From contig SUVR01000014.1 of the NCBI GenBank assembly GCA_015061915.1, positions 1 to 48,632 of the forward strand: 48,632 bases of DNA. The letters are read 5' to 3'. Positions within the stretch are counted from its first letter, which is position 1, and the number at the start of each line of letters is the position of its first letter. The notes beneath the pieces are model-generated. The model worked only from the letters and a program-made list of their open reading frames with translations, ran no database searches and had not been told where the DNA came from. This DNA is from Lentisphaerota bacterium (GTDB taxonomy: Bacteria > Verrucomicrobiota > Lentisphaeria > Victivallales > UBA1829). The translations under genes and the position numbers were made by a program. Positions 1 through 48,632 of this stretch are shown here, piece after piece.

Positions 1-49
1 CCTGAAACATGATTTTTCGTGACTTTTTCAAGAAAAAATCACAGCCGAT

Positions 50-70
50 GCGTCAAAATTGGTTTGACGC
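50..70. other. 8-bp inverted repeat upstream of the SIR2 gene
   Basis: GCGTCAAA at 50-57 and TTTGACGC at 63-70 are perfect reverse complements around a 5-base loop. No T-run follows, so it is not a classical terminator. It could be an operator or an mRNA hairpin, or the tail structure of a gene lying before the window. The flanking sequence (1-90) is AT-rich and holds a second, weaker pair of GATTTTT / AAAAAATC arms. No gene was recognised in 1-90. Confidence 0.4.
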
Positions 71-144
71 TGAAAAAATCAACTTTTTAACAAGATGAGC
101 CAAAACGTTTTGAAATTGGCTCTATAGAAAACATAAAAAAACAA

Positions 145-3100
145 TTGGCTTTAGGACAAGCATCTCTTATGGTCGGAGCTGGCTTTTCTCTCAATGCTGA
201 TCGTAAAAATTCTGCAACACCATTACCTCCCGATTGGAATAAATTGTCTGATGCATTCATTCAGGAATTATATGGAACATTTCCAGAAGAATACCAAAAA
301 AGAATGCGTCAGTCAAAAAATGTATTACAATTGGCTCAGGAATATGATTCCACATTTTTGCGCAGCAAATTAAACATTTTGGTCCGAAGTTTGATTCGAG
401 ATACAGAATTGTTTCCAAATGAATTATATAAGAAAATGCTGAATTTGCAATGGCATGACGTTTTTACAACGAATTATGATACATTGTTAGAAAGAGCAGC
501 GTTGCAAATAGTTGACCGGAATTATACTACAATATACAATTGTAAAGATCTTGCTTTATCCGAATCACCAAGAATAATAAAGTTGCATGGCAGTTTGCAT
601 TCTGAATCAACTCATTTGATTATTTCAGAGGAAGATTATCGTACATATCCTTCGGAATATGCCCCATTTGTTAATACAGTCCAGCAGGCAATTATGGAAA
701 ACACACTATGTCTGATTGGATTTTCGGGAACAGATCCAAATTTCTTAAATTGGGCTGGTTGGGTTAGAGATCATCTGGAAAAATCAATGTCTCCGATTTA
801 TCTTATTGGTATTTTGGATATTTCGGATTCTGAATATCGAGTCATGACAGAAAAGAGGATTATTCCGGTTGATTTATCAAAAGTATATGATACAAAAGAT
901 CACAAAGATGTATTGTCAAAATTTTTTGATGATTTAGAATCGCCCACCCCGGAAAGTTGGTCTGTAAAATTCAATCCATTCCATATAAAAGATAAAAATT
1001 CTAGTGCTACAGATTTGATTAAAGTTACAAATATGTGGCAAGAAGAAAGAGAAAAATACCCCAAGTGGATAGTTGTTCCACATCAAAAGAGAAAAAATTT
1101 GGTTGCAAGCATTGAACTTTCTGACAATATTGCAGAAAGTTGCAAGAACTTGCCTGTTCTCCAAGATATTCAAACTATTTACGAATATAATTGGAGATTG
1201 GAACACGGATTGATGTGTATTTTGCCGCAAATGATTTCCAGTTATGAATATATTGTAAAAAAATATAATCCATATTCTCTGGAGGATAAATTTTTTGCAG
1301 AACAATCAAACACAAAACAGATCAGCTATACAGAGGACATCAAAACAAAGTGGCTTGATTTAATGTTTTCTATATTTCGCTGGAGCAGAGAAAATGATGA
1401 TGTTGGTAAACTGGAGCAATATCGTGATTTATTGAAAAAAATAGCTGATGAAAAAGATAATTCTATTCAGGATAGGTTACATTATGAGCTCGCACTGAAT
1501 GCTTTATTTAAACCGGATATCAAATCACTAGAAGAAGTCTTAAATTCCTGGAAAAAATATTTGTATCATCCTGAATGGAAGATTAAATTTGCTGCTTTGA
1601 GTGCAGAAATAGGAAACATAGATGATGCAGATAAAGAATTGCATTATGCACTGCAGGAGATACGTTCGGCAATCCCCAAAGGAAAAATCAAAGAAGATTT
1701 TTATTGGTTGAGTCTAGAAGGTATTGTTTTAATTAGTTTGCAAATGCTTGATCAAAATGCAAAATTAACTGATAAGCAAAGTGTTAATCCTCTTCAGGAA
1801 GAATACAGGCAAAGGCTTGCAACTCTCGCAAAAGATTATTGTAGTCCTTGTAATGAGTTGGATTTTTTTGATTTGCTGTTGCAATCAGAAAAATCGCTGT
1901 TTAATGGAGAGATCCGTAAGCGAAATTTTGATCATACCTCAACTTCTTTTGTTGCAAGTTCTGGCTGGAATAGAGATTTTTTAGATGGGTATCAATGCAT
2001 TAGATTTTTTGAAATAATCGGTCTCCCTCTATTTTGTGGAAACGTTAATTTGAAAAATAAAACTCTCGCTCTTGCGGCCAAAAAATTGACACAATTTATG
2101 CCTATAGTTTCACTTTCATTGATAAATCGTATCGGTAAATCAGATGATATAACAATGGAATATATCTTTGGTCAGCAACAATTATATTCAATGCCCATTA
2201 ATGATGCCAATGAGCTGGCTCAAGCATATGTTAAAGAGGCAATATACCTGTTGGGATCACATTCGGAACAATTGGCTTCTTTTGAAACTAATTTTTATTC
2301 AAGACTGTTCAAAAACCTAATAGAAACTGTTTCAAGGCTTGCTACAAAAGTTGATGCCGAGACGCTACAACATATTTTTGAATTTATGATAAAATGTTAT
2401 AATAGCGATATAGATCGTTTGTTTTTGAGCTTCGAGAATTTCAAAGAGTTAGTGCGGCATGTTTTTGAATCAATGACCTCTGATGCAATATACGCTAACT
2501 TGAAAACACTTTTGAATATAAAACTTCCATTGCCTCCAATGGCTCAACATTCTTGGATATCTCCATTTTCAAAAATTTCTTGGTCAGGTTACAAAATAAA
2601 TCCAAATGAATGTGATGAAGAACTGAATAGGCTAATAAATACTTGGTTGGATTACCTGCAAGTATCCAATGAAGCCTTTTTCAGAAGAGAGGCAATGTTA
2701 ACGCTACATTCTCTGGATGAATTAGGTGTCCTGGCAATGGAAACTCAAAATGAAATATCAAAGTTTTTGATGAGCAAGAAAAATAAATATAATTTGCCTG
2801 AATTATATAATTTTTATACTTGGTCTATTTTGAAAATAATGCGGAACTATGAAAAAATCGATGATGTAAAAAAATCGTTATTAGCTTATTATAAAAGTTG
2901 TGTTTTTGAATTTTACAATCTTTCCAACGGGCAGATATCATGGTCAATGTCAGATTATTCGTTTGAAGATAAATGTTATTCAATAGTAGCCAATTGTTCT
3001 GCACTGAAAGAAGCAAATGATTATTTCTTGGAGTTGTTGCCAGATGATGCTTGGCATATTTTTGTTAATATCCAAAAGTCTCTCATTAATTCCAAGAAAA

Positions 3101-3831
3101 TTTTGATGGAGAAAATTAATAGTTCTTCGCAATGGGATAACAGCATAAAAGCAAGTGTCATAAAAAAAATGAGAGCTTTGGATAGAGTTCTTGGAGAAGT
3201 AATAATACCTGCCTCAAAAAACAATCAAAGACGAAAGAAAGAGCTTCGCAACTTTCTATCAAATAACCAAGATCTGTATGCGTTTCCTGTAGCGCGAGTT
3301 GCTTTGATGATAAAAGAAAAAAAATTTGATTCAACTCTCAATAAAGAGTTTGTTACCGCAATCACGTCCCCAGATGCTAAGCTATTGAGCAATTACGAAC
3401 AAGCAATTTATAATGCGTATTATTATGCAAAAAGAGAAATAATACCAGCTGTTCCGAAAGGAGTCACAGATTTATTAGTGTATTCTATAGGACTAAAATC
3501 TGATGCTTCTTTTAAGAAATTATGTAAATTATTGGGAGCGATTTTTCCCTATTGTAATATAGGACAAAAAAACACCAAATATTTACTTGATTATTTGAAA
3601 GATCTCGCAGCTCAAACGTCATTCGAATCAGAAAAAATACGTTTCTCGATTGAAGAACGCTACGATTATAGGTTCGCTGTTGCATATTTGGCAGCATGTA
3701 TTCACAAGGATTTTGCTCAAAATGGTAGAGCCATTCCCAGCGAGTTACAAATATGGTTTGATATATGCCATTCTCCAAAAGAATTCCCTTCTGTCCGAAA
3801 TATTTGGAGTCAAGTTATGAACAGTAAATAA
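145..3831 (+). CDS. SIR2-domain protein, probable NADase antiphage effector
   Basis: The N-terminal ~270 residues form a SIR2-like domain (SIR2_2 type). Numbered from the TTG at 145, the visible motifs are GAGFS at 11-15, TTNYDT with Asn110, KLHGS with His148, and GFSGTDPN at 192-199. In defence SIR2 proteins the equivalent Asn/His pair cleaves NAD+, so abortive NAD+ depletion is the likely activity (inference). The remaining ~950 residues match no domain I recognise. They are rich in Leu, Lys, Glu and aromatics, without membrane segments, and are probably helical; in DSR-type proteins the long C-terminal part is the phage sensor. The protein is of similar or greater length than stand-alone DSR proteins (about 1000 aa). 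The gene is strikingly AT-rich compared with everything after 5138, suggesting transfer. The start is uncertain: no strong ribosome site precedes TTG 145, and coding-like sequence continues upstream in frame to 91 without a normal start codon. The stop is 16 bp before the Fic gene, so both probably form one transcript. Confidence 0.85.
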   Translation: MALGQASLMVGAGFSLNADRKNSATPLPPDWNKLSDAFIQELYGTFPEEYQKRMRQSKNVLQLAQEYDSTFLRSKLNILVRSLIRDTELFPNELYKKMLNLQWHDVFTTNYDTLLERAALQIVDRNYTTIYNCKDLALSESPRIIKLHGSLHSESTHLIISEEDYRTYPSEYAPFVNTVQQAIMENTLCLIGFSGTDPNFLNWAGWVRDHLEKSMSPIYLIGILDISDSEYRVMTEKRIIPVDLSKVYDTKDHKDVLSKFFDDLESPTPESWSVKFNPFHIKDKNSSATDLIKVTNMWQEEREKYPKWIVVPHQKRKNLVASIELSDNIAESCKNLPVLQDIQTIYEYNWRLEHGLMCILPQMISSYEYIVKKYNPYSLEDKFFAEQSNTKQISYTEDIKTKWLDLMFSIFRWSRENDDVGKLEQYRDLLKKIADEKDNSIQDRLHYELALNALFKPDIKSLEEVLNSWKKYLYHPEWKIKFAALSAEIGNIDDADKELHYALQEIRSAIPKGKIKEDFYWLSLEGIVLISLQMLDQNAKLTDKQSVNPLQEEYRQRLATLAKDYCSPCNELDFFDLLLQSEKSLFNGEIRKRNFDHTSTSFVASSGWNRDFLDGYQCIRFFEIIGLPLFCGNVNLKNKTLALAAKKLTQFMPIVSLSLINRIGKSDDITMEYIFGQQQLYSMPINDANELAQAYVKEAIYLLGSHSEQLASFETNFYSRLFKNLIETVSRLATKVDAETLQHIFEFMIKCYNSDIDRLFLSFENFKELVRHVFESMTSDAIYANLKTLLNIKLPLPPMAQHSWISPFSKISWSGYKINPNECDEELNRLINTWLDYLQVSNEAFFRREAMLTLHSLDELGVLAMETQNEISKFLMSKKNKYNLPELYNFYTWSILKIMRNYEKIDDVKKSLLAYYKSCVFEFYNLSNGQISWSMSDYSFEDKCYSIVANCSALKEANDYFLELLPDDAWHIFVNIQKSLINSKKILMEKINSSSQWDNSIKASVIKKMRALDRVLGEVIIPASKNNQRRKKELRNFLSNNQDLYAFPVARVALMIKEKKFDSTLNKEFVTAITSPDAKLLSNYEQAIYNAYYYAKREIIPAVPKGVTDLLVYSIGLKSDASFKKLCKLLGAIFPYCNIGQKNTKYLLDYLKDLAAQTSFESEKIRFSIEERYDYRFAVAYLAACIHKDFAQNGRAIPSELQIWFDICHSPKEFPSVRNIWSQVMNSK

Positions 3832-3847
3832 CAAAGAAATCTGTGCT

Positions 3848-4732
3848 ATGACCAAAATATCCATCAGATTTTTTAATGACCGGGAGGTCAGAGCGGCTTG
3901 GGATGAAGGCACTTCCCAATGGTTCTTTGCTGTCGTCGATATTGTCGCCGTGCTGAATGAGCAATCTGATTACACCAAGAACCGCAACTACTGGAAGTAC
4001 CTTAAAAACAAGTTAAAAAAGGAAAATCCTCAACTGGTTAGTGCCGCTAACCAGTTGAAATTGACTGCCCCTGACGGTAAAAAACGCCTGACTGACTGTT
4101 TCGATAGTGCCGGTGTCATTGAACTTGCAAAGAACTTCCCAAACACCAAAGCTGCCAAATTCCTTGACTGGTTCCTTTACAGCGAAAATACCATTGACGG
4201 GCAGAGCAAGAAAAAGGCTTATGCCCTCTTTGAAAGTGGTTTGCTCTCTACTCTTCAGCCTGGCACGATCAAGTGTCTGCAGCAAATCCACGCCTATATC
4301 TTCGGCGGACTCTATGACTTTGCCGGTCAGATCCGCACTAAAAACATCAGTAAGGGCGGCTTCTCTTTTGCCAATGCCCTTTATTTTAACACCATTCTGC
4401 CAAACATTGAGGATATGCCTCAATCCTCCTTTGATGAGATCATCAACAAATACGTTGAAATGAATGTGGCGCACCCCTTTATGGAGGGCAACGGCCGCAG
4501 TACCCGTATCTGGTTGGATCTGATGTTGAAATCGTCTTTATCCAAGTGTATTGATTGGAGTGCTGTCAACAAAAACGCTTACCTCGAAGCCATGCGTGAA
4601 AGCGTCATCAACAGTTCCAATCTGAAATCCCTGCTGAAACCTGCTCTGACCGATAAGATCAACGACCGCGAAATGTTCATGAAGGGCATCGACTACTCCT
4701 ACTATTACGAAGAGGACTCCACGGATGCTTAA
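3848..4732 (+). CDS. BRO-N domain / Fic-domain fusion protein (putative AMP-transferase)
   Basis: 294 aa. Residues 1-~112 resemble the BRO-N domain of phage antirepressor and DinD-like proteins (for example WFFAVVDIVAVL at 25-36). Residues ~120-294 are a Fic domain very like the compact Neisseria meningitidis type: GLYDFAGQIR (154-163), a substrate-flap region around ISKGGFSFAN (167-176), and the full catalytic motif HPFMEGNGRSTR (209-220). Fic proteins usually transfer AMP from ATP to a target hydroxyl. In this class (III) a C-terminal helix carries the inhibitory motif [ST]xxxE[GN]; here it reads SYYYEE (284-289), with Glu in place of the final Gly/Asn. All catalytic residues are intact, so it is probably active. 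The Shine-Dalgarno signal is weak, and the gene sits 16 bp after the SIR2 stop, consistent with co-expression. Base composition is intermediate between the SIR2 gene and the genes that follow. The joint role with SIR2 is inference; a toxin-like or regulatory role is possible. Confidence 0.85.
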   Translation: MTKISIRFFNDREVRAAWDEGTSQWFFAVVDIVAVLNEQSDYTKNRNYWKYLKNKLKKENPQLVSAANQLKLTAPDGKKRLTDCFDSAGVIELAKNFPNTKAAKFLDWFLYSENTIDGQSKKKAYALFESGLLSTLQPGTIKCLQQIHAYIFGGLYDFAGQIRTKNISKGGFSFANALYFNTILPNIEDMPQSSFDEIINKYVEMNVAHPFMEGNGRSTRIWLDLMLKSSLSKCIDWSAVNKNAYLEAMRESVINSSNLKSLLKPALTDKINDREMFMKGIDYSYYYEEDSTDA

Positions 4733-4920
4733 AACATTCTTTCTTCACTCAAAACCGTAATGTTATGTTTTTGAGTGTTGCATCAGGTGTCTTATCCTTC
4801 CAAAAAGTTCGATTTGGCAAATATTGGCAAATAAATCCATCAAATTGAGCATAAAGTATAGGCTTTGGAGGACAAGAGCATCCGGCTTCGGGTTGCTCCG
4901 CAACTCTATGCCGTGACAAG

Positions 4921-4990
<70 letters not shown>

Positions 4991-5050
4991 TTCAATCCGG
5001 CATAATTTCTGCCCGGATTTCCTCTTTCTGCAATCAAAAAAATCTCAGCT

Positions 5051-5081
5051 GTGATCCCGTTTCCGGGACCACGGCTTTTTT
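5051..5081 (+). terminator. Rho-independent terminator ahead of the small-protein operon
   Basis: A 9-bp stem with one A·C mismatch (5051-5059 with 5064-5072, loop TTTC) is followed by GGC and a run of six T (5076-5081). It lies 57 bp before ATG 5138 and reads toward that gene, so it either ends transcription arriving from the SIR2/Fic island or acts as an attenuator for the 5138 operon. Confidence 0.65.
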
Positions 5082-5137
5082 GTTGTCTGATTTTATTTTC
5101 ATTCATAACCAAAAACAAAAAAATCAAGGAGAAAAAA

Positions 5138-5539
5138 ATGTCTGAAGAAACAACCCCCAAAGAAGAAGCTCAGGCTTTCGTTGAAAAAGTCAAAGCTCTG
5201 CCCATGCGCATCAAAATCTACAGCATTCTCGGTGCGGTTCTGGTCGTGGCGGGGATCATTTGGGGAGGTCTGGAGTTGGCTCTTGCCGGCGAGCGCAGCG
5301 CATTTGAAGAAAAAGCTGATGCCCTCGTAGAAGAGAAAGTCAAGGAAATGATGAAAACGACTGATGCGGAGACCTACAAAATCGAAAAAAATATCAATGG
5401 CGGATACCGTGATACATTGGAGTACACGGTAACGTTTGATGAACGTAACCCTATCAGAATTTCCGCCGGTATTATGCCTACACATTTGTTGGATGTTTTC
5501 TCTGATTACACCCCCAGAGTCCAGATCTCCCGGTTTTAA
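5138..5539 (+). CDS. Small single-pass membrane protein, unknown function
   Basis: 133 aa. The start is ATG 5138, chosen because AAGGAG at 5126-5131 sits at good spacing; an open frame exists from 5051 but it would run through the terminator. A charged N-terminal segment (1-24) is followed by one membrane helix at about 26-48 and a coiled-coil-prone segment rich in Glu/Lys/Ala (50-72). The C-terminal ~60 residues are a small mixed domain. I do not recognise a family. It is the first gene of a same-strand run of small membrane proteins ending at the terminator at 7543-7587, so a shared envelope role is likely, though the 105-bp gap to the next gene leaves room for a separate promoter. Confidence 0.75.
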   Translation: MSEETTPKEEAQAFVEKVKALPMRIKIYSILGAVLVVAGIIWGGLELALAGERSAFEEKADALVEEKVKEMMKTTDAETYKIEKNINGGYRDTLEYTVTFDERNPIRISAGIMPTHLLDVFSDYTPRVQISRF

Positions 5540-5644
5540 TCCGTTATAAATCGATCGCCGGATCGCGGGAGAAATACAGAAAATGCTCAAAGATATGTCA
5601 TAAGGCTATCGGTTCAAACTCACCTAACCCCTGAAAACATATGT

Positions 5645-6115
5645 ATGATGATCATCAACAACAACAATAACAACAACCGCAATTCATCTGCAACCGTCCG
5701 GGCTGTCGTTCCGACTTCGGCTCCGGTATTGCCGAACGGAGAAAAAACGGAGAAAAAAGCAGGCTTTGATCCCTTTTCCGGTCCCCGTGATCATTCCCGG
5801 GCAACCATGATTCTGCTGGCAAGATACATGGGGTGGAGCGGTATGCACTACTTTCACTTCAAAAAACCGCTGCTGGGGGCATTGCATCTGATCTTTTCGA
5901 TCATTGGGATCATTGGGTGCGGATCGATCTGGTATATCCTCCTTTATGTGCGGGAACCGAAACTTTACTTGCAGATCGCAACGGGGTTGATCCCGGCGCT
6001 GCTGCTCTCCGCTCTTTCCGGCATCATCTGTTCGCTTTATTGGACAATGCAGACCGATTCCGAGTTTGAGAAAGCGTATCCGCCCCCGCAGGAACCGGAA
6101 GAAAAAAAGGAATAA
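5645..6115 (+). CDS. TM2-like membrane protein with N-terminal poly-Asn tract
   Basis: 156 aa from ATG 5645 (ATG 5648 is equally possible). The protein opens with MMII and seven Asn, then a Ser/Pro-rich linker (to ~50), then a hydrophobic region with three likely membrane helices (about 55-140) containing a degenerate TM2 core (GWSGMHYFHFKK). A Pro/Glu/Lys tail follows. It parallels the next protein (6161), in which a poly-Asn tract joins a zinc ribbon to a TM2 domain, but here the zinc ribbon is missing. No good ribosome site precedes the start, and another short frame overlaps the ATG. This fits a paralogue that lost its 5' part, or a true start that is hard to see. TM2 domains have no established biochemical activity in bacteria. 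Confidence 0.7.
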   Translation: MMIINNNNNNNRNSSATVRAVVPTSAPVLPNGEKTEKKAGFDPFSGPRDHSRATMILLARYMGWSGMHYFHFKKPLLGALHLIFSIIGIIGCGSIWYILLYVREPKLYLQIATGLIPALLLSALSGIICSLYWTMQTDSEFEKAYPPPQEPEEKKE

Positions 6116-6160
6116 AAACACTTTCAAACTAACATACCAAATCAGAAAGGTAATGAAAAA

Positions 6161-6619
6161 ATGTCGGAAGAAATCAAAGAAACAGAAATGAAAAAGTGTC
6201 CGTACTGCATGGAAAATGTGAATGCGGAAGCCAAAAAATGCAGATATTGCGGCGAGATCCTTGATCCCACCCTCCGCGAACTGGAAATGCTGAAAAAACA
6301 GCAGAACAACAACGGACCGACAATCGTCAATAACAACAATAACAATAACAATGACAATGCGCCTGCCGCTTTTGCCGCAACTCCGGTGCAGATCCCGACC
6401 GAACCCAAAAGCCGTCTGGTTTATGTCCTGCTCGCACTGTTCTTCGGCGGATTCGGCGTGCATAACTTTTATGCCGGAAGAACCGGTGCTGCCATCGGAC
6501 AGCTCCTGCTCTCTCTGTTCCTGTTCTGGCTCATTGTGCCGATCATCGTGGTCGGCATCTGGGTCCTTATTGAAATGATCGTTGTTACCAAAGACGGTAA
6601 CGGCGTCCCCTTTAATTGA
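6161..6619 (+). CDS. Zinc-ribbon / TM2-domain membrane protein
   Basis: 152 aa. Residues 13-30 form a short zinc ribbon (Cys13-x2-Cys16, Cys27-x2-Cys30). A helical segment and a poly-Asn linker (three Asn, then eight Asn at about 57-64) lead to a TM2 domain (about 85-145): basic SRLVYVLLALFFGG, then FGVHNFYAG, a second membrane helix, and a closing IEM...TKDGNG motif. The GxxxxHxFYxG signature is characteristic of TM2. A purine-rich site (GAAAGG near 6145) precedes ATG 6161. Gaps of 45 and 55 bp to its neighbours suggest co-transcription. The topology suggests a cytoplasmic metal-binding head tethered to the membrane; function unknown. Confidence 0.85.
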   Translation: MSEEIKETEMKKCPYCMENVNAEAKKCRYCGEILDPTLRELEMLKKQQNNNGPTIVNNNNNNNNDNAPAAFAATPVQIPTEPKSRLVYVLLALFFGGFGVHNFYAGRTGAAIGQLLLSLFLFWLIVPIIVVGIWVLIEMIVVTKDGNGVPFN

Positions 6620-6674
6620 TTCCCCTTCATTTATTTCACAAAACAAAACAACAAACAGAAAGGAAATGTGAAAA

Positions 6675-6887
6675 ATGAAATCTCAGAAGAAAAGAATCGT
6701 GTACCAGTTGCTGGCGCTGTTCCTCGGCTGCCTCGGAATTCACAACTTCTACGCCGGTTATGTCGGTAAGGGCGTTGCTCAGCTCATTATGTCCCTGACC
6801 GGTTTCCTTACCGGGATCGTTGCTCTCTGGGCACTCATTGAGATCTTCGCTGTCAAGAAAGATGCCAAAGGTCTGGAATTTTCCTGA
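6675..6887 (+). CDS. TM2-domain protein, minimal
   Basis: 70 aa consisting of little more than a TM2 domain: a basic start (MKSQKKR), first helix, GIHNFYAGYVGKG signature, second helix, and the terminal EIFAVKKDAKG motif that matches the end of the 6161 protein. It lacks the zinc ribbon and poly-Asn linker of its neighbour. AAAGGA lies upstream of ATG 6675. The next gene starts 14 bp after its stop, so the two are almost certainly co-transcribed. Confidence 0.88.
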   Translation: MKSQKKRIVYQLLALFLGCLGIHNFYAGYVGKGVAQLIMSLTGFLTGIVALWALIEIFAVKKDAKGLEFS

Positions 6888-6901
6888 TAAGGAGTCAGAA
6901 T

Positions 6902-7522
6902 ATGAGATTCGATTCCCTTCCCAGAATCATTGTTTCGGTTTTTGCAGTGATGCTCACGTTCCTTGCCCTGGCTTCCTGCGGGGTCAATGAAAAAAGCAGC
7001 AGAGCTGCGTGTGCGGGCAATGTGAAACAGATCTATATGGCTCTGAACACCTACAGAGACGCACAGGGCGGCTTCCCCTTTATCGCCGGTAAGAATACAA
7101 CGCAGGCCGGCGGAAAGAATCATGTGGAAAACCTGTTTCTTGTCCGCAAAACGGAAGCTGGAAACGCTGCGGCAATGTTTATCTGCCCGTCTGATCCCGG
7201 CGCAAAAGCAGGAACGGATACAGATGATGTGAACGATCTGAAAGAGTCTGATTTCACCACTGAAAACAACTCCTACGCCTACTTTATGGGCGCAGCTGAT
7301 GGCAGAAGAAAGATGGACGCCGGCATCATTTCCGACGGATTCCGTACCTCCAAAGGCGATGACATTTCTGATGTCACTGACGATGGTTGGGGACACGGCG
7401 GCGCCGGTAACTGGATCACCGTTGACGGGTCTCTCCAGCAGTCCGAGTCTGAAAACTGGCCGGATCTGGTTCAGGGAAATGACAATGCAAAGGGCGATTG
7501 GAAGAGCTTTATGCTTGACTGA
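6902..7522 (+). CDS. Pilin-like lipoprotein (DUF1559-like)
   Basis: 206 aa with AAGGAG before ATG 6902. A lipoprotein signal ends in LASC with Cys26 as lipidation site. The following CAGNVKQIYMALNTYRDAQ segment and the C-terminal GNWITVDGS motif resemble the pseudopilin-like proteins abundant in Planctomycetes and Lentisphaerota, which normally carry a type IV pilin N-terminus with an H-x9-DG-like C-terminal motif. Here a lipobox replaces the prepilin cleavage site, so it is probably anchored in the membrane rather than assembled. Last gene of the small-protein run; a strong terminator starts 20 bp after its stop. Confidence 0.75.
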   Translation: MRFDSLPRIIVSVFAVMLTFLALASCGVNEKSSRAACAGNVKQIYMALNTYRDAQGGFPFIAGKNTTQAGGKNHVENLFLVRKTEAGNAAAMFICPSDPGAKAGTDTDDVNDLKESDFTTENNSYAYFMGAADGRRKMDAGIISDGFRTSKGDDISDVTDDGWGHGGAGNWITVDGSLQQSESENWPDLVQGNDNAKGDWKSFMLD

Positions 7523-7542
7523 TTTTACCTGATTTGCAATGC

Positions 7543-7587
7543 AGAGCTGTTGCAGAACCTCAAAAGAGGCGCAGCAGCTCTTTTTTT
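7543..7587 (+). terminator. Rho-independent terminator of the small-protein operon
   Basis: An 11-bp stem with one G·T pair (7543-7553 with 7571-7581), containing an inner CCTC/GAGG hairpin, is followed by seven T (7581-7587). It closes transcription from the genes ending at 7522. Confidence 0.85.
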
Positions 7588-7685
7588 GTTTTGTTCCGGC
7601 AGTAAAAAAATTCTGCTGTATCCGCACCGGTTAGAAAATCGTACAATGTCCTGCCGCTTTCTGTAATTTTTCTGCGGTCATTTGT

Positions 7686-7713
7686 TTGAAAAATCATCTT
7701 TCCGGTGTATCTT
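7686..7713 (+). promoter_or_regulatory. Promoter of the ABC transporter operon
   Basis: TTGAAA at 7686-7691, 16-bp spacer, TATCTT at 7708-7713. The -35 box coincides with an in-frame TTG codon upstream of the transporter, which rules that codon out as the start and supports ATG 7752. Confidence 0.65.
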
Positions 7714-7751
7714 ATTCAACGGCAAACAAAATGAAAGGATGCAACAGTACG

Positions 7752-9206
7752 ATGAAACGGTTTTTACTTTTTGCGGCGTTTCTGGCAACGCTGCTGTTTT
7801 GCGGGTGTGAGGATTCTGCCCGCCCGAAGCTGGTTATGGCGACCAATGCGGAGTTCCCCCCGTACGAATATCTGGTCGGGGAGCAGATCGACGGCATTGA
7901 CCCGGCGATCGTCCGCCTCATCGCAGAAAAACTGGATCGCGATGTCAAGATCGACAATATGAAATTTGATTCCGTCATCGCTGCTGTCCAGACGGGCAAG
8001 GCGGACATCGCGGCGTCCGGGCTGACGGTCACCGAGGACCGGAAGAAACAGGTCCTTTTCACCATCCCGTACATCGTGGCGGAACAGCTGATCATTGTGC
8101 CGGAAAACTCTCCCATCAAGGCAAAAGCGGATCTCAAAGGCAAACGGGTGGGCGTCCAGCTCGGTACGACCGGTGATACCTATATGACGGAAAATATCCA
8201 GCAGCCGGAACGCTTTGACAATGGCGCTCTTGCCGTTTCCGCTCTCATTTCCGGAAAACTGGATGCGGTGGTCATTGACAACGAACCGGCGAAAGTTTAT
8301 GTGCAGAAGCACCCCGGTCTGATCATTCTTTCCGAACCCCTGACCGTGGAGGAATATGCCTTTGCCTTCAACAAGAAGGATACGGAACTCTGTGCAAAAT
8401 TCAACGCCGAACTGCAGAAACTGAAAGAATCCGGCGAACTGGATGAGATCATCCGCAGTTACAAAGAAGGTCAGCAGCAGGAAGAGGAAGCCGGTTCGGG
8501 TACCTTCTGGGGAAAGATCAAACATTCCTTCTATCTGAATTTTGTGAAAGATAAACGGTATATGTATCTGATCAAGGGCTTCCTGGTCACACTGGAGATC
8601 ACGGTTTTTGCGGTCCTTATCGGGATCGTGATCGGGTTCCTGGTGGCGATTGTCCGCAGCACTGCCGATCAGACCCGCAACAAAAGTTTCCTTCTGAAAT
8701 TTCTGGACAGCCTTTGCAAGATCTATCTCACGGTGATCCGCGGGACCCCGGTGGTGGTGCAGCTGTTGATCATCTACTTCGTGATCTTCGGGGCGGTGGA
8801 TGTGAGCAAAGTGCTGGTCGCCATTATTGCTTTCGGGATCAACTCCGGTGCTTATGTGGCGGAGATCTTCCGGGCGGGGATCATGTCCATTGACCGCGGT
8901 CAGATGGAAGCGGGGCGCAGTCTGGGGCTTTCCTACGCACAGACCATGCAGTCCGTCATCGTTCCCCAGGCGTTCAAAAATGTGCTGCCCGCCCTCGGAA
9001 ACGAGTTGATCGTGCTGTTGAAAGAGACCAGTGTTGCCGGGTATATCGCCCTGCAGGATCTGACCAAAGGCGGCGATATTATCCGCAGTCAGACCTACGA
9101 TGCGTTTATGCCCTTGATTGCAGTTGCCCTGATCTATCTCTCTGTTGTGATGCTCCTCACTTATCTGCTGGGGCGCTTGGAAAGGAGTCTGAAGACCAAT
9201 GAATAA
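7752..9206 (+). CDS. Polar amino-acid ABC transporter, fused substrate-binding protein and permease
   Basis: 484 aa from ATG 7752 (AAAGGA 12 bp upstream; in-frame ATG 7731 lacks a ribosome site). A signal peptide ends in a lipobox-like LFCGC with Cys19. Residues ~26-240 are a family-3 periplasmic binding protein (the [11 protein letters not shown] start and the G[11 protein letters not shown] region are typical of HisJ/GlnH). After a Gln/Glu linker, residues ~260-484 are a HisM/GlnP-type permease with about five helices and the EAA loop ([13 protein letters not shown]...VLPALGNE) that docks on the ATPase. Such fusions are well known in Gram-positive and some PVC bacteria. The ATPase gene overlaps the 3' end by 8 bp, giving a two-gene importer. 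Substrate cannot be told; a polar or charged amino acid is likely. Confidence 0.92.
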
Positions 9207-9933
9207 TGTAATTTTTGACATCGCCGGTCTGACCAAAGAATTCGGCACCCTTGCTGCGGTCAGCAATGTTTCCACGCAGATCAAACGGGGAGAGGCGGTC
9301 TTCGTTGTCGGTCCTTCCGGATCCGGAAAAAGTACCTTCCTGCGCTGCCTCAACCTGTTGGAAACGCCTACGTCCGGCACCATCCGCTTCAAGGATCAGG
9401 TGATCACGGATGACTCGTTGAACATCAATCACTACCGCCAGAATGTGGGTATGGTCTTCCAGCATTTCAACCTGTTCCCCAACCTGACGATCCATCAAAA
9501 TATCACTCTCGCGCCACTCAAAACACAGAGAATGACGCATCAGGAAGCAGACGAACGGGCAGATGCCCTGCTGAAACGGATCGGACTGTATGACAAGCGG
9601 GATGTCTATCCCGCCCAGCTTTCCGGCGGTCAGAAGCAGCGTGTCGCCATCGTGCGTGCCCTCGCTATGAATCCGGATGTGCTTCTCTTTGACGAGCCGA
9701 CATCCGCTCTCGACCCCGAAATGGTGGGCGAAGTTTTGGCGCTGATGAAAGATCTGGCGCAGGAAGGTATGACCATGGTGGTGGTGACCCATGAAATCGG
9801 ATTCGCAGCGGAAGTCGCGGACCGGATCATCTTTATGGATCACGGGCAGATCGTCGTCTCCGGTACGCCGGATGAAGTGATCCGCAACAGCACCATCCCC
9901 CGTGTGCGTGACTTTTTCTCAAAAGTTCTGTGA
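9199..9933 (+). CDS. Amino-acid ABC transporter ATP-binding protein (GlnQ/HisP type)
   Basis: 244 aa, overlapping the permease end by 8 bp (translational coupling). Complete ATPase motifs: Walker [10 protein letters not shown] (38-46), Q-loop in [11 protein letters not shown], signature LSGGQKQR, Walker B plus D-loop [14 protein letters not shown], and the switch His in [10 protein letters not shown]. Length and motif wording are those of polar amino-acid importers. It powers the fused binding-protein/permease encoded just upstream. No clear terminator was found after its stop. Confidence 0.95.
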
Positions 9934-9961
9934 TTTTTTCCGGTTTTTGCACAACACTTCC

Positions 9962-9989
9962 TTGATTTTGTCCTGCCGGGGTGTACTTT
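9962..9989 (+). promoter_or_regulatory. Promoter of the 10038-14606 operon, overlapped by an inverted repeat
   Basis: TTGATT at 9962-9967, 16-bp spacer, TACTTT at 9984-9989. A perfect 7-bp inverted repeat (CCGGGGT 9976-9982, ACCCCGG 9991-9997) brackets the -10 box, an arrangement that suits repressor binding. No regulator gene lies next to it. Confidence 0.55.
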
Positions 9990-10037
9990 AACCCCGGAAC
10001 GGGATGACTTTATCAAACAAAATCAAAGGAATCAATT

Positions 10038-10913
10038 ATGTTTCAGGTACCGGTTACGTTCTGTTACGGGTTCGCTGGTGTGCCGAACTCCGTACGCGCC
10101 AATATCATGCACGAATTCGCCGCCTGCGGTGCGAAGCATCTTGTGCTGACCAACACCCTTATCTCCATGATCATGGCAGATGCCAACCTCGCCAAAAAAC
10201 TCCGCGCCGAAATGAGCGATGCCGGGTTGACATTTGTGGATGCTCATTCGCCCTTTCAGGGCGTCTATGACCCCATTTATCCCGATCCCGCATTCCGCCC
10301 CCAGATGATTCGCCGGCAGCAGCTCTGCCTCCAGATCTGTCAGGATATGGGCGTGGATACCTATACCATCCATGTGGGCAACGACTTCCATTACCCGGAG
10401 ATCCCCCTGCAGAAACATATCGACAACATCTGTTCTGCGCTGGATCAGATCCTGCCCGTGGCAGAGGAAACGGGCGTCACGGTGGGCATCGAAAACATCT
10501 GGGTCCGCTCCAATGTGTCTCCGATCCTTATTGACATCAAGAAAAAATTTCCCACGCCCTACCTGGGGCTCTGCTTTGACTCCGGTCATGCACACCTGAT
10601 GGAAGAAGGACACAAGTTTGAAGAAAATGCGGTCAACGACCTCTGGCGTGCCGTGGGTTGCGAACCCGTTTGGCAGCAGAATATTCTGGAAGAAATGCTG
10701 TCGGATGTGGTCAACTGCCACCTGCACGATAACAACGGGCAATGGGACAACCACTGGCTCCCCGGTGCGGGGACCATCGACTGGAAACGGATCATCGGGC
10801 TCCTCAAGAAAGCGCCTCGCCTGAAAAATATCCAAAGTGAAGTCCAGCTGCCGGGCGATAAACTTTCCATCCGGGCTGTGGTGGAAAAATTCAACGAACT
10901 GAGTGAGCTCTGA
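10038..10913 (+). CDS. Sugar phosphate isomerase/epimerase-like TIM-barrel protein
   Basis: 291 aa, AAAGGA before ATG 10038. It belongs to the xylose-isomerase-like / AP-endonuclease-2 superfamily. Probable metal ligands are Glu152 (GIEN), Asp181 and His184 (CFDSGHAH), His228/His230 (CHLHDNNG) and Glu268 (QSEVQ). Relatives isomerise or epimerise keto-sugars, inosose or hydroxypyruvate; the exact substrate cannot be read. First gene of an operon with two glycosidase-like proteins: a ribosome site bridges the 15-bp gap to the next gene. It probably processes the sugar they release, but could act on a 3-keto intermediate made by an oxidoreductase such as the one at 16943. Confidence 0.85.
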   Translation: MFQVPVTFCYGFAGVPNSVRANIMHEFAACGAKHLVLTNTLISMIMADANLAKKLRAEMSDAGLTFVDAHSPFQGVYDPIYPDPAFRPQMIRRQQLCLQICQDMGVDTYTIHVGNDFHYPEIPLQKHIDNICSALDQILPVAEETGVTVGIENIWVRSNVSPILIDIKKKFPTPYLGLCFDSGHAHLMEEGHKFEENAVNDLWRAVGCEPVWQQNILEEMLSDVVNCHLHDNNGQWDNHWLPGAGTIDWKRIIGLLKKAPRLKNIQSEVQLPGDKLSIRAVVEKFNELSEL

Positions 10914-10928
10914 ACCGGGAGGTGATCC

Positions 10929-12998
10929 GTGGCGGAAAAGAATTACGACTTCCGGAAACGCCTTGCCATTCTGCATCCGCCACGTCTTGCCTCCGATGCT
11001 GAACCGGTACAGGCGGATGAAACGCTCCTCGATACCGGATGGAAGATCGTTCCGCTCTCCGATGCGCCTGTGATCCAACAGGTTACGCTTGACTTACAGG
11101 ACTACTTCCGCAACAGTATGGCACTGGAACTTCCCATCGTTCCGGAGGGTACGGAGAAGGTCATTACCATCGGCATTTCGCCGGAACCGGATCCCCTTAC
11201 ATCCCGCCTCACCGCCTCGGAGAACGTCGTTGCCATTACCGGCGCCACTGAACGGGAGGCGGCGCAGGGCTGCTACCGGCTGGAAGATGAACTGAACCTG
11301 CGGGGTCTCCCTGCGGTCAAACAGGGCAGCCGCACCTTCACCCGCCTGTTCTCTCCACGCATGACCCACTCCGGATGGGAGTTTGAACATTTTCCGGATG
11401 AACACCTTGCACAGATCGCACACGCCGGAATGGATGCTATTCTCATCTTCCTGCGGGAGCCGCCGGATATGACCCGCAACGGCAGGATCGACGTCAATGC
11501 CGAGGTCGCCCGTGCGGCAAAATACGGCTTGGATGTCTATATCTACCCCCACTTTCACACCCAGGCGGCGGAGTGTCATCCGCTGGATCCCGGCGCAGAG
11601 AAGTTTTATGATGACCTGTACGGCAGTATCATCCGCAACGCTCCCGGGATCAAAGGGCTGGTTTTTGTGGGCGAATCCATTGCCTTCCCCTCCCGCGATC
11701 CCGATACCGCCGGCTACTGGTGGAATCGTGTCCCCGGCGCAAAAAAGATGAACGGGTTTTACCCCTCCACCGACTGGCCGGACTGGATCCGGCTTGTGCG
11801 GGATGTGACACGCCGGTACAACCCGGATCTGGATCTGCTGTTCTGGACTTACAACTGGTTCTGGGCGGAGGAGAAGGAACGCCTTGCCCTCATCGAAAAA
11901 CTCCCCACGGATATCACGCTCCATGTGACCTATGAAATGGGCGATAACGCCATCGAAAAATGCGGCATCCCCACCTGGGTCACGGATTACTCCATCACCA
12001 CGGATGGACCCGGAACTGTGTTCGCTTCCGAGGCTGCGCTCGCCGCAAAACGGGGGATCCGCCTCACTTCCATGACCAACACCGGCGGTATGACCTGGGA
12101 CTGCGGCGTGGTGCCGTATATGCCTGTCCCCTTCCGCTGGCAGAAACGCTGCTGTTCCATCCGGGAATCCCGGAAAAAATGGGGCCTCGCCGGACTGATG
12201 GACAGTCACCATTACGGTTTTACTCCCGGCGTGATCCCGGAACTGGTCAAGTTCGCTTTTACGGCGGAAAACGATGCGGAGAAAGACTTTGCAGTACAGG
12301 CGCACGCTATAGCTGCCCGGGACTTCGGGAAAGCCAATGCAGATTCCGTCGTTGCCGTCTGGAAAGACTGGAGCGACGCGTTTTACTGGCACAGCGCCAC
12401 CACTTATGACCAGTACGGACCCCTGCGGGTCGGTCCCTCCTATCCCTTCACGCTTCCCGGCGTGACTATGCCCGATCCCCTTCATCCTCAATACGAGTAC
12501 AACAACGGGATCAAACACGGCACCGGCTGGAAGTATATGTTCCCCACTTACAGCTGCCCGGTGGACCGGTTGGAAGGTTCCATTGCTATGGCGGAGAAGG
12601 AGTTGCCACTGCTGGATGCCGGAAACCGGAAGATGCAGGCGCTGCTCCCCCGTGTTCCGGCGGAAAAACAGGATTTCGCCAAACGGGAAGCCGGGATCGG
12701 CAGTTTTCTCTATCACACGGTCCGGACCCAGTATAATGTGATGTGTTACCTCCGGGCGGGCTTGAAGGCAACGGCGGAAGGCGTCAGCCCGGAGGAGAAA
12801 GCCGCTGCCATCGCAGAGATGCGCCGGATCCTGGACGACGAAGAACAGAACGTGCGTGAAACCATCCCGCTGGTGGAGTATGACTCCCGCCTCGGCTGGG
12901 AACCCACCATGCTCTATACCACTGATGCTGACTGCCTGAACTGGAAACTGGAACAACTGAACGACGCCCGAAAAGATTTGAAAAGTCTTTCAAAATAA
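10929..12998 (+). CDS. Uncharacterised glycoside hydrolase-like protein with GH20/GH67-type N-domain
   Basis: 689 aa from GTG 10929, selected by an excellent Shine-Dalgarno (GGAGGTGA at 10918-10925). Residues ~30-125 look like the small alpha/beta domain that precedes the barrel in GH20, GH67 and GH84 enzymes (ITGATEREAAQGCYRLEDEL). Residues ~135-460 look like a TIM barrel; strand ends include LVFVGES with Glu249, a candidate catalytic acid, and LDLLFWTYNWFW. The C-terminal ~200 residues are helical. No signal peptide is present, so it appears cytoplasmic and would act on imported oligosaccharides. I cannot assign a numbered family. It lies between the isomerase-like and DUF4091 genes with short gaps (15 and 18 bp). 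Confidence 0.7.
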   Translation: MAEKNYDFRKRLAILHPPRLASDAEPVQADETLLDTGWKIVPLSDAPVIQQVTLDLQDYFRNSMALELPIVPEGTEKVITIGISPEPDPLTSRLTASENVVAITGATEREAAQGCYRLEDELNLRGLPAVKQGSRTFTRLFSPRMTHSGWEFEHFPDEHLAQIAHAGMDAILIFLREPPDMTRNGRIDVNAEVARAAKYGLDVYIYPHFHTQAAECHPLDPGAEKFYDDLYGSIIRNAPGIKGLVFVGESIAFPSRDPDTAGYWWNRVPGAKKMNGFYPSTDWPDWIRLVRDVTRRYNPDLDLLFWTYNWFWAEEKERLALIEKLPTDITLHVTYEMGDNAIEKCGIPTWVTDYSITTDGPGTVFASEAALAAKRGIRLTSMTNTGGMTWDCGVVPYMPVPFRWQKRCCSIRESRKKWGLAGLMDSHHYGFTPGVIPELVKFAFTAENDAEKDFAVQAHAIAARDFGKANADSVVAVWKDWSDAFYWHSATTYDQYGPLRVGPSYPFTLPGVTMPDPLHPQYEYNNGIKHGTGWKYMFPTYSCPVDRLEGSIAMAEKELPLLDAGNRKMQALLPRVPAEKQDFAKREAGIGSFLYHTVRTQYNVMCYLRAGLKATAEGVSPEEKAAAIAEMRRILDDEEQNVRETIPLVEYDSRLGWEPTMLYTTDADCLNWKLEQLNDARKDLKSLSK

Positions 12999-13016
12999 AC
13001 GGAAAAGGACAACACG

Positions 13017-14606
13017 ATGGAACTTTACTGGCACGATTCTCTGGAATGGCTGTACCCGGATCAGCTGAAAGAAAACGCTCTGAAAACCAAAACTCCCGTG
13101 CTGGATGTGCCGCGGGGCGGCATCGCCTCCATTGTGCTGGCGGTGGATCAGGTACCCGCAGAGACGGAGATCGTCATCGCCGCCGATACGCCGGGATGTC
13201 AGCTCTTTGAGATGGTGGATGTCTGCGTCAACATAAATACTGCAGAAGACTGCTTCGCCGCCATGAACGGCAAAACTGTCTCAAAATCTGCCGTCCGCCT
13301 TGCCCCCTACCGGGTCTATGACCCCCTGAAGCCCTGCGGCGGCACCTTCCGCGGACCCGGCGCAATTCTGGTGCAGTTCCCCGTGAAACGCAACGCAAAA
13401 ACGGGCGAAAATACGATCACCCTGACCGTTTCCGATGGCATCGAACGGAAGGAGATGAGCTTCCGTTACTGCGTCCATGCGGTCACTCTGCCGGAAGTGG
13501 GGAAGGGTTCCATTTTCCTGACCAACTGGACCAGTTGGGCGAATTTGAAACGGGAAAGCGGCGCCGAGGTATTCACCCCGAAATTCTGGCGGAAAGTGGC
13601 GGAACACGCCGCTATGATGAAACACGCCCGGCAGAATATGTTTCTGGTCCCGCTGACTCCGTTCCTGAAGTATGATAACGGTTCTTTCTCACTGGATACA
13701 AAGAATTTGAAGAAACTGATCCAAGTCTATACGGACGCCGGGATCCACTGGATCGAAGGCGGACACCTTGCCTATCGCGGGGAGGGCGGCTGGACTGCGA
13801 CGGATTTTGAGGTCCTCTGTTCCAAAAACTCCGTTCAGAGTGTGGCGGGGAACGGCGATCTTGCGGCGATCTGCCGTCCGCTGATGGACTTTATCCGGAA
13901 AAACAAACTGGAAAACCGCTGGATCCAGCACGCCACCGATGAACCGATCTATGAAAACGCCACTGCCTTCCGCGTTTTGACCGGACTGATCCGGAAATAT
14001 ATGCCCGGAATCCCCCTGATGGATGCGGTCTGCCAGACCGAATACACCCCCGGCGCGTTGGATATCTGGTGTCCGCAAGTGCAGAACTATCAGGCAGATC
14101 AGGCAAAGTTCGAGGCAATGCGTGCCCAGGGCGACCACCTCTGGACCTATACCTGCTGTTGTCCCGGCGGACCCTATCTGAACCGTCTGCTGGATGGGGA
14201 ACTCACACGCCCCCTGCTGCTTGGTTGGGGTTGTGGCAACTATGGCTTGGAAGGCTTCCTCCACTGGGGTTGGAATTACAATCTTTCCTATCCCGACGGC
14301 TCCCGGCAGGATCCCTTTGAAGAGACCGCCACCAAACATACCAGCGGCCCCAACTATCTGCCGCCGGGGGATACCCATCTGGTCTATCCGGGCAGAGACG
14401 GAACTGTGTGGAGTTCCTGCCGCCTTGAAGCCCAGCGGGAAGGCATGGAGGACTGGGAACTGATCCGGCAGCTGATGAAAAAAGATCCGGTAAAATGCCG
14501 GAAGATCATCCGGACCGTCTTCCGGGCGTTCAACGATTTTACGCCCGAACCCGCCGCCATCCGCAAAGCCCGGAAAGCGTTGCTTAAAGAACTGACAATC
14601 TGTTAA
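13017..14606 (+). CDS. DUF4091 / GH123-like glycoside hydrolase
   Basis: 529 aa. An N-terminal beta-sandwich (~1-155) is followed by a TIM-barrel-like region. The pair Asp308-Glu309 in ATDEP matches the adjacent Asp-Glu used by GH123 N-acetyl-hexosaminidases in substrate-assisted catalysis. The C-terminal part (LHWGWNYN, then GDTHLVYPGRDG and LEAQREGMEDWELI) is the DUF4091 signature that accompanies this fold. No signal peptide, so probably cytoplasmic. Last gene of the operon; its stop is 8 bp from the stop of the convergent gene at 14614. N-acetylgalactosamine glycosides are the best-known substrates of GH123, but DUF4091 is broader, so the substrate is open. Confidence 0.8.
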   Translation: MELYWHDSLEWLYPDQLKENALKTKTPVLDVPRGGIASIVLAVDQVPAETEIVIAADTPGCQLFEMVDVCVNINTAEDCFAAMNGKTVSKSAVRLAPYRVYDPLKPCGGTFRGPGAILVQFPVKRNAKTGENTITLTVSDGIERKEMSFRYCVHAVTLPEVGKGSIFLTNWTSWANLKRESGAEVFTPKFWRKVAEHAAMMKHARQNMFLVPLTPFLKYDNGSFSLDTKNLKKLIQVYTDAGIHWIEGGHLAYRGEGGWTATDFEVLCSKNSVQSVAGNGDLAAICRPLMDFIRKNKLENRWIQHATDEPIYENATAFRVLTGLIRKYMPGIPLMDAVCQTEYTPGALDIWCPQVQNYQADQAKFEAMRAQGDHLWTYTCCCPGGPYLNRLLDGELTRPLLLGWGCGNYGLEGFLHWGWNYNLSYPDGSRQDPFEETATKHTSGPNYLPPGDTHLVYPGRDGTVWSSCRLEAQREGMEDWELIRQLMKKDPVKCRKIIRTVFRAFNDFTPEPAAIRKARKALLKELTIC

Positions 14607-14613
14607 AAACGGT

Positions 14614-16149
14614 TCAGCCTTTTTCGCCGTCGATCACGATTTCCATCCAGATCAGTTCTTCGGCGAGGAGGGTGAACCAGCCTTTGTGGAAGATCTCCAC
14701 CACATTCCAGCCCTCGTGGAGCAGACCGGCGGGGATCTCTGCCTGAACATACCACGTCTGCGTCTCTTTTGACGCCGGGACGGGGTCGGGCAGAGGCGTA
14801 TCCTTCGGGAGTACGGGGCAGAGCTTCGTGTTCACAAGGATATCAATATCAAGGGGTTTTGTCGCTCCGATCACAACCTTTGCGGTCTTCCCCGCCACAT
14901 CCTCACCCACATTGACCTTCACGCCGCCGTTGCAGCACTGACTCCAGATCTGATGGGGGAACGTGAGACCCGCAAATTTTCCTTCGCCGTTCTGAACGTG
15001 GTTCGTGACCGCATGACGCCGTGCGTGTGCCGCCACTTTTTTCCGGTCGCCCACATACGAGAGGAAACGTTGCATTTCCGGGTGTTCCTTTGCCTGGAAG
15101 GGGAAATGGTTGTAAAGATAGATCGTATCCGCCCCCTGCTGATAATAGTTGCTTGCGAACCCGCAATCCGTCTCGGTAGTATAGCGGAAACTCCATATAT
15201 AATTGGGCGCGGCTTTCAGGGCGCAGTCGATGCACGGAGCGAGGATCACCGGGGCGGGCGCGAGCTGACGCCACAGCGTTATGTTGTAGTCCTGTTCCGT
15301 ACAAACATCTCTTGGACTTGGGATCAGCACATCGATCAAGCCTTCCTTTGCCCAGGTGTGGACATCCATACCCATCCCCATGGCATCCATCACCTGACCC
15401 GGCACCCGGACGGCGATCCGGAGGCGGTGTCCCCACTTCTTTTCCGCTTCATCGGCGGCGGCACGGACATCCCGCATAAATTGGGTCAGGATGGGGGTAT
15501 TGATCTCATCGTAGCCCGGCTTGAAGACCGGCGCACAGCGGAGCCAGTCCAGCTCGATCCCGTCCGATTCATAGTCCAGCAGATACTCCCGCGCCATGGC
15601 AAGGTGGTAATCATAAACTTCCTGCTGACCGTAATCAAAAGCGCCATCCACCCATTCCCCCCGCCAGCTGTGGCGGTACCACGCACGGATCAGATCCTTC
15701 CGTTCCTGCCAGAGGTCGCAGTGCTGGGGACGGTGTTCCTGTCCGATCCGGGAATGATGGACATCATTCATCCGCATACTGTGCCACATTTCCACGCCCT
15801 TTTCGTGACAGTAATCGTAACGGAGCTGCATATAGTCCGGACAATTCTTTTTCAGCGTAGTGTAGTTGATATAGAACATCTTATACTCATCTGCGCCGTT
15901 CTCCTTCGTAACCGGTTCCCCCCGCAGGAGCAAGGTGCCGTCTTCCGTCACTTCCAGGTCTTTATCGTAAGGCGTACCGACCTTGGTCGGGTAGAAACTA
16001 CGCTGGAAGTTCATATTGTAAAAGATGGCTTCCACGCCGCCGCCGGCAGTATAAAAATCCACATCTGCCCGGATGCCCTCTGCGGTCATCTGTTCCGGTT
16101 TTGCGATCCAGAAATTCCATGCGTCCGAATTGATAAAAATCCCGCTCAT
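14614..16149 (-). CDS. Glycosyl hydrolase-like TIM-barrel protein (GHL10-like)
   Basis: 511 aa, with AAGGAG before the start at 16149. The region around 176-205 (VYDYHLAMAREYLL, then DGIELDWLR) is typical of GHL-type barrels related to GH10/GH13, with Asp196, Glu199 and Asp201 as candidate active-site residues. Upstream, HSMRMNDVHH (123-132) would line the pocket. A C-terminal beta domain (~410-511) follows. No signal peptide is visible. A 133-bp gap separates it from the upstream SGNH gene and could hold its own promoter (TTGGAA with TACCGT at a long 18-bp spacing). Family assignment is at fold level only. Confidence 0.75.
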   Translation of the reverse strand: MSGIFINSDAWNFWIAKPEQMTAEGIRADVDFYTAGGGVEAIFYNMNFQRSFYPTKVGTPYDKDLEVTEDGTLLLRGEPVTKENGADEYKMFYINYTTLKKNCPDYMQLRYDYCHEKGVEMWHSMRMNDVHHSRIGQEHRPQHCDLWQERKDLIRAWYRHSWRGEWVDGAFDYGQQEVYDYHLAMAREYLLDYESDGIELDWLRCAPVFKPGYDEINTPILTQFMRDVRAAADEAEKKWGHRLRIAVRVPGQVMDAMGMGMDVHTWAKEGLIDVLIPSPRDVCTEQDYNITLWRQLAPAPVILAPCIDCALKAAPNYIWSFRYTTETDCGFASNYYQQGADTIYLYNHFPFQAKEHPEMQRFLSYVGDRKKVAAHARRHAVTNHVQNGEGKFAGLTFPHQIWSQCCNGGVKVNVGEDVAGKTAKVVIGATKPLDIDILVNTKLCPVLPKDTPLPDPVPASKETQTWYVQAEIPAGLLHEGWNVVEIFHKGWFTLLAEELIWMEIVIDGEKG

Positions 16150-16282
16150 AAGCTGACTCCTTGATTGTTTTTTGTCCTGTCTTAACGGTACACTCTCCTG
16201 CCCGCATTTTCCAATGAAAAAGGCGGAAAATTGATAAAAAAGTTCTGAAATGTTACAGAAATGTTTTGAATGCTGACGGAAC

Positions 16283-16915
16283 TTATGCCATCAGTTTTTT
16301 CATCACATAGCGCTGCACGGTGTAGGTATAGACCCGGGCGCCGTTATCGGAAAGATGGCAGCCGTCCACTGTGCCGGAAATAGATGTAAGTCCATTGTTT
16401 GCAAATACATCATTCATGTTGATATAGTCTGCGCCTTCTTTTTTTGCGGCGCTTTCCGCCCGCTGCCGGTAGAGTTCCACCATCTGATCGCCGTCCATAC
16501 CGTTGGGATAGAGCAGCAGATTGCCGAAGGCGAAGTTATGATTGCCCAGCACCAGTACATCCGCCCCGATGTTTTTTGAATTCCGGATCATGTTGCACAT
16601 GGCAGCTTCGTATTCATCCGGCGTACCGATGGGGTGGGCGCCGAATGTTTTATCCTGACGCATATCATTGAAACCGAACTGGATAATGACCAGATCCGGA
16701 TTTTCGGGCTTGACTTTTTCCTCAAAGTAGTTCTGCCCCCAGATGCCCGAAAGACCGCACTCGGTAATATTGACCACTTCCACGTCCGTGCCGCAGTAGA
16801 AGGAGACCTGCATGGAGCGCAGCAGGCGGTCCGGCCAGGGAACTTCGCACTGCCTGCCGATGGAGTCACCCCACACGAGGATTTTATACGTTTTCTGATC
16901 GTTGTTGTTGCTCAT
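16283..16915 (-). CDS. SGNH/GDSL-type hydrolase, probable carbohydrate esterase
   Basis: 210 aa. SGNH blocks are all present: block I GDSI (Ser18), block II Gly in ECGLSGIWG, block III GFND (Asn83), block V DGCH (Asp184, His187). Enzymes of this size often remove acetyl or other acyl groups from polysaccharides or sialic acids. No signal peptide, so it would work in the cytoplasm on imported material. It lies 27 bp after the Gfo/Idh gene in the same direction, so the two form an operon transcribed from the promoter at 18019-18046. Confidence 0.88.
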   Translation of the reverse strand: MSNNNDQKTYKILVWGDSIGRQCEVPWPDRLLRSMQVSFYCGTDVEVVNITECGLSGIWGQNYFEEKVKPENPDLVIIQFGFNDMRQDKTFGAHPIGTPDEYEAAMCNMIRNSKNIGADVLVLGNHNFAFGNLLLYPNGMDGDQMVELYRQRAESAAKKEGADYINMNDVFANNGLTSISGTVDGCHLSDNGARVYTYTVQRYVMKKLMA

Positions 16916-16942
16916 ATTGTTACATCCTTTCGATTGAGTTTT

Positions 16943-17989
16943 TCAAAATAGTTCCGGCACCGCTTCCCACTGCCCGGTGAGGGCGGAGCGTTCGATGGCG
17001 TCGGTGATGACCGCAGTCATGGCGGCGCTTTCCACGGAACAGAAGGGGGTCCCGCCGTCCAGTACGGCATCTACAAAGTCCTGAACCATAGGCAGATGCC
17101 AGTTTGGTCGCCCGCCGTCCGTTCCGGTCACAGAGTCTTCCAGCACCTTGTCCGATCCGGGCGTGATGAGCCGGACCGGTGCATCGAAATGGGGCGGACA
17201 CGCCGGAAAAACGATCCTGCCCCGGCTGCAGGTGAAGGAATATGCGTGGTTCAGCGGCACGTTCTGTGCGGTGAAGTTCAGCAGGATCGTGACTTGTTTT
17301 CCGCCGGGGAACCGGAGAATGATGTTCTGCAGATCCTCAATGTCATATTCTGTTTTGTTTTCGCAGTTGAACGAGCTTGCCGCACAGAAGACCGCCTCCG
17401 GATTCCCGAAAAGTTTTTGCGCCATGTTGATGAGATAGAACCCGAAACCGTGTTCCGGATTCGCTCCCGCCGACTTGAGCAGCGGATGATTGCCCGGGTT
17501 GTAATAGCCTTCTTCGTCCTGCATCCAGGCACCCAGCAGTTCGCCGGCGTCCCCGTTTTTCAGGATCGTTTGGAGCGTGCGGAATTGCCTGGTAAAGAGT
17601 CGGTAATTGGAGCAGCCGGTCTTGAGATGAGGCATATTCCGGACCGCCCGGACCGCATCCCGGCACTCTGCGGCGTTGATCCCCAGCGGTTTTTCGCAAA
17701 AGACGTGTTTTCCGGCAGCAAGGGACCGCTTGAGCATATCCACGTGGAGCGGGTGAGGCGTGGCGATATAAACGGCATCCGCACCGGATTTTTCCAGTGC
17801 TTCATCCAAATCATCAAAGGTCAGGCTGACCTGATATTTTTCCGCCAGTTCCAGCGTACGGGTTCTGCGTTTGGAGCCGCAGACCGCCACCAGTTCGGAC
17901 CGGTCTGCCGTGACCAGCGCCGGAGCGACACGGGTGCGGGCAATGTCGCCCGGTCCAACCAGAAGCCATTTCAACACATTTTCCGCCAT
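16943..17989 (-). CDS. Gfo/Idh/MocA-family NAD(P)-dependent oxidoreductase
   Basis: 348 aa from the ATG at 17989 (AAGGA upstream; the open frame extends to 18145 but would cross the promoter and the end of the next gene). The Rossmann motif is GPGDIA (12-17), and EKP (99-101) is the family signature just before the catalytic region. Such enzymes oxidise or reduce sugars, inositols and amino-sugars. The partner isomerase-like protein encoded at 10038 is of the type often paired with them in 3-keto-sugar routes, but the two lie in separate operons, so a link is inference. Followed by an SGNH esterase gene. Confidence 0.9.
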   Translation of the reverse strand: MAENVLKWLLVGPGDIARTRVAPALVTADRSELVAVCGSKRRTRTLELAEKYQVSLTFDDLDEALEKSGADAVYIATPHPLHVDMLKRSLAAGKHVFCEKPLGINAAECRDAVRAVRNMPHLKTGCSNYRLFTRQFRTLQTILKNGDAGELLGAWMQDEEGYYNPGNHPLLKSAGANPEHGFGFYLINMAQKLFGNPEAVFCAASSFNCENKTEYDIEDLQNIILRFPGGKQVTILLNFTAQNVPLNHAYSFTCSRGRIVFPACPPHFDAPVRLITPGSDKVLEDSVTGTDGGRPNWHLPMVQDFVDAVLDGGTPFCSVESAAMTAVITDAIERSALTGQWEAVPELF

Positions 17990-18018
17990 TGGAGTTCCTT
18001 TTCGTTTTGTCTGCAGAT

Positions 18019-18046
18019 ACGATACACGCAGAAACGGAAAACGCAA
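18019..18046 (-). promoter_or_regulatory. Promoter of the Gfo/Idh-SGNH operon
   Basis: On the minus strand TTGCGT (18041-18046), 16-bp spacer, TATCGT (18019-18024), 30 bp before the ATG at 17989. It lies just beyond the stop of the 1392-aa gene. Confidence 0.55.
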
Positions 18047-18083
18047 TATCCGTAAAGAGCATTTTTTTATCTTTTTGTATGTT

Positions 18084-21000
18084 TCAGAACGGGATGAAGA
18101 AGATATGCCCGGATTTCTTACCGGTCTTCTGATCCGTTTCCACATTGACCACCCGCCAGAGGAAGGAGAACGATTCTTTCTGCGGGTCTTTGTGTGTCTT
18201 CACAAAGGGGAAGTAAAGCCGGGTCTGTTCGGTGGGGGTGATGCGGGAGCGGTAGAGCCAACCGAGAACACTGGTATTTTCTTCGCCGTTGGATTGTTTT
18301 TCGTACTTGGCAAGGAGTCCGCCGCCCAGCCAGAAGACTGTCCGGTTCCGGCTGGACGCGTAACGGTACAGGAGCTTGCCGAAGTTGCCCCGTTCGTAGA
18401 AGTCGCAGCTTTCCACGTGCTGATCAAAAAGCTGTTTCCGCAGGAGCTGACGGCTCTTCCAGGTGGCGAGATGGCTTTCCGGCAACTTCAGTTTTTTCAT
18501 ACACTTCCGGATTTTTTCCCAGTATCCCTTGTGACGTTTTGGTTCTTCAAAGAGATAATTCCTGTCGAGCAGGTTGTAAAGATTTTTCACTTCTTCCGGC
18601 GTCTTGTTTTTCCAGTAGAGGACCTTTCCGTAGTGTCTGGCGGCGACAAGCAGGATCCGGCGGGATTCATCCTGATAGCCGGTGATGTCCAGATCGCCGT
18701 TCAGGAATTTTTCTTCATCCCAGCCGGAGAGAATGAGATCGGCGTCGGGCAGACCGGAGAGGAAGCGCACGTTCATCGGATCATCATATTTTTTTCCCGA
18801 GCTGGCGGAATAGAGCAGCCCGCAGAGGATCTTTGTGCTGGAGGCGGAGTTGTTTTTCCAATACCAGGAGAGGAGCGGCGGCAGGATCAGGTTGGATCTT
18901 CTGCCGGATTCCGTGCCGGAATAATGGATCAGGGGCGCAATGCCGAACCCGTATTCCGTATCCGGTTCGTAATAGTGATCGGCGTGATATTCCCGGTAGA
19001 ACTTCATGGTATCCGCGGCATTTTCCGGTACAGCGCAGGAAAGGGTACCGTCTGCCAGTGTGAACTGCTTTTTCAGAGTCCGGACCACATCATCTTTCTC
19101 AGACTTCTTTGTCTGCGGATCGATCAGCTGCCGGATGTAATAAAATGAAAGATATTCCGTAAATTTCTGTTTGTGCGCAAGGGTCGGGATAAAATGATCA
19201 TTTCGGAACGAGTAGAAGAGCAGACCGCCCCAGCAATAAGTCTTTTTCCGTTTCTCGTGCTGGAACTGCCCGTTCAGATGCCAGGTTTCTGTCAGGAAGC
19301 CGAAGGGGCCGAGAATGTGGAACGATTCTTCCTGTTTCTCTTTTTCATACCCGGAAAGCAGAGAGAGCAGGGTGAAATCCCGATTCCCCTCGGTGTCGCT
19401 CCCGGCAGTAAAGATCACGGGTGTAAGCACATCGGTGCGGGTGGAAGTGACGGGCTGGTAGCGTTCCGCCTGTTTGTTCTTCTGATAGAGGGCGCGGACT
19501 TCATCCTCGTTTTTCGGGATCGCCGGATAACTTTCCGCAGCGGGATCCTGTTCCCAGAGCCGGACAACCTGTTCGATCTCCCATTTCCGGATGTCCTTCG
19601 GATTGGTCAGCAGCAGCCGTCTCCGCAGGTTTTCGGAATCAAAAGTCTGCCAATTCTTTTGAGTTTCGGGTGTCGGTTTCCAGAAGGTATCGACCTTCTG
19701 TCCGGTCAGGAACGCATAGCGTTTGCGGGTGGTATTCTGTTTCCCGGCGACTCCTTCTGTTTTGGAATCTTCCGCAAAATATCCCAGCTTCCCGAAGATG
19801 GAGAAATGATCGGAAGTCCCCGTTTCATCCTTCGTTTCTTTCTGCTTGTAAACTGTTCCGAGCAAAATAGATGTGCTGTTCTGATCTGTTCCCTGCGTCA
19901 CATCCAGGAAAGGATACATCCCCTTGCTGTTCTGTTTCTGATCCCGGAACTGATCCGGCGCCTCCAGACGGTCCAGCGCTGCCTTCGCCTCTGCCACGGA
20001 CTTGGGAGTGGGGGCGGGGTTGACGGGATCTTTCATCCATGCGGTAACGGTGTATTCCCGTTCCCAGTTTGCGATCTCTCCGGCATCGGTGAGACGCAGG
20101 CGTCTGGTCAGCAGGTGCGGCAGAACACGCTCCGATTCCTTTCCGGAAGCGGCGGTGCGGATCCGGCTTTGCTCATCGTTGTTGTATACGAAGAAGATAC
20201 AGGTGTTTTCCTTTTGGAACTGCTGACCGTATTTTGCATCCGCTACGCTGCGGTCGATCCGGTGATAATACCCCAGCGGTCCGAGAATGTGGGTCAGTTC
20301 CCGGGTGGGGGAATAACGGAAGGAGGCGAGGGCGCCCAGCAGCAGATCGGTCTGTGTTTCATCGCTGTCCGTCATCCGGTGGAAGAAGGGAGCCACGCCG
20401 AACGCGCGTTTTTTCTTGAGCTGAAAATGTTCCGTTTTGTTCATTTCATCCAGCAGTGCCTGTGCTTCGGCGGCGGTCTTGGGGACCTTGACCGTGGAGA
20501 ACGGCGTCAGGATGCGGATCTGGCTTTCCACATTTTGCTCCCAGACTTTGATCGCTTTGGGATCGGTGAGGATCATCCGGCGGCGCAGTTCATCTTCATC
20601 GATCCCCCAGAACTGGTCTGTGGCGGATTTTTTCCGTTCGTACCGGTCATGTTCCTTTTTGTAGGCGAGGAGACTCATCTGGAAGTCGGAGCGGAATTTT
20701 TCCCGTTCGTAATCTCCCTCTGCAAATTCCATTTTGCGGAGATAACCGAAGGGCCCGAGGATGTGGAAGAAGTGTTCGTAGGGTGCGATCCGGCTCCGGA
20801 AAAGCAGATTCATCAGCAAGCCCGTGTCCGTGGTGAGCCGATCGCCTTCCTGAATGGATGTCTGCCGGAAGAAGGGGAAAAGGGTGCGCTTCTTCTCTGT
20901 GACCGGGACATAATGCTTCGGATCTTTCAGATCTTTCAGGAGCGCTTCGGCTTCAGCGGCAGTTTTCGGCGTGGGCAGAACAGCGGTCCGGTAGAGCGGG

Positions 21001-22262
21001 CGGCTGTAAAAATGGTTCCAGATGCTGGTGCTTTTGCTGTGTTTCATCAGCTCTGCCTGCTGTTTTCCGAATCCTTTTTCCCACTCCTCAATATCCTTCG
21101 GGATAACGAGATAAGACCGGAGGATCAGCTGATCGGGATCGATTCCCTGAAAACGGAACGCGGCTTCCGGTGTCATCTGCCAATATGTCTTTGTCTGATC
21201 GTGCCACAGGAAGCCGACAACGTGCCGGAAAGTATCTGCCGGATCCACAGCGAACTTGCCCCGTTTCCGTTCGTGTTCCCGGTTGAACAGCCACAGGAAG
21301 ATACTGTTCTGATCTTTTGCCGGGGTCCGGACCGCCTTTGCGCCCAGCCCGAAAAGCAGATTGAACTTGTACGAATCCCGGAACGAATTGTAATGGAAGA
21401 AGGGGAACAGCCCGAACCAACTTTCTTTTACCGTGGTTGCGTTCTTGTCGAAACGATTTTGGAAAAACCGGTAGAATGTATTGGAATGAAAATCATTCTT
21501 CCCGGTCTCTTTGAAGTATAAATTTTTTTCGATCAGCCAGTTGTGCAGGATCTGGTCCGGATGATCCGGCGGGAGGGTCCGGAAATGATTGTATCCGCCG
21601 TACCAGAGCAGTGCATAATACCAGAGACTTTTTCCGACTTTTTTCGTCATGGAATACGTATCATCCGGCAGACGGTTCCGGTTGCAGCGCCATTGATAAA
21701 AATCATGATCCGTGATCTTCATGGAAAAGATCCAGGAGTAGAACTCCCGTTCATCAAAGTAACAGAGGGGGAAGAACATTCCTTCCCGGTCGAAGGACCA
21801 GAGCAGGGGGAAGAACCCGAAATTTGTCTGCGCCCCGTGATTCGTGTACCACCAGATGGGACCGATGTACTTGATATCATTTTTGTTCGCACTGTAATGG
21901 AACAGTGGGAATGTGCCGTAATACTTGTCCGGTTTGTTCCAGTAAACGATCCCGCACCAGCCGTCGCCGTTCTGCGGATTGGTGGCGAAAAGCGGGAAGA
22001 GGAAGGACCATTCGTTGCCTTCTTTGTTCACGATCGGACGTACGGAAAAGCCCTGTTTGTCCCAGTCGATGAACGGGTAGAAGACGGACCGGTAATCTTT
22101 GGATGCGATGAAGAAGGGCCACAGGTTGATGGCGTTGCCATCCACAGCATTGTGACGCTGCAGGACGTGTTCGGAATTGACGCGTGACAGCCGTTTGGAG
22201 GTGGCACAGGAGGCGGTGCAGAGCATGACACCGGTCAGGATCAGCAGCAGAAAATGTTTCAT
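18084..22262 (-). CDS. Very large repeat lipoprotein, unknown function
   Basis: 1392 aa. A lipoprotein signal ends at Cys19 (TASC). The N-terminal ~190 residues hold many short aromatic units of the form F-P-[LF]-[FL] or G-P-[LI] (for example at 49, 63, 89, 118, 134 and 151). From ~275 on, a repeat of about 160 aa recurs. Its landmarks are a PFF/LLFGL-like hairpin (287, 462, 625, 784, 948, 1109), a Pro-Lys-TAAEA segment (432, 594, 753, 917), an HILGP-type motif (500, 658, 821, 982), and an R-R-x-LTDPK-x-I-x-x-WE segment (381, 560, 720, 881). No catalytic motif or family is recognised. Composition and layout suggest stacked beta-hairpins on the cell surface or in the periplasm. It is monocistronic with a near-consensus promoter at 22303-22331. 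The coding strand is certain: signal peptide, promoter and repeats agree. Confidence 0.88.
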   Translation of the reverse strand: MKHFLLLILTGVMLCTASCATSKRLSRVNSEHVLQRHNAVDGNAINLWPFFIASKDYRSVFYPFIDWDKQGFSVRPIVNKEGNEWSFLFPLFATNPQNGDGWCGIVYWNKPDKYYGTFPLFHYSANKNDIKYIGPIWWYTNHGAQTNFGFFPLLWSFDREGMFFPLCYFDEREFYSWIFSMKITDHDFYQWRCNRNRLPDDTYSMTKKVGKSLWYYALLWYGGYNHFRTLPPDHPDQILHNWLIEKNLYFKETGKNDFHSNTFYRFFQNRFDKNATTVKESWFGLFPFFHYNSFRDSYKFNLLFGLGAKAVRTPAKDQNSIFLWLFNREHERKRGKFAVDPADTFRHVVGFLWHDQTKTYWQMTPEAAFRFQGIDPDQLILRSYLVIPKDIEEWEKGFGKQQAELMKHSKSTSIWNHFYSRPLYRTAVLPTPKTAAEAEALLKDLKDPKHYVPVTEKKRTLFPFFRQTSIQEGDRLTTDTGLLMNLLFRSRIAPYEHFFHILGPFGYLRKMEFAEGDYEREKFRSDFQMSLLAYKKEHDRYERKKSATDQFWGIDEDELRRRMILTDPKAIKVWEQNVESQIRILTPFSTVKVPKTAAEAQALLDEMNKTEHFQLKKKRAFGVAPFFHRMTDSDETQTDLLLGALASFRYSPTRELTHILGPLGYYHRIDRSVADAKYGQQFQKENTCIFFVYNNDEQSRIRTAASGKESERVLPHLLTRRLRLTDAGEIANWEREYTVTAWMKDPVNPAPTPKSVAEAKAALDRLEAPDQFRDQKQNSKGMYPFLDVTQGTDQNSTSILLGTVYKQKETKDETGTSDHFSIFGKLGYFAEDSKTEGVAGKQNTTRKRYAFLTGQKVDTFWKPTPETQKNWQTFDSENLRRRLLLTNPKDIRKWEIEQVVRLWEQDPAAESYPAIPKNEDEVRALYQKNKQAERYQPVTSTRTDVLTPVIFTAGSDTEGNRDFTLLSLLSGYEKEKQEESFHILGPFGFLTETWHLNGQFQHEKRKKTYCWGGLLFYSFRNDHFIPTLAHKQKFTEYLSFYYIRQLIDPQTKKSEKDDVVRTLKKQFTLADGTLSCAVPENAADTMKFYREYHADHYYEPDTEYGFGIAPLIHYSGTESGRRSNLILPPLLSWYWKNNSASSTKILCGLLYSASSGKKYDDPMNVRFLSGLPDADLILSGWDEEKFLNGDLDITGYQDESRRILLVAARHYGKVLYWKNKTPEEVKNLYNLLDRNYLFEEPKRHKGYWEKIRKCMKKLKLPESHLATWKSRQLLRKQLFDQHVESCDFYERGNFGKLLYRYASSRNRTVFWLGGGLLAKYEKQSNGEENTSVLGWLYRSRITPTEQTRLYFPFVKTHKDPQKESFSFLWRVVNVETDQKTGKKSGHIFFIPF

Positions 22263-22302
22263 AACAACTCCTTAAAAGAGAGATTCAAGCCTTTCAACGG
22301 TT

Positions 22303-22331
22303 ACTGTATCACACATCTTAAAATTTGTCAA
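22303..22331 (-). promoter_or_regulatory. Near-consensus promoter of the 1392-aa lipoprotein gene
   Basis: On the minus strand TTGACA (22326-22331), 17-bp spacer, TACAGT (22303-22308), preceded by TGTGA. AAGGAG lies just before the ATG at 22262. Confidence 0.8.
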
Positions 22332-22335
22332 GTTT

Positions 22336-22608
22336 TTACAGTTGTCGTAACTGCTTTTTTTTAATGCGTTGTGTTTTGTTCTGTTTTACCAGTATCCCTT
22401 TGCCGCTGGTGAAAGGGTGTTTAAATATTTGCACGGGACCGAAAAGCGTATCTCTCTCAGCCCTTGAGATGGGGGAATCAAATAGACCATGGAATCGGTT
22501 TCCCTGTCGTACCGGATCTTCCATGGAAAAGGGAGAGATCGCCAACGCCAGAATCAGAATCACGATGGCTGTTGCCAGTATCCATTGAATGATTGTTTGT
22601 TTCTTCAT
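22336..22608 (-). CDS. Small membrane protein, unknown
   Basis: 90 aa. One N-terminal membrane helix (about 8-28: IIQWILATAIVILILALAI), then a short polar part and a very basic C-terminus (KKKQLRQL). Support comes from a consensus-like promoter ending 34 bp upstream and a GGAAG ribosome site. The stop lies just beyond the -35 box of the 1392-aa lipoprotein gene, so the two are separate but tandem transcripts. No family recognised. The opposite strand also holds a short open frame here, but without such signals. Confidence 0.55.
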   Translation of the reverse strand: MKKQTIIQWILATAIVILILALAISPFSMEDPVRQGNRFHGLFDSPISRAERDTLFGPVQIFKHPFTSGKGILVKQNKTQRIKKKQLRQL

Positions 22609-22642
22609 GGCTGAACTTCCCTGTTTGTTGTTCTCCCGCGTT

Positions 22643-22670
22643 AATATAGATGCCCCGCCGGAAATGTCAA
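22643..22670 (-). promoter_or_regulatory. Promoter of the small membrane protein gene
   Basis: On the minus strand TTGACA (22665-22670), 16-bp spacer, TATATT (22643-22648). Divergent from the promoter at 22751. Confidence 0.75.
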
Positions 22671-22750
22671 GTTGAGCACAACTTTCTTTGATGCAATCTG
22701 CTGTAAGGCGTGAGGCGTCAAATAAAACACGGGTTGTATGGAAAGCACTC

Positions 22751-22778
22751 TTGATTTTTTGTGAGGTGGGGCTATATT
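22751..22778 (+). promoter_or_regulatory. Promoter of the deacetylase-like gene
   Basis: TTGATT (22751-22756), 16-bp spacer, TATATT (22773-22778); GGAG at 22795-22798 precedes ATG 22808. Confidence 0.7.
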
Positions 22779-22807
22779 AACGCAACTGCAACCCGGAGTG
22801 TGAAAAC

Positions 22808-23740
22808 ATGAGCAAAGTTCCCATCAGCTTGATCATTGACGACGGCGGCGTTGTCAATATGTACCATTACCACGATCTGACCCATAAGCACGAACAGCTT
22901 GTGCCGCCTGCGTTTACCATGGAGTTCGGGAATATCTGCCGCAAACACGGGGTCCGGGGCAAGTTCTCCGTGGTGCCGATCCCCGCCGGTCTGGGGCGTC
23001 TGGACGAAAAGAACAAAGTCAATGGCGTGGACCCGGCGCAGATCGATTCCTTTGTCCGGATCTGCAAAAAATATATCATGCCGGACTTCTCCATCACGCC
23101 GGAGATCCTGACTCATTTTCTCGCATGGAACCTGAAACGCTCCTGCAACATGCAGATGTGTGAAGATGTTTATTTCAGCCATCTTACCGCAGAAGAGATC
23201 GCGGATTACGTGACGCTTTCCCTCACGATCCTGAACAATCTCGGCTTGAATCCCACCGGCGTCACTTCCCCCTGGTACACCGGCGGCGACAACGAGGACA
23301 ACTACGCGAAGGGCATCGGCATGGCGTTCAAACGGGTCTTCAACAAAGAGAGCTGTTACTACTTTATGCACACGGACGACCACATCCGCAAGCCAACGGT
23401 CATGTGCGATACCCCTGAATCCGGCAGAGTTGTGACCATCCCTGCCACCTGCAACGTGGATCCCTTCTGGGACACCCAGAACCCAATCCCCGTGGCGAAG
23501 GCGCACCGGAATGTGCGGGAGCTGATCGACTATTACATTACTGCCGACGGCAGATCCGGCAAGTTCCGCGAACTTTACGAGGAAAACCGCCCCATGGTCT
23601 TCTACACCCATTGGCAGAGCCTCTATTCAGACGGACGCGGCATCGGTCTGGAAGGGCTGGACGCCCTCTGTACCCGCCTGAAAAAAGTCTTCGGCAGCAA
23701 CATTGAGTGGACAAAGTTTGAAGATCTGAACTGGGATTAA
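22808..23740 (+). CDS. Polysaccharide deacetylase-like (NodB-fold) protein
   Basis: 310 aa. The start LIIDDGG with Asp11-Asp12 resembles motif 1 of the NodB/CE4 fold; GVTSPWY (151-157) resembles the motif-3 loop and FYTHWQS (His268) the late His motif. The expected zinc-binding HxxxH is not obvious, although HEQ and several His near 20-28 could take part. Hydrolysis of an N-acyl sugar or a related reaction is therefore plausible but unproven. There is no signal peptide, so it is cytoplasmic. Single gene with its own promoter, followed by the palindrome-rich region at 23791-24011. Confidence 0.7.
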   Translation: MSKVPISLIIDDGGVVNMYHYHDLTHKHEQLVPPAFTMEFGNICRKHGVRGKFSVVPIPAGLGRLDEKNKVNGVDPAQIDSFVRICKKYIMPDFSITPEILTHFLAWNLKRSCNMQMCEDVYFSHLTAEEIADYVTLSLTILNNLGLNPTGVTSPWYTGGDNEDNYAKGIGMAFKRVFNKESCYYFMHTDDHIRKPTVMCDTPESGRVVTIPATCNVDPFWDTQNPIPVAKAHRNVRELIDYYITADGRSGKFRELYEENRPMVFYTHWQSLYSDGRGIGLEGLDALCTRLKKVFGSNIEWTKFEDLNWD

Positions 23741-23790
23741 GCCGCAAACAGCTACAATGGCTGATTTATTTGTGTGCCTCAACTGCACTC

Positions 23791-24011
23791 CGTTTGTTTG
23801 GCGCGCGATTCGTGTAAAACAAAATCCCCCCGTGCGGCAAGCGAGCTTGCGAAGCTGAGCCGCACAAGTAAGAGGGCGCTTTGCGCCCCTGTTTTTGACG
23901 GCTCCCCCTTACCCCCATACTGCGATCAGTCGCCCGTCAAAAACAGACCCGTCCGGATCACCGGGGAACGTTTCCCCGGCGACACTAAGGAACGGCGCGT
24001 CAAACAAAACG
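23791..24011. repeat. Palindrome-rich element with imperfect terminal inverted repeats (MITE-like)
   Basis: About 220 bp in the gap 23741-24090. The ends are inverted copies with few mismatches: CGTTTGTTTGGCGCGC at 23791-23806 versus the reverse complement of 23993-24011. Between them lie four perfect palindromes: GTGCGGC/GCCGCAC (23832-23838, 23859-23865), GGGCGC/GCGCCC (23874-23879, 23883-23888), an 11-bp GTTTTTGACGG pair (23891-23901, 23934-23944), and CCGGGGAA/TTCCCCGG (23961-23968, 23972-23979). Either a non-autonomous mobile element or a structured RNA. No target duplication was recognised and no second copy lies in the window. Confidence 0.5.
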
Positions 24012-24025
24012 CCTGAAAAATCTGC

Positions 24026-24063
24026 AAAAAAAACGGAGCGCAACCGTTTTCGGCTGCGCTCCG
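24026..24063 (-). terminator. Strong rho-independent terminator of the 1463-aa lipoprotein gene
   Basis: A 9-bp stem CGGAGCGCA/TGCGCTCCG (24034-24042, 24055-24063) with an extra inner CCG/CGG pair and TTTT loop. On the minus strand it is followed by eight T (24026-24033), 28 bp after the stop of the gene ending at 24091. Confidence 0.92.
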
Positions 24064-24090
24064 CGGTATCAATGATTTTGTAAAAAGGCG

Positions 24091-27000
24091 TTACTGTTCC
24101 AGCTCGATACATCCGGCATTTTTGATCCGGATGGAGGGTGTGAACGTCTTGAAGTCCTTCAGATCCAGTTTGTGACGGTTCACACCGATGGTGACCGCCC
24201 GGAGCTTCACGGGCATATCGATCACCTTGTCACCACCGCAGCTGATCCACTGCTGCATGGCAACGCCGGGGCTGTGGGTCGGCAGCATGAAGGATTTGCC
24301 GACCGTCTGGTAGACAAAGCTCCAGCCATCGAAGTTGACCGAGGTATTGCCGGGCCAGTCGTAGACATCGCAGCCCCAGTCCGGACCGGTGGACTGCCCT
24401 TTGAAGATCTCACCCTGGGCGTCTTCGATCTCGAAGCGGATCTGACCCCAGTTGGAGTCGCCTTTCACCCAGATCCCAATGACTCCCGGCGTGCCTGCCA
24501 CCGGTGCCGGTTCGTTCAGCCGGATCGTGGTGTACTCTGTGAAATACTTGGTCTTATAGGGATCCGCAGCAGTATTCAGCGTCACCTGCAGACAGTTGCC
24601 CATCTGTTCATCCTTCACCTGTTCCAGTTTGAAGTCGCCCGGTTTCAGGATGGGAAGATTGCGCACAAAGATGGCGCTGATCTTTTCATCCGGCGCCATG
24701 GTGACTTTGCGGATGTCATCAAATGCCGCCACCGTTTTTGCTTTTGCGGCAAGGGCTTTGTCCGCTTTGAAATCTCTGCCGGTGATCTTGACGGAACGCA
24801 ATGGCGTTTTGGAAAGCAGGTACACCGGAGAGGTGCCGCCGCTGACTTTGACCGTCTTGCCGTTTTCGGTCCGTTTCTGTCCGTACATTTCTGTGACACG
24901 CAGGGTGCCGGCGGGATTTTCCACCGTGAATTCCACTTCGCCGCGGGCGCTCCAGAGAGCCGTGGCGTAAAGGCCATCGTGACGCTTGAATTCCAGTGCG
25001 TAGACCGTGGTGGAACCGGTGGGGATCTGGCGGCTGAACGTGACGCCATCCATCACATTGGTCAGTGCCGCATACGCCACATAGGCACGCTTGGGATAGA
25101 CATAAGGACCGCGCTGGAGGATGCCGGAGCCGCCCCAGAGTCCGTTGTAGTACCCGCGGTCGCAGTCAAAGAAAAGACCGGGGCTGACCAGTACGAAGTC
25201 GTGGGAGAGGGAGATCAGGGCGTCACGCATATACCATTCCGCCTGGATCTGTTCGCCCATATCCCGTTCGCAGCGATAGACAAATTCATAGCAGCCGTTC
25301 AGCTTGATGTCTCTGCCGCTGAGCGTTTTTGCCGCATCTTTGGTAATGAGCATTCCCTGCAGACCCACTTCCTGCAGTTTTTCCGGCGGGATCACCTGGG
25401 AGGGTGTTTCGATCCCGATATAGTCGTAGTAATCCGGGTTCGCACCACCGCGTACCGGACGGGTGAAGCAGCCCAGACTGTAGGAGCTGTTGCCCATCTG
25501 CAGTTTGATCTGCGGGAAGTGCTTGCGCATAAGGGCGCCGATGGTGTTGATGTAGATCCCGAAGTTCTTATCCGTCTGGGAGGGAATGCCTCTTTCGCCG
25601 GTGGTCAGTTCCGACGGGACGCCTTCGCCCGGTCCGGATTCGTGCCAGATCATTGCCTGGATCACCTGATCCGGGTGGATGTCCCTGATGGCATTTCTCA
25701 CCCCTTCGATCACCCATTCTTCGCCGGGGATAACTTTCCGGATCTTTTTCTTCGGGTTGGCAGGATCCGGAATGTCGATTGTTTTCGGCTTGAATTCCCG
25801 CTTTTCATAGTCGAATACACGGTATCCGTGCGGCAGATAGATAAAGCCCGGACTGCAGATTCCGTACTTCTCCTGTTCCGCCGGACTCATGCTACCGGTG
25901 GGCTTGCGGATCCCCGCTTTTTTCAGGAGCGGGCCGCCAAGATCCATGGATCCCGGGGAGCCGTGGGCGCCGCGGAACCACCAGGTGCCGAAGGGGACTT
26001 TATACTTATTTGCGGTGCGTTCGTCCTTGCCGAGGACCGCAAACCGGGCGGGGTGAGTGACGAGCGTTCTGCCGTCTTTATCCTGCAGTTCCATCGTCAG
26101 ATCGTAGTAGCCGATCGCCTGCTTGCCGAAGGGGATCACGATTTCGGTTTCGCTGCCGTTTTTGGCAAGAGTGAAGGCCTTGCTGCCGCTGAATACGACC
26201 TTGCCGTTGATGTCTTTAGCGGTCCAGACAAGTTTCCCGGCGGCGTTGTCCTGTGCGGCTTTCAGCACCACGCGGGTCTCCTGCACGGTCTCATCTTCTG
26301 TGAAGACGTTGCCCGGCGTGATCTGTTTGGGGATCATGGCGACCGGTGCTTTTTCCAGCGTGATGGCAAAGATGTTGAACGCACTCTTTACATTGGGATC
26401 CGGTTTGTGACGGCGGTCCAGCTGTTCCAGATTTTCCTGTCCGGCACCGTGGAAATCCAGGTCCAGATGATCCCGGGTCGTGTGGTGATCGAGGATCTTA
26501 CCGGAATCCAGTTTGATCGCGGCACGGTACAGGGGAACGGTTTTTCCCTTGATCGTGGCGGTACCGATCTGCTGTACATTGGCGGGCAGTTTACCGGAAC
26601 GCAGATCCAGTTTGGTATGGCCGATCTGGTTTTCACCGACGCCATAGGGGGAGGGGGTGTAAGAACTGATGTTTGTGGTCAGGATCGCTTCTTTTGCCGG
26701 ATCGGGATCCAGCGCAAAGATGATGTGTGCCGTGTGATACAGCGCCGGAGTCAGACGGAAATGGACGGAGCTGGGCAGGTTGTCCGAGGGGCTTCTGCCA
26801 CTGTAATTTTCACATTCCAACGCCCAGTTACCCTGTCCCTGACGGCAGATCGCAATGTCGGCGGAGTCCATCGGTGCTGCCACATCAAAGGGAATGGCGT
26901 TGATGGTCTGAACGCCGGGCTTCAGGCTGAGTTTGCCGTCCGCAAAGGCTTTTGCCCGGGGATTGGCTGCCAGATCGACGGGGGTAAAGCGGTTGGTGTC

Positions 27001-28482
27001 GATTTTGTTGTACCGGAAGGGAATGGCGACGGCTTTGGCATCTTCGCCCGGTTCAAAGGTAATGCTCAAAAGTTTGGCAAAGGGCAGTTCCTTGAGCTGT
27101 TTTTCCGCTTTTTCCAGAGAAGCCTTGAGCTGGGCGTTCCGTTCTGCGGTGTTGTTTTTATTGCGCAAATTGGCTTTGCAGGAGCCGATTTCCTTGCGCA
27201 GTTTCGCTTCCAGAACAGGATCCACATTCATATAGATCCGGCGGTTGTAGCTGCCGTCCAGCCAGACTTGAACACGCTTGTTGCTCTGCGTGATAAACTC
27301 AATGTCCATCTCGTGTGCGGAGGCGGCGGGCAGCGTATCCCAGTCCCGGATGAGGTCGGTATATTCCGGGATGGGGCTGTTGCCCATGAACTGGGAAAGA
27401 TTGGGGCGCACATATTGCTGGAGTTTGGTCACATCCTTGCCGCCGAAAACGATCATGGTGTCATTCAGGGGAACGCGGGTGCCTTTGGGCTTATCGCCGG
27501 CGAACGCCGCCGCTGTGCTGTGAGAGAATCCGGCGGCACTGACCTGATATTCCTGTGTAATGCCGTTATCCCATTTCAGCTTCAGTTTGCTGGTGGATCT
27601 GCCCGTTTTGAAACGCAGAGCAAGACGGTCCTTCCCCGCAGTCAGGGAGATCGGTTTTCCGGTTGCGCCCGGAATATCCTGCTGCAGACTGCGGTAATCT
27701 GCAAACCAGTCAGCGGCAGGTGTCTGTGCAAGCGGTCTGGGATCGGTGACCGTGAGATTGGTCACTTCATACACGTGATCCGGATGGAAACGCAGGTTGG
27801 TGCCGGTCAGTTTTCCGGAGAACGGCACTTCACCGATCGGAATGTATTTCCGGTCGACGGAGGCAAAAACTTTCATCGTTTTGCCGTCGGCTTTCAGATG
27901 CACTCCACCCCAGTTCCGTTTCGGGAGGAACGGATAAGGCATGACCGTGTCCCCGATGGTAACGCTGTCATTGGCGATGGTCACAAGCACGGAATCTTTG
28001 CCGTTCATGGCAAGGACAAGGTCAAATTTCTTGCTGACGCCCGGTTTCGCCGGGACAGCAGCTTTGGTGATGACTTCTTTTCCCTTGACGAGCTTGGTCT
28101 GCGCCGGTTTGGCGGGGACCGGATCTGTGGAGTTGCCGGGACGGAATTCCAGCGAGCAGTCAAAAACGGTCAGACCGGGCAGCATTGCGAAGCCGTCGTA
28201 GAGCAGTCGCGGCTGGGCATCCGCCTGGATGGTCGCCCGGACGCCGGACCGGTTTGCCCAGATCGGATCATTGAAGAACCAGAGTCCTGTACGGTCAGAC
28301 ACGCCGGGAACATGGTCATCGTAATTGCCGAAGTTTTCAAAGAAATAGACTCCGTTTCCGGGCTGGACGAATGAGATCGGTTTTTCCAGATCCAGACCGG
28401 CGGGGTTGGACGAACAGGCAGAAAGGAACAGCAATGCGCTGAACAGACTGCCGGACAACAGGGTTCGTGTGGATAAAGTCAT
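24091..28482 (-). CDS. Very large multidomain lipoprotein with glycosidase-like core
   Basis: 1463 aa from the ATG at 28482 (GAGG upstream and a promoter at 28525-28552; a longer frame would run into the promoter). Lipobox LSAC with Cys23. Residues ~30-260 look like a beta-sandwich that could bind glycans; ~290-420 a second beta domain; 422-466 a coiled coil; ~550-815 further beta domains, the last Ig-like (~735-815). Residues ~825-1150 look like a clan-A-type TIM barrel: IWHESGP with Glu948 is placed like an acid/base and YIGIETPS with Glu1025 like a nucleophile. The C-terminal ~300 residues hold more beta structure ending in a jelly-roll-like segment. A surface-anchored polysaccharide hydrolase is the best reading; no numbered family is assigned. 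Monocistronic, ended by the terminator at 24026-24063. Confidence 0.82.
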   Translation of the reverse strand: MTLSTRTLLSGSLFSALLFLSACSSNPAGLDLEKPISFVQPGNGVYFFENFGNYDDHVPGVSDRTGLWFFNDPIWANRSGVRATIQADAQPRLLYDGFAMLPGLTVFDCSLEFRPGNSTDPVPAKPAQTKLVKGKEVITKAAVPAKPGVSKKFDLVLAMNGKDSVLVTIANDSVTIGDTVMPYPFLPKRNWGGVHLKADGKTMKVFASVDRKYIPIGEVPFSGKLTGTNLRFHPDHVYEVTNLTVTDPRPLAQTPAADWFADYRSLQQDIPGATGKPISLTAGKDRLALRFKTGRSTSKLKLKWDNGITQEYQVSAAGFSHSTAAAFAGDKPKGTRVPLNDTMIVFGGKDVTKLQQYVRPNLSQFMGNSPIPEYTDLIRDWDTLPAASAHEMDIEFITQSNKRVQVWLDGSYNRRIYMNVDPVLEAKLRKEIGSCKANLRNKNNTAERNAQLKASLEKAEKQLKELPFAKLLSITFEPGEDAKAVAIPFRYNKIDTNRFTPVDLAANPRAKAFADGKLSLKPGVQTINAIPFDVAAPMDSADIAICRQGQGNWALECENYSGRSPSDNLPSSVHFRLTPALYHTAHIIFALDPDPAKEAILTTNISSYTPSPYGVGENQIGHTKLDLRSGKLPANVQQIGTATIKGKTVPLYRAAIKLDSGKILDHHTTRDHLDLDFHGAGQENLEQLDRRHKPDPNVKSAFNIFAITLEKAPVAMIPKQITPGNVFTEDETVQETRVVLKAAQDNAAGKLVWTAKDINGKVVFSGSKAFTLAKNGSETEIVIPFGKQAIGYYDLTMELQDKDGRTLVTHPARFAVLGKDERTANKYKVPFGTWWFRGAHGSPGSMDLGGPLLKKAGIRKPTGSMSPAEQEKYGICSPGFIYLPHGYRVFDYEKREFKPKTIDIPDPANPKKKIRKVIPGEEWVIEGVRNAIRDIHPDQVIQAMIWHESGPGEGVPSELTTGERGIPSQTDKNFGIYINTIGALMRKHFPQIKLQMGNSSYSLGCFTRPVRGGANPDYYDYIGIETPSQVIPPEKLQEVGLQGMLITKDAAKTLSGRDIKLNGCYEFVYRCERDMGEQIQAEWYMRDALISLSHDFVLVSPGLFFDCDRGYYNGLWGGSGILQRGPYVYPKRAYVAYAALTNVMDGVTFSRQIPTGSTTVYALEFKRHDGLYATALWSARGEVEFTVENPAGTLRVTEMYGQKRTENGKTVKVSGGTSPVYLLSKTPLRSVKITGRDFKADKALAAKAKTVAAFDDIRKVTMAPDEKISAIFVRNLPILKPGDFKLEQVKDEQMGNCLQVTLNTAADPYKTKYFTEYTTIRLNEPAPVAGTPGVIGIWVKGDSNWGQIRFEIEDAQGEIFKGQSTGPDWGCDVYDWPGNTSVNFDGWSFVYQTVGKSFMLPTHSPGVAMQQWISCGGDKVIDMPVKLRAVTIGVNRHKLDLKDFKTFTPSIRIKNAGCIELEQ

Positions 28483-28524
28483 CCATATACCTCGTAATGT
28501 ATGATGTTTCGGGGGACTTCCCAC

Positions 28525-28552
28525 ACTATACACCATCTCCCTGAAATGTCAA
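28525..28552 (-). promoter_or_regulatory. Near-consensus promoter of the 1463-aa lipoprotein gene
   Basis: On the minus strand TTGACA (28547-28552), 16-bp spacer, TATAGT (28525-28530), 43 bp before the ATG at 28482. It fixes the gene start because the longer open frame would begin inside it. Confidence 0.8.
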
Positions 28553-28581
28553 GCAGTTATGCTTTTTTTCGGGAAAGAATT

Positions 28582-29784
28582 TTACTTCTGCTCCGGTTTG
28601 GGAATGGTCATAGCGAACAGCGTGTTGAAGACCGCCATAACTGCTGCAAAAGTGAAGAGATAACCGATCCCGAACCGGACCCAGATCCACCCGCCTGCAG
28701 GGGCGGAAAGAATGGCGATCAGGTGGTTGATGGAGATCCCTGTGGATAGCGTGGAGGTCAGCTCCTCCTGATTTTCTGCCAGACTGCGGACATAGATATT
28801 GGTTGCAAGGGAGGTCGTGCTGAGAATCGCATCCAGCACATAGTTGACCGCCACGACCCGGAATGCGATCTGCCCGGGGAAAAGATCTCCGGCGAAACCG
28901 TAAAGGAGGCAGACAAAGGACAGCACCACCGTGTCCCAGATCATGGTGTTGCGGTAGCCCCATTTATCCGTGAGTTTCCCGATGGCAGGGGCGGCAAAAA
29001 CATTGATCAGTGCGCAGAGCCCCAGCAGCGTTGCCATGGATGCCGTGGAAAAACCGTACTCTTTGATCAGCACAAATGGGGCGAACGTAATGAAAATCTG
29101 CTTCCGGGCACCGTAAAAAAGTTCCAGTGCGTAGAACTTGTTGAACTTCCGGTTGAAGTAGAGCCGGGGACGCTTGCCGGGAGCGTCGGGAGCATCTTTT
29201 GTGAAGGTGCTGATGGTACTTGCCAGCATAAGAACAATGATCACGCCCCACAGAACATTGAAAAGAAACGCCTCGGACCGTTCAAAACAGCGTGTCCCGA
29301 TAAAAAAGATCCCCGCCACCAGCAGACTGCCCGCCACGTGACCGAAGTTCATCACACTGGTGAGAAGTCCAAGCGATTGTCCGGCACAACCCGGTTTTGC
29401 CACCTGCATCGCCACAGTCGCCCGGCTGGGCATGACCAGATGTTCCCCCATACTCCAGATCATGATGAACGCTGTTACCGCGATCTGATTTGCCGGGATC
29501 AGCAGCAGCGCCGCGCCTGCCATGGAGATCATCGTGCCGATCCGGATCACTTTCCAGTCGCTGACCTTGTGCAGCAGCGCCAGAATCAGAACCAGCGCGA
29601 GCCCCGGCAGCTCCCGGAAAAACTCCAGCCAGCCCCGCTCCATGCTGTCCATGTGGTAAATATCGGAGAGATAATTATTGAGTGCGGCGGCGAAGCTGCC
29701 GATCCCGATCCCCCAGAGGAGGATACTGAAGAAAAATGCACCGGCACCGGAGTCCGGCTTGAAAGAATCTTTGATCGTGGGCAT
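28582..29784 (-). CDS. Major facilitator superfamily transporter
   Basis: 400 aa with about twelve membrane helices. The loop GKLTDKWGYRNT between helices is the MFS motif A in its second-half form; the first half has a degenerate counterpart (VSDWKVIRIG). N- and C-terminal halves are separated by a basic cytoplasmic segment (DAPGKRPRLYFNRKF). Substrate unknown; sugars, sugar acids and drugs are all possible. It begins 43 bp after the stop of the polytopic membrane protein and shares its strand, so it may be the third gene of that operon, with an unrelated role. Confidence 0.88.
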   Translation of the reverse strand: MPTIKDSFKPDSGAGAFFFSILLWGIGIGSFAAALNNYLSDIYHMDSMERGWLEFFRELPGLALVLILALLHKVSDWKVIRIGTMISMAGAALLLIPANQIAVTAFIMIWSMGEHLVMPSRATVAMQVAKPGCAGQSLGLLTSVMNFGHVAGSLLVAGIFFIGTRCFERSEAFLFNVLWGVIIVLMLASTISTFTKDAPDAPGKRPRLYFNRKFNKFYALELFYGARKQIFITFAPFVLIKEYGFSTASMATLLGLCALINVFAAPAIGKLTDKWGYRNTMIWDTVVLSFVCLLYGFAGDLFPGQIAFRVVAVNYVLDAILSTTSLATNIYVRSLAENQEELTSTLSTGISINHLIAILSAPAGGWIWVRFGIGYLFTFAAVMAVFNTLFAMTIPKPEQK

Positions 29785-29827
29785 CGTCTCTATTTTGTCC
29801 TACTGAAATTTTCTCGTCTATTTTCTC

Positions 29828-31732
29828 TTATTCCTGCATCAGATCTGTCACTGCGCCGGTGGAAAGATCGGTCAGTTCCACGGTTGCGTTATGGAACGAA
29901 ATCAGATAGCGGTATCCCCGTTCCTTTACCTGACGCAGGGCTTCTTCGTGGGAGATCTTCCGGATCCCGGCGTTTTCATAGGCATCCAGCCCGTAACTGT
30001 AAACGCCGCTGCGTTTCGGAATGTATCTGATCCGTTTCGCAGGATCATTGTGATGCAAATAACTGAAAAGTTTTCCATCCTCAAAGTAAAAGGCGTTCAG
30101 TACCGGCACACCGAGATACGCCTGCACCAAAACGGTTGTTCCTATAGCGTCTCTTTTGAAGGTCAGGGGGGCTGTCTCATCCATAAAGCAGAGTGTTTCC
30201 TGCGGATGCTGCCGGGTAAACTCCCGTGCCTTATTCATTGCCCGGTAAAAAGGAGATGCAGTGACCTGCCGGGCAGCCGCTCTGGATTTGATGCTGAACC
30301 GCAGTTGAGTTGCGCAGTGCATCAGCCCGCGCATCCCTCCGAATACAATGATAAAGAGGATGATGCACTTGCAGAGGTCGGACCGCAGCAGTTTTTCCGG
30401 GATTGCAAAGCCGCAGCAAACCAGGACCGCGATGCAGTAGGGAATAAGGTAGAAGTAGATTCCGCTTCCGCCGTGAAAACTGATCAGTAACGGCGGGATC
30501 CATAGCGCTGCGGTCAACGCAAGCAAAATGTTGCCCCAGCATTGTTTCCCGCTGAAGATTTCCCGGAAGGACCATTTTGTTTCATGCAAGACCAGCAGAA
30601 CCGGCAGGAAGGTGATCACAAATCCCCACATGCGTTCCGGCGTTTTCACCCATTGCAGAAACGCCCACTGTTTGGCTTGGTATCCGCCGAGAACAGAGGT
30701 CTTCAGGATCAGCAGGAAAAGAACACAGAGCAGCCCGGCATAGCAGATCTCTTTCCAGAGAAAACGGGAATATTTCCCTTTGGTGAAGAGCCAGATACAG
30801 GTCGCACCTGCCACTGCACAGCCGCAACTGATCTTGGCAAGCGTACAGAAGAACAGGATCAACGGTAATAACAGCACAAAAAACAGACTGCGGAACCATT
30901 GCCGTTCAAACATCCCCTTCCGGATCATCCGCAGAACGAAGATCATCGAAAGGAACAGTACAACGAACCCCGCCGCCATGCTGTGAGAAATAATTATGCT
31001 CGGAATCCGTAACCCCATGGGATAACTGTATGCCACATAGAAGGTCCCCAACAGCAGCGTCGGTACCAGAAACAGATCAAAAAGATTCAGATCCCCATTT
31101 CTGCCGGTGAAAAGTTTGATTTCTCTGACCAGTTTCAGGGAGATGAAGCAAAGGAGTGGTGCCGCCAGCAGAGGATAGACAAAACAGAGCAGCACATGGA
31201 CCGGGATCCCGGTCAGTTTCGAGAGGAAACCGAAACAATAATTCACCCCCGTGTGATAGCGCAGAAATGCCGGATCCGTGTGATTGATGCTGGGGTAACC
31301 GTAGCTGACAACCGATTCACCAACTGCGGAGTGATACATATTGTCAATATATTCCAGACCGTTGAAATAGCAATAATACCGGAGCTGCCCTTCCAGTACA
31401 AATATCTTTTCATAAAACAGCAGAGCCCCCACCGCAGCCCCGGAAAGAAACAGGGTGAGCAATGTCTGCCGGGAAAAGAGCTTACAGCCGTTTTTTAACA
31501 ACAGCCGGAAAAAGCAGAACCCGAATGCTGCCAGAATGACCCCCTGCAGACACAATGTTTTTGCGGCATAAACATTACCAACCCCCGCAAGCAGCGGCAG
31601 AAAGATCACGGTAAATGCCAGCGCCATAGAGAAAAGCAGTCCTTCTGCAAACGGATAGGTCTTCGCTCCGGGAGCAGTAATGCCACATTGTTGTTCGAGC
31701 CAGTTGAAACAAGTCAGAAAAGTCTTTTTCAT
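29828..31732 (-). CDS. Polytopic membrane protein, GT-C glycosyltransferase-like
   Basis: 634 aa. About ten to thirteen membrane helices occupy the first ~470 residues, with an external loop between helices 2 and 3 (residues ~90-145, NGLEYIDNMYHS and SINHTDPAFLRYHTG). A soluble C-terminal domain (~480-634) follows. GT-C enzymes use polyprenyl-phosphate sugars and carry acidic residues in an early external loop; the Asp and His residues in this loop are compatible but not diagnostic. Its start is 14 bp after the stop of a GtrB/DPM1-like gene, which makes polyprenyl-phosphate sugars. Together they suggest a system that transfers a sugar to an envelope polymer on the outer face. No sequence family is recognised with certainty. 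Confidence 0.75.
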   Translation of the reverse strand: MKKTFLTCFNWLEQQCGITAPGAKTYPFAEGLLFSMALAFTVIFLPLLAGVGNVYAAKTLCLQGVILAAFGFCFFRLLLKNGCKLFSRQTLLTLFLSGAAVGALLFYEKIFVLEGQLRYYCYFNGLEYIDNMYHSAVGESVVSYGYPSINHTDPAFLRYHTGVNYCFGFLSKLTGIPVHVLLCFVYPLLAAPLLCFISLKLVREIKLFTGRNGDLNLFDLFLVPTLLLGTFYVAYSYPMGLRIPSIIISHSMAAGFVVLFLSMIFVLRMIRKGMFERQWFRSLFFVLLLPLILFFCTLAKISCGCAVAGATCIWLFTKGKYSRFLWKEICYAGLLCVLFLLILKTSVLGGYQAKQWAFLQWVKTPERMWGFVITFLPVLLVLHETKWSFREIFSGKQCWGNILLALTAALWIPPLLISFHGGSGIYFYLIPYCIAVLVCCGFAIPEKLLRSDLCKCIILFIIVFGGMRGLMHCATQLRFSIKSRAAARQVTASPFYRAMNKAREFTRQHPQETLCFMDETAPLTFKRDAIGTTVLVQAYLGVPVLNAFYFEDGKLFSYLHHNDPAKRIRYIPKRSGVYSYGLDAYENAGIRKISHEEALRQVKERGYRYLISFHNATVELTDLSTGAVTDLMQE

Positions 31733-31746
31733 CGGAAGAATACCTC

Positions 31747-32697
31747 TTATTCGTTTTCAGAGGAATGTTCGGTTTTTCGGGCAACGAGGTACAGAGGACG
31801 CTGCTTCATTTCATTATAAATACGGCTGATGTACTCCCCCATAATCCCGAGGCAGAACAGGATCAGTGCATTGAATCCGGTGATCAGTACAACCAGACTC
31901 AACCAGCCCGGCTCCAATTTGTGCGGCTGGAAAAACCAGCAGTAGCCGTTATAGACAAGATATCCCAGGCAGATCAGGAGGAAAATGCCGGAGAAGTAAT
32001 AGGCGATCTTCAGGGGCAGATCGGTGAAGGAGAAGATCCCGTCCATGGCAAGATCGATCATTTTTTTCAGAGAATATTTCGTCGTGCCGGCAGAACGTTC
32101 CTGCCGTTCAAAGTACACCGTATCCGTTTTGAAGCCGCACCAGCCGACCATTGTCCGCAGAATTCTTGCCCGTTCCCGTAAAGTCAGCAGAGCATTCAGA
32201 CTGTTCCGGTTCATCAGCCGGAAGTCGGCGCAGTTTTGAGGGGCTGTGGTTTTGCAGATCTTCTGCTGGGTGGCGTAAAATAACTTCGCCGTTGCCCGTT
32301 TGAAAAATGTATCTTTTTCCCTTTGGGACCGCACGGCAAAAACGATGTCGGTGCCCTGTTCCCATTTTTCGATCATCCGGGGAATGACGGTAATATCATC
32401 CTGAAGATCGGCATCAAAACTGATCATGGCATCGCCGGTGGCATGGTCATAACCGCAGGTCAGCGCCAGTTGATGTCCGAAATTGCGGGAGAGCATAATG
32501 CCCCGGACGATCGGATCTTCCACGCTCCAGTCCGTGATGATTTGCCAGGTCCGGTCTGTGCTGCCGTCATCAACAAGAATGATCTCCAGATCATATGATT
32601 CCCTTAACATATCGCAAATCGGCGTCAGTTCGCATTTCAGCAGAGGGAGTGAATCCTGTTCATTGTAACACGGAATTACAAATGAGATTTTTTTCAT
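31747..32697 (-). CDS. Family 2 glycosyltransferase, GtrB/dolichol-P-mannose synthase-like
   Basis: 316 aa. The GT-A domain shows CYNEQDSL (10-17), VDDGSTD (42-48) and the metal-binding DADLQDD (95-101). The QERSAGTTKYSLKKMIDLAMDGI segment and two C-terminal membrane helices are the hallmark of GtrB/DPM1 enzymes, which load a sugar from a nucleotide donor onto undecaprenyl phosphate. First gene of the operon: promoter at 32739-32766, and the next start lies 14 bp after its stop. Confidence 0.92.
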   Translation of the reverse strand: MKKISFVIPCYNEQDSLPLLKCELTPICDMLRESYDLEIILVDDGSTDRTWQIITDWSVEDPIVRGIMLSRNFGHQLALTCGYDHATGDAMISFDADLQDDITVIPRMIEKWEQGTDIVFAVRSQREKDTFFKRATAKLFYATQQKICKTTAPQNCADFRLMNRNSLNALLTLRERARILRTMVGWCGFKTDTVYFERQERSAGTTKYSLKKMIDLAMDGIFSFTDLPLKIAYYFSGIFLLICLGYLVYNGYCWFFQPHKLEPGWLSLVVLITGFNALILFCLGIMGEYISRIYNEMKQRPLYLVARKTEHSSENE

Positions 32698-32738
32698 AAT
32701 TATGCAGCTCCATACTTTTAAAGATCCGATTCATGTAT

Positions 32739-32766
32739 AATATAGCATAAGAAGAACGGATTTCAA
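32739..32766 (-). promoter_or_regulatory. Promoter of the GtrB-like operon
   Basis: On the minus strand TTGAAA (32761-32766), 16-bp spacer, TATATT (32739-32744). It is located in the 124-bp gap before the AraC gene. Confidence 0.7.
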
Positions 32767-32821
32767 ACCGGCACTTCAAGATCACGGCAGAACAAGTGCT
32801 TTGCTGCAGGAAAGCTCCTTT

Positions 32822-33637
32822 TCATTCCCCCTGTTTCCGGAAGAGGGAGGGGCGGACACCGTAACTTTTCTGAAATTCCCGGGCGAACGCCAGACCGGAA
32901 CTGTAACCGGTCATCATGGCGATCTCCTTAACGGTCAGCTTGCTGCTCAGGAGCAGTTCCGCTCCCTTCTTCAGGCGCATCTGCAGGAAATACTGTGTCG
33001 GTGTCATCTGAAAATGTTTTTTGAACAGAGTTTGGAGCTGGTTTACAGGCAGGTTGGTTTGCCGGGCAAGATCTTTCACAGTTACCGGTTCGCTGATATG
33101 CTGTTCCATATACCGCAGAACTTCGCCGAGTACCGGTGAACGCAGTTTATCAATACAGCTGCCGGTTTCCAGCAGCAGGGCATAGACCGCCGTTGAGACG
33201 CTGATGGCATTTTTCTGTTCCCGCAGGACTTTCCGGAGCAGTTCGATTTGCTGCAGGATCCGTTTCAGTTCATCCGGCTCCGGGTGGAGGAGATAGTTCG
33301 ATCCGAAAAGTTCCTCCGCCAACGGCACAAAATTGGCTCCGGTCAGGGTGATAAAGATCTTGCGGAAGGTTTTACCGTTTGCCGGCATCAGCCGATGCCA
33401 CTCGCCGGACGCCAGTAATGCAATATCACCGGGATTCAGTGTATGACTGCTGCCCCGGTAGTCCAGCACCGCCTGTCCTTCCAGTATCACTTCCAGCGTT
33501 GAAATGGGATGAGGATCATGGATGTGTCCGATGCTTGGGGATGCGCCGGTCATATCGCACCACAGTGGCGGCATAGGGGAATCATGCAGATTCCACGAAC
33601 TGAAAAAATCCGGCACTTCGCTCAAATCATATTCCAT
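32822..33637 (-). CDS. AraC-family transcriptional regulator
   Basis: 271 aa. The N-terminal half is a cupin-type ligand domain (HDPHPISTLEVILEG, then the LNPGDIALLASGEWHRL turn). The C-terminal ~100 residues carry the two helix-turn-helix units of AraC/XylS proteins (VTVKDLARQTNLPVNQL and LTVKEIAMMTGYSSGLAFAREFQKSYGVRPSLFR). It lies just after the beta-helix operon and has its own promoter at 33667-33695. It is the likely regulator of the 36231 gene, whose promoter carries a 21-bp direct repeat, the usual spacing for AraC-type sites (inference). The inducer is probably a sugar or oligosaccharide. Confidence 0.93.
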   Translation of the reverse strand: MEYDLSEVPDFFSSWNLHDSPMPPLWCDMTGASPSIGHIHDPHPISTLEVILEGQAVLDYRGSSHTLNPGDIALLASGEWHRLMPANGKTFRKIFITLTGANFVPLAEELFGSNYLLHPEPDELKRILQQIELLRKVLREQKNAISVSTAVYALLLETGSCIDKLRSPVLGEVLRYMEQHISEPVTVKDLARQTNLPVNQLQTLFKKHFQMTPTQYFLQMRLKKGAELLLSSKLTVKEIAMMTGYSSGLAFAREFQKSYGVRPSLFRKQGE

Positions 33638-33666
33638 GAAAACACCTGTTTTGATTGATTTTCAGT

Positions 33667-33695
33667 AATATAACCCGATCTTTGACTTTTTTCAA
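33667..33695 (-). promoter_or_regulatory. Promoter of the AraC regulator gene
   Basis: On the minus strand TTGAAA (33690-33695), 17-bp spacer, TATATT (33667-33672). The -35 box overlaps the stop codon of the preceding membrane protein gene. Confidence 0.72.
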
Positions 33696-34186
33696 TCTGC
33701 TTTTCTCTTTTTCAGCACAAGACTGAATGGTGCGCAGATCAGCCCCGCAAAAAGAAAGGCTGTCACCAGAAAGTAACTCCGGAATAAATCCATGCCGCTT
33801 TCATTCCCGAAGATCTGGAGCAGTTTGAAGATCAGCTGCAGCAGGATCCACGCCGGCAACAGCAGCCACGCTCCGTGCGGTACGAAACAGGCGGCGGCGA
33901 TCACCAGATAGATAAAACCCGTCAGCAGGTGAAAACGGCTGATGCTCCGGACTGCCCCCATCCGTGCCGCCAGCAGAAATCCCAGCGGCAGAAAGGTATA
34001 GCTGAACAGCTGCAGAGATCCGGTGGCGGAAACGATCGTCTCCGGAATTCCCAGCGACAGCGCCAGAAGGATCAGCAATGTCTCACTGCCGCAGTTCGCT
34101 GCAAGGGCGGAAAGCACACGCTGATCCCGCATGGTGTTCTGGGAACGACGGCGCTCTTCTGCCGTCAACGCGCGATCAACGGTCAT
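33692..34186 (-). CDS. Short polytopic membrane protein, possible truncated MFS half
   Basis: 164 aa with four or five membrane helices after a charged N-terminus (~25 residues). The helix 1-2 layout (ALAANCGSETLLILLALSLGIPETIVSA, shown here in outline, then LLAARMGAVRSIS) resembles the beginning of an MFS carrier, but the protein stops at about 40% of the usual length, and no C-terminal half follows: the AraC gene starts 55 bp later. Its ATG overlaps the beta-helix gene stop by 4 bp (ATGA), so the two are translationally coupled. It may be a genuine small membrane protein or a decayed transporter. Confidence 0.7.
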   Translation of the reverse strand: MTVDRALTAEERRRSQNTMRDQRVLSALAANCGSETLLILLALSLGIPETIVSATGSLQLFSYTFLPLGFLLAARMGAVRSISRFHLLTGFIYLVIAAACFVPHGAWLLLPAWILLQLIFKLLQIFGNESGMDLFRSYFLVTAFLFAGLICAPFSLVLKKRKAD

Positions 34187-36231
34187 TCAACTGCGTCCAC
34201 CGTCTCTTCAAAACCGTAATCACGCAGGATCGAATCTTCTTTCAGCGTGAAGTCGAAGTTTTCCATATCCCTGAAACCCGGATCGGCAAAGATGGAATGG
34301 CGGTCAAAGCCAGCTTCCTGCCACTGTTTCATGGTCAGTTCACGGGCTTCTTTTGCATCATTGTCATAGTAATGACCGAAAAATTTTTTCTTTTTGCCGG
34401 AAATATCGTAGTAAATGTTGCCGTCCGCATAGACTTTCTTGTTCACAAACAGGTCTTTCGTTTTCAGCTGGGCAGATGTCCGGTTGTCCGTGATGAACAC
34501 ATTGTTGATGAATGAGATCACCTTGCCGTGCTTTTCACCGGGTGATTGATACCCCTGGAAGTTGGAGTCGTGGCTTACCAGCCATGCAGAGCTGTTGTTG
34601 AAAGCAAAGATGTTCCAGCGGACAATATTTTCTCTGCCGTAATGCTGGTGGTATCCGTTGCAGTCGCACTTATAGACCACGTTCCGTTCCAGCACAATGT
34701 GGGAAGAACCTTCATCTGTGTAAAGTCCCCAGCCACCGTAGTAGCGGCTGGAAATGTGGTGGATCGTGTTCCCCCAGACCCGGGTACCCGGCTGGATGCC
34801 CAGCAGATACACTCCACCCATATCGGAGAGGATCTTTTTGCCCAGATCGTGAATGTGGTTGTGGTGGATCCGGATCTCCCGCGCGGCGGAATTGGCGTAG
34901 CCCCAGACCCAGCCGCAGGAAATGCCGGAGTAGTAGAGATCGTGGATGTGATTATCTTCCAGCAGGCAGCCCCACGCGTGCTGGGTGATGATCCCGATGG
35001 ATGCCAGGTAGAACTGACCGCAATCGTGGATGTGGTTGCCCTTGATGATGATCTTGTTTACCTGAAGCGCCGGCTCTTTCTGTTCGGCGGCATAGTTCAC
35101 GCCGTTCAGGATGAAGCCGCCGCCGCCCAGATTGTGCAGATGATTGTTCCGGAACGTCAGGCGGGTACAAGCCTGATATGCCTGAACTCCGTACCAGGAA
35201 CAGCCGCAGATCTCGCAGTCCTCCACCACGCAGTCCGAGGCATGATCGAAGAACAGAACTCCGGGCAGATGGGTCGCACCCTGTGCGCCGGCGTAGAAAT
35301 CTTTTTTCCGGGGGTCGCCGGGCCGTTCTTTGCTGAAGGGCAGCGTGGCGAAACCGGTGTCATGCAGGTCCAGACCCTGTCCGCTGTTGTTCTTGCCCGC
35401 GCCAAAGATGGGCATATAGTTACCGCCACCCCGGAAGACCAGCCCTTTGATCGTCACATTCCGCACGCCGGAATCAAACCGGGCGAGGGTACCGATCATG
35501 GGGATCTCGGCAACGAAGGATTTTTTCCCTTTTTCCGGGATGTAGAAAAGTTCCCGGGTGTTCCGGTCAAAGTAATATTCTCCCGGTTCAGAGAGGGCTT
35601 CCCGCACATTGGAGAAATAGTATTCCGTGTTCGCTTTTCCGGCGACATACCGGATGGAGGAGTCGGTAACGATCTTCCGTTCTTCCGCATCAAAGGATTC
35701 GAGCTTGAAATATTCCCCGATCCACAGGTGGGTCATGGTGATCCGGATATTCTGCGGATCGTACCACGCAGGATTGAAATCTCCTTCTTCATAATGGAAG
35801 TTATCGTAGTCGTCTGCCCCGGTGGAAAAGCCGGTACGCTCATCGGTCACACGCAAAAAATCGGTTTTCGGATAACGGGCAGCCTGTGCCAGTTTGCCAT
35901 CCACGTAGAAGAAGGGCAGGTCTTTGATCTCCGGCGGAAGAATGGTGCGGAGTGCGGAAATGCCGTTGATTTTGCATTTTGTCCAGCCGGTAACTTCCAT
36001 GGCGCCGGAAAGGACGGGCTTTTCGCCCTCCGCTGCCTCGATCGTTACGGGAAATTCTTCGGAAAAATGAAGCGGCTGAGTGAGCCGGTATGTACCTTCG
36101 TGGACAATGATCTTTGCCGGCAGTTCCAGATCCCCGCAGGCGAACAGATTTTTCATCCGGTTGTATGCCTTTTGAATATCGGGGTAGATCGTATCCCCTT
36201 CCCACTTGCCATCATAAACGTGAATGATCAT
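34183..36231 (-). CDS. Right-handed parallel beta-helix protein, probable polysaccharide-active enzyme
   Basis: 682 aa, AGGAG before the ATG at 36231. An opening segment (IIHVYDGKWEGDTIYPDIQKA, in outline 1-25) and the IIVHEGTYRL turn (41-50) are typical of the first coils of a beta-helix; FYVDGKLAQAARYP (~107-120) resembles the insert seen in GH141/GH120-like and related proteins. The middle carries many N-x-I-H-D turns (HNHLHNLGGGG, GNHIHDCG, DNHIHDLY, HNHIHDLG), the ladder of a parallel beta-helix. No signal peptide is present. Whether it is a lyase or a hydrolase cannot be decided. It is controlled from 36278-36306, with a direct-repeat operator upstream. Confidence 0.85.
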   Translation of the reverse strand: MIIHVYDGKWEGDTIYPDIQKAYNRMKNLFACGDLELPAKIIVHEGTYRLTQPLHFSEEFPVTIEAAEGEKPVLSGAMEVTGWTKCKINGISALRTILPPEIKDLPFFYVDGKLAQAARYPKTDFLRVTDERTGFSTGADDYDNFHYEEGDFNPAWYDPQNIRITMTHLWIGEYFKLESFDAEERKIVTDSSIRYVAGKANTEYYFSNVREALSEPGEYYFDRNTRELFYIPEKGKKSFVAEIPMIGTLARFDSGVRNVTIKGLVFRGGGNYMPIFGAGKNNSGQGLDLHDTGFATLPFSKERPGDPRKKDFYAGAQGATHLPGVLFFDHASDCVVEDCEICGCSWYGVQAYQACTRLTFRNNHLHNLGGGGFILNGVNYAAEQKEPALQVNKIIIKGNHIHDCGQFYLASIGIITQHAWGCLLEDNHIHDLYYSGISCGWVWGYANSAAREIRIHHNHIHDLGKKILSDMGGVYLLGIQPGTRVWGNTIHHISSRYYGGWGLYTDEGSSHIVLERNVVYKCDCNGYHQHYGRENIVRWNIFAFNNSSAWLVSHDSNFQGYQSPGEKHGKVISFINNVFITDNRTSAQLKTKDLFVNKKVYADGNIYYDISGKKKKFFGHYYDNDAKEARELTMKQWQEAGFDRHSIFADPGFRDMENFDFTLKEDSILRDYGFEETVDAVE

Positions 36232-36277
36232 TTCTTTTCTCCTGATTGTGTTTGCGTATGGCGGCTTCTTTCGTAAA

Positions 36278-36306
36278 AATATACCGCGCCGGAGCAGGGT
36301 TTACAA
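36278..36306 (-). promoter_or_regulatory. Promoter of the beta-helix operon
   Basis: On the minus strand TTGTAA (36301-36306), 17-bp spacer, TATATT (36278-36283). A poor -35 box with a good -10 suits a promoter that needs an activator. Confidence 0.7.
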
Positions 36307-36320
36307 CTCCTTTTTATCGA

Positions 36321-36353
36321 AAAAAAGAGATGTAACCCGGCAAAAAAGAGATG
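36321..36353. promoter_or_regulatory. Two 12-bp direct repeats phased by 21 bp, probable AraC-type operator
   Basis: AAAAAAGAGATG occurs at 36321-36332 and, identical, at 36342-36353: a period of 21 bp, two turns of DNA, ending 14 bp upstream of the -35 box of the beta-helix promoter. This is the classical layout of AraC-family I1/I2 half-sites. The AraC gene at 32822 is in the same cluster. Confidence 0.65.
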
Positions 36354-36375
36354 AAAACGGCACAGCGCCGGTCCG

Positions 36376-36834
36376 TCACAGTTCCTTGCGGAAGCGGTAA
36401 TGGAGATTTTCCGGAACCAGCGGCGTGGGGGCAGCTTTCCGGTCGATCTCCACATAACCCAGCTTCCGATAAAACGCCGGAGCCTGAAAGGTGTTGGTCG
36501 TGAGTTCAACCGCCGTGATGCCATCTGCCTTGACACGCCGTTCCAGTTCATCGAACAGGCGCTTGCCCCAACCGGTTCCCCGCAGACAATCGCCGATATA
36601 AGCAAAGTCCACAAAAATTTGCGGCGTTTCCGTTTCCATCCGGTGCCAGACAATTCCCCCGCAGCAGGTGCCGTCCCCGTCCCGCAGGACCAGAGCGCAG
36701 GTATCTTCCTGGACCGAAGGTTTCAGCCCTTCGATCCGGTCGTGTCCGCTCCGGGAGAGGTTGAACGTATAAAGCGCATCGTGAATCTGACAGATGTCCT
36801 GAAAGTCCGTGCTGAAAACGATCCTGCAATCCAT
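36376..36834 (-). CDS. GNAT-family N-acetyltransferase
   Basis: 152 aa from the ATG at 36834, 2 bp upstream of... that is, just beyond the stop of the phosphoesterase gene (stop ends at 36839), implying translational coupling. The GNAT core is visible: FVDFAYIGDCLRGTGWGKRLFDELERR contains the acetyl-CoA loop (R-G-x-G-x-G/K type), and FYRKLGYVEID is the usual C-terminal motif. The acceptor substrate cannot be inferred; small GNATs act on amines of sugars, antibiotics, peptides or proteins. Third gene of the 40061-36376 operon. Confidence 0.9.
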   Translation of the reverse strand: MDCRIVFSTDFQDICQIHDALYTFNLSRSGHDRIEGLKPSVQEDTCALVLRDGDGTCCGGIVWHRMETETPQIFVDFAYIGDCLRGTGWGKRLFDELERRVKADGITAVELTTNTFQAPAFYRKLGYVEIDRKAAPTPLVPENLHYRFRKEL

Positions 36835-36838
36835 GGAC

Positions 36839-37951
36839 TTACTTCTTTCTCGGCAGGATTTCTTCCCCGACCACCTGTTTTTCCTGATTTGTGTACTGGA
36901 CCAGGATCTGATCTTCAGAAAGGGTAATGGCACCGCCGGTGAATTCGCTCCGGTCTTTCGTGGGCTTGGAGGCAACGATCACCGGGCAGGGGGTTCCCTT
37001 GTTGTCCCGTTCATCCCCTTCATGGATCACGTATAACTGGTGCATATGTCCGCTGATGATCACATCCGGCTTCACCGTTTCTTTGAGGATGTTGCACCAT
37101 TCGGTGTAAAGTTCTCCTTCAATATCAAAGGGTTTCGGCATATTCTGCGGGAACGGCACATGGCTGGTGACGATTCTGTACTTCACGCCCGGTGCGGCAT
37201 ATTCGTGTTCCGGATCGGCAGCAACTTTCTTCAGAAATTCCGTTTCCCGGCGGCGGAAATCTTCACAGCAGATGGTCCAGCCGTATTCGTTGCTGGTATC
37301 TGCCTTGTCTTCGCCGCAATCCAGCACGATCCCCCACAGGGGGCCGAGACGGAAGGTATAGTAGGAAGCACCCTTGTTGCAGGCGGTGTATTCCGGCAGT
37401 TTTTCGGCATAGATCCCACGGGTGTCATGGTTCCCGCGGGAGAAGACAACGGGGACGGATCCGCCGGTGATCTTCCCGGCGATCTCATGGATCGTACGGA
37501 AGTTTTCCACTCTGCCGCTGTCTTCCGGCACGTCTCCGTTCAGCAGAAGCAGGTCCAGCTGATCCCCGAAAAATGCACCGGCTTTCACGGGTGCTTCGAT
37601 CCGGTTGTGAGCGTCCGCCACCTGATAGATCCGCACATCCGGACCGGTCACCGGACGGAATGGAAGAGTGAAGGAAAAGACATCGGAGAGGTCGGAGAAA
37701 TAGGGTTTCCGTTCGTTCACGATCCGCCAGCAGATGGTGTATTCTTTTGCTTCGTCCAGCAGAGCCATCGGCACGTGCATCTGGTGTGTCATGGAGCTGG
37801 AGCGCAGGATCCCGTTGGAGTCATCATAGAAATTTTTTCCGCCCACCGTGACCCACATGACACATTCTCTGCTCACGGGAACAAAGATCTGGTATTCACG
37901 GTCAACAGCATAGACGGCGGGGGCGGTCGTAAAAAGTTCGGGGAGATTCAT
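36839..37951 (-). CDS. Calcineurin-like metallophosphoesterase
   Basis: 370 aa. After an N-terminal beta domain (~1-100) the complete two-metal site follows: Asp113 and His115 (VADAHN), Asp140 (NGD), Asn174-His175 (GNHD), TSHVPF and GHMHQLY. Family members cleave phosphomonoesters or diesters; the N-terminal beta domain is also seen in purple-acid-phosphatase-like relatives. No signal peptide. Starts 16 bp after the stop of the upstream alpha/alpha-toroid-like gene, so it is the second gene of that operon. Confidence 0.92.
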   Translation of the reverse strand: MNLPELFTTAPAVYAVDREYQIFVPVSRECVMWVTVGGKNFYDDSNGILRSSSMTHQMHVPMALLDEAKEYTICWRIVNERKPYFSDLSDVFSFTLPFRPVTGPDVRIYQVADAHNRIEAPVKAGAFFGDQLDLLLLNGDVPEDSGRVENFRTIHEIAGKITGGSVPVVFSRGNHDTRGIYAEKLPEYTACNKGASYYTFRLGPLWGIVLDCGEDKADTSNEYGWTICCEDFRRRETEFLKKVAADPEHEYAAPGVKYRIVTSHVPFPQNMPKPFDIEGELYTEWCNILKETVKPDVIISGHMHQLYVIHEGDERDNKGTPCPVIVASKPTKDRSEFTGGAITLSEDQILVQYTNQEKQVVGEEILPRKK

Positions 37952-37967
37952 TTTTGTATTCCTGTTG

Positions 37968-40061
37968 TTATTGGTTATGATATTTGAAACTCAAAGCTGC
38001 GGAAAGCACCAGTGCCACGATCCAGACCGGATTCCACACATTGGTCCCGCCACGCCAGATCGTCTGCTCGAAGGGGCCCTGCATATAGTTGGTCTGGAAG
38101 AACTGCTCGCTCTGTTCGCCGGGCGTGACCAGATTCCAGTCGCCGGGATAGCGGACGATCCCGTGGGACCAGGCAGACATGACGCCCTGTCCGATCCGGC
38201 GCAGGTCATCATCGCCCGTCCGGACGCCGAAATCATAGACTTCGTATGCTGGGAAGTACACATCCAGGTGCATATTCTGGACGCTGACTCCGGGCCAGAA
38301 GACAGAGTCAAAACCATTGTCGGCGCACAGTGTTCCCGGTCGGAACGGCACGCTCCAGAAGTAGACAAAGGTGGAGATCCACTTTGCACTGAGTTGAGCA
38401 TATTCCCGGTGTTTTTCCGAACCGGTCCGGCAGTATGCCCGGTAGGCGGCAAGGAAAAAGTAAAGCCCCGATTCCTTGTCCTCGCAGGCGGCATCCAATG
38501 TCGCCCGGCTGAAGGGGTACTCCAAGGTCCGGAGAAAGACGTCATAATAGCGGTCCAGAATGGCAAATGCGCCTTCCTGCAATACAGGATCATCAAAATA
38601 TTCTGCCGCGCTGATCAACGCTTCGATACAGGCAGTCCCCGCACCATTGATCAGATCGTCTGCCGGGGTGCCGTCCGCGAAGAAAAACAGGGGATAAATG
38701 CCGTGTTTGTTCAGGTGGGCTTTCTCCAGCAGAAAGTCGGCGCCGCGCCGTAATGTATCTTCCCATTCCGGCTTGACTGCCTGACCGTTTGCACGCAGAA
38801 GTTGCAGACACGCTGCAAGATGCGCCAGACTTTCCCCCGTCTGACGGCTGTTGATCCGGTCTTTGTAGCGGGCTTCATTGGCAGACCATTCATTGGTTGC
38901 GGGATCGTGAAAGTGATACTTGAGACCGGTCACTGCTTCCGGTGCACTTGCAAAATGGTCCAGTACCGTGATCCCCCGTTTCATCCAGCGGTCATCGCCG
39001 TGCAGACCGAGTGTCAGTGCGCACCAGGCAAGACGCAGAGACTGCCCCACCCAGCCGTAAAGAAAACCGGATTTGCCGTGGTAGATGTTGCCTTCCTCCG
39101 GCGTGGCGGTGATCCAGTGAAAGCCGGATCCGTTTGGCGTATCCTCCCAGCGGTGGTCCATAGCGTTGGTTTTGAGGGAGATGACTTCATCCAGCGTCAG
39201 GACCGGATTTTCTTTGGGTTGATAAAGTTTCATGCCCTGATCGATCAGTGTCGTAAAGCCTCTGCCTTCCGCAGGGCAGACCGCAAGATCAACGAAAAGC
39301 GTTTTCCGGAGCGTTTCTCCCTCCTTCAGGTCCAGATAACCGAATCCGGGCAGAGAGTAAAGTTTGTTCTGGGCGCCGTAAAGGGCATCCCGTTCTTTCC
39401 CGAATGCCACCGCACCGCTCAGACTCAACAGGTCAAATGCACCATCTTCCCGACGGATCAGCCCCAGGGACCAGGTTTCACCGGTGGGCGTCTGTGAAGG
39501 AATAGTGAAAAGTGTCAGACCACAGAATGAACCGTCTGCCAACTGCCACTCCCGGTTGATACCGGGGATCGGAAGCCGGTGTTCCTCCACCACCAATGCA
39601 TCGCCGGGATCGGAGGGCAGATGAGGTACCAGCCGTTCCGGGGCAGAGCCGGGGTTGTCGTTATAAATCACGCTGGGCAGGGTGATTTTCTCTTTCGGGT
39701 CGCAAGTCAGGGGAAAACGGGTACCGAGAACGATCTTTTCCGCATCTTTCAGTATCGTCCATTCCCGGTTAATCTGCAACATATTGTGATGGAATGAAAA
39801 GTGATCCCGGATCCGGAAAAGATCGGTTTCTGCAAGCACAATGATTCCATAAGCATCCTCTGAACAGGTGATCTCCCGGAACGTACCGGATTCCGGTTTC
39901 CAGGGGATTTGACGGGAAAAACAGCAGAGTTCCGCATAATCCCAAATCTGTTCCGGCGTGTTCGGGGGTGTTGAGGCGAGCTTCAGCCGCAGGGAGGTAT
40001 TATCCGGCTGTTCGCAGGTGAAACGCAGAGTTTCACTCTCAAGTATTGCTTGAAAGACCAT
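37968..40061 (-). CDS. Uncharacterised protein with predicted beta-sandwich and alpha/alpha-toroid domains
   Basis: 697 aa from the ATG at 40061 (GAAGGA upstream; promoter at 40100-40127 excludes a longer version). Residues 1-~270 are beta-rich; ~290-697 are helical with repeated aromatic/Gly turns (GKSGFLYGWVGQSLRLAWCAL, in outline; HLAACLQLLRANG; LLEKAHLNKHGIYPLFFFADG; GAGTACIEALISAAEY) typical of an (alpha/alpha)6 toroid, as in unsaturated glucuronyl hydrolases, GH127-like and similar families. I cannot name the family or catalytic residues. No signal peptide. First gene of an operon with a phosphoesterase and an acetyltransferase, and divergent from the M20 gene at 40243. Confidence 0.75.
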   Translation of the reverse strand: MVFQAILESETLRFTCEQPDNTSLRLKLASTPPNTPEQIWDYAELCCFSRQIPWKPESGTFREITCSEDAYGIIVLAETDLFRIRDHFSFHHNMLQINREWTILKDAEKIVLGTRFPLTCDPKEKITLPSVIYNDNPGSAPERLVPHLPSDPGDALVVEEHRLPIPGINREWQLADGSFCGLTLFTIPSQTPTGETWSLGLIRREDGAFDLLSLSGAVAFGKERDALYGAQNKLYSLPGFGYLDLKEGETLRKTLFVDLAVCPAEGRGFTTLIDQGMKLYQPKENPVLTLDEVISLKTNAMDHRWEDTPNGSGFHWITATPEEGNIYHGKSGFLYGWVGQSLRLAWCALTLGLHGDDRWMKRGITVLDHFASAPEAVTGLKYHFHDPATNEWSANEARYKDRINSRQTGESLAHLAACLQLLRANGQAVKPEWEDTLRRGADFLLEKAHLNKHGIYPLFFFADGTPADDLINGAGTACIEALISAAEYFDDPVLQEGAFAILDRYYDVFLRTLEYPFSRATLDAACEDKESGLYFFLAAYRAYCRTGSEKHREYAQLSAKWISTFVYFWSVPFRPGTLCADNGFDSVFWPGVSVQNMHLDVYFPAYEVYDFGVRTGDDDLRRIGQGVMSAWSHGIVRYPGDWNLVTPGEQSEQFFQTNYMQGPFEQTIWRGGTNVWNPVWIVALVLSAALSFKYHNQ

Positions 40062-40099
40062 TGTATTTTTTCCTTCTTCCGGGTTGGTTTTTCTGCTGT

Positions 40100-40127
40100 A
40101 ATATACACGGATCCGGTCAGATTGCAA
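40100..40127 (-). promoter_or_regulatory. Promoter of the toroid/phosphoesterase/GNAT operon
   Basis: On the minus strand TTGCAA (40122-40127), 16-bp spacer, TATATT (40100-40105). Divergent from the promoter at 40181, with 53 bp between the two -35 boxes. Confidence 0.75.
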
Positions 40128-40180
40128 CAGGAAAACCGGCAAAATTTATTTGATCTTTCAGTCGGAGATTGATTTACTGT

Positions 40181-40208
40181 TTGAAATCTGAAAAACAAGG
40201 ACTATATT
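40181..40208 (+). promoter_or_regulatory. Promoter of the M20/GH28-like operon
   Basis: TTGAAA (40181-40186), 16-bp spacer, TATATT (40203-40208), identical in both boxes and spacing to the promoter at 32739-32766. AAAGGA at 40230-40235 precedes ATG 40243. Confidence 0.78.
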
Positions 40209-40242
40209 TTACAAAAACAGTTGAAATATAAAGGACCTGTCT

Positions 40243-41418
40243 ATGAAAAGACTTGATGATTTGAAGCAGACCATTGCCGGGATCTCACCCCGTTTGCGAG
40301 TACTCTCTGATGCGATCTGGAATCATCCTGAACTGGCGTACAAAGAATACTTTGCCGTGGAGCAGGCAAAGAAATTTCTGCAGGAACAGGGCTTTGATGT
40401 AATCAATCCTTATTGTGATATTGAAACATCGTTTCGTGCGGAATATGGCAGCGGTACCCCGGTTTTTGCCATCTTTGCGGAGTACGATGCTCTGCCGGAT
40501 GTGGGACACGCCTGTGGGCACAATCTGATTTGTTCTGCCGGTCTTGCCGCATTTTGCGCTGTGGCGGAAACAATGAAACAGCAGCAGCTTCCCGGAAAAG
40601 TTGTTCTGTTGGGATCGCCGGCGGAGGAATCCCACGGGGGAAAAGTCAAAATGATCCAAGCCGGTTGTCTGGAAGGGATCGATGCTGCTATGATGGTCCA
40701 TCCCTCTTACCGGACGACACCGGATACCGGTTCCTGTGCGATCACCCGTTACAATGTGGTGTTCCACGGGAAAGCCGCTCACGCTGCCGCAGCACCGGAA
40801 TTGGGAATCAATGCGCTGGCGGCGGTCAATCTGCTCTTTTCCGGAGTCAATGCGTTTCGGGAAGTGCTGCCGGAAGATGCCCGGATGCACGGGATCATTC
40901 TGGATGGCGGGGAAGCGCCGAACATCATCCCTGCCCGGGCGGAATGTCGTTTCTTCCTGCGGTCCGTCAGCGAAAAATGGATCAAAATGATGGAAAAGCG
41001 TTTTCTGGATATCGTCCATGGGGCGGAACTGATGACCGGGGCGACAGCAGAAGTCAGCCTTTTTAATGTGCCTTATATGTCCCGTATGCCCAACTCCGCT
41101 CTGAACCGGATCTATCTGGAAAGCATGACGGCAAACGGGTTCAAGTATGTGATCCCTGCCCACGGTGCGAGAGGGTCTTCGGACTTCGGCAATGTCTCCC
41201 ACGCGGTGCCGGGGATCCACCCCTATTTTCCCATCGCAGATCACGAGATCGCCGCCCATTCCCCTGCGTTCCGGGAAGCAGCAGGAACGGATTTCGCCTT
41301 TGAAAATGCCATGAAAGCGGCGTCATCCATCGCCAATGTGGCGTTGACCTATCTGACGGACCCGGATTTCCGGAGTGAAGTCGATTCCGAGTTCAAGCAG
41401 ATGTCTGAAAGAGAGTGA
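40243..41418 (+). CDS. M20-family amidohydrolase (AbgB/indole-acetyl-amino acid hydrolase-like)
   Basis: 391 aa. Metal-site motifs are AEYDALPDVGHACGHN (Asp82, His89, Cys91, His93) and SPAEESHGGK with the catalytic Glu pair near residue 130; a late His occurs in HGARGSSDFGNVSH. The Cys in HACGHN and the SPAEE wording place it with M20D amidohydrolases acting on N-acyl or aminobenzoyl-glutamate-type amides, not with carboxypeptidases. First gene of a two-gene operon; the GH28-like gene begins 3 bp after its stop. The pairing hints at an amide-linked group on a uronic acid or other sugar, but this is speculation. Confidence 0.92.
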   Translation: MKRLDDLKQTIAGISPRLRVLSDAIWNHPELAYKEYFAVEQAKKFLQEQGFDVINPYCDIETSFRAEYGSGTPVFAIFAEYDALPDVGHACGHNLICSAGLAAFCAVAETMKQQQLPGKVVLLGSPAEESHGGKVKMIQAGCLEGIDAAMMVHPSYRTTPDTGSCAITRYNVVFHGKAAHAAAAPELGINALAAVNLLFSGVNAFREVLPEDARMHGIILDGGEAPNIIPARAECRFFLRSVSEKWIKMMEKRFLDIVHGAELMTGATAEVSLFNVPYMSRMPNSALNRIYLESMTANGFKYVIPAHGARGSSDFGNVSHAVPGIHPYFPIADHEIAAHSPAFREAAGTDFAFENAMKAASSIANVALTYLTDPDFRSEVDSEFKQMSERE

Positions 41419-41421
41419 TTT

Positions 41422-42723
41422 ATGAAGAATGTTCTGGATTTCGGTGCAGTTGGCGATGGTATCACAAAGGATACGGCAGCGGTTCAGCGTGCCATTGATC
41501 AGGGCGGCACGGTTTACTTTCCGGCGGGGACCTATCTCTGCGGCTCCCTCTACCTCCGCTCCCAGACCACGCTGGAACTGGAAAACGGCGCCGTGATCCT
41601 GGGCAGTCCCGATCCGGAAGACTACAATAAGCCGGATTTCTGTCCACAGAACAGTGTCTGCCTGCCTGAAAAAGCCTTCGGTGCCCACCTGATCATTGCG
41701 CTGGAAGTGGACCACGTGGCGATCCGGGGAGGAAAGATTGATGGCAACCGGGCGGCGTTTTTTGATCCTTCTCTTTACAGCCGGGATGACTTCCCCGGGT
41801 GGCGTCCCTCCCAGATGCTGTATTTCTGCGAGAGCAGTCACATTCTGCTGGAGAATGTGGAAATGGTCAATTCTCCCTACTGGACCTGTTTCCTCCATGG
41901 CTGTACGGACATTACGATCCGCAGCGTGACTATCCGGAATCAGAAAGGCGTCTGGAACGGGGATGGTCTGGATATCGACTGTTGTCGTCAGGTCGTTGTA
42001 AGTGATTGCATTATTGATTCTTCAGACGACAGTATTGCCATCCGTGCCTCCGGAAAGGACCGCCTTCTTCATACGGAAGGGATCTGTGAGGATATTACTG
42101 TGACCAACTGTGTGCTGCGGTCCGGACAGGCGGGCGTCCGTCTGGGGGTGGGCAATGGTTTGATCCGGCACTGCACATTCAGCAATCTGGTGATCCGGGA
42201 CGGCAAGTTCGGGATCTGTATGCTTTCCACCTACTACCCGGAACTCTTCCCGGCAGGTGCGGAAGGCGCGGGGATCGCGGATATTCTCTTCTCCAATCTG
42301 TATCTCAACGCCCAGATCCCCATTGATATTTCATCCAACTGGGCAGATAAACCGTTGAAGACGTCCCGCAAGGAGATCCGGGGCATCACGATCCAGAACG
42401 TTCGTGGCTATGGCTGCCGGACTTCAATCCTGCAGGGGAATCTGGACTACAATGTGAGTGATCTCACTTTTTCCGATATTTCTCTGGAGATCACGGGCGG
42501 GGAGGACATTCTGAACCCCAATCATCCGAGCGTGCCGATCTGCTATCTGCGTCCCTGCGCATTTTATGTTGCTTACGCGGCGGATGTGCTGTTCCGGAAC
42601 TGCCGGATCCGCTGGAAAGATGAAACACCCCTCTGGCAGCAGGCGATCGAAACGGAAAATAACCGGGATCTGATCTTTACGGATTGCCGCTTTGCCGTGC
42701 CGCGCGGCGGGGCGGGTCAGTAA
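41422..42723 (+). CDS. GH28-like (polygalacturonase-type) beta-helix protein
   Basis: 433 aa. An N-terminal FGAVGDGITKDTAAVQRAI segment with PAGTY is the standard start of GH28 and related beta-helix enzymes. NGDGLDI (179-185, Asp181) and DSSDDSIAIRA (Asp202, Asp203) match the three catalytic Asp positions of polygalacturonases. The usual GHG segment, however, reads SGQAGVRLGVGNG: the catalytic His is missing, as in some GH28-like subgroups with other substrates. There is no signal peptide, so it is intracellular, which argues for oligosaccharides as substrate. Its last 7 bp overlap the 3' end of the convergent AraC gene. Confidence 0.87.
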   Translation: MKNVLDFGAVGDGITKDTAAVQRAIDQGGTVYFPAGTYLCGSLYLRSQTTLELENGAVILGSPDPEDYNKPDFCPQNSVCLPEKAFGAHLIIALEVDHVAIRGGKIDGNRAAFFDPSLYSRDDFPGWRPSQMLYFCESSHILLENVEMVNSPYWTCFLHGCTDITIRSVTIRNQKGVWNGDGLDIDCCRQVVVSDCIIDSSDDSIAIRASGKDRLLHTEGICEDITVTNCVLRSGQAGVRLGVGNGLIRHCTFSNLVIRDGKFGICMLSTYYPELFPAGAEGAGIADILFSNLYLNAQIPIDISSNWADKPLKTSRKEIRGITIQNVRGYGCRTSILQGNLDYNVSDLTFSDISLEITGGEDILNPNHPSVPICYLRPCAFYVAYAADVLFRNCRIRWKDETPLWQQAIETENNRDLIFTDCRFAVPRGGAGQ

Positions 42724-43538
42724 TTTGCCGGCATCTTTTTCTGAAAATTCCGCGGAGAAAGCCCGGTTTGCGTGTGGAAGAACCGGGAGAAGACAAACGC
42801 ATTGCTGAAGCCCAGTTCTTCTGCTGTTTCTTTGATGGTTTTTCCGCTGGTGGAAAGTTTGGCGATCGCATGGCTGGTCAGGATCTTCGCCAGAAACTTA
42901 CCCGGAGGCAGCCCGAAATCACGCTTGAAACGCTTGACAAAGGCATTGCGGGAGAGATTGCACTGTGCTGCCATATCATCGATCCCGGTTTTTGCGGTGG
43001 CGGTGGTGTTCAGAAAATCCAGCAGCGCCGCATAACCTGGGGTCTTGAGCAGCTGCAGGATCATGCTGGAGTCTTCCTGCGTCACATATTCACTCAACTT
43101 GTTGTAACACAGTTCCCGGAAGAGGAGACACTGCACCAGTTCCGGCTCGCTGTTGATCGTGTGGATAATCCGGTTCCGGGCTGAATTATCCGTCATTGTG
43201 AGAAACGAATTACGCGGCTGGACCAGTGAGACGGATTGTCCGAGCGTGGCAGTGAAGTGAATGGACAGGTGGTGCATGGTATCGTTCAGATTGTGTGTGA
43301 TCTCACAAAACGGCGGGATCAGAAACCAGTCGCCCGGGTTGCAGTACGCCTTTTGGGTATCGTCGGCAAAATAACTCTTTCCATCCGATTCCAGCACAAA
43401 GATCAACCGGAAGTGGGGGTAGGAAAATTTCAGGTTCAGTGCGCGGATTCCGTAATAGATATTTACGACTCCGATCTCCATCTGTCGCAGAAGGGCATTC
43501 AAGCCGCTCTGCTTGAAATTTGTCATTGTTACTGCCAT
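42717..43538 (-). CDS. AraC-family transcriptional regulator
   Basis: 273 aa, GAGGAG upstream. N-terminal cupin-like sensing half (KAYCNPGDWFLIPPF turn near 85-100), C-terminal double helix-turn-helix (GIDDMAAQCNLSRNAFVKRF and KTIKETAEELGFSNAFVFSRFFHTQTGLSPRNFQ in outline). Divergent from the glycyl radical enzyme gene, with both promoters in a 193-bp gap, and tail-to-tail overlapping the GH28-like gene by 7 bp. It most likely controls one or both, plus itself. Confidence 0.93.
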   Translation of the reverse strand: MAVTMTNFKQSGLNALLRQMEIGVVNIYYGIRALNLKFSYPHFRLIFVLESDGKSYFADDTQKAYCNPGDWFLIPPFCEITHNLNDTMHHLSIHFTATLGQSVSLVQPRNSFLTMTDNSARNRIIHTINSEPELVQCLLFRELCYNKLSEYVTQEDSSMILQLLKTPGYAALLDFLNTTATAKTGIDDMAAQCNLSRNAFVKRFKRDFGLPPGKFLAKILTSHAIAKLSTSGKTIKETAEELGFSNAFVFSRFFHTQTGLSPRNFQKKMPANY

Positions 43539-43568
43539 TGATGATGATGCTCCTCAAGTTTATTCCGG

Positions 43569-43597
43569 AATATAAATGCAAAAATCCTGTCATGCAA
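43569..43597 (-). promoter_or_regulatory. Promoter of the second AraC gene
   Basis: On the minus strand TTGCAT (43592-43597), 17-bp spacer, TATATT (43569-43574). The 12-bp palindrome TATTCCGGAATA (43561-43572) overlaps the -10 box and could be an autoregulatory site. ATGCAA also repeats directly at 43576-43581 and 43592-43597. Confidence 0.68.
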
Positions 43598-43651
43598 GCC
43601 CTTCGGCAAAAAAATGATATTCCTTTGTGTAAAAATGTTGTATAAATATAG

Positions 43652-43679
43652 TTGCAGAAAGCAGGAACTGTATTATTTT
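43652..43679 (+). promoter_or_regulatory. Possible promoter of the glycyl radical enzyme gene
   Basis: TTGCAG (43652-43657), 16-bp spacer, TATTTT (43674-43679). A competing site (TTGTGT, 16 bp, TATAGT) lies just upstream around 43626-43653; sequence alone does not decide. Confidence 0.45.
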
Positions 43680-43731
43680 ATATGTCAGATCGTTTCATGT
43701 ATGTCAGCTAACAGGGAAACAGGTGGGCAGA

Positions 43732-45885
43732 ATGCTCCATTGTTCAACCGATAAAGAATATTTCAGACAGGATTTTCAGGACCCCGGTCTGCCGGAAACG
43801 GGGATCGCCGCAGATCTGCTTGCCGACTCTCTCCGGGATTTTCTGGCAGAAAAATCCTTTGCCACATCCCGGCAGGAGCATACAGCGGCATTTAACTGGC
43901 TGCTGGAAAAGATCCGGATCGGCGTTTCGCCGGATGACCTGTTTATCACACTCGGATTCTGGGGCAGAAAGCCTATTGAACAGGTCATCAGCATTGCCCG
44001 TTATCAGCGGCTTGAGAAAGAACAGTGCGCCGGAACACTGAAACTGAAAAATGATTTTATCTGCTCCGGTTTCGGCTGTTTCTTCCTGGATTATGCACAC
44101 AATGTGCCGGATTGGCAGAAACTTCTTTCACTGGGCTTTCCCGGTCTGCTGAAGCGGGCGGAAGAAGCGGAAAAAGCGTTTTATGCTGCGCATGGGGAGC
44201 AGGTCTCTGCCGATGAAAAAGAATTTTTTGAAGCAGTGAAAAGCGAATACACCCATGTGCTTGCCCTGCTGGACCGGATCATCACAACTGCGGAGAACGC
44301 CCGTTGTCAGCCCGCCACGATCCATGCATTGTGTTCTCTCCGGACCGGTGCCCCCGAAAATTTTTATGAAGCCATGCTGATGATCTGGCTGTACTATCAG
44401 CTTTCCGAGTACGGCGATTGCGTTCAGACCCGGTCCTTCGGCAATCTGGATGTTTTGTTGATCGACTATTACCGGCGTGATCTGGCGACAGGGACCTTTA
44501 CGGAAGAAGATATCCGGACCGTCGTGCGGAATTTTTATTCCAAAGTCAGTGCCATGAAATATTACTGGGGACATCCCTTTTATATGGGCGGCACGCAGAA
44601 AGACGGCTCCAGTGCCTTCAATGAACTTTCCGTTCTGCTGCTGGAAGAGTACGGCAAAATGGGGATCTATGATCCCAAGATCCAGATCAAGGTGGCGGAA
44701 AATACGCCGGAACACATCCTGAATCTGGCACTGAACCTGATCCGCAGCGGGAAGAACAGCATTGTTTTTGTGGGGGAACCGTGTATCCGGTCCACGATGC
44801 TCCGGCACGGTTATACAGAGGAAGATGCCCGGACCGCTGTTGTCAAGGGGTGTTACGAATACTGCCCCATCGGTTCTGCGGTGGAGACTGCTCCCTGCAT
44901 TGTCAGTTTACCTTCTGCCCTGATGCAGTGTCTGCGGAAAAATGCCGATTCTGCCACCTTTGAAGAACTGTTTGAGCGCTGTGTTGCGGACATCAAAACG
45001 ATCATTGACCAGGGTATGACTGTGGCGGATGATTTTGAACAATATCTGGACTGGGTCAACCCCGTTCCCCTCTTCTCCGGTACCTCGGAAACTGCACTTG
45101 CCCGGGGAATCGAAGTTTATGGCAAAGGCGCAAAGTACAACAATTCCAATGTCTGGTTCACCGGACCTGCCACCGCGGCGGACAGCCTCGCCATGGTGAA
45201 AAAATTTGTTTACGACCGGAAGGAGATTACCCTCCCGGATTTTCTGGATATTCTGGATAAGAACTGGGCGGGCGCTGAAAAGCTGCAGCGCAGGATCGTT
45301 CATGACCGGGACCGTTTCGGCAACAACAGTCCGTATGACGCCGCCGTTGCCGTTCCGTTTCTGGAACAACTGGCGGACCATGTCAACTTCCGTAAAAACA
45401 GCCGGGGCGGATTCTATACCACAGCGCTGCACAGTGCCACTTACTTTGTTTCTTTCGGCAGAGATTCCGGAGCAACCCCGGATGGACGCAGGGCAGGGGA
45501 GGAATTTACCAAGAATATCTCGCTGGCACAAGGGGGAAGTCTTTGTGGTGTAACAGCTATGATTTCCTCTGTGTTGAAGCTGGATTCCACAAAATTCATG
45601 GCGGATTTCCCGGTCGATGTGATGCTCCATCCCTCTGCTGTTGAGGGCGCAGAAGGGCTCGCTGCCATGCGGGAACTCCTGATGACCTACATCCGGAAGG
45701 GCGGACACGCCATACACTTCAACATCTTCAGCGCAAGTATGCTGGAAGAAGCACAGAAAGATCCGGAAAAGTACCGGGATCTGCAGGTGCGGGTCTGCGG
45801 CTGGAATGTCCTCTGGAACGATCTGGATCCGGAACGGCAGGAACAGTACCTCAAACAGGCACGCGCCAACGAAAATCTCTGTTGA
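43732..45885 (+). CDS. Glycyl radical enzyme (pyruvate formate-lyase family), substrate unknown
   Basis: 717 aa from ATG 43732 (AGGTGG 5 bp upstream; GTG 43723 would add three residues). The thiyl-radical motif is KGCYEY, with Cys374 and the general-base Glu376 in the C-x-E order of dehydratases/lyases such as glycerol dehydratase and choline lyase, rather than the Cys-Cys of pyruvate formate-lyase. The C-terminal glycyl-radical loop is VRVCGWNVLWNDL, with Gly690; typical enzymes read RV[AS]GY, so both neighbours of the Gly are unusual (Cys, Trp). Length is somewhat short for the class (~780-850). It is oxygen-sensitive, so it implies an anaerobic host, and needs a radical-SAM activase, which is not in the window. 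Likely regulated by the divergent AraC gene. Confidence 0.9.
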   Translation: MLHCSTDKEYFRQDFQDPGLPETGIAADLLADSLRDFLAEKSFATSRQEHTAAFNWLLEKIRIGVSPDDLFITLGFWGRKPIEQVISIARYQRLEKEQCAGTLKLKNDFICSGFGCFFLDYAHNVPDWQKLLSLGFPGLLKRAEEAEKAFYAAHGEQVSADEKEFFEAVKSEYTHVLALLDRIITTAENARCQPATIHALCSLRTGAPENFYEAMLMIWLYYQLSEYGDCVQTRSFGNLDVLLIDYYRRDLATGTFTEEDIRTVVRNFYSKVSAMKYYWGHPFYMGGTQKDGSSAFNELSVLLLEEYGKMGIYDPKIQIKVAENTPEHILNLALNLIRSGKNSIVFVGEPCIRSTMLRHGYTEEDARTAVVKGCYEYCPIGSAVETAPCIVSLPSALMQCLRKNADSATFEELFERCVADIKTIIDQGMTVADDFEQYLDWVNPVPLFSGTSETALARGIEVYGKGAKYNNSNVWFTGPATAADSLAMVKKFVYDRKEITLPDFLDILDKNWAGAEKLQRRIVHDRDRFGNNSPYDAAVAVPFLEQLADHVNFRKNSRGGFYTTALHSATYFVSFGRDSGATPDGRRAGEEFTKNISLAQGGSLCGVTAMISSVLKLDSTKFMADFPVDVMLHPSAVEGAEGLAAMRELLMTYIRKGGHAIHFNIFSASMLEEAQKDPEKYRDLQVRVCGWNVLWNDLDPERQEQYLKQARANENLC

Positions 45886-45895
45886 TTCCGGACCG

Positions 45896-45935
45896 GAAAA
45901 AGCGAAACACAACCGGTCAGGATTGCGCTTCGCTT
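45896..45935 (-). terminator. Rho-independent terminator of the M20 peptidase gene
   Basis: On the minus strand a 13-bp stem with two G·T pairs (AAGCGAAGCGCAA arm at 45923-45935, partner 45900-45912) and a 10-base loop leads into a short T-run (complement of 45896-45901). It lies about 37 bp after the stop at 45973. Confidence 0.65.
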
Positions 45936-45972
45936 CAAAGCGGAAAGTTTTTATGTAAGCTGCTTTATAATG

Positions 45973-47046
45973 TTACGAAAGCAGACGTGCGTATTCCAGC
46001 AACACTCCTGTCATCACATCAACAGTCGGCATCACCAGATATTCCTCTTTTCCGTGAACACCGCCGCCATTGACACCGATGATCCCGATGGGTACGTTCA
46101 GGGGCTTGAGATGCCGTGCATCCGTTGCGCCCATCATACGGGAATAGGTCACAGGGTAGTCCGGGGCTGCCGCTTCAAACGCCTTGCCGAGAAGCTGAAT
46201 CTCCGGCGCTTCCTGTTCCACCACCACCGGCTGACAGGTCTCCTCAATGATGACTTCCACGCCGGTCAATTCTTTCGCCATATTGACGATCCGTTCGTAG
46301 GCTTCATCCGTGGTGTAACGGATATTGAGGACCATTTCTGCTGTATCCGGGATGGCGTTTCCGGCTTCTCCGGCGGTCAGAATACAGGGGGTCATGGAGT
46401 CCTGCCAGGTGTTGTCCACATCCGGATTTTTCCAGGCGTTGCGGAGACGGGTGTAGCCATCCACCAGTTTGTCGATGGGATTATCCAGCAGCCAGGGAAC
46501 GGAGGCGTGACCGCCTTTGCCCGTCGCCCGGAGTTTCATGATGATGATGCCTTTCTGGGCGTAGGTGATGTTTCCGACACCGCCGCCATCGATCACCAGC
46601 GCTGCTTTCCGCGCACCGTAACCCCGTTCCACCATACCGGCAGTTGTCAAACCGCCGATTTCTTCGTCTGCGGGGAACATGGCGCCGATGGAATATTTGT
46701 CACCGGCTTCCAGCAGACACTGCACGATCGCCATAGCATTGCCCAGGCAGTCCAGAGCGCCGCGGCCGTACATGCGGTCACCTTCGATCCTCGGTTCAAA
46801 CTGTTCTTCGTATGCTGCGGGGACCACGTCCAGATGGGCGTTCAGAAGCAGATCCTGCACCTTTCCGGGGCGGGTGGAAGCAAAGACCACCACTCTGCCG
46901 TTGATCAGTTCTTCCGTGCAGTAAAGACCTTTCGCCTGAAGAAAAGCAAGAAGCGTTTTTTCGGATTTATTCACCGCTTCGATGTCGGCGCTGACTGCAC
47001 GGCAGCGGATCAGATCTTTGTAAAGTTCGAGTACTTCTGCATTCAT
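45973..47046 (-). CDS. M20-family peptidase/deacylase (ArgE/DapE-like)
   Basis: 357 aa, AAAGGA upstream. Zinc-site motifs are NAHLDVVPA (His71, Asp73), GRGALDCLGN (bridging Asp99) and FPADEEIGG (catalytic Glu128, ligand Glu129), with late TDARHLK residues. This is the carboxypeptidase/ArgE/DapE type, distinct from the AbgB-type protein at 40243. Likely removes an acyl group or an amino acid from a small peptide or N-acyl amino acid. Single gene with its own promoter and terminator. Confidence 0.92.
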   Translation of the reverse strand: MNAEVLELYKDLIRCRAVSADIEAVNKSEKTLLAFLQAKGLYCTEELINGRVVVFASTRPGKVQDLLLNAHLDVVPAAYEEQFEPRIEGDRMYGRGALDCLGNAMAIVQCLLEAGDKYSIGAMFPADEEIGGLTTAGMVERGYGARKAALVIDGGGVGNITYAQKGIIIMKLRATGKGGHASVPWLLDNPIDKLVDGYTRLRNAWKNPDVDNTWQDSMTPCILTAGEAGNAIPDTAEMVLNIRYTTDEAYERIVNMAKELTGVEVIIEETCQPVVVEQEAPEIQLLGKAFEAAAPDYPVTYSRMMGATDARHLKPLNVPIGIIGVNGGGVHGKEEYLVMPTVDVMTGVLLEYARLLS

Positions 47047-47084
47047 TTTTGTGGTCCTTTCCGATTGTTTTCAGTTGCTCCGGT

Positions 47085-47113
47085 AAGGTAGCAACAAATC
47101 CACCGTTTGTCAA
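47085..47113 (-). promoter_or_regulatory. Promoter of the M20 peptidase gene
   Basis: On the minus strand TTGACA (47108-47113), 17-bp spacer, TACCTT (47085-47090), 39 bp before the ATG at 47046. Confidence 0.72.
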
Positions 47114-47142
47114 GTTGAAGACGCAAAAAACACCGTCTTTTC

Positions 47143-48477
47143 TTACGGAAACGCGGCAATAAAATCATCAATCAGGGCATCCAGTTTTTTTCGGTCCTTG
47201 ATGACGCTCAACCAGCGTTCCGGGATGGCTGAATAGCCGTAATACGCCCCTGTGATCTGCCCGCAGACTGCACCGATGGAATCCGCATCTCCACCCAGAT
47301 TGACTGCTTCGATCAGCGCGTCTTCAAAATTTTCCGTTGTCTGGAACGCCCACAATGCCGCCTGCAGCGTGGATACTGCCCAGCCGGAATTGTTCACATC
47401 TTCCCGTCGAGTGTATTCCGACTGACAGGCGGTCCGGTTCCCTTGTAAATGATCCCGGCAGATCTTTGCCATCTGATCCAGTGTTTCCCGGACTTTTCTG
47501 CTGGCGTGTGTCAGATCGCTGATCTCATGAATGACCCGGTTGCTCCGATCGTTGCCGTTGAGCAGCAATGTGGGGGCAAACCGCATAAGTGAGCCATTCC
47601 CTTGAGAACTTTCTGCGCCGTTATGCCGCTCACCCCGTTTCAGACTGCGTATTCCCATCACAGTTGCACCCCCGACATCAAAAGCATAGGGGAGGCTGGA
47701 GCAGAAACCCTCATCATACCAGCGGATGAAGTTTTGTGCGATGTCTTCCAGATCATATCCCTGCTTTCGGACGGCGCTTTCCATAATACACAATGCCATG
47801 GCTCCGTCATCCGTCCAGTATCCGGGCGGTGTGTTAAAGTGTTTGCAGGCAATCATTTCTGTGATGCGTGGAAAGGAATCCATTTCCATGAACTGTACCG
47901 GTGAACCGAGACAATCCCCCACGATCAACCCCCACAGCATACCTTTGAGCCGGTCATTTTTTTCAATTTCTGTCATTATGATACCCCGTTTTTGTCCAGA
48001 CTGTTTCAGCATGGACGGTAAATTGCCCACAAAATCAAAATCTCCCTTCAAAACAACACAGGGAGAGGTAAATGGATCCAGTACGATTCCGCTGATTTCT
48101 TCTTTCCCCAGAGCCAGACGCATAGCATCGAAAAAATGCCGTTCCAACTTGCTGAAGCTGTTGCCATATTCTCCCATCTGCTCCATATTTGAGAACACCG
48201 GGAGGAAAAATTCGTCTCCGTTCCGCGGAACAGTTGGAACAAACTTCATATCCTGCTGAGGAGAAAAGGTATCGCCTTCTTTCTTACGGAGGATTGCCGC
48301 CGTGTCCGCTTCGCAGATCTGGATATTGCCCGGAATCCAGACGAAGCTGTCACGCAGACATCGCAAAACAGCCACATAATGATTTTCGCATGGTTTATTT
48401 TCCAGTTGCTGCACCAGCATCCGCAGAATATTTCCGTTTTCCAATTCTTCCGGATCGACTTTGCCTTCTTCTCTCAT
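47143..48477 (-). CDS. SseB-domain / ADP-ribosylglycohydrolase fusion
   Basis: 444 aa, AAGGAG before the ATG at 48477. Residues ~15-150 resemble the SseB N-terminal domain (LRMLVQQLE at the start, a V-P strand, then FFLPVFSNMEQM). Residues ~172-444 are an ADP-ribosylglycohydrolase of the DraG/ARH type: GLIVGDCLGSPVQF, TDDG (222-225), GNGSLMR (293-299) and GGDADS (395-400) supply the dinuclear Mg site. The enzyme would remove ADP-ribose from protein or nucleic acid, or open related N-glycosidic bonds. The SseB part is probably a protein-interaction module. All catalytic Asp are present. Divergent from the partial gene at 48591. Confidence 0.88.
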   Translation of the reverse strand: MREEGKVDPEELENGNILRMLVQQLENKPCENHYVAVLRCLRDSFVWIPGNIQICEADTAAILRKKEGDTFSPQQDMKFVPTVPRNGDEFFLPVFSNMEQMGEYGNSFSKLERHFFDAMRLALGKEEISGIVLDPFTSPCVVLKGDFDFVGNLPSMLKQSGQKRGIIMTEIEKNDRLKGMLWGLIVGDCLGSPVQFMEMDSFPRITEMIACKHFNTPPGYWTDDGAMALCIMESAVRKQGYDLEDIAQNFIRWYDEGFCSSLPYAFDVGGATVMGIRSLKRGERHNGAESSQGNGSLMRFAPTLLLNGNDRSNRVIHEISDLTHASRKVRETLDQMAKICRDHLQGNRTACQSEYTRREDVNNSGWAVSTLQAALWAFQTTENFEDALIEAVNLGGDADSIGAVCGQITGAYYGYSAIPERWLSVIKDRKKLDALIDDFIAAFP

Positions 48478-48590
48478 AAAAACTCCTTTCCGGTTGATTT
48501 ACTCATTAGAGGTAATTTCAAAATAAAAAATTAAAATTACTTGAAAAAAGTCAGCTGAAAGTTCATTTTACGCCAGACGAAAGGAGTAAC

Positions 48591-48632
48591 ATGAACAATC
48601 AACTGAATCATTACATTAGCATCGAACCGGAC
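48591..48632 (+). CDS. 5' end of a gene cut by the window end
   Basis: AAGGAG at 48581-48586 followed by ATG 48591 and 14 open codons (MNNQLNHYISIEPD) to the last base. A weak TTGAAA at 48541 may be its -35 box. Too short to identify. Confidence 0.6.
   Translation, partial: MNNQLNHYISIEPD

What the first reader, a model, noticed from the sequence alone, without database searches (positions are those of the whole stretch)
18084..22262. 1392-aa lipoprotein built of about 160-aa repeats with no recognised family
At least four units of 158-164 aa share the order PFF-hairpin, TAAEA segment, HILGP motif and LTDPK-x-I-x-x-WE segment; the front part is a dense series of short FPL[FL] aromatic units. 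A near-consensus promoter and lipobox show it is an expressed, exported protein. Size, repeats and absence of catalytic motifs suggest a surface scaffold, adhesin or glycan-binding solenoid of a new type.
Basis: seen in the sequence. Interest (0 to 1): 0.65.

Follow-up and report, generated by a model that had tools for sequence, protein, structure and literature searches.

The report
Tandem-repeat beta-sheet outer-membrane lipoprotein
This gene encodes a very long fat-anchored envelope protein, built from repeated hairpin modules, that belongs to a widespread but nameless protein family of Lentisphaeria and related bacteria; it looks like a structural or binding scaffold rather than an enzyme.

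Summary
Window 18084-22262, minus strand, encodes a 1392-aa lipoprotein with four tandem units of 160-163 aa (pairwise z mostly 11-27), plus two degenerate copies and an aromatic, FPL-rich N-terminal domain. It is under purifying selection (dN/dS about 0.28). No Pfam, NCBIfam or PDB sequence match.

It is not an orphan. A shared N-terminal domain defines a family found in 92 of 198 genomes of the class and 94 of 388 sampled in the phylum, usually one copy. Members share lipobox, N-domain, variable middle and C-domain; sizes run 398-1392 aa. The units expand a module the family already has: the unit profile matches 33 of 59 other members, versus 1 of 59 reversed and 0 of 843 unrelated ORFs.

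AlphaFold models of a homologue (pLDDT 82) and of units A+B (pLDDT 61, weak) are antiparallel beta-meanders of short strands with helical inserts. The best structural matches are single-layer sheets: CPAP TCP domain, apoB, MORN1, OspA. Hairpin links alternate between a hydrophobic edge (FPL/LPL/LGP) and a polar edge.

Most likely it is an outer-membrane-anchored scaffold or binding sheet, not a solenoid or enzyme. Localisation, partner and function are untested.

The parts
18084..22262 (-). whole gene, 1392 aa lipoprotein
   Evidence: ORF and translation; single copy in own genome; purifying selection against sister genome
22303..22331 (-). sigma-70-like promoter TTGACA-N17-TACAGT with TG before -10, 10/12
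   Evidence: chance expectation about 1 per kb, so suggestive only
22268..22273 (-). ribosome-binding site AAGGAG
   Evidence: read from sequence (printed)
22206..22262 (-). signal peptide and lipobox, residues 1-19 (lipid Cys19)
   Evidence: lipobox-like motif found in 99 of 101 family proteins
22179..22208 (-). conserved tether motif after the lipid Cys, residues 19-28 (CATSKRLSRV; family consensus CASSERMxRxS)
21687..22139 (-). N-terminal family domain, residues 42-192, WPFF/FPLF strands with period 14.5
21024..21434 (-). degenerate unit 0, residues 277-413
   Evidence: 33 bits against unit profile
20493..20978 (-). repeat unit A, residues 429-590
   Evidence: AF2 weak
20013..20492 (-). repeat unit B, residues 591-750
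   Evidence: AF2 weak
19524..20012 (-). repeat unit C, residues 751-913
19035..19523 (-). repeat unit D, residues 914-1076; the copy that aligns with the module of other family members
18543..19034 (-). degenerate unit E, residues 1077-1240; aligned to nearly all family members
   Evidence: weak z to B and D; occupancy
18087..18542 (-). C-terminal family domain, residues 1241-1392, ends SFLWRxx...GHIFFIPF
   Evidence: AF2 of homologue pLDDT mostly 82-95 here

Best explanation
It is an outer-membrane lipoprotein whose chain, after the lipid cysteine and a short basic tether, forms a very long antiparallel beta-meander of short strands, interrupted by helical inserts and built from tandem copies of a ~160-aa module. 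Links at one edge of the sheet are hydrophobic (FPL, LPL, LGP, LWP); links at the other edge are polar (DG, KN, EN). I think it works as a non-enzymatic scaffold: the lipid holds it to the outer membrane, the hydrophobic edge packs against a partner (its own inserted helices, another copy, or another envelope protein), and adding modules lengthens the sheet. Shown: gene, repeats, family, lipobox, absence of known catalytic domains. Predicted: sheet fold and two-edged pattern. Inferred: outer-membrane location, scaffold role.
For: Repeats and their controls. Family of constant layout and variable length. Lipobox in 99 of 101 members, Ala at +2 in 51 of 74 distinct motifs and in this protein; LolA and Omp85 present in the genome. 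AF2 of a 749-aa member, pLDDT 81.9 and pTM 0.60, mostly strands of 4-10 residues, with best matches CPAP TCP10 Z 12.6, apoB100 Z 11.1, MORN1 Z 10.6 and OspA Z 9.6. The same list for window units A+B: 11.7, 10.4, 10.3, 9.9. Link-plus-flank hydropathy over 31 sequences alternates in sign along the chain, e.g. residue 655 +0.55, 664 -1.9, 674 +1.2, 684 -2.3, 692 +0.1, 702 -2.4, 710 +2.0, 719 -2.4, 727 +0.7, 737 -1.6. No enzyme or known domain in 25 members. Precedents for a binding or assembly role: CPAP TCP binds a proline-rich peptide along one sheet edge through aromatics (PMC3776556), and MORN arrays dimerise through aromatic and hydrophobic contacts (PMC7725318).
Against: Foldseek gives no convincing global match (query TM 0.04-0.15 for the homologue, 0.07-0.29 for A+B); VIA Z of 9-12 with rmsd 5-9 A may reflect only a common arrangement. 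The unit A+B model is weak (best of five 60.7, the others 38-48). The conserved N-terminal domain is not confidently modelled. Whether the sheet closes could not be checked, as no coordinates were available. No conserved neighbour points to a partner.
Confidence: 0.45

Rival explanations
1. Transmembrane outer-membrane beta-barrel with very many strands (a pore or transporter) that is also lipidated.
For: Amphipathic beta-meander with aromatic residues, protein ends in Phe; barrels (LptD, BtuB, FadL, porins, VDAC) appear among the structural matches; Omp85 present.
Against: Strands are mostly 4-8 residues in the better model, short for a membrane span; barrels score below single-layer sheets; many members carry polar residues after the IPF/FPY end (e.g. 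GNRPGKD), unlike a terminal beta-signal; length varies 398-1392 aa.
Confidence: 0.15
2. Lipid-binding belt: the hydrophobic edge dips into or carries lipid, like the amphipathic beta-belt of apoB, at the inner face of the outer membrane.
For: apoB100 is the top Foldseek hit for the homologue (E 1e-3) and VIA Z 11.1 and 10.4; hydrophobic edge; basic tether after the lipid.
Against: Foldseek alignment to apoB has TM 0.13 and rmsd 29 A; hydrophobicity lies at strand ends rather than on one face; the proposed lipid binding of MORN1, a comparable sheet, was re-evaluated critically (PMC7725318, title and abstract).
Confidence: 0.15
3. Surface adhesin or glycan-binding protein: exposed aromatics bind polysaccharide, and modules were multiplied for avidity.
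For: Tandem expansion, aromatic content 15%, genome neighbourhood with polysaccharide genes (GH123, GDSL, Gfo/Idh).
Against: No carbohydrate-binding domain by profile; neighbours are not conserved across the family; no sign of surface export was tested.
Confidence: 0.2

Closest known systems
CPAP/Sas-4 TCP10 (G-box) domain
   Same: Best structural match for both models (Z 12.6 and 11.7); single-layer sheet of about 20 antiparallel strands that binds a partner along one edge (PMC3776556)
   Different: Eukaryotic centriole protein, domain under 200 aa, no lipid anchor, no helical inserts; no sequence similarity found
MORN repeat proteins
   Same: Meander of hairpins with 6-residue strands (PMC7725318); Z 10.6 and 10.3
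   Different: 23-aa units with GxG and YEGEW motifs; no MORN profile hit in 25 members; here the unit is about 160 aa with helices
OspA of Borrelia
   Same: Lipoprotein (own knowledge) with a single-layer beta-sheet; Z 9.6 and 9.9
   Different: Small, not built of large tandem modules; no sequence match
beta-flower / Tubby-like clan (PF21784-PF21786, CL0395)
   Same: Short hairpins, some members with lipobox, aromatic edges (PMC10584680)
   Different: Closed 8-12-strand shallow barrels of about 100 aa; no profile hit in 25 members
NCBIfam NF047486, LA_1737 family
   Same: Weak local similarity in three members, best E 7.6e-5
   Different: 22.7 bits against a cut-off of 60; none in P0001 or its genome

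Membership tests
Lipoprotein family defined here (Lentisphaeria and relatives) | Lipobox followed by conserved tether | tested here: met
   CTASC-ATSKRLSR; family consensus
Lipoprotein family defined here (Lentisphaeria and relatives) | N-terminal WPFF-LWP-DxD-GFAVRP-LFPL-GDGW domain | tested here: met
   E 3.7e-29 to a profile built without the window protein; 1.3e-33 to one that includes it
Lipoprotein family defined here (Lentisphaeria and relatives) | C-terminal FPF-SFLWR-GHIFFIP domain | tested here: met
MORN repeats | 23-aa unit with GxG and YEGEW motifs | tested here: not met
   no MORN profile hit in 25 members at E 0.5
MORN repeats | single-layer meander of hairpins | tested here: inconclusive
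   VIA Z 10.3-10.6 but rmsd 6-7 A
CPAP TCP10 domain | single-layer sheet of about 20 strands | tested here: inconclusive
   Z 12.6 and 11.7, rmsd 7-9 A
CPAP TCP10 domain | sequence homology | tested here: not met
   no PDB sequence match and no Pfam match in 25 members
beta-flower (CL0395) | match to PF21784-PF21786 | tested here: not met
beta-flower (CL0395) | closed shallow barrel | not testable with these tools
   model coordinates are not returned
outer-membrane beta-barrel | membrane-spanning strands of 9 or more residues | tested here: inconclusive
   strands mostly 4-8 residues in the L107 model, 5-11 in the weak window model
LA_1737 family NF047486 | score above curated cut-off of 60 bits | tested here: not met
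   best 22.7 bits in a relative, none in own genome
outer-membrane lipoprotein | lipobox, no Asp at +2, Lol pathway present | tested here: met
   Ala20 after Cys19, LolA in genome; rule taken from E. coli, localisation itself not tested

The most novel reading that the evidence does not exclude
A new class of bacterial repeat protein: a single-layer beta-sheet with one hydrophobic edge, tethered by a lipid to the outer membrane, whose length is set by the number of ~160-aa modules, and which runs along or beneath the membrane as a structural belt in Lentisphaeria and related classes.
Probability: 0.25. Interest if true: 0.75.

Novelty: new variant of a known kind. Interest (0 to 1): 0.5.

Why it matters
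The envelope of Lentisphaeria and its sister classes is little studied (own knowledge). A lipoprotein found in about half of the class genomes searched, usually as one copy, with no Pfam model and no NCBIfam model above cut-off, is a good candidate for a part of that envelope. The family profile and module boundaries given here make it testable, and the length series (398 to 1392 aa) is a natural experiment on what module number does.

Tried and rejected
Conserved operon partner: clustering of neighbours in Lentisphaeria loci and in 20 distant loci found none shared widely at a fixed position. Enzyme or toxin domains: the GNAT, PIN and DUF7449 hits in P0001 are far below cut-off. Tiling the whole protein with an iterated module profile looked good, but reversed sequences reach 31 bits with that profile, so it reads a meander pattern, not homology; only the uniterated unit profile is used as evidence. 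Automatic tip/base labels by link hydropathy alone mislabelled AA, GA, AN, TPL and FAGGG links; the hydropathy of link plus flanks was used instead. A check whether the CASSERM tether is specific to the family failed for lack of lipoproteins to compare (4 found). LptD was not detected in the genome, which proves nothing about LPS. Pfam matches of the 25 members to 14 families, one member each, are chance. Bridge-like lipid-transfer grooves (AsmA/TamB, RBG repeats) were considered from memory because of the ~160-aa unit, but did not appear among the listed structural matches; that absence is not proof. No paper on the LA_1737 protein was found in the library.

Full report
Observation. The gene lies on the minus strand at 18084-22262 and encodes 1392 aa. 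It begins with a signal peptide and lipobox ending at Cys19. Four units of 160-163 aa follow one another from residue 429 to 1076, with pairwise alignment z mostly 11-27 (C-D only 1.9); against their own profile they score 213-234 bits, and weaker copies lie at 277-413 and 1077-1159. The front part is rich in WPFF/FPLF strands, with 11 such tetrapeptides in the protein against 2.2 expected and a strong 14.5-residue period. The repeat region has a weaker 23-residue period and the C-terminal domain an 18.5-residue one, both just above the 99th percentile of shuffles. Against a sister genome dN is 0.026 and dS 0.090, a ratio of about 0.28, and every unit has a ratio below 0.5. A promoter-like site lies 41-69 bases upstream, but is not clearly beyond chance.

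Not an orphan. The window protein matches 40 of 61 relatives, chiefly through residues 40-190 and the last 100-150. A profile of the N-terminal domain hits 92 of 198 genomes of the class, 37 of 86 genera, and 94 of 388 genomes sampled across the phylum, including families outside the class. Named loci are almost all Lentisphaeria (Victivallales, Victivallaceae, Lentisphaeraceae), many from rumen or gut, with one MAG labelled Planctomycetota. Most members outside the class keep the same plan, many with a tether reading SMKGTPFYTGEY or similar. Complete members range from 398 aa (L116) to 1392 aa; the window protein is the longest seen, and the 1392-aa form was found only in its own genus (two genomes).

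Origin of the repeats. In an alignment of the window protein with 32 members, residues 909-1392 are covered by nearly all of them, while units A-C are covered by few: A-C look like extra copies. The profile of units A-D matches 33 of 59 other family proteins at E 1e-3 or better, 1 of 59 reversed ones and none of 843 non-family ORFs. A profile-profile comparison with the module of the 750-aa group gives probability 73%, E 3e-5 over 71 columns. So the repeats are most simply a lineage-specific expansion of the family's own module.

No known sequence family. P0001 has no significant Pfam, NCBIfam or PDB sequence match, 25 members have no credible Pfam match, and a 31-sequence profile finds nothing significant in PDB. 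Three members show a weak match to the LA_1737 family of NCBIfam, far below its cut-off; none is found in the window's genome.

Structure. AF2 of a 749-aa homologue (31 sequences) gives pLDDT 81.9 and pTM 0.60: antiparallel strands mostly of 4-10 residues with tight turns, plus helical inserts; the conserved N-terminal domain is modelled poorly in part. Units A+B of the window give pLDDT 60.7 (other models 38-48): a helix, eight strands and helices in A, and the same order beginning again in B. For both, VIA-align ranks single-layer sheets first: CPAP TCP10, apoB100, MORN1, OspA. Foldseek finds no strong global match. Coordinates could not be inspected, so whether the sheet is open or closed is not settled.

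Two-edged sheet. Along the homologue's model the links between strands alternate: hydrophobic (FPL, LPL, LWFL, LHLL, FPF) and polar (GD, GA, KG, GT, KN, EN). Averaged over 31 sequences, hydropathy of link plus flanks alternates in sign through the uninterrupted C-terminal run. One edge of the sheet is therefore hydrophobic and rich in proline and aromatics, the other polar. This is the feature I find most distinctive.

Location. A lipobox-like motif is present in 99 of 101 members; the residue after Cys is Ala in 51 of 74 distinct motifs and in this protein. The genome has LolA and Omp85; LptD was not detected. By the E. coli rule this points to the outer membrane; localisation itself is untested.

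Function. There is no known catalytic domain, no conserved partner gene, and a length that varies freely. That combination suits a scaffold or binding sheet. The CPAP TCP domain, which binds a proline-rich peptide along one edge of an open sheet (PMC3776556), and MORN1, which dimerises through aromatic and hydrophobic contacts (PMC7725318), are the closest working models. A lipid-binding belt, a surface adhesin and a membrane barrel remain rivals.

Verdict.

Noticed in passing
window 24091-28536, minus: 1481-aa predicted lipoprotein (LSACSS lipobox) with only a weak Mannosidase_ig match, upstream of the finding; another large uncharacterised envelope protein.
   Followed up: no
window 22772-23611, minus: 279-aa ORF with no Pfam match; its translation looks like an antisense reading of the + strand ORF 22808-23740.
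   Followed up: partly
window 16943-18145, minus: Gfo/Idh/MocA ORF overlaps the end of the lipoprotein gene by 62 bases; an in-frame Met (MAENVLKW) suggests the true start is near 17992, leaving no overlap.
   Followed up: partly
window 29828-31732, minus: 634-aa multi-span membrane protein without Pfam match, beside a GT2 glycosyltransferase (31747-32697) and an MFS transporter (28582-29784).
   Followed up: no
L130:4949-8518 and L130:8558-10669, plus: Two family genes in tandem outside the class (1189 and 703 aa) with similar N and C ends but different lengths of middle part: length variation after duplication in one genome.
   Followed up: no
L117:7653-11042, plus: Family member in a MAG labelled Planctomycetota, with its own FPL-rich repeats; transfer or misbinned contig not examined.
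   Followed up: no

Follow-up and report, generated by a model that had tools for sequence, protein, structure and literature searches.

How is a glycyl radical enzyme (GRE) switched on when no activase is encoded beside it? This question is raised by a gene in a window of 48,632 bases, which is the entire contig C17 of a 2.49 Mb draft genome (31 contigs, 97.4% complete). The host is a Lentisphaeria bacterium, probably from a herbivore gut, judging from the habitats of its relatives, whose MAGs came from deer cecum (same genus) and sheep rumen (a more distant member of the Victivallales). The open reading frame proposed by the first-pass annotation is real (Table 1), and its ATG start is likelier than the GTG of a longer call (43723-45885, plus strand, 720 aa), since L043, a relative from the same genus, retains the ATG at 43732 but lacks the upstream GTG. 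The product exceeded the Pfam cut-offs of both the PFL-like domain (PF02901, 230.8 bits, cut-off 24.3) and the Gly_radical domain (PF01228, 68.2 bits, cut-off 22.2), which makes it a GRE, an oxygen-sensitive radical enzyme. A plasmid search returned only relatives with less than 60% identity.

Table 1. Features of the GRE locus in the window; residue numbers refer to the 717-aa frame.
Feature	Coordinates	Strand	Remarks
Glycyl radical enzyme (GRE)	43732..45885	+	717 aa, ATG start; predicted eliminase type; no neighbouring activase
Gly loop RVCGW	45790..45804	+	Residues 687-691; radical Gly690 (codon 45799-45801)
Cys loop GCYEYC	44848..44865	+	Residues 373-378; thiyl Cys374, CxE Glu376, non-conserved Cys378
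His123	44098..44100	+	Aligned with glycerol dehydratase His164
Direct repeat TATGTCAG, two copies	43681..43707	+	Starts 19 bp apart; probable AraC-type operator for the GRE
AraC-family regulator	42717..43538	-	273 aa; divergent from the GRE
GH28 (rhamnogalacturonidase/polygalacturonase-like)	41422..42723	+	Neighbour only; overlaps the AraC 3' end
M20 amidohydrolase	40243..41418	+	Neighbour only; beside the GRE in the same genus only

Gly690, Cys374 and Glu376 lie exactly where the first-pass annotation had placed them, whereas its description of the radical loop as unusual does not hold. The loop RVCGW, found alongside a mid-protein Cys (Cys374), fits the GRE fingerprint RVXG[FWY] given in the accessible part of PMC11528403, and R[VI]CGW was found in 35 of the 38 related GREs of the tree set, two others not matching and the sequence of L043 being cut before the motif. 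The Gly loop is thus a clade-wide signature within the published fingerprint, and we rejected it as a peculiarity of this enzyme. Nor does the second nearby Cys carry the meaning once attached to it: L044 to L048 have Ser, Ala or Thr in place of Cys378, which accordingly does not define the group and, being unconserved, was rejected as a catalytic feature.

The remainder of the Cys loop is more informative, GCYE being common in the wider clade. A CxE motif in the Cys loop is the eliminase motif of GREs, with a role for the Glu (accessible part of PMC7077986). The target carries this motif as C374-Y-E376, and it is conserved among the target's relatives. Furthermore, all 11 rows of the clade alignment keep His123, whose aligned counterpart in glycerol dehydratase is residue 164. 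By alignment, His123 would correspond to the His that tunes the Glu in HypD (His160) and in glycerol dehydratase (His164). The CxE motif and the aligned active-site His support an eliminase-type enzyme, as had been suggested from the C-x-E order. In a different locus, one GRE (L059:10195-12411, minus strand), which lies in tandem to another, has GCYG in place of GCYE and thus lacks the eliminase Glu, which its tandem neighbour keeps.

The first-pass annotation had named placement in an already characterised clade with known substrate as the result that would overturn its reading. This is not the case, as no NCBIfam cut-off was reached. The best model was TIGR01774 of the PFL2/glycerol dehydratase subfamily (248.1 vs 678.2 bits), the HypD equivalog NF043068 scored 225.1 vs 1100 bits, and the scores for the CutC, sulfopropanediol dehydratase, indoleacetate and 4-hydroxyphenylacetate decarboxylase, PFL and PRK09983 equivalogs were all far below their cut-offs. 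No characterised family claims the GRE, which on sequence grounds belongs to an uncharacterised, putative eliminase clade. When the clade profile was compared with solved proteins, HypD, glycerol dehydratase and PflD were the nearest. A structure predicted from five sequences (pLDDT 65.8, pTM 0.71) was a weak model with no usable pocket, and Foldseek searches with it confirm the GRE fold only. In a search of mostly freely accessible papers, we recognised none that deals with the GREs of these Lentisphaeria or with the corresponding activases.

The lack of a neighbouring activase, already noted in the first-pass annotation, was borne out: none of the 19 PF04055 (radical SAM) matches in the genome lies on the target's contig, although a nearby activase is typical, but not obligatory, for GREs. 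Matches at E <1e-170 were found in 8 of 387 genomes of the phylum, all of the same class. The target belongs to a nine-row clade (SH-aLRT 100; window, L043, L044, L045, L046, L047, L048, L089 and L090). Its identity is 83% with the same-genus copy (over 518 compared columns) and no lower than 49% with any of the remaining seven members. Two members (L045 and L046) have an adjoining activase. No activase was present in the DNA examined for six others (window, L044, L047, L048, L089 and L090), which extended over at least 8 kb downstream in L044, L048 and L089, but over no more than about 2.4 kb on the downstream side of L047 and 0.5 kb on the upstream side of L090; L043 runs into a contig end and can therefore not be classed as orphan or otherwise. 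The orphan status of the target GRE is hence real and recurs in its relatives, and since the tree does not separate the three subgroups of the clade, the cis activase could have been lost once or several times.

The first-pass annotation had advised looking for the activase in the rest of the genome, and two candidates came to light there. The genome holds two PFL-like GREs and two activases above the TIGR02494 cut-off of 174 bits, on contigs C8 and C21; of the two GREs in the assembly, the target alone has no activase next to it. The C8 activase gene overlaps that of a paralogous GRE, 46% identical to the target and located in its sister clade. The C21 activase, which we favour, is encoded by an intact 300-aa frame (319.6 bits) with no GRE adjoining it. 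It groups with the activases of L064, L070, L074 and L075 (SH-aLRT 98), in all four of which the gene order is GDSL, a GRE of 681-684 aa, activase. On C21, a GDSL gene 67-79% identical to those of these four loci is followed directly by the activase, 25 bp away (L065:9642-11229), and tblastn of the 681-684-aa-type GRE against the 20-kb C21 stretch gave no credible match (best E 0.021, off the junction). As the GDSL gene directly precedes the activase with no trace of a GRE, the activase was probably retained after the loss of its GRE.

Several observations connect this activase with the target clade. The cis activases of L045 and L046 are 60% and 56% identical to that of C21 and 37% and 39% identical to that of C8; being of the C21 type, they suggest that the C21 activase most likely acts in trans on the target. 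Five genomes have a target-clade GRE for which no cis activase was demonstrated; four of them, and two of the 56 others, encode an activase sharing 66% identity or more with that of C21 (Fisher p 0.00014 for the 61 genomes, 0.0011 without the target's own), a test that ignores kinship, the five genomes representing three genera of one family, which weakens the count. Both a target-clade GRE and a C21-type activase are also found in a genome of another family (G123). Genome G298 has an orphan target-clade GRE and no C21-type activase, its matches being 47% and 54% identical, and two activase pieces in it probably represent a single gene divided between two contigs. In a genome of the same genus (G001, 72% complete), in which the GRE is cut by a contig end, no activase exceeded the cut-off.

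We consider it somewhat probable that the target is a catalytically intact eliminase of its clade, under AraC control and with no cis activase, whose Gly690 radical is set in trans, most likely by the C21 activase. In the proposed sequence of events, this radical SAM activase, left from a GDSL-GRE-activase operon that would have lost its own GRE, would install the radical on Gly690, which would then generate a thiyl radical on Cys374. The thiyl radical would abstract hydrogen from the bound substrate, a hydroxylated compound, and Glu376, with His123 tuning it, would drive out an adjacent group, which is probably water. Such chemistry would be known in kind.

Other sources of the radical have to be weighed against this reading. 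As the Gly loops of the compared GREs (target, C8 paralogue and relatives) are so nearly identical, the C8 activase could also serve the target in trans, with the C21 activase serving something else or decaying, and the C8 enzyme is, after all, the only other GRE of the genome and a member of the sister clade. We nevertheless regard this as unlikely, because the cis activases of the target clade are of the C21 rather than the C8 type, and because an intact C21 activase would be left with no client. It is quite improbable that the true activase is absent from the assembly, for example just past the contig end, which lies 2.7 kb beyond the GRE. Indeed, a genome that is 97.4% complete could be missing a third activase, and in this draft the window spans one full contig, with the GRE ending 2747 bases from its edge. 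However, two opposite-strand genes intervene before that edge, so no operon would be shared with an activase beyond it, and the three relatives with long downstream stretches lack an activase there as well.

The nature of the enzyme itself could also be questioned. The superfamily names in Pfam and NCBIfam read PFL-like, which would fit a non-eliminase GRE, such as a C-C lyase akin to pyruvate formate-lyase. The Cys loop of PFL is a Cys-Cys pair, whereas the target has GCYE and no such pair; the PFL model TIGR01255 scored 71.7 bits (cut-off 994), far under the eliminase models, and the solved relatives that rank highest by profile are eliminases, all of which makes a non-eliminase very unlikely. 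We find it barely credible that the protein is a decaying or non-catalytic GRE-like protein in no need of an activase, an idea to which the missing cis activase and the lack of a fixed genomic partner across genera might lead. It is countered by an open frame in which all catalytic residues are kept, by the degree of identity to the same-genus copy and the other seven clade members, and by five orphan GREs of another genome (G045), all of which keep, by motif, the Cys-loop Cys and the C-terminal radical-loop Gly.

Activation in trans by the C21 enzyme, our preferred reading, leaves the control of the gene to be considered. Exact copies of TATGTCAG are located at 43681-43688 and 43700-43707, directly before the GRE; these are the only two in the window, and both are kept in the same-genus copy. 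Of 100 shuffled versions, 21 had two or more copies and 6 had the spaced pair when up to three mismatches were allowed. An AraC gene of the same cluster is divergent from and adjacent to the GRE in 10 of 23 neighbourhoods (L062 having been dropped as a copy of L043). The divergent AraC protein therefore likely controls the GRE through the TATGTCAG repeats. The link to the GH28/M20 pathway through a shared AraC regulator, which the first-pass annotation had considered, is not borne out: the AraC gene is convergent with M20-GH28, no TATGTCAG repeat was found upstream of M20-GH28 in the window search, and these genes are kept beside the GRE in the same genus only. A general GH28/M20 link was accordingly rejected.

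Other neighbours vary between loci, and no single gene recurs at all target-clade loci. A DUF4838 gene lies near the target-clade loci L044, L047 and L089, a glucuronoyl-esterase-like gene near L047, and an alpha-L-rhamnosidase gene near L089 and L046. These glycan-related neighbours suggest work on plant-wall sugars and fix no substrate; perhaps it is a plant-wall-derived polyol or sugar acid, the weakest inference of this report. DUF4838 genes occur beside or near GREs of two clades (L044:12739-15696, L089:5345-8317, L047:7039-10029 and L064:7676-9967; assigned by Pfam in L044 and L089 and by similarity in L047 and L064), and their product is possibly a functional partner. Upstream of the paralogous GRE on C8, AMP-ligase, aminotransferase and ferredoxin-oxidoreductase-like genes (L042:171-5005) suggest an aromatic or 2-oxo acid context; the target does not share this gene set, and arylacetate chemistry, considered for the paralogue, was set aside for the target. 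Elsewhere in the window, an SseB-like domain is fused to an ADP-ribosylglycohydrolase (47143-48477, minus strand), and a large SIR2-like protein of 1228 aa followed by a Fic/BRO-N protein (145-4732, plus strand) may form a defence pair at that end of the contig.

The discovery of GREs relies on the rule that a GRE adjoins its dedicated activase. In 17 genomes, all chosen for having GREs (14 plus G135, G123 and G298), we found 95 GREs and 63 activase matches, and 32 of the 95 GREs break the rule, with no activase within 6 kb, some of these orphans sitting at contig ends (e.g. G019 C186, G041 C105, G298 C233 and C53). The clearest example is G045 (five contigs, 99% complete), with seven GREs and two activases, in which five GREs are separated by 0.5 Mb or more from every activase of the same contig. 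Two Gly-loop variants in this genome (L094-L100), RISGH and RKTGF, fall outside RVXG[FWY]. Other genomes follow the usual rule, for instance G010 with 7 GREs and 7 activases. Shared activases as such are not new, since PflA of E. coli serves more than one GRE. A bolder reading, which we consider less likely than not, is that in the Lentisphaeria a few radical SAM activases each serve several unlinked GREs acting on various sugars of the plant wall to degrade them, that the GREs multiply and enter glycan loci partnerless, and that the target is a client of an activase whose own GRE was lost. If shared activation holds true, substrate prediction from gene neighbourhoods and expression tests would need the right trans activase, for which that of C21 is the named candidate here. 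The target is an ordinary-looking, intact GRE in which the recurrent absence of a cis activase is real, and it points to a GRE group outside the characterised families in herbivore-gut Lentisphaeria, several members of which lie near glycan-degrading genes.

Among known systems, HypD (trans-4-hydroxy-L-proline dehydratase, PDB 6vxc) is the nearest by profile (E 1.4e-92) and has the GRE fold, the CxE motif and the aligned His in common with the target; it differs in having GCVE where the target has GCYE, and the target scored far under the HypD equivalog cut-off. B12-independent glycerol dehydratase (PDB 1r8w) follows as the second-best profile match (3.8e-87), with aligned Cys, Glu and His164, whereas its substrate-contact pair His281-Ser282 aligns with Gln232-Thr233 of the target. 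PflD/YbiW is the best single-sequence solved relative (8id0, E 7e-56) and the top Foldseek match of the target model (8yjo, about 22% identity in the structural match), even though the target reached no equivalog cut-off. This GRE with a sugar-like substrate cleaves 1,5-anhydromannitol- and 1,5-anhydroglucitol-6-phosphate (accessible part of PMC12441222). With respect to activation, the closest parallel is provided by threonyl radical enzymes, for which one activase for two enzymes is called atypical in the accessible part of PMC11528403. There, too, radical enzymes outnumber activases; the activase is adjacent in that system, whereas the target has a Gly and its candidate activase is encoded on another contig.
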